Below are positions 1 through 19,593 of a stretch of DNA of 19,593 nt, piece after piece. The DNA is from Chloroflexota bacterium. Its GTDB lineage: Bacteria; Chloroflexota; Dehalococcoidia; JACQGW01. Below the pieces are notes generated by a model. It saw only the letters and a list, made by a program, of their open reading frames with translations, did no database searches and had not been told where the DNA came from. The stretch lies in NCBI GenBank assembly GCA_016199325.1, contig JACQGW010000199.1, positions 1 through 19,593 on the forward strand. The letters are read 5' to 3'. Within the stretch, counting starts at the first letter, position 1. The number at the start of each line of letters is the position of its first letter. The position numbers and the translations under genes were made by a program.

Positions 1-530
1 ACCGGGGTGTTCGTCGGCGGGACCGGCGTCGCGTCGGCTGGGGCCGCGGTTGGCGTCGGCGGCACCGGCGTTGGTTCGGGTCCACTAACGACGGGCGTCG
101 CCGTCGGTGGCACTGGCGTCGGTGGCACCGGCGTCGGCGGCACGGGCGTATTGGTCGGCGGCACCGGGGTGTCGGCCGGAACCGGCGTCCCGGTCGGCGG
201 CACCGGCGTGTTGGTTGGCGGCACTGGCGTGTCGGCCGGGACGGGCGTGTTGGTTGGCGGCACTGGAGTCGCCGTCGGCGGTACCGGGGTATCAGTTGGC
301 GCCGGAGTCGCCGTCGGCGGTACGGGCGTCTCGGTCGGCGGCACCGGGGTTGCCGTCGGTGGTACGGGCGTCTCGGTCGGTGGGATCGGGGTGTTCGTCG
401 GCGGCACCGGTGTGTCGGTTGGGACCGGCGTTGCCGTCGGCGGCACCGGGGTATCGGTTGGCACCGGCGTGTTCGTCGGCGGCGCCGGGGTCGCCGTCGG
501 CGCCGGCAACGGGAGCGGCTGCGCGGGCAC
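1..530. repeat. Tandem low-complexity coding repeat (Thr-Pro linker)
   Basis: Degenerate short units of the form GTCGGCGGCACCGG recur in mostly 21- and 27-base steps. On the minus strand they encode alternating TPVPPT, NTPVPPT and DTPVPT units, and they run off the left edge. The reading frame is kept throughout, so this is a coding repeat rather than a satellite. Copy number probably varies between strains. Confidence 0.85.
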
Positions 531-1280
531 GCTGAATGAATTGTCGCCCCACTTGGGCGGCGAGTTGTGGACGTCGGGCATGGCGATCGTCGCAGTGCCA
601 CAGCCGGCCAGCGGCGCCCGATCGAACTTGAACTCGTAGATGTCCGGGATGATCCAGTTCGCATAGGCGGACGCCAGCGTTGGGTACTGTGGGTCGAAAG
701 GCGGCGATTCCCAGGCATCCTGCGACGGCTTGCCGGCGTTGAGCGCGCCGTAGTTGTTCAGGTCCCAGACGAGGGAACTGGACGCCTCCAGCCCCTGGAT
801 GAAGGACGCGCTCGGCGCTTGCCCATCCGGTCCAGCAACACCGGCCGCCCAGCCACTGCCGGTCCAATAGAGATAGTCGAGCCAGAAGGTGGCTGTCTGG
901 CCGCCACAGGTGATGTCGATGGCAACGTGGTCGCTGTTTAGCAGGTGGCCGAAGGTGTGGTTGTTCCAGCCGGTCTTGTAGGTGTCGTGGTAGGTGCCGG
1001 GGTTGGGGCCGAAGACGTTTTCGTTCGGCTTGTTGACGAGCGCGACGTAGTAGGCGTTCTCGTCCGCGTAGGCGTAGAACGTGGCGTTGCCATCGTCGAA
1101 GATGGCCTGGTACTGCGGGTCGATGGCGCCGTCGATGACGGGCGGAGCGGCCAGCGGCGCCAGCGGCGCTGGCGGCCGTGCTCCCATCGGCGGTCGGCCG
1201 ATGAGCTGGAGCCCGAAGGCGAGAAAGCCGACGAGCGATACGATGACGACGAGGCTGATGAGGGCATTGCGCAAGGCCAT
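1..1280 (-). CDS. Secreted/anchored protein with CBM9-like domain and Thr-Pro repeat tail (3' end cut by window edge)
   Basis: The frame is open from the ATG at 1280 to the left edge (426 codons), so the C-terminus is missing. Residues 5-25 form a hydrophobic signal or anchor segment (ALISLVVIVSLVGFLAFG). Residues about 40-200 look like a type-9 carbohydrate-binding or DOMON-like beta domain: it opens with PPVIDGAID, then has aromatic strands such as TFYAYADENAYYVALV and HVAIDITCGG. From about residue 250 the chain is TPVPPTNTP/TPVPTDTP repeats, a linker style common in exported Chloroflexota proteins. GGAGAGA lies 5 bases before the ATG and supports this start. The likely role is extracellular binding of a glycan or another cell-surface ligand; the substrate is unknown. 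What follows the linker, perhaps a second domain or an anchor, is outside the window. Open frames on the opposite strand here are repeat shadows. Confidence 0.85.
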   Translation of the reverse strand, partial: MALRNALISLVVIVSLVGFLAFGLQLIGRPPMGARPPAPLAPLAAPPVIDGAIDPQYQAIFDDGNATFYAYADENAYYVALVNKPNENVFGPNPGTYHDTYKTGWNNHTFGHLLNSDHVAIDITCGGQTATFWLDYLYWTGSGWAAGVAGPDGQAPSASFIQGLEASSSLVWDLNNYGALNAGKPSQDAWESPPFDPQYPTLASAYANWIIPDIYEFKFDRAPLAGCGTATIAMPDVHNSPPKWGDNSFSVPAQPLPLPAPTATPAPPTNTPVPTDTPVPPTATPVPTDTPVPPTNTPIPPTETPVPPTATPVPPTETPVPPTATPAPTDTPVPPTATPVPPTNTPVPADTPVPPTNTPVPPTGTPVPADTPVPPTNTPVPPTPVPPTPVPPTATPVVSGPEPTPVPPTPTAAPADATPVPPTNTP

Positions 1281-1362
1281 TCCGATCTCTCCGTGACCTC
1301 CAAGCTATATCTGCGCGGCGTCGGGACCGGTGCCGCAGCGGCTATGGACTGCGACGCCAGTC

Positions 1363-1516
1363 GGGCCGCCCGACGTTGATCAGATCGCAGGGACCGTGCC
1401 AACTGCCGGCGTGCCGCAAGCCCGGTGGCGGTCGTTGCTAGCGAGTGTGGATCGTGCCGGCCATTGGGCCGCCCGATGGTGCGTAGATTGCAGGGAGCAT
1501 GCCAACTGCCGGCACG
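1363..1516. repeat. Two imperfect 51-bp direct repeats
   Basis: Bases 1363-1413 and 1466-1516 share GGGCCGCCCGA at one end and GCCAACTGCCGGC near the other, with about 41 of 51 positions identical by eye. The spacing between equivalent positions is 103 bp. They lie 80-240 bp upstream of the CBM9-like gene start, so a regulatory role is possible but not shown. Confidence 0.6.
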
Positions 1517-1640
1517 TCGGTGGGACGGAGCATGGATCACGGAACGGACAGCTTCGTTTCCTCAACCAGAAACCAGAAACCCGCCCCCGGTCCGTGAGCG
1601 GTGTGTCCGGCAAGTCCCTCGCGACTGGACGCCCCCGTCC

Positions 1641-1721
1641 GTCATGCTGAGCCGCAGCGAAGCATCTCCCGAACGCTGCTGGCTGGAGCCGGGGAGATGC
1701 TTCGCTGCGGCTCAACATGAC
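1641..1721. repeat. REP-like palindrome, 30-bp arms
   Basis: The left arm 1641-1670 (starts GTCATGCTGAGCCGCAG) and the right arm 1692-1721 are reverse complements at 29 of 30 positions, around a 21-base loop. It lies 47 bp downstream of the rhomboid gene stop. It could fold into a strong RNA hairpin and may end transcription, but there is no T-run. The GAGCCGCAGCGAAGCATCTC type of palindrome is a dispersed bacterial intergenic repeat. Confidence 0.85.
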
Positions 1722-1767
1722 GATGGGCGGGCCAGCCGATCTTCGATGGACTTATCGGATGGACCAG

Positions 1768-2748
1768 TTAGCCGAGGATGGCGAGGAGAACGAGCAGCGC
1801 GAGCACGACCTGTACGATGGCGAGCCAGCGCGCCAGGCCATGGCCGGCGCCGAGGAGCGAATTACGTCCGGTCAGACGATGGAGGCCGTCAAAGAGCGCC
1901 AGTGCCCCGGCGCCCAGGGCAGCGACCTGGCGCACGTCCCACCCGGTCATCGCTTCGATGACGTGGATGGAGAATCGGCCCAGCGAGAAGAAGCCCAGCA
2001 GCGCAGCCATCAGGAGCATCCAGTTGAGGAACACGGGCGAACGGGCCTGGACGCAGACAAGACAGCCAAGGCCGCGGTGGCGTGCGACCTGCACCGCCAT
2101 GACGAGCAGCGCCCCGGCGCCGAAGCCGCCGAGATGGGCGAAGAAGGCGGTGCCGCCTGTCTGGAAGCTTCCGCTCGACCACGTGCCGAGCGCCTGGAAC
2201 GCCTGGAAGATGAGCCAGAAGAGGATGAGGACGGCGGCGGCGACGCGCGTGACGCTGACGAACGGCCCGAAGAACAGCACAGTGCGCACGATCGCTCCGG
2301 GGTAGAGGAGCAGATAGGCAGCCAGGACGCCCGCGATAGCACCGCTGGCGCCGATGCTCGGCAGCGCCGAGGCCGGAACCGCGGCGGCATGAGCGAGCGA
2401 GGCGAGGACGCCGCAGGCGAGATAGAAGGCGAGGTAGGTGACGTGCCCGAGCGCGTCCTCGACGTTGTCGCCAAAGACCCAGAGGAAGACCATGTTTCCG
2501 GCGAGATGCAGGATTGAGCCGTGGATGAAGAGGGACGTGACCATCGTATGGGCGCGGGCGAGCGCCTGACCGGTGGTGTCCGAGAAGAGATCGCGCGGGA
2601 TGAAGCCGAAGGCCCGGATGAACGCCGTGGCGGCGTCGCCAAGCGAGACCTCGAAGGCGAAGACGGTGAAGCTCAATACCAGCAGCGCGACGGTGACGTA
2701 CGGAAACCGTCGACGAGGCAACCCGGTCGTATCCCCTGCAGGCAGCAT
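1768..2748 (-). CDS. Rhomboid family intramembrane serine protease
   Basis: This 326-aa polytopic membrane protein should cut other membrane proteins within the bilayer. The catalytic dyad is visible: Ser135 in GASGA and His205 in AHLGGFGAG. The supporting HxxxN motif is His81/Asn85 in HLAGN, within the segment before FLWVFGDNVED. Hydrophobic segments lie near residues 17-35, 70-92, 103-122, 133-150, 155-185, 200-222 and in the tail. The ATG at 2748 is preferred because GAGGAG lies about 7 bases upstream. The longer open frame to 2901 reads through a G-rich palindrome and gives a low-complexity Pro/Gly leader. The substrate is unknown. The neighbouring exported and anchored proteins are possible clients, but that is only proximity. 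Confidence 0.92.
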   Translation of the reverse strand: MLPAGDTTGLPRRRFPYVTVALLVLSFTVFAFEVSLGDAATAFIRAFGFIPRDLFSDTTGQALARAHTMVTSLFIHGSILHLAGNMVFLWVFGDNVEDALGHVTYLAFYLACGVLASLAHAAAVPASALPSIGASGAIAGVLAAYLLLYPGAIVRTVLFFGPFVSVTRVAAAVLILFWLIFQAFQALGTWSSGSFQTGGTAFFAHLGGFGAGALLVMAVQVARHRGLGCLVCVQARSPVFLNWMLLMAALLGFFSLGRFSIHVIEAMTGWDVRQVAALGAGALALFDGLHRLTGRNSLLGAGHGLARWLAIVQVVLALLVLLAILG

Positions 2749-2822
2749 GGCGCGGCTCCTCGGGCATTCGAGAGGCGTTGCAAAACGTGTGCCGGAGGAT
2801 GGGGGCCGGGGGCCAGGGGGCA

Positions 2823-2898
2823 GGGGTCGGGGCTTTGAGCGACGGCGTCCTGACTCCACATCCCCACCTCCGCCCCCTGACCCCCGAGCCCCGACCCC
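2823..2898. repeat. G-rich/C-rich inverted repeat
   Basis: GGGGTCGGGGCT (2823-2834) pairs perfectly with AGCCCCGACCCC (2887-2898) around a 52-base loop. Further G-rich sequence (2801-2822) faces C-rich sequence (2865-2886), so the imperfect arms are longer. It sits just after the CAP-domain gene stop at 2902 and upstream of the rhomboid start. It could act as a terminator for the tauE-CAP unit. G-quadruplex folding of the G-rich strand is also possible. Confidence 0.7.
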
Positions 2899-2901
2899 CA
2901 A

Positions 2902-4068
2902 TCAGGGCATCAACGCTGGGCCGAGGAAGGGGCTGGGGAAAGCCGGCTCGGCCTGGACGGCAGACGGGGCTGTGCCGGTGGTGAATTGCCAGGCTCGGCG
3001 GAACGGCTGGCCGAGGTACGTTCCGGAGACCTCGACGCCATAGGTTGTGCTGGGTTGGAGGGGGTTGGCCGGGATCAGGGCGAGCGTATTGTACATCCGG
3101 CGTTCGGCCGGCGGTTTCAGGCAGACGGGGACGGCTGCGCCGGCGGCGTCGCGCAGTTGGGCCGTGGAGATGGTGGGTGCTGCCTGGAAGACCTCGAACT
3201 GAAGGCTGACGACGTAGCCGACCGGGTATTGATAGCCGGCGCACGTCGCGATCGGATCAGGGATCTCGTTCCCGTCGAACCGCGTGGGCACTTCTGCCAT
3301 GCCGTCGGGTGGATAGGGCACGGGATAGGGAAAGCCGGGGCGGTCGGTCCAGCCGTCCACAACGTTCAGGACGGCCGCCGTGCGAGAGACTTCCCGGACC
3401 CAGCCGACGCCGACCTCCTGAAGCCGGGGGTTGGTCAGCCAGATCCGATGATAGATGGCGGCCATCCAGCCGTCGACGGCGTCGGCCGGCTCGGCGTACC
3501 CCCAGGCGAGATTGCTGTTGCGTGCCGCCCGATCGCCTTCCGGCGTGTAGCCGGGCAGGGTGGGATTCTCGAAATGGCCGAACTGGCCCCAGTTGAGGAT
3601 CATGTAGCCAGCGTGCTTCAGCGCGCCATCGGCCAGCGACGGAGTCTCGGCGACAGGCGGCAGGCCGGCCGCTGCACGATAGCTGTTCAAGCGCGTGAGG
3701 ATGGCGCTGGTACTGTTCCTGGCGATGCCGTCGACCGGAGTCGCCGTGGGCAGGGGTGTGGGGGTCGGCGTGGGCGCCTGACGCGAAACGGCGATCGACG
3801 GCAGCCAGACGCGCGGTTTCCAGGTCGCCGCGGCGGCGCTCGCCGGCTGTGCGGTTGACCTGTCTCGCTGAACGTCTGCCTGCGCCCCCAGCACGAGCAG
3901 AACCACCAGTCCGAGTGCGAGAGCGACTCGGCGAAACGGTGAACCAGCAAGGCGCCGGAAGCCTGGGTTTGGCGGTGTGTGGTTTGTGATTTCTGGTTTC
4001 TGGTTGTCTCCTTCCAAACCGGAAACTGGAGACCACAAACCAGAAACCTTTCGGAGCGGCTTGCACAT
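2902..4068 (-). CDS. Exported CAP (SCP/PR1) domain protein
   Basis: This is a 388-aa protein if read from the ATG at 4068. A hydrophobic segment at about 48-64 (VALALGLVVLLVLGAQAD) serves as signal or anchor. A TPTPTPLPTATP linker at about 100-111 is followed by a CAP/SCP domain at about 121-236: ILTRLNSYRAAAGLPPV, HAGYMILNWGQFGHFENP, then the YHRIWLTNPRLQEVGVGWV region. The last ~100 residues look like an Ig-like (Big) domain (PLQPSTTYGVEVSG). The molecular function of bacterial CAP proteins is mostly unknown. The ATG is 1 bp after the tauE stop, so the two are probably co-transcribed and coupled. However, residues 7-30 are encoded by an intergenic-type repeat, and no other ATG lies between it and the membrane segment. 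In-frame TTG codons within the repeat are alternatives. Confidence 0.85.
   Translation of the reverse strand: MCKPLRKVSGLWSPVSGLEGDNQKPEITNHTPPNPGFRRLAGSPFRRVALALGLVVLLVLGAQADVQRDRSTAQPASAAAATWKPRVWLPSIAVSRQAPTPTPTPLPTATPVDGIARNSTSAILTRLNSYRAAAGLPPVAETPSLADGALKHAGYMILNWGQFGHFENPTLPGYTPEGDRAARNSNLAWGYAEPADAVDGWMAAIYHRIWLTNPRLQEVGVGWVREVSRTAAVLNVVDGWTDRPGFPYPVPYPPDGMAEVPTRFDGNEIPDPIATCAGYQYPVGYVVSLQFEVFQAAPTISTAQLRDAAGAAVPVCLKPPAERRMYNTLALIPANPLQPSTTYGVEVSGTYLGQPFRRAWQFTTGTAPSAVQAEPAFPSPFLGPALMP
3995..4048. repeat. GGTTTCTGGTT-type dispersed inverted repeat
   Basis: GGTTTCTGGTTGTCTCC (3995-4011) faces GGAGACCACAAACCAGAAACC (4028-4048), an inverted repeat with a 4-base insertion in one arm. More GGTTTGTGATTTCTGG sequence extends to about 3979. 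Related copies occur at about 1563-1582 (half) and 12400-12472. This one lies inside the open frame of the CAP-domain gene. Confidence 0.75.
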
Positions 4069-4069
4069 G

Positions 4070-4831
4070 TCAGGAGAAGATCAGCAGGGCCCCGGTGAAG
4101 AGGGGCCAGCCGACTACCGCGATGCGCAGGACGTCAGGCGGAGCGCGGCGCGTGCATCTGCTGCCGGCGTAGGCGCCGACGGCCGTGCCGAGAACGATGT
4201 TCAGGAAAAGCTGCCAATCGACCAGGCCATCCTGGAGGAAACGGGAGGCGCCGGAGAGCGCGACAAAAGCAAGGATCATGATCGTCGTGCCGACGGCGAT
4301 GCGCAGCGGGACACGCAGGGTGACAAGGATTCCCAATTGGAAAAAGGCGGCTGCGCCGAAGCCGAGGAATCCGGCCAACCCCCCGACGGGCAGGCCGATA
4401 GCTGCGCCGATGGCCGACCGGCGGACGCGGGTGAGTGGAACGGGTATCGGACCGGCGGACTGCAAGGCCGGGCGCGCGCGAGTGCGGTAGAAGATCAGGG
4501 CTGCCGCAAGCCAGGTTGCGATGCCGGTAAGAACCTTGAGGGTGAGGCCGTTAGTCCCCGTGGCGAGGCCGGCGCCCAGGTAGCTGCCGGCCATGCCGGC
4601 CAGGGCGGCGCCGGTCCCAACCGCCGGGTCGACGTTGCCCTCACGGACGTGGCCGATGCTGCCGGAGACCGTCGTGACGGCCATTGCCGCAAGCGAGGTG
4701 CCGATGGCCAGATGAACCGGCACGTGGAAAACGGCGGTGAGCACGGCGAGGACGGAGGCAGCGCCGCCAACGCCGATGAAACCGGTGATCCAGCCGACGG
4801 CGAGCATCGCGGCGAATAGGTCAGGGCGCAT
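4070..4831 (-). CDS. TauE/SafE family sulfite/anion exporter-type permease
   Basis: This 253-aa integral membrane protein has the TauE/SafE layout of two similar hydrophobic halves. Each half opens with a Gly-rich helix: TGFIGVGGAASVLAVL near residue 16 and AGFLGFGAAAFFQLG near residue 154. These are followed by IGTSLAAM and VGTTIMI helices. Family members move sulfite, sulfoacetate or other small anions, or are uncharacterised; no substrate can be read from the sequence. The ATG at 4831 has no clear ribosome site, but a tiny upstream ORF with a strong one stops 3 bases before it, so initiation is probably coupled. A promoter-like pair lies at 4938-4966. The CAP-domain gene follows after 1 bp. 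Confidence 0.88.
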   Translation of the reverse strand: MRPDLFAAMLAVGWITGFIGVGGAASVLAVLTAVFHVPVHLAIGTSLAAMAVTTVSGSIGHVREGNVDPAVGTGAALAGMAGSYLGAGLATGTNGLTLKVLTGIATWLAAALIFYRTRARPALQSAGPIPVPLTRVRRSAIGAAIGLPVGGLAGFLGFGAAAFFQLGILVTLRVPLRIAVGTTIMILAFVALSGASRFLQDGLVDWQLFLNIVLGTAVGAYAGSRCTRRAPPDVLRIAVVGWPLFTGALLIFS

Positions 4832-4834
4832 GAG

Positions 4835-4870
4835 TCAGGAACGGGGTCGGTCGTGCAGACGCGTCCGCAT
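4835..4870 (-). CDS. 11-codon upstream ORF (leader peptide) of the permease gene
   Basis: An ATG at 4870 preceded by AAGGAGG at 7-base spacing encodes MRTRLHDRPRS and stops with TGA at 4837-4835. The stop is 3 bases before the permease ATG and in the same frame. It is the best ribosome site in this leader, while the permease ATG has none. Two readings are possible: a leader peptide that couples or controls permease translation, or the old start of a longer permease broken by a nonsense change. It has no Cys codons, so the cysteine-attenuation leaders known from actinobacteria are not supported. Confidence 0.5.
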   Translation of the reverse strand: MRTRLHDRPRS

Positions 4871-4937
4871 TGCGGTGCCTCCTTCGGCGCTGGTGCCCCC
4901 CGGTCCGCGTTGGACAGGAGAGCGAAGCGGCAGGCGC

Positions 4938-4966
4938 ATTGTAGCGGGAGTGGGGGCGCGGGTCAA
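4938..4966 (-). promoter_or_regulatory. Sigma-70-like promoter of the permease-CAP unit
   Basis: On the minus strand TTGACC (4966-4961) and TACAAT (4943-4938) are separated by 17 bases. Each hexamer matches its consensus at 5 of 6 positions. A start near 4931 would give a leader of about 60 bases to the upstream ORF and about 100 to the permease. Confidence 0.75.
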
Positions 4967-5003
4967 GACTCGGCTGAGTCAGATGAACGAACTGTCATCG
5001 AGG

Positions 5004-5849
5004 CTATGCCTCATGCACGATGAGTCGGAAGAGACCGTCCAGATCCTCCTCCGAATAGAAGTGGATGATCAACCTGCCGCCCCGCCGGCCCCGCTTGAGC
5101 TCGACTTTCGTTCCGAGCGCAGACCGGAATTGCTCTTCGAGGGCGCGCGTTGTTGGGTCGGCGGCCTCGTCGGGTGGCGAGATCTCCTTGGGTGGGGGCG
5201 GAGCGAGGGACTGGCGGACGAGCTCCTCCGTCTGGCGAACCGACAGATCGCGCTCACGCACAACGGTCGCGAGGGCAGCCTGAGCGGCGGGGTCGGGCAA
5301 TCCGAGCAGGGCGCGTGCGTGGCCCTCGGTGATCTCGCCGGCGGCAAGGCTGGTCTTTACCGCGTCGGGCAGGCGGAGCAGGCGGAGCGCGTTGGCGACG
5401 CTGACCCGGTGGCGCCCAACACGCTGGGCGACTTGCTCCTGGGTGAGGCCGAACTCCTCGACGAGCTGCTGGTAGGCGGCTGCGGCTTCCAGGGGGTTGA
5501 GATCGGCGCGCTGGAGGTTCTCGACGAGAGCCAGCTCCAGCAGTTGCTGGGGTGTCGCCTCTTTGACGACGACGGGCACGGCGGCGAGCCCGGCGCGTGT
5601 CGCCGCTCGCCAGCGCCGTTCGCCCGCGATGATGGTGTAGCCGGCCCCTTCGGCCGCCGTCACGAGGATCGGCTGGAGGACGCCGTGGCGGCGGATGCTA
5701 TCGGCCAGCTCCTCGAGCGCGGCCGGGTCGTCGACCTGCCGCGGCTGGCGCGGGTTTGGCCGCAACTGGTCGACCGGCACCTCGCGGACCGCCGCTTCTG
5801 GGGTGGGAATGAGCGATTCGAGACCGCGTCCAAGCCCTCGGGGTTTCAT
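5004..5849 (-). CDS. parB: Chromosome-partitioning protein ParB
   Basis: This 281-aa ParB/Spo0J-type CTPase and DNA-binding protein loads at parS, spreads and works with ParA in chromosome segregation. The N-terminus KPRGLGRGLESLIP is typical of chromosomal ParB. The ParB/Srx fold holds GERRWRA (76-82) and ENLQRADLNPLE (110-121). A helix-turn-helix follows at about 135-155 (LTQEQVAQRVGRHRVSVAN). The C-terminal dimerisation region starts at about 238 (TRALEEQFRSALGTKVEL). The ATG at 5849 is chosen because GGAGG lies 7 bases upstream; the open frame extends 14 codons further without support. parA is upstream on the same strand but is separated by 295 bp holding a palindromic element, whereas parAB pairs are usually adjacent or overlapping. 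Confidence 0.97.
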   Translation of the reverse strand: MKPRGLGRGLESLIPTPEAAVREVPVDQLRPNPRQPRQVDDPAALEELADSIRRHGVLQPILVTAAEGAGYTIIAGERRWRAATRAGLAAVPVVVKEATPQQLLELALVENLQRADLNPLEAAAAYQQLVEEFGLTQEQVAQRVGRHRVSVANALRLLRLPDAVKTSLAAGEITEGHARALLGLPDPAAQAALATVVRERDLSVRQTEELVRQSLAPPPPKEISPPDEAADPTTRALEEQFRSALGTKVELKRGRRGGRLIIHFYSEEDLDGLFRLIVHEA

Positions 5850-5885
5850 GGTCGACCTCCTCCAGCAGCATCGTATGGGGTCGTG

Positions 5886-5913
5886 CGTCATCCGTCATCC
5901 GTCATCCGTCATT
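5886..5913. repeat. Four tandem CGTCATC heptamers
   Basis: CGTCATC occurs three times in direct succession (5886-5906), followed by CGTCATT (5907-5913). This lies 37 bp upstream of the parB start and 6 bp from the palindromic element. Similar heptamers recur in the opposite arm of that element (about 6073-6100). They may be replication-slippage products of the element, or binding repeats. Confidence 0.75.
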
Positions 5914-5919
5914 GGTAGG

Positions 5920-6148
5920 CTGGTGGCCTTCCACATTGATTCTGATGGATGCGGCTTGCCGATTTCATGCGTCATTCCGTCAGGTTTGGGCGGGCGCTGC
6001 CCATGAGAACGGCCGTGGTGGTCCACTGGTGGAATACCACAGTGATATTGATGGGCAGCTCCCGTCCAGAGCTGACGCAATGACGCGTGACGTATGACGC
6101 ATGAATCGGCAAGCCGCATCCATCAGAATCAGCGTGGCATGCCACTAG
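5920..6148. mobile_element. MITE-like 229-bp near-palindrome between parA and parB
   Basis: The two halves are reverse complements over almost the whole length. The core arms 5937-5975 and 6094-6131 match perfectly except for one extra T in the left arm. The outer ends match as CTGGTGGC against CTAGTGGC. The inner arms ending GCTGCCCAT face ATGGGCAGC, and the centre is near CCACTGGTGG. The right arm carries an extra set of CGTCAT heptamers (about 6076-6100). It has no coding capacity. The right end overlaps the parA stop codon (TAG, 6147-6145). Its form suggests a non-autonomous inverted-repeat element or a very large cruciform-forming repeat. No clear target-site duplication was found. Confidence 0.7.
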
Positions 6149-6918
6149 CGGTCTGCCCTCTTTGCGCTCCGCTCGACGAATTCGGCGGCGAGCGCCCGAT
6201 AGGCTGCTGCGGCTTTGGAGCCTGGATCGTATTCGATGATCGACTGCCCGTGGCTCGGCGCCTCGCCCAGACGCACGCTGCGCGGGATGATGGTTCGGAA
6301 GGTCTGCGGGAAGTGGCGCTGGACCTCCAGCGCCACCTGCTGGCTCAGGTTCAAGCGCGGGTCGAACATCGTCAGGACGAGGCCGCGGATCTGGAGCGTC
6401 GGGTTCGGTCCGTTCACGACACGGCGGAGGGTCTCGACGAGCTGGGCAAGCCCTTCGAGGGCGAGGTACTCGCACTGGACCGGAATGAGGACCGACGCCG
6501 CGGCGACGAGGGCGTTGATCGTCAGCAGCCCGAGGGACGGCGGACAGTCCATCAGGACGACGTCGTAGTGTGTGGCGATTGGGCCGAGCGTCCGCTTCAG
6601 GAGCCAGAGCCGTTCGGGCGCGCCGGCCAGCTCGACCTCAGCGCCGGCAAGTGCAACCGAGGACGGGATCAGGTCGAGGCCACGGCGGCCGGTAAGCACG
6701 ACAGCGTCGGCGGCCGGCATGGCGCCGAGGATGGCCTCATAGACGCCGCGCCCTTTCCCCTTTGCCTGACCGAGGGCGCTGGTCGCGTTGGCCTGGGGGT
6801 CCAGATCGACAAGGAGGACGCGCCGGTCGAGCTCGGCGAGAGCGGCGGCCAGGTTTACGGCGGTGGTCGTCTTGCCGACGCCGCCCTTCTGGTTTGCAAC
6901 GGCGACCTGCTCAGTCAC
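6145..6918 (-). CDS. parA: Chromosome-partitioning ATPase ParA (Soj)
   Basis: This 257-aa Walker-type ParA/Soj/MinD-family ATPase partners ParB in chromosome segregation. The deviant Walker A KGGVGKTTT is at 11-19, the A'-type motif VLLVDLDPQAN at 34-44 and Walker B VVLMDCPPS at 120-128. The mid-C-terminal VRLGEAPSHGQSI is typical of chromosomal Soj proteins. The start is GTG at 6918, with GGAGGAG about 10 bases upstream. An open frame extends far upstream, but it lies within the kinase gene in another frame and has no similarity to ParA. The start overlaps the stop of the PfkB gene by 8 bp (GTGACTGA), which implies translational coupling. The stop codon lies in the end of the palindromic element. 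Confidence 0.97.
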   Translation of the reverse strand: MTEQVAVANQKGGVGKTTTAVNLAAALAELDRRVLLVDLDPQANATSALGQAKGKGRGVYEAILGAMPAADAVVLTGRRGLDLIPSSVALAGAEVELAGAPERLWLLKRTLGPIATHYDVVLMDCPPSLGLLTINALVAAASVLIPVQCEYLALEGLAQLVETLRRVVNGPNPTLQIRGLVLTMFDPRLNLSQQVALEVQRHFPQTFRTIIPRSVRLGEAPSHGQSIIEYDPGSKAAAAYRALAAEFVERSAKRADR

Positions 6919-7777
6919 GCGTAGAGTGCTCCTCCGTGCCCCGGTTGAGGCGATCGAGGACCTGCCGGCGGGTCGGCAGCGCCTCCGGTCCGAATCCCTC
7001 GACCGAGCAACTGGCGGCAGCGCTGGCGAAGCGAGCGGCTGCGGGCAGGTCGGCGCCCTCCCCCAGCCGGACCAGGAGCGCCCCGGCGAAGACGTCGCCG
7101 GCGCCGGTCGGATCCAGCGCCTTGGCCGGGAAGGCGGGAATGGGAATGGTCTGACCGGCGGCAAAAAGGGTCGCACCGGCGGCCCCCTGCGTGAGCACGA
7201 GCGCCCGCGCCGCACGCACGGACTCGGCCAGGCGCTCGGTCTGCTGGCCAAGGTCTTCGTCGGACAGGACCACGGCGTCGGCTCGGCGCAAGACCGGATC
7301 GGGAATTGGCCAGGGCGCCGGCTGGAGCAGCCCGCCCTCACCGCGGCGGCGCAGCCAGCCCTGAACCGTCGCGACCACGATGGCGTCTGGGAAGGCGTCG
7401 GCGAGGCAGGGATCGACCTCGCCGGCGACCGGCCCCAGATGGACGAGTCGTGCCAAGCACCAGGCTGGCGGCAGGTCCGCAGGCCCAAGGGGCCCCGCCG
7501 TGGCGAGTCGCCACTGCCGGCGGCGCTGGCCTTCGTACTGGTGCAGGTGCGTCGTCGTCACGCCGTCGGCTCGACAATGGACCCGAACGGCCGTCCCGTG
7601 AAATGCCCGGCGGGCGAAGGAAGGGCCGTCGGCGGCCGTGACCACGGCCACGTCGAGGCCCAGCCGCTGAGCCGTCAGCGAGACGTAGAGCACGGAGCCG
7701 CCGGGGCGGTCGCTTCCATCCGGTCGGAGATCGCGCGTCAGGTGGCCGATGGAGAGCAGGGTGGGCGGTGGAGACAC
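6911..7777 (-). CDS. PfkB-family carbohydrate/nucleoside kinase
   Basis: This 288-aa ribokinase-fold sugar or nucleoside kinase has the C-terminal PfkB signature DPTGAGDVFAGALL at 222-235, with Asp228 as catalytic base and GAGD forming the anion hole. The N-terminal Gly-Gly motif is RPGGSVLYVSLTAQRLG (25-40). The ATP-site strand LTQGAAGATLF is at 195-205. The substrate cannot be told from the sequence. The start is GTG at 7777, 10 bases after the jag stop with a weak ribosome site, so coupling to jag is likely. The gene overlaps parA by 8 bp at its end. A sugar kinase inside the rpmH-to-parB block is unusual, since rsmG or mnmE/mnmG often occupy this place. Confidence 0.9.
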   Translation of the reverse strand: MSPPPTLLSIGHLTRDLRPDGSDRPGGSVLYVSLTAQRLGLDVAVVTAADGPSFARRAFHGTAVRVHCRADGVTTTHLHQYEGQRRRQWRLATAGPLGPADLPPAWCLARLVHLGPVAGEVDPCLADAFPDAIVVATVQGWLRRRGEGGLLQPAPWPIPDPVLRRADAVVLSDEDLGQQTERLAESVRAARALVLTQGAAGATLFAAGQTIPIPAFPAKALDPTGAGDVFAGALLVRLGEGADLPAAARFASAAASCSVEGFGPEALPTRRQVLDRLNRGTEEHSTRD

Positions 7778-7787
7778 CGCCGCGCGC

Positions 7788-8483
7788 TCACGCTCGGCGC
7801 GGCGAGATCACTACCTTGCGGTGGTCCTCCTCGCCGATGCTGTGGGTCTCGACCTCCGAACTGTCTTGAAGCGTGATATGGATGATCCGGCGCTCGGCCG
7901 GCGGCATCGCCTCCAGGGTGATGGGCTGACGGGTCTGGCGAACTCGTTCGGCCATTCGGATCGCGAGGCTGCGGAGCGAAGCGTCGCGACGGCGGCGATA
8001 GCCCTCGACGTCGACGGTGAGATGGACCCGGCGTCCGAGACGCCGGGTGGCGATCAGGTTGACGAGGAACTGGAGGGCCGCCAGCGTCTCGCCGCGGCGT
8101 CCGATCAAGGCGCCGAGATCCTCGCCGACGAGGTCGAGCGTCGGACCGGCTTCGCCGTCGACGACTTCCACGTCGGCGTCGAGCTCCATTTGGTCGAGGA
8201 TCTCCTGAAGGACTTGACTCGCCAGGGTGATCGCTTCCGGGCCGGCGGTAACAGGCTCGGCTTCGTCCTCGCCGGTGGGTGGCTCGGCGGGCGAGATGGG
8301 GGCCGCGGCCTGGGGGCGGCGCGTGAGCCGAACACGGGCGTCCTCGGCGCGGAAGCCGAGCAGGCCAGTGCGGCCTTCGGCGAGGACGACCACTTCGACC
8401 TGGTCGCGCGTCGCTCCGAGTTTGGCCAGACCCTGGGCGATAGCGTCTTCGACTGTGCGGGCGCTGATCTCGACGTGCTCCAT
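7788..8483 (-). CDS. jag: Jag/KhpB RNA-binding protein (Jag_N-KH-R3H)
   Basis: This 231-aa RNA-binding protein (SpoIIIJ-associated Jag, also called KhpB) is typically encoded just after yidC and linked to cell-envelope growth. A Jag_N domain at 1-54 (MEHVEISARTVEDAIAQGL, then GRTGLLGF) is followed by an acidic Pro/Glu linker (55-80). A KH domain at about 85-158 carries GALIGRRGETLAALQ. An R3H domain at about 165-229 carries the R198-x3-H202 motif in AERRIIH. The ATG at 8483 is 2 bases after the yidC stop and has GGAGGAAG upstream. The open frame runs further upstream only inside yidC in another frame. It belongs to the same operon as yidC and the kinase gene. Confidence 0.96.
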   Translation of the reverse strand: MEHVEISARTVEDAIAQGLAKLGATRDQVEVVVLAEGRTGLLGFRAEDARVRLTRRPQAAAPISPAEPPTGEDEAEPVTAGPEAITLASQVLQEILDQMELDADVEVVDGEAGPTLDLVGEDLGALIGRRGETLAALQFLVNLIATRRLGRRVHLTVDVEGYRRRRDASLRSLAIRMAERVRQTRQPITLEAMPPAERRIIHITLQDSSEVETHSIGEEDHRKVVISPRRA

Positions 8484-8485
8484 CA

Positions 8486-9334
8486 CTACTTCTTCCTCCG
8501 GGCACTTCGCGGCCGGGCAGGACCGGCTGCCGGTTGCTCGCGGGTGGGGGGCTGGGGCGCGGGCGCCGGGGCTTCGCGCTCCCGAGTGGGAGCGGTCCGG
8601 GGCCCTATGATGCCGGGGATGTTGAGCGTGCCCCAGCCCGTGACCTTGTATTGGATGGCGATGCTGATCAGATTGGAGGCGACCCAGTAGATCGCCAGGC
8701 CGCTGGCGAATTGCAGGGTGAAGAAGCCAAACATCAGCGGCATCATCACCTGCATCATCTGGTTCATCTGCATTTGCTGCGGATCGGTACTGGGCATCGT
8801 CATCATCTTTTGCTGGAGCCACATGCTGCCGCCGACGAGAACGGGCAGGATATAGAGCTGGTCCGGCGCGGCCAGATTGAGCCAGAGAAAGTGGTTGTGG
8901 AGCGGGAGCGCCCGCTGGACGACGTCCAGACCCGGATAGAGGTGCTTCGACAGTTCGAGGAACCCCTCCGGGCGGTCGGAGAGCGCCATGAAGATCGCCT
9001 GATAGAGACCGATCCAGATGGGAAACTGGAGGAACGTGGGCACCGCGCAGCCGAGCGGGTTGACGCCGTGCTCGCGGTAGAGGGCCATGGTCTCCTGGGA
9101 GAGGCGCTCACGGTCCTTGCCGTGCTTCTTTTGGAGCTCCTGGATCTTCGGCTGAAGCGTCGACATGGCCTTGGAGGCATGGAGCTGTTTGAGGGTGAGC
9201 GGAAGCATCAGGAGGCGCACGATGACAGTGAAGGCGACAATCGTGATGCCGAAGCTGCCGGCAAAGAGCGCGCTGAGGGCGATGAGCCCGTTCAGCATGG
9301 GGTCGAAGAAGAGTTGATTCCAGAGGTCGATCAA
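8486..9334 (-). CDS. yidC: Membrane protein insertase YidC/Oxa1
   Basis: This 282-aa insertase places membrane proteins in the cytoplasmic membrane. It has the short Gram-positive/Oxa1 layout without the large periplasmic domain of proteobacterial YidC. The conserved groove arginine is Arg40 in VAFTVIVRLLMLPLTLKQ. It is followed by the coiled hairpin MSTLQPKIQELQKKHGKD and the helix NPLGCAVPTFLQFPIWIGLY. The last ~40 residues are a Pro/Arg-rich basic cytoplasmic tail (ARPRSARRKK). The start is TTG at 9334 with GAGGAT 6 bases upstream; no in-frame ATG exists nearby until residue 13. jag follows after 2 bases. The PQQ lipoprotein gene ends 30 bp upstream, between yidC and yidD. Confidence 0.96.
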   Translation of the reverse strand: MIDLWNQLFFDPMLNGLIALSALFAGSFGITIVAFTVIVRLLMLPLTLKQLHASKAMSTLQPKIQELQKKHGKDRERLSQETMALYREHGVNPLGCAVPTFLQFPIWIGLYQAIFMALSDRPEGFLELSKHLYPGLDVVQRALPLHNHFLWLNLAAPDQLYILPVLVGGSMWLQQKMMTMPSTDPQQMQMNQMMQVMMPLMFGFFTLQFASGLAIYWVASNLISIAIQYKVTGWGTLNIPGIIGPRTAPTREREAPAPAPQPPTREQPAAGPARPRSARRKK

Positions 9335-9364
9335 GCGCGTATCCTCATGATGTCGCGATTTCTG

Positions 9365-10465
9365 TTACTTCTGCCCCGGCAGGCGAGCTTCCCAGAGCTT
9401 CCGGCCCGTCGCATCGAAGGCGTATACGACGTCGTGGGCGGTCGTGACGTACGCCTTGCCGTCGGCGACGGCGATGGGCGCGAGCACCGGGGAGTCGACG
9501 TTTTGCTCCCATCGCTTCTCGCCGGATGCGGCATCGAGGCCGTAGACCTTCCCTGCGTTCTCGCCCGCCTGGGAGCCGACGACGATGATGCCTTCGGGTG
9601 CCAGGAGAGCGGGCGCGGAGCGGATCGGGCCGCTGGCGAGGAACGGTGCTCGTTGGGGCTGGAACGTCCGGACGTCGAGCGCGTAGAGCTGGTGGTCGAG
9701 CGAGGCGGCATAGACGGTGCCGCCGACGATGAGCGGCTCGGCCCAGAACCAGTTCCGAGCGGTGAACGAGCCGACCTGCCGGCCCGTCGCCGCATCCACC
9801 CGGTAGAGCATCTGGCCGACGCCACCGACGTAGATGAGTCCGCCGGCGAGGACCGGTGAAGTCAGCAGAGGAGCCTTGGCCTCGAACCGCCATTGCTCCC
9901 GCCCGGTGTCCGGGTCGACGGCGTACAGGTGATGATCCATCGAGGCGACGTAGAGAGCGCCCTCAGTGACAGTGGGCGTCGCCCAGATGGGTCCTGCGGT
10001 GACGAGCTCCCAGAGCTTCCGACCGTCAGCAGGGGCGAGGGCGCGCAGCTTGCCGTCGTTGCCGCTGACGTAGACGGCGGTGGCGCCGACGGCGGGCGTG
10101 GCGACAATCGGCGTCCCGATGGACTGCTCCCAGGTCTTCGCGCCGGTGGCGGCATCGAGTCGGTATACCTTGCCGTTGTGGGAGCCGGCGTAGACGGCAT
10201 CGGCCGTGGCGGCGGGCCGGCCGTAGATGGCCGCGAGGCCGGGCGCGTCCTGCTCGCCGGCCGCCGAGAACTCCCAGCGGACGTTGCCGGCGTCGTCGAT
10301 CGCGATCACCTTGCCGGTATAGGTGCCGACGTACACGCCGCTTCGGGCGGGCGTCGAGCCGGCCCAGTTCCAGCCAGTGGTCGTCGGCGCCGGCACGCAG
10401 GCGGCAAGAAGGAGGAGCGCGGCGACGAGCAACGCCGGCAGGCGCATGAAGTGCTGAACGATCAT
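9365..10465 (-). CDS. PQQ-like eight-bladed beta-propeller lipoprotein (BamB-like)
   Basis: This 366-aa predicted lipoprotein has a signal peptide MRLPALLVAALLLLAAC (from residue 7) with lipobox LAAC and lipidated Cys23. Eight PQQ/WD-like blades follow, each with a variant of xVYxLDAATGxxxWE: for example GKVYRLDAATGAKTWEQ, HHLYAVDPDTGREQWRF and GKVYGLDAASGEKRWEQ. The fold is that of BamB and other PQQ-like propellers. A scaffold or protein-contact role outside the membrane is likelier than PQQ enzymology, but no function is shown. The ATG at 10465 has GGAGG about 11 bases upstream; the ATG at 10447 would give a tidier signal peptide but has no ribosome site. Its place between yidD and yidC is unusual and hints at a role in envelope assembly. 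Confidence 0.88.
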   Translation of the reverse strand: MIVQHFMRLPALLVAALLLLAACVPAPTTTGWNWAGSTPARSGVYVGTYTGKVIAIDDAGNVRWEFSAAGEQDAPGLAAIYGRPAATADAVYAGSHNGKVYRLDAATGAKTWEQSIGTPIVATPAVGATAVYVSGNDGKLRALAPADGRKLWELVTAGPIWATPTVTEGALYVASMDHHLYAVDPDTGREQWRFEAKAPLLTSPVLAGGLIYVGGVGQMLYRVDAATGRQVGSFTARNWFWAEPLIVGGTVYAASLDHQLYALDVRTFQPQRAPFLASGPIRSAPALLAPEGIIVVGSQAGENAGKVYGLDAASGEKRWEQNVDSPVLAPIAVADGKAYVTTAHDVVYAFDATGRKLWEARLPGQK

Positions 10466-10511
10466 CGGTTCGCTGTGCCTCCGTGGCGCCGGCCGCCTGG
10501 CCCTGCGCCTC

Positions 10512-10527
10512 TGTAAAACGTGAAACA
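10512..10527. promoter_or_regulatory. Candidate degenerate parS site
   Basis: TGTAAAACGTGAAACA matches the bacterial parS consensus TGTTTCACGTGAAACA at 13 of 16 positions, with the right ten bases (ACGTGAAACA) perfect. It is an AT-richer island in a GC-rich spacer between yidD and the PQQ gene, in the origin-proximal block and about 3.6 kb from parA. The left half-site is poor, so this may be a weak site, a decayed site or chance. Confidence 0.4.
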
Positions 10528-10531
10528 GTGA

Positions 10532-10747
10532 TCAAGGAACCGGATCGTAGCCCCCAGCGTTGAACGGGTTGCAGCGGACGATCCGTTTCACCGCCAGCCA
10601 GCCCCCTCGCCGCACCCCGTAGCGCTCTATCGCCTCATAGCTGTAATGGGAGCAGGACGGCTCAAACCGGCAGCTCGGCGGAGAAACCCGGGAAATCGTA
10701 TTCTGGTAAAGCCGAATAGCTCCAAGGGCGACCCGCCTTGACAGCAT
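10532..10747 (-). CDS. yidD: Membrane protein insertion efficiency factor YidD
   Basis: This is a 71-aa small cytoplasmic, membrane-associated protein of the YidD family, almost always encoded between rnpA and yidC. The family core is clear: [20 protein letters not shown], the [12 protein letters not shown] stretch, then [17 protein letters not shown] at the C-terminus. ATG at 10747 is preferred, with GAGG 6 bases upstream overlapping the rnpA stop. A TTG at 10759 would add four residues and overlap rnpA. Family length is usually 70-85 residues, so it looks complete. The role, assisting YidC-dependent insertion, is family knowledge. Confidence 0.96.
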
Positions 10748-10755
10748 CGGGCACC

Positions 10756-11112
10756 TCAAGCCTCCCGACCCTCGGCCGCCCGCTCGGCGAGCAGCCGGGC
10801 ACGGCGCATGAGGGATCGCACGGCGTCGGCAAGCTCGTCGAATCGAGCTTCTGCCGCAGCCGGCCGGGCGATCACGACGACGTCAAAACCGGACCGGAGT
10901 CGAACCTGTCGAGCGATCTCCCGCAACCGCCGGCGCACTCGATTGCGCACGACGGCCGAGCCGACGCGCCGACCGACCGAGAATCCGACGTGGCTGTCGG
11001 GCAGATCGTTTGAACGAGCGCGCACGGCGAGCAGCGGCTGTGACCAGGAGCGGCCGTGCTGATACACAGCGGCGAAGTCGGCGCTGCGTCTCAGCCGGCG
11101 CTCCCGATCCAT
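10756..11112 (-). CDS. rnpA: Ribonuclease P protein component
   Basis: This 118-aa basic protein is the subunit of RNase P that helps the catalytic RNA trim tRNA 5' ends. The RNR signature [10 protein letters not shown] lies at 56-65. The N-terminal [19 protein letters not shown] and the [13 protein letters not shown] strand are typical. The ATG at 11112 lies 9 bases after the rpmH stop, with only a weak ribosome site, so coupling to rpmH is likely. Its stop overlaps the ribosome site of yidD. Length is normal for the family. Confidence 0.96.
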
Positions 11113-11121
11113 CGACAGGTC

Positions 11122-11259
11122 TCACACGGACAGGCGCCGCCGACCCCGCCGGCGCCGCGCCCGAAGAACGTCCCGCCCCCCGCGAGTGAACATCCGGGCC
11201 CGAAAGCCATGTAGCCGCTTGCGAGGGATTCGCTTCGGCTGATACGTTCGCTTGGGCAC
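11122..11259 (-). CDS. rpmH: Large ribosomal subunit protein bL34
   Basis: This 45-aa highly basic ribosomal protein has the bL34 pattern [19 protein letters not shown] followed by [19 protein letters not shown] and the terminal GRRRLSV. The start is GTG at 11259 (the sequence then reads PKRTYQP), with GGAAGGAT 6 bases upstream. It is the first gene of the rpmH-rnpA-yidD block and is preceded by a near-consensus promoter about 120 bp upstream. The open frame extends further upstream without coding support. Confidence 0.97.
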
Positions 11260-11601
11260 GCTCGATCCTTCCCGGCCTGTTTGTGTGCTTGTCTCAACCC
11301 AATTCCCGGCCGGCCAGCGCCGGGCAGGACTCACGACAAACCGGAGCACCAGCGATACTTCCTGGACTCCGTGAGGAATTATAGCCGACGGCTCGCGAGG
11401 GTGTCAACGCGCTCGGTCGCTCCGGGGCGCGCACATGAGCGGTGCCGAGCGACAACGAACCGCCAAGACGCCAAGACCGCCAAGGGAGACGACAAGAACA
11501 AAGGAACAGGTGCCGGAACACGCACAGAGAGGCAGGCTGCGCCAATATTCCAACAGCAGGCGGGCGCCAATCGTTCCAGCGCTGTCGCGGCGCGGTGCAA
11601 C
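11260..11601. other. 342-bp intergenic region upstream of rpmH
   Basis: It holds the rpmH promoter and leader (11260-11407). Beyond that is a stretch rich in CGCCAAGACGCCAAGACCGCC (about 11461-11482), a short tandem motif typical of dispersed intergenic repeats. No dnaA and no cluster of TTATCCACA-type DnaA boxes was seen by eye. The plus-strand open frame through this part has no recognisable protein similarity. Confidence 0.6.
11378..11407 (-). promoter_or_regulatory. Consensus sigma-70-type promoter of the rpmH operon
   Basis: On the minus strand TTGACA (11407-11402) and TATAAT (11383-11378) are both perfect consensus hexamers, separated by 18 bases. Transcription from about 11371 would give a leader of about 110 bases before the rpmH GTG. 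A strong housekeeping promoter is expected for this ribosomal protein/RNase P operon. Confidence 0.88.
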
Positions 11602-12228
11602 ATGCTCCCATCCGATGTCAACTATCGACCTAAACCGATGCGCCGCATCTTCGCGACGCTCGGCGAGCGATGGGCAGGGCGTGGCTGGCTGGGGCAGACG
11701 GAGGACGTCTTCTTCCTGACGCTCTCGGAAGTGGAGACCATCGCCAGGGCAGGCGATCCGCTCGCCGCCGGGAAGGACCTGACCGCGCTGGTCGCGGCCC
11801 GGCGCCTCGCCTGGCGCTACTGGTTCACCGTGACACATCCCGAGGTGATCGGTCCGGATGCCCGGCCGGTCACAGCACCGGCCTCAGGCGAAACGTCCGG
11901 GACGGCGCTCGAAGGCATCGCGGCGAGCGGCGGCCGGGCGCGCGGGACGGCGCGCATCATCGCCGACCCGCGGGAAGGGCACCGGCTCCAGCCGGGCGAT
12001 ACCCTTGCAGCGAGATCGACGGACCCCGGCTGGACGCCGCTCTTCCCGCTCGTCGGCGGGCTCGTCCTCGAGGTCGCCGGCCAGCTCTCTCACGGCGCAA
12101 CCGTCGCACGCGAATACGGCCTGCCCGCCGTCGTCAACGTCCTCGACGCGACGCGACGCATACGCGATGGGCAGACCGTCCAGGTCGACAGCACGGCCGG
12201 GCGAGTCTCCCTCGTCGACAGCTATTGA
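11602..12228 (+). CDS. C-terminal remnant of a PEP-utilising enzyme (swivelling phosphohistidine domain)
   Basis: This 208-aa reading matches only the C-terminal part of PEP synthase/rifampicin-phosphotransferase-like enzymes. There is a helical lead-in (ERWAGRGWLGQTEDVFFLTL), then the mobile phosphohistidine domain with GGRARGTARIIADPREG, GDTLAARSTDPGWTPLF and GQLSHGATVAREYGLPAVV. The expected catalytic His is in SHG (codon 12091-12093). The N-terminal ATP-grasp and middle regions found in intact enzymes are absent, and the sequence upstream of about 11600 is repeat-like. ATGs at 11602 and 11638 both lack a ribosome site. It is the only convincing plus-strand gene in the window. It is probably a truncated pseudogene, though a stand-alone phosphocarrier-like domain cannot be excluded. 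All conserved swivel residues look intact, so truncation may be recent. Confidence 0.65.
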   Translation: MLPSDVNYRPKPMRRIFATLGERWAGRGWLGQTEDVFFLTLSEVETIARAGDPLAAGKDLTALVAARRLAWRYWFTVTHPEVIGPDARPVTAPASGETSGTALEGIAASGGRARGTARIIADPREGHRLQPGDTLAARSTDPGWTPLFPLVGGLVLEVAGQLSHGATVAREYGLPAVVNVLDATRRIRDGQTVQVDSTAGRVSLVDSY

Positions 12229-12249
12229 CCGCTGCGCTGAGATCTCACC

Positions 12250-12322
12250 GTAGCGCGCGGGCTCATCCCCCGCTTCCTCTCGTTTGGCGCGGGTACCGGC
12301 GAGGGACGAGCCCCCGCGCTAC
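12250..12322. terminator. GTAGCGCG palindrome, possible bidirectional terminator
   Basis: GTAGCGCGCGGGCTCATCCC (12250-12269) pairs with GGGACGAGCCCCCGCGCTAC (12303-12322) with only 2 mismatches. It lies 22 bp after the plus-strand stop and between convergent genes, which fits transcription termination. It lacks a T-run and may primarily be a dispersed intergenic repeat. Confidence 0.55.
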
Positions 12323-12380
12323 GGAATCGTGCTCGGCATTCAGGTTTCTGCGCAGCGGTCAACAAGAACATCCAACGATA

Positions 12381-12506
12381 CCGCAGAGGCGCCGGGACGG
12401 GTTTCTGGTTGTTCGTTTCTGGTTCGAGAGGCATCGTCCCAACCACAGACCATGAACCAGAAACCACAAACCTCGTTCTCTGCGTCCTCCGTGTCTCTGC
12501 GGTTCG
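12381..12506. repeat. Composite dispersed inverted repeat (CCGCAGAG / GGTTTCTGG)
   Basis: The outer ends CCGCAGAG (12381-12388) and the CTCTGCGG-type end (about 12496-12503) face each other. Inside, GGTTTCTGGTTGTTCGTTTC (from 12400) faces GAACCAGAAACCACAAACC (12454-12472). The inner part is related to the copy at 3995-4048. A CTCCGTGGC/CTGCGCCTCTGT stretch at about 10484-10512 resembles the outer part. No coding capacity. Confidence 0.65.
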
Positions 12507-12528
12507 TTTTGCAATTATTCGAACGGAG

Positions 12529-13164
12529 TCACGCTCCCAGGCGGAAAGGCGGATAGCGATCGGTGACCAGGAGGAACGCGTATGCGCTGACTCGCAACGA
12601 CCAGCGGCTCACGCCGACCACGAAGTCGAACAACGACCGCGGATAGCGACCCGTGAGCAGAATGGCAAACCAGGCGACGATCACGACCGCGATCCCCGCG
12701 AGGGAGAGGAACAGCAGGACGACGTAGTGCGGGATCGCCAGCAGCCACTTGATCAGTGGGAGCCACCGATTGATGTCTTCCCGCGCATTGGGGTAGGGCA
12801 GCGCAATGTGGACCGCCTGTGCCTCGTCCGTGGACGGATACTCGTCGCGCAGCAGCGCCAGATAGGCACCCACGCGATACACGAACCCGGTCAGGGCCAG
12901 ATTCCAGTCGAACCACCACCTCGGATACTTCTGCCGGAAGACGATGAGTAGCACGGTCGGCAGAACGACAAACCCGCCGGCTGCGTACTGAAGGCTTGCG
13001 CCGTCGGCCGCGTCCGTGCGCGCACTGCCGCCGGCCAGCAAGCCGAAGACGATGAGAATCGGGACCGCCGCGAACAGCCTGAAGAACGTCGACAGTCGGT
13101 CCAGGTCTCGGTCCGGGTAGTCGACGGACAGATCAACCGGGTAGGCATCCGCGATCTCAACCAT
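12529..13164 (-). CDS. DUF4389 membrane protein with internal duplication
   Basis: This 211-aa membrane protein is of unknown function. Hydrophobic segments lie at about 26-46, 60-76, 90-105, 135-170 and 190-200. It has two copies of a DUF4389-type motif: YPRWWFDWN at 80-88 continuing to YRVGAYLALLRDEYP, and YPRSLFDFV at 174-182 continuing to LRVSAYAFLLVTDRYP. Each copy reads YPR-x2-FD, then RV-x-AY, then D-x-YP. The ATG at 13164 is chosen because GGGAGGA lies 4 bases upstream; the open frame extends to 13218 without support. It has its own promoter (13206-13234), so it is likely transcribed apart from the DUF499 gene upstream. No catalytic motif was recognised. Confidence 0.85.
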   Translation of the reverse strand: MVEIADAYPVDLSVDYPDRDLDRLSTFFRLFAAVPILIVFGLLAGGSARTDAADGASLQYAAGGFVVLPTVLLIVFRQKYPRWWFDWNLALTGFVYRVGAYLALLRDEYPSTDEAQAVHIALPYPNAREDINRWLPLIKWLLAIPHYVVLLFLSLAGIAVVIVAWFAILLTGRYPRSLFDFVVGVSRWSLRVSAYAFLLVTDRYPPFRLGA

Positions 13165-13205
13165 GTGGTCCTCCCAACGGCCGATATTTTCGCTTGCCGA
13201 GGAGC

Positions 13206-13234
13206 ATGGTAGTGGCAACGCAATGGCCTGTCAA
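13206..13234 (-). promoter_or_regulatory. Sigma-70-like promoter of the DUF4389 gene
   Basis: On the minus strand TTGACA (13234-13229, perfect) and TACCAT (13211-13206, 4 of 6) are separated by 17 bases, about 42 bp before the DUF4389 ATG. It starts about 40 bp after the DUF499 stop and marks the end of the defence-like unit. Confidence 0.7.
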
Positions 13235-13274
13235 GCCCGCCTGTTCGATAGCCCGTCGGCCAGATCACCGCCGT

Positions 13275-16200
13275 CTACGCTCGCTCCCACCGGACAGCGA
13301 TGCCGAGCTGCTCAAACCCCTCGACGATGCGCCGATCAAGCACGTCCTCGGGAATGCCGGCGGCGCTCTGCACGTCTATCGTCACGACGAGCTCGGCCGC
13401 GGCATCCTGTTCTTGCAATACCTTGAAGAGATAGGGTTGCAGGTTGCTGGTCTTGCCGATCTTCAGACGGTCGAGCTGGATCCGGAGCTTGGCCAGCCGC
13501 TTGGGCGGATGTGGGATGGTTGGCGCCTTTCCCCCGGCAGTGCCGGGCGACCTGTCGGTTCCGACGGGCGGCTTTGCCGTCTCGGTCCGCTCGACCGCGC
13601 CGGTAGAGGCGTCGTGCTTGCCCGCCGCCGGAAGCGGCAGCTCGCCCTGGATGAGCTCCAGCAGCTCGCCCCGGACCAGTGACGCCGAGCCGTCAAACAG
13701 CCCTACCAACGTGTCGAGCTCGTCCGCCTTCTCGACGAGGCGCTGGTACGTCATGGTGGCGTTGTCGCCGATGGCCACGGTCCAGAGGCCGTTTCTGACC
13801 CCTTCCGCCAGGCACGCCCGCAGCGTTGCTTCCCGATTGGGGAGGATGGGGAGAAACGTCCACTGCGGGAAACGGCGGCTCGTCTCGCCAAGATCCAGGG
13901 GGCTCGTCTCGTCCTTCCAGAGGCGGGGCAACAGCTTGACGTTGAAGAAGCTCGCTCCGATTTGCCGCATAACCTTCGGGTTGGTGTAATCCTGGCCTGC
14001 CAGCCGATCGACGGCGCGCCTGGCAATACGCTCCGCCTGCGTCGCCGGCACCGGCAGCGGGACGACGCTGAGGCCACGCTCGTCCGGATAGAAGACCCAG
14101 CGATAGGCCGTCGTGACGCTCGTGCGGAGGCTCTCCTTCTTGTCTTTGAACCGGCTCTTGAGCTCCTTCAGCTCCAGGTCGCTCACCTGGATCGACCGCT
14201 TCTCGACGTCGGCTATGACGGACTCATACGCCAGGACTTCGCGCATGGCCTCCTCGGCCTTCGCCCAGAGCTCTCGGTCCGGCGCGACGAGGACCAGCGC
14301 ATTCCGCCACTGGCGGAGGCCGCCGCCCGCCTTTTCCCAGAGCTGGTCGATGGGCTGCCGGACGGCGAGCGCCCCGCCGTTCTCCTCGGAAACGGCGTAC
14401 CTGGCGTCGAGAACCGCGATCGTCGGCTCGGATCGGTCGGGGATGGCGCCCTCGGCCGCCGCCCACGCGATCGACTGGAACCCGTCGGCGCTCCCGATGG
14501 CTTCGCCGAGCGCGCCTTGCAGTCGCCCGGCGACCGTCGGCGCCGGCTGATCCTTCGCCCGTTGCGCGATGACCGAGTAGACGTTGGCGCGCGTCTCGAA
14601 ACGCCGCAGCTCGCCCTCCCGGTGAACGTACCAGAGCGACTGCTCCAGTGAGCCGAGGATCTCGGAGACGTACTCCGGCCCGACGTTGGGCGCCACGGTC
14701 CCCAGGAAGAGGTCGGACGGACGGGCGCCGGCGCGGGTCGCGCCGCCAAACGAGTGCATCAGCAGCGTCGTCGCGATGCCACGGCCGACGCGGTGGCGCT
14801 CGTACTCACCGCCACGGCGCTGATCGAGCGCGTCGGCGTGGGCGTCGCCGCCGACGATGTCCGCGGCGACGACGCTGTCGTAGCCGCTGCCGGCCGCGCT
14901 GACGATCTTCGTGCGGATGCGCTCGCGCCCGAGGTTCACGTGGGCCGACTGGATGGTGTAGACCTCGCGCCGGTTCACCCACTGGTCGGCGACGACACTC
15001 GCCAGCAACTGGAGGACGGAGCGCGTCCGCGGGAAATCGCCCGCCGTCGACCACTTCTTGTACAGGACGTCGACCAGCTCGGCGTGGAGCGGATAGGCGG
15101 CACGCTGGTGCTCCAGGTAGTCCTGGGAGAAGACGGCAGGATCGTACACGGCGCGGGTCCGCTCGTACGCCGCGCGGTAGAGCAGCGCCACCTGCCGGCC
15201 GACGCCCGCGTCCGTCTTCTTGAAGAGGCGTTTGCTCATCAGCGTGTAGATCTCGTCGTCGTCCACCGGCGTCCGCTTCGAGACGACGCGGTCGGCGCGC
15301 GCCCGCAGCTCGTCGGCGATGCCCAGCTCGCTCTGGAGCTGCGCCGGGTCCAGCCCGCCGAACTCCGTCCGGCTCTTCGGCAGTGAGATCAGGACGGAGA
15401 CCCCCGGGATGTTCCCGGCCTGCTGGAGCAGCTCCTGGACGAACTGCACCGTCTGCCGGTAGAGGTTCTGCGAGGACCGGGTGCTGGAGAACTTGAGCTT
15501 GACGAGGTAGCTCACGATCTCGTCGATCAAGATCAGACAGGGCGCAACCGCCAGCAGGACCTCGCGGTAGAGCGCATTGCCGGGCGCCTCTCGCCGGCTG
15601 TCGACGGGCGCAATCAGCCGATCGTAGAGCCCGGGATCCGCCTGAAACGCCAGCTCACCCCAGAGCGTCCAGACCTGGGCGCCGTTCTGCTTCGGCAGCG
15701 GCTCGGTCCCGAGCTCCTGGCCGTCGAAGGCGAGGACCCTGGAATTGGGCGGCAGCGCCACGTCGCCCAGCGCCTCGCGCACTCCGGGGACGGCGAGCGA
15801 GCGCTGCGGGCTCTTGACCAGGTGGTAGAGCGTGAGCAGCGCGTGCGTCTTGCCGCCTCCGAACGGCGTGTGGAGCTCGGTAACGGACGGCCCTTCCCCG
15901 CCCCGAAGTCGGCTGGCGACGTCGCGGATCGTCAGTCGCAGGTTCTCGGTGAAGTACGTGTGGGAGAAGAAGATCGCCGGGTCCAGGTACTCCGGGCGGG
16001 CGGCGCCGGCGTGAACACCGCCGAGCGTCGCGGCGAAGAGCGACTCGTCGATGGCGGTCGGGTCCTTGAAGGCGTCGTGCGGCTCGCAGACCTGCCACCA
16101 GTAGGGTATCTCGCCGGCCGGCGGCGGGTGCGCCGCCGCAGCCGCGGGCGCCGGCGGCGGCGCACCAGCCGCCGGCGGTGCCGCGGGCCCGATGCCGAGC

Positions 16201-16664
16201 ACGTCCTTCCGGATCCGCTCGACGGCCTCCGCCTCCGGCAGCCTGGCGGCGGCCAGGACCTGCACCATTGCGTAGAGGGCGTGGGCCACCTCGTCTGCCA
16301 GCATGTCGCCGGTGCGCGGGTGCGCCCAGTCCGTCCGGGCCGTCGCCACCTGCGCCAGCCACGAGCGTGTCTTATCGTAGTCGCCGAAGATGCCGTGCAG
16401 GAGGCTGTCGAAATGCCTGGGGACCAGCCGGGCGAAGTGGGTCGCGTCCAGGTGGTCCATCCAATCCTTGGTCGGATCCCTCTTCACGTTCGCCCGGACG
16501 TTCTGCGCCTGGCCCGCCGTCAAGTGGTCCAGGACGCCGGCCTCCCACCACTTATCGCCCTTGCCGCCGTAGGCGGCGACCAGGCGCGCCTTCAGCAGGC
16601 GGCGCATGGCATCCGTGTAGAGCTTGAGGCCCTCGCCGAGCGCGGCGTAATTGCTCTCAGCCAT
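13275..16664 (-). CDS. DUF499 (COG1483) AAA+-type ATPase with N-terminal Swt1-like HEPN domain
   Basis: This 1129-aa protein is a predicted ATPase of a methylase-linked, defence-type module. Residues 1-150 form an all-helical Swt1-like HEPN domain with the candidate catalytic motif R110-x4-H115 in ARTDWAHP, the pattern of HEPN RNases. A Pro/Ala linker (160-184) leads to the DUF499 ATPase. Walker A is TPFGGGKTHA (266-275; Lys272, Thr273). Walker B is CLILIDE (376-382; Asp381, Glu382). A sensor-1-like strand VSVLISLPKS follows at about 422-431. The C-terminal ~100 residues after a Pro/Lys-rich stretch are a further DUF499-associated domain. The ATG at 16664 has GAGGAGGAG upstream and overlaps the methylase stop by 8 bp (ATGGCTGA), so the two are translationally coupled. 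ATP-dependent sensing linked to RNA cleavage is an inference; HEPN activity is not shown. Confidence 0.92.
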   Translation of the reverse strand: MAESNYAALGEGLKLYTDAMRRLLKARLVAAYGGKGDKWWEAGVLDHLTAGQAQNVRANVKRDPTKDWMDHLDATHFARLVPRHFDSLLHGIFGDYDKTRSWLAQVATARTDWAHPRTGDMLADEVAHALYAMVQVLAAARLPEAEAVERIRKDVLGIGPAAPPAAGAPPPAPAAAAAHPPPAGEIPYWWQVCEPHDAFKDPTAIDESLFAATLGGVHAGAARPEYLDPAIFFSHTYFTENLRLTIRDVASRLRGGEGPSVTELHTPFGGGKTHALLTLYHLVKSPQRSLAVPGVREALGDVALPPNSRVLAFDGQELGTEPLPKQNGAQVWTLWGELAFQADPGLYDRLIAPVDSRREAPGNALYREVLLAVAPCLILIDEIVSYLVKLKFSSTRSSQNLYRQTVQFVQELLQQAGNIPGVSVLISLPKSRTEFGGLDPAQLQSELGIADELRARADRVVSKRTPVDDDEIYTLMSKRLFKKTDAGVGRQVALLYRAAYERTRAVYDPAVFSQDYLEHQRAAYPLHAELVDVLYKKWSTAGDFPRTRSVLQLLASVVADQWVNRREVYTIQSAHVNLGRERIRTKIVSAAGSGYDSVVAADIVGGDAHADALDQRRGGEYERHRVGRGIATTLLMHSFGGATRAGARPSDLFLGTVAPNVGPEYVSEILGSLEQSLWYVHREGELRRFETRANVYSVIAQRAKDQPAPTVAGRLQGALGEAIGSADGFQSIAWAAAEGAIPDRSEPTIAVLDARYAVSEENGGALAVRQPIDQLWEKAGGGLRQWRNALVLVAPDRELWAKAEEAMREVLAYESVIADVEKRSIQVSDLELKELKSRFKDKKESLRTSVTTAYRWVFYPDERGLSVVPLPVPATQAERIARRAVDRLAGQDYTNPKVMRQIGASFFNVKLLPRLWKDETSPLDLGETSRRFPQWTFLPILPNREATLRACLAEGVRNGLWTVAIGDNATMTYQRLVEKADELDTLVGLFDGSASLVRGELLELIQGELPLPAAGKHDASTGAVERTETAKPPVGTDRSPGTAGGKAPTIPHPPKRLAKLRIQLDRLKIGKTSNLQPYLFKVLQEQDAAAELVVTIDVQSAAGIPEDVLDRRIVEGFEQLGIAVRWERA

Positions 16665-19593
16665 TGCTCATCTCCTCCTCGAAGCCCGGCAGCGGCGCGC
16701 CGGCCCGCGCCGGTTTCACCTGGGGCGGCCTGGTCTGGCGCGGCGGACCGTTCCTGGGCGCCGCGATACCCATGACGTTGCTGCCCAGCAGGCCGTTGAT
16801 CAGGCGGCGGTCCTCGTCGCCGTCCGGCAGGCACTCGGCCACGGCCTGGCCGAGCGTCCGCAGCGCCGTCCAGCGCGTCTCACCCAGCGCCGTCCGGAAC
16901 GCCGCCAGATCGTCGGGCCGATTCTGGCTCCAGAGCAGCGCCGCCCACTGGAGCTGGTCGATCAGCGGTGTCGGCCGCGCCGGCGAATCCTCGCCAAAGG
17001 TCTCGTCCTGCCGGCCGCGCTCCCGGACGGTCCGGAGCTTGACGAGCTTCTTGCTCCCCTCGCGGACCTCGGCGGCGATGGAGCCCGGCCGGACGACCTC
17101 GCGGTAGTCGGCCCCGGTCGCCAGACAGAGGGCGATGGCCTCGCCGGCCTCCAGCGGCGCCCGCGAATAGCTCCAGACCCAGGTGACGTACTGCCGGGTG
17201 GCCGGGTCGACGACGCCGAGGTCCGCGCCGCGGAGCACCTGCTCCAGCGCGACGCGGGTCGACTCCTTCCGAACGAGGTCGAGGAAGTCGCGGACGGTGA
17301 CGACGGAGCCGTCGGGCCGGAGGACGCGGCGGTGGCGGCCGAAGACGGAGAGGGCCGGGCCGATGGCGCTGATGAAGAAGTCGGCGCCGCGGACACCCTT
17401 GGACCAGAAGTAGAGGAGCCGCTCCTCGACGACCGGCCGCATCTCGGCCATGACGTCGCCGATGAACGCCTCGCCGGCATCCTCCTCACGCGGGCGGCAG
17501 GCCATCCAGACGGAGGTCTTCAGGCGAGCCTGCCCAAGCCCTGCCACCTTGTTCTCCAGTTCAGTGTCGAGCGGCCACGAAGCGTCGGGAATCAGCTCTG
17601 CGCGCAGAAGCCCTTCAATCAGGGTAGCCCAGGCGTCCGGGTCGGTGTGGGCAAACACGACACCGACCAGGCCATGCGGCTCCAGCGATCTGCCCATGGC
17701 GTCGAATGCGTGGGCCATCCCGTCAACGTACTGCTGACGGGCAGCGGCACGTCGCCCCGCTTGGCCCGTTTCGTATTGAGCATAGGGGCTCATTACGATC
17801 TGCGGCTTCTTGGGTGTGAGCGGCAAGCCCAATTCCGCAGGATACAAGAAGCCGAGAGACCGCTTCAGCCAAACGTAGAAGAAGTCCGAAAGGTCTGCAT
17901 AGTTGATGGCGTCGTAGTAGGGCGGATCCGTGACGAATACTTGCTGCTTGTGCGCTACAGACCGTGCATCTCGGAGGCTGATGGTCGCTTTCGCACAAAC
18001 CGAGAAGTTCTCCAACTCAAGGTACAGGAGAATCCAACTGAGGCAACTGGTAAATCCTCCGGATGCATCAGAAAACGGGACACCTTCCGCGTAATCCCAG
18101 ACCATTGGTAATGCCTGTCTGGCAAAGGTGTTGGTGATAGCTTCCATCTTCGAGGATGGATCCCATCGGCAGAGTGTGCTAGAGCGATCTGCCAAGCGGT
18201 CAACGGCCAGCCCCAAGTACGTGGCTACTGCCTTGGCATACCCTTTGTCTACACCCGCGTTCAACATCTCATCATAGGCCGCGACCACGAGGGACACGAA
18301 TGACGTTAGCGTGACAAGTTGACGAGGAGTGAATAACTTGCCAAAGGTATCGTATCCCGATGCCGTTATCACTCCACCAGTCAGATGCCTGGGCATCGGT
18401 TCGTCCGGTACTATCGGCAAATCACTATGGAGCGTTTGGATCTCGACCAGTCTCTGCACTGCGTTCAGGCAGACGACCGAATCTCTCTGCGTATCCGGGC
18501 GATAGCGCTTGCCCCCGCTCCCCGACGCTTCAAGCGCGGCCGCGGTCAAGGCAGCGCCGATACCGCCGTGATTGCCGCATTCCCGCACGTACTCCGCCTG
18601 CACTACCTGTCGACATAGCAAGCAAACCGTATCGCCCCGCGACGTGGTCGCCTCAGCCGGATCGCCGGTGACGTCTTCGCCTTCCACCACGTCGAAGTCG
18701 ACGCGCCTGTTCTCACGGTCGACCACCGGCTTCAGCGCGACCTTCTTGTTCTCCTTGCGGGCGAGCCAGTACTGCCGGATAAGTGGCATCTGGGCGCCAC
18801 AGTTCGGACAGGGGACGGTCCGGCTCCAGAGGTAGGCGACCGGGATCGAGCCGTCGGGGTCGGGCGGGTAGTACGGCGCCAGCTCGGCGCGGGCCCGCTC
18901 CAGCATCCAGTTGCCCCAGTAGCGGACGTCGGCCGCCAGCGGGTTCCGCTCGTAGGCGGCGACGGCGCCGCCCTCGCCAAAGCTGGATTGCCGTTGTCGG
19001 CCCATCGCGCGGATGTAGCTTGGGACGGCGCCATTCACGCCAGCGATGGCTTGCCTGGGGGGCACGGGGGTTCCGGCAGGCGAGACGCCTGCGCTCCCGG
19101 AAGGGGCGCCTGCGCTCCCCGGTGGTTGTATCCGTTCGCCGTGCCGCAACTGCTCGACCTGCTCGGCCAGCGGCCGCCCGTAGGTCTGCGGGTACTCCAG
19201 CGTGCACTTCAGGATCAGGACGGCGACAGGGTTGAGGTCGCTCGCCTCGACCTCGCAGCCGAGTCGGAGCGCCTCAAGGGGGATCGCGCCGCCGCCGGCG
19301 AAGGGATCGAGGAGCCGCGGCGGCTTGCCACCGTTGTCGGCCAGGATGCGGCGCCGCGCCCGCGCCAGCAGCTCCGCGCCCGTCAGGCCGCTGCCGCCCT
19401 GCTCCCGCGGCCGGACGACCCGGTCGGGCCGGCGGATGGCGTCCCAACTGGCGAGGTCCGCCACCTCTTTGAGGAGATCCTCGCGCTCGCGGTCGGTCGC
19501 GGGATCGTCGACCAGCGATGCGTAGATGAAGGCGCGGCAGGCGGCGAGCGGACGGCGCGCCCACCAGATGTGGAGCGTCGAGATGTGGCCGTG
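16657..19593 (-). CDS. DUF1156 (COG1743) Zn-ribbon adenine-specific DNA methylase, 5' end outside window
   Basis: At least 978 residues are in the window; the frame is still open at the right edge and the true start is missing. The first visible residues GHISTLHIWWARRPLAACRA are the DUF1156 signature. SAM-binding motif I is LLDPFAGGGAIPLEALRLG (DNA about 19288-19308). A Zn-ribbon has CPNC and, about 60 residues later, CLLC. Catalytic motif IV is VTDPPYYDAINY (DPPY at 17917-17928). Motif I before DPPY suits an N6-adenine methylase. COG1743 and COG1483 genes are known neighbours in predicted defence islands. Two oddities: a dispersed repeat is translated in frame at about 19060-19125, and the central ~1.1 kb is clearly lower in GC than both ends. 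The target sequence is unknown. Confidence 0.92.
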   Translation of the reverse strand, partial: HGHISTLHIWWARRPLAACRAFIYASLVDDPATDREREDLLKEVADLASWDAIRRPDRVVRPREQGGSGLTGAELLARARRRILADNGGKPPRLLDPFAGGGAIPLEALRLGCEVEASDLNPVAVLILKCTLEYPQTYGRPLAEQVEQLRHGERIQPPGSAGAPSGSAGVSPAGTPVPPRQAIAGVNGAVPSYIRAMGRQRQSSFGEGGAVAAYERNPLAADVRYWGNWMLERARAELAPYYPPDPDGSIPVAYLWSRTVPCPNCGAQMPLIRQYWLARKENKKVALKPVVDRENRRVDFDVVEGEDVTGDPAEATTSRGDTVCLLCRQVVQAEYVRECGNHGGIGAALTAAALEASGSGGKRYRPDTQRDSVVCLNAVQRLVEIQTLHSDLPIVPDEPMPRHLTGGVITASGYDTFGKLFTPRQLVTLTSFVSLVVAAYDEMLNAGVDKGYAKAVATYLGLAVDRLADRSSTLCRWDPSSKMEAITNTFARQALPMVWDYAEGVPFSDASGGFTSCLSWILLYLELENFSVCAKATISLRDARSVAHKQQVFVTDPPYYDAINYADLSDFFYVWLKRSLGFLYPAELGLPLTPKKPQIVMSPYAQYETGQAGRRAAARQQYVDGMAHAFDAMGRSLEPHGLVGVVFAHTDPDAWATLIEGLLRAELIPDASWPLDTELENKVAGLGQARLKTSVWMACRPREEDAGEAFIGDVMAEMRPVVEERLLYFWSKGVRGADFFISAIGPALSVFGRHRRVLRPDGSVVTVRDFLDLVRKESTRVALEQVLRGADLGVVDPATRQYVTWVWSYSRAPLEAGEAIALCLATGADYREVVRPGSIAAEVREGSKKLVKLRTVRERGRQDETFGEDSPARPTPLIDQLQWAALLWSQNRPDDLAAFRTALGETRWTALRTLGQAVAECLPDGDEDRRLINGLLGSNVMGIAAPRNGPPRQTRPPQVKPARAGAPLPGFEEEMSNG
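19061..19125. repeat. Dispersed GCAGGCG-palindrome repeat inside the methylase gene
   Basis: GCAGGCG-AGA-CGCCTGC (19076-19092) is a perfect 7-bp inverted repeat. CGCCTGCGCTCCC occurs twice (19086-19098 and 19107-19119). On the minus strand it encodes GSAGAPSGSAGVSPAGTP, a translation typical of this class of intergenic repeat, between the motif I region and the Zn-ribbon. The frame is kept. Confidence 0.7.

Follow-up and report, generated by a model that had tools for sequence, protein, structure and literature searches.

Methylase and HEPN-bearing ATPase genes of a probable Hma / Type-1 BREX-related defence system at the end of a 19593-base contig

The gene pair and its family

The window, by which we mean the whole stretch of 19593 bases analysed here, carries on its minus strand two genes overlapping by 8 nt (ORFs 13275-16664 and 16657-19593), as a preliminary description of this DNA had stated: a HEPN-DUF499 ATPase and a DUF1156 DNA methylase. 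The pair is real, with its motifs intact, and represents two of the three genes, HmaB and HmaC, of a system known from earlier publications both in a HEPN-fused form and in one lacking the fusion (PMC3710099, PMC8565338, PMC12839542). The preliminary description presented a candidate new module; the pair belongs instead, HEPN fusion included, to the Hma / Type-1 BREX-related system, and the earlier interpretation as a whole is partly supported.

The locus very probably consists of the hmaB and hmaC genes of such a system, with hmaA lying off the contig. The methylase would mark host DNA as self, the BrxC/Orc-like ATPase would load on DNA and scan it with the helicase, and the helicase-nuclease would cut unmarked invading DNA. 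The HEPN domain on the ATPase would then be a second, RNA-cutting effector, kept silent as long as the first layer works and released to stop the cell when that layer fails or meets a block. The features of the pair are as follows.

13275..16664, minus strand: hmaC-type HEPN-DUF499 AAA+ ATPase, 1129 aa (ORF, Pfam, PADLOC, NCBIfam, model)
16200..16664, minus strand: N-terminal HEPN domain of Swt1/Abi2 type, residues 1-155 (Pfam, model)
16320..16337, minus strand: R110-x4-H115, predicted RNase active-site motif (alignment)
15846..15869, minus strand: P-loop TPFGGGKT with K272 (alignment)
15519..15536, minus strand: Walker B LILIDE, residues 377-382, with D381/E382 (alignment)
13281..13499, minus strand: C-terminal alpha/beta domain (model secondary structure E1056-1068, H1077-1086, E1091-1105, H1106-1119, E1123-1128)
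16657..19593, minus strand: hmaB-type DUF1156 adenine-type DNA methylase, 978 aa visible (ORF open at the window edge, Pfam, PADLOC)
19288..19308, minus strand: SAM-binding motif DPFAGGG, residues 96-102 of the truncated protein (alignment)
18613..18810, minus strand: Zn-ribbon, CPNC (residues 262-265) and CLLC (residues 324-327) (alignment)
17917..17928, minus strand: catalytic DPPY, residues 556-559 (alignment)

Two components required of an Hma / Type-1 BREX-related locus are present in the window, a DUF499 AAA+ ATPase (HmaC) and a Zn-ribbon DUF1156 N6-type methylase (HmaB). The best PADLOC matches were HmaB for the methylase (9.3e-126) and HmaC for the ATPase (1.5e-111), which bears out the earlier attribution to a defence family. 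Pfam recognised DUF499 in the ATPase (4.2e-26) and DUF1156 in the methylase (8.2e-16). The NCBIfam anti-phage DUF499 and DUF1156 families were also matched, with scores far under the equivalog cut-offs.

Conservation was scored on the best 120 of 190 ATPase homologues found and the best 120 of 7998 methylases, the window's own protein being included in each set. The listed homologues were selected on words within the first 500 residues, which biases the sets towards HEPN-bearing proteins. Of the 120 listed proteins, 40 make up alignment A1; alignment A2 comprises 42 sequences.

The earlier report of a Zn-ribbon methylase with DPPY was confirmed, the four cysteines and the DPPY motif being kept in 120/120 methylase rows (best 120 of 7998). 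A DPPY motif points to an amino-type methylase. In the same rows, the D, F and three G of DPFAGGG were found in 120/120, the P in 118 and the A in 119. A sequence search of solved structures with the methylase returned a single weak match (E 0.017), and none with the ATPase. The N-terminus of the methylase is cut by the window edge, about 30 residues being missing (median 30 in homologues).

Walker A and B are likewise intact, with K272, D381 and E382 each present in 120/120 ATPase rows (best 120 of 190). The P-loop TPFGGGKT departs from the canonical Walker A in lacking its initial glycine, but this form is conserved across the family. When the full-length ATPase model was aligned to 988 chains, the top two were BREX BrxC chains, and Orc1/Cdc6 came next. 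The predicted C-terminal domain would fit the RRM/ferredoxin-like terminus with which DUF499 proteins are described (PMC12839542). Phage records searched with the ATPase gave zero matches, 135 plasmid records had a match, each under 60% identity (top-ranked, Thermus), and viral contigs held 36 relatives with at most 31% identity in the best segment.

One feature of the methylase could be taken as a sign of decay. Residues 154-179 (19057-19134, minus strand) form a 26-residue in-frame insertion, at positions filled in at most 2/120 rows. Together with the fact that only two of the three genes are visible in the window, this might suggest a decayed remnant with no working system. We find this highly improbable: both frames are open throughout their visible part, every examined motif is intact, the insertion adjoins a stretch missing in about 95/120 methylase rows, and the missing gene is accounted for by the contig end. 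The insertion itself has the appearance of a short repeat element accommodated by a loop. Its DNA consists of GC-rich repeats, with GGGAGCGCAGGCG occurring twice, followed by a small palindrome; exact copies of its 22-base core were found in two viral contigs, and a 17-base part of the core had 0 copies in the other 116 loci.

A separate observation concerns the N-terminus of methylase homologues. In 3/119 of those listed (best of 7998), namely P0175, P0200 and P0210, an N-terminal NADAR domain (PF08719, E ~4e-25 to 6e-25) is fused to DUF1156, and contigs of equal length suggest that P0175 and P0200 are encoded together with the HEPN-DUF499 proteins P0057 and P0062. NADAR has zero mentions in the main text of PMC12839542. 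The window's own methylase, whose N-terminus is cut off, may carry such a fusion.

Neighbourhoods in relatives and the helicase

The 19593 bases are the whole contig in the record, with nothing further to the right. As the contig stops inside the methylase, the gene on the helicase side is out of sight. Genome contigs were scanned once for relatives, and the best 80 of 336 were kept. Among these, the best six on long contigs (L001-L006) are all Chloroflexota, and their best segments are 51-58% identical; in L007 one segment reaches 66%, but only 6 kb of sequence is present. The operon survey was carried out by tblastn (E 1e-8), using as queries the window's two proteins and the helicases of two relatives.

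Helicase, methylase and ATPase were found together on one strand in 29/29 loci that extend 7.5 kb or more ahead of the ATPase (among the best 80 of 336). The order was helicase-methylase-ATPase in 26 of them and ATPase-helicase-methylase in 3 (L019, L026 and L029). The helicase and the methylase were less than 400 bp apart in 16 loci and 0.6-3.3 kb apart in 13, and other ORFs stand between them in L004 (two) and L005 (four). For the helicases of L001-L006, the best PADLOC match was HmaA (2e-213 or better), and NOV_C (PF13020), which we take to be the later name of DUF3883, was found near the helicase end in 6/6.

Since the Snf2-type helicase is present in all 29 relatives, one is predicted beyond position 19593, adjoining the methylase or a few kb off. 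On this comparison of sequences, the hmaA gene probably lies upstream, off the contig, and would encode a Snf2 helicase carrying NOV_C as its nuclease domain. The preliminary description had placed possible partners past the right edge. The helicase it named is expected there. The PLD nuclease and DUF3780, which it also named, are marks of Type-2 systems, and the six closest testable relatives carry NOV_C instead.

That methylase and ATPase are linked, another point of the earlier description, also held: the methylase was present in 50/53 loci that extend 1 kb or more ahead of the ATPase and in 36/37 that extend 3 kb or more (among the best 80 of 336), so the two are not apart in most relatives. 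It was not found in L007, L035 and L046, among the 53 loci. PglZ and DUF3780 were absent from the ten flanking proteins of L001-L006 that were scanned, and DUF3780 and PglZ/iSTAND from ten further window genes scanned. The flanking proteins without PglZ or DUF3780 fit a Type-1 assignment, on the part of the flanking ORFs scanned.

Also in favour of a defence system, PADLOC defence models were matched by 6/10 chosen neighbours in close relatives, including a Gabija-like pair (L002) and QatA (L004). RES-domain proteins are encoded directly upstream of the helicase in L002 (2401-3524) and L003 (2876-3562), the former with a weakly matched Xre/MbcA-like partner; these genes are a possible toxin-antitoxin neighbour.

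The HEPN domain

In the window ATPase, Pfam HEPN_Swt1 was matched at residues 12-138 (6.2e-6), with 26.9 bits, slightly below the cut-off of 27.5. The precomputed Pfam annotation places HEPN_Swt1 in the window protein and in 109/120 listed ATPase rows (counted by eye; best 120 of 190). The model of the N-terminal domain is confident (pLDDT 94), and its best four entries among 850 aligned chains were Swt1, AbiF, Csm6 and HEPN-MNT; Foldseek alone gave nothing significant with the HEPN model. As modelled, the N-terminus of the ATPase has a helical HEPN fold of the Swt1/Abi2 group, in agreement with the fold proposed earlier.

The R-x4-H motif also proved to be conserved. R110 and H115 were found in 119/120 ATPase rows (best 120 of 190), the remaining row, P0100, beginning downstream of the motif; the spacing was 4 residues in 100 rows and 5 in 19. 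Mean identity to the commonest residue was 0.65 in the HEPN domain versus 0.81 in the ATPase core. Besides three columns of a sparsely filled insert, only R110, H115 and D120 are fully invariant in the HEPN domain, and a few further positions exceed 97%. These data bear on whether the domain could have lost RNA cleavage and serve the ATPase as a dimerisation or RNA-binding module. Its best structural match, eukaryotic Swt1, is indeed described with an inactive HEPN in the available part of PMC3710099. Yet the same part lists the bacterial DUF499-fused family as active, and both predicted catalytic residues are kept, in nearly every row, within a fast-changing domain. We consider the loss of activity very unlikely, and infer for the HEPN domain the role of an RNase held in reserve.

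The spread of the domain was followed on a quick tree of 79 ATPases, comprising the window and 78 of the 80 loci (best 80 of 336 relatives); L007 and L008 were left out, as their matching ORF has no P-loop pattern. An ATPase was labelled HEPN-like when it had a long N-terminal extension with an R-x4/5-H motif. L002 and L003, whose ORFs start too far upstream, were labelled by hand from their sequences, which raised the labels from 14 to 16 and lowered the changes from 6 to 5. With these, the extension was found in 16/79 rows. Its distribution needs no fewer than 5 changes, of which well-supported branches force 2, versus 14.9 in shuffles. All seven rows (7/7) of the window's clade have it, the hand labels of L002 and L003 included.

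It could be argued, along the lines of the preliminary description, that HEPN is the main effector, the ATPase sensing unmodified DNA and directly freeing the RNase, with DNA cleavage secondary. The near-universal R110/H115 and the retention of the domain throughout the window's clade would agree with this. A main effector should not be dispensable, however, and here the helicase is in every one of the 29 relatives with enough upstream sequence, whereas the HEPN-like extension is in 16 of the 79 tree rows; we therefore judge this arrangement unlikely. An optional HEPN next to a constant helicase favours HEPN as the second layer.

Among eight labelled proteins run against Pfam, HEPN_Swt1 was found in five, from the Chloroflexota clade (L001, L005, L006) and from Thermaceae (L010, L019), and not in three (L030, L035, L052). 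The N-terminal pieces of five labelled loci gave one weak Pfam match (L063, E 0.0054). Five DUF499 ATPases from Anaerolineae and Bipolaricaulota (L030, L035, L041, L052, L063) have a different N-terminal domain, containing RNRAAH. The Pfam match of these extensions is weak or nil, and their R and H are still kept in the alignment; this domain is perhaps another kind of HEPN, joined independently. Variation on this arrangement is seen in related operons, where the ATPase can bear another type of N-terminal domain with R-x4-H, and the methylase the ADP-ribose-related NADAR.

The rest of the window

The remaining features of the window are listed below.

5004-11260, minus strand: rpmH-rnpA-yidD-PQQ-yidC-jag-pfkB-parA-parB order (scan; rpmH, rnpA and yidD recognised by eye in translation)
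5919-6149, between parB and parA: large inverted repeats, imperfectly matched, whose 46-nt arms (89%) enclose a hairpin with 62-nt arms (76%)
1640-1722: inverted repeat, its 31-nt arms complementary at 97%, resembling a small interspersed element
3-1280, minus strand: 426-residue frame, open at the window edge, its later part a Thr-Pro-Val-rich repeat array

The scan itself identified the PQQ-repeat protein, yidC, jag, the PfkB kinase, parA and parB. Such a gene order is typical of bacterial chromosomes near the origin, and dnaA is often found beyond rpmH, where the defence genes stand here. The origin-like order favours a chromosomal place for the locus. No dnaA was found among the window genes scanned, the window has no DnaA-box-like or parS-like patterns, and its GC skew gives no clear origin signal. 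The sole tRNA-like ARAGORN hit (10885-10975) was taken as false, as it lies inside the rnpA reading frame. At the gathering threshold, no Rfam family was matched in the window, the inverted repeats at 5919-6149 included. The Thr-Pro-Val-rich array is perhaps the linker of a secreted protein.

Implications and comparison with known systems

The strict conservation of R110 and H115 in a dispensable domain leads to a clear prediction, namely that the defence cuts DNA first and falls back on RNA cleavage, in two layers separable by point mutants. How the second layer might be triggered invites a further proposal, conceivable if rather doubtful, in which the origin-recognition-like ATPase directly gates HEPN, the nucleotide state or DNA loading of the BrxC/Orc-type scanner switching the RNase on. 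If true, DNA surveillance and RNA destruction would be coupled in one protein. With or without such gating, the locus adds a HEPN-bearing example, nearest to Chloroflexota ones, to a widespread and little-tested defence family.

The more distant comparisons concern single proteins. BrxC is a member of the six-gene BREX, with PglX and PglZ (PMC12839542), and no PglZ was found here among the scanned neighbours. AbiF and Swt1 HEPN proteins are the best structural matches of the N-terminal domain, with an identity of 7-9% only. AbiD/F is predicted, in the available text of PMC12165695, to act with non-coding RNA, and the window gave no Rfam match. Two related types have marks of their own. In Type-2 BREX-related systems the helicase bears an HKD/PLD nuclease, and DUF3780 is encoded separately; neither turned up among the proteins scanned in the window and in L001-L006, where NOV_C stands on the helicases, while the window's own helicase would lie off the contig. 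The mark of Type-3 is PglZ/iSTAND.

Closer precedents were found in three papers. Anantharaman 2013 (PMC3710099), in its available part, describes R-M operons in which DUF499 carries a Swt1-type HEPN and is accompanied by a SNF2-DUF3883 helicase; the fusion, the R-M company and the helicase of this Ava_2192 group are all alike, and no difference is apparent in that part of the description. Payne 2021 (PMC8565338), as far as its available text goes, named the system Hma, for helicase, methylase and ATPase, and counted 1638 instances across 26 phyla. The window's best PADLOC matches are HmaB and HmaC, as HmaA is for the L001-L006 helicases; that text differs in calling HmaB an m5C methylase, and makes no mention of a HEPN fusion. 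The helicase was studied experimentally in Liu 2024, as cited by a later paper, and further related literature includes Bell 2020 (PMC7641849), PMC13326643 and PMC12255303.

The survey of Rakesh and Krishnan 2026 (PMC12839542) names Type-1 BREX-related (BR) systems, counts 1370 taxa with HEPN, and models HEPN as the last-resort effector behind a DNA-cutting helicase-nuclease. Compared with that type, the methylase insertion is unique to the window, and the window's own helicase is out of sight. The shared features are the DUF1156 N6-type methylase with its Zn ribbon and DPPY and the N-terminal HEPN on the DUF499 ATPase in the window, and the Snf2 helicase with NOV_C in the six closest testable relatives.
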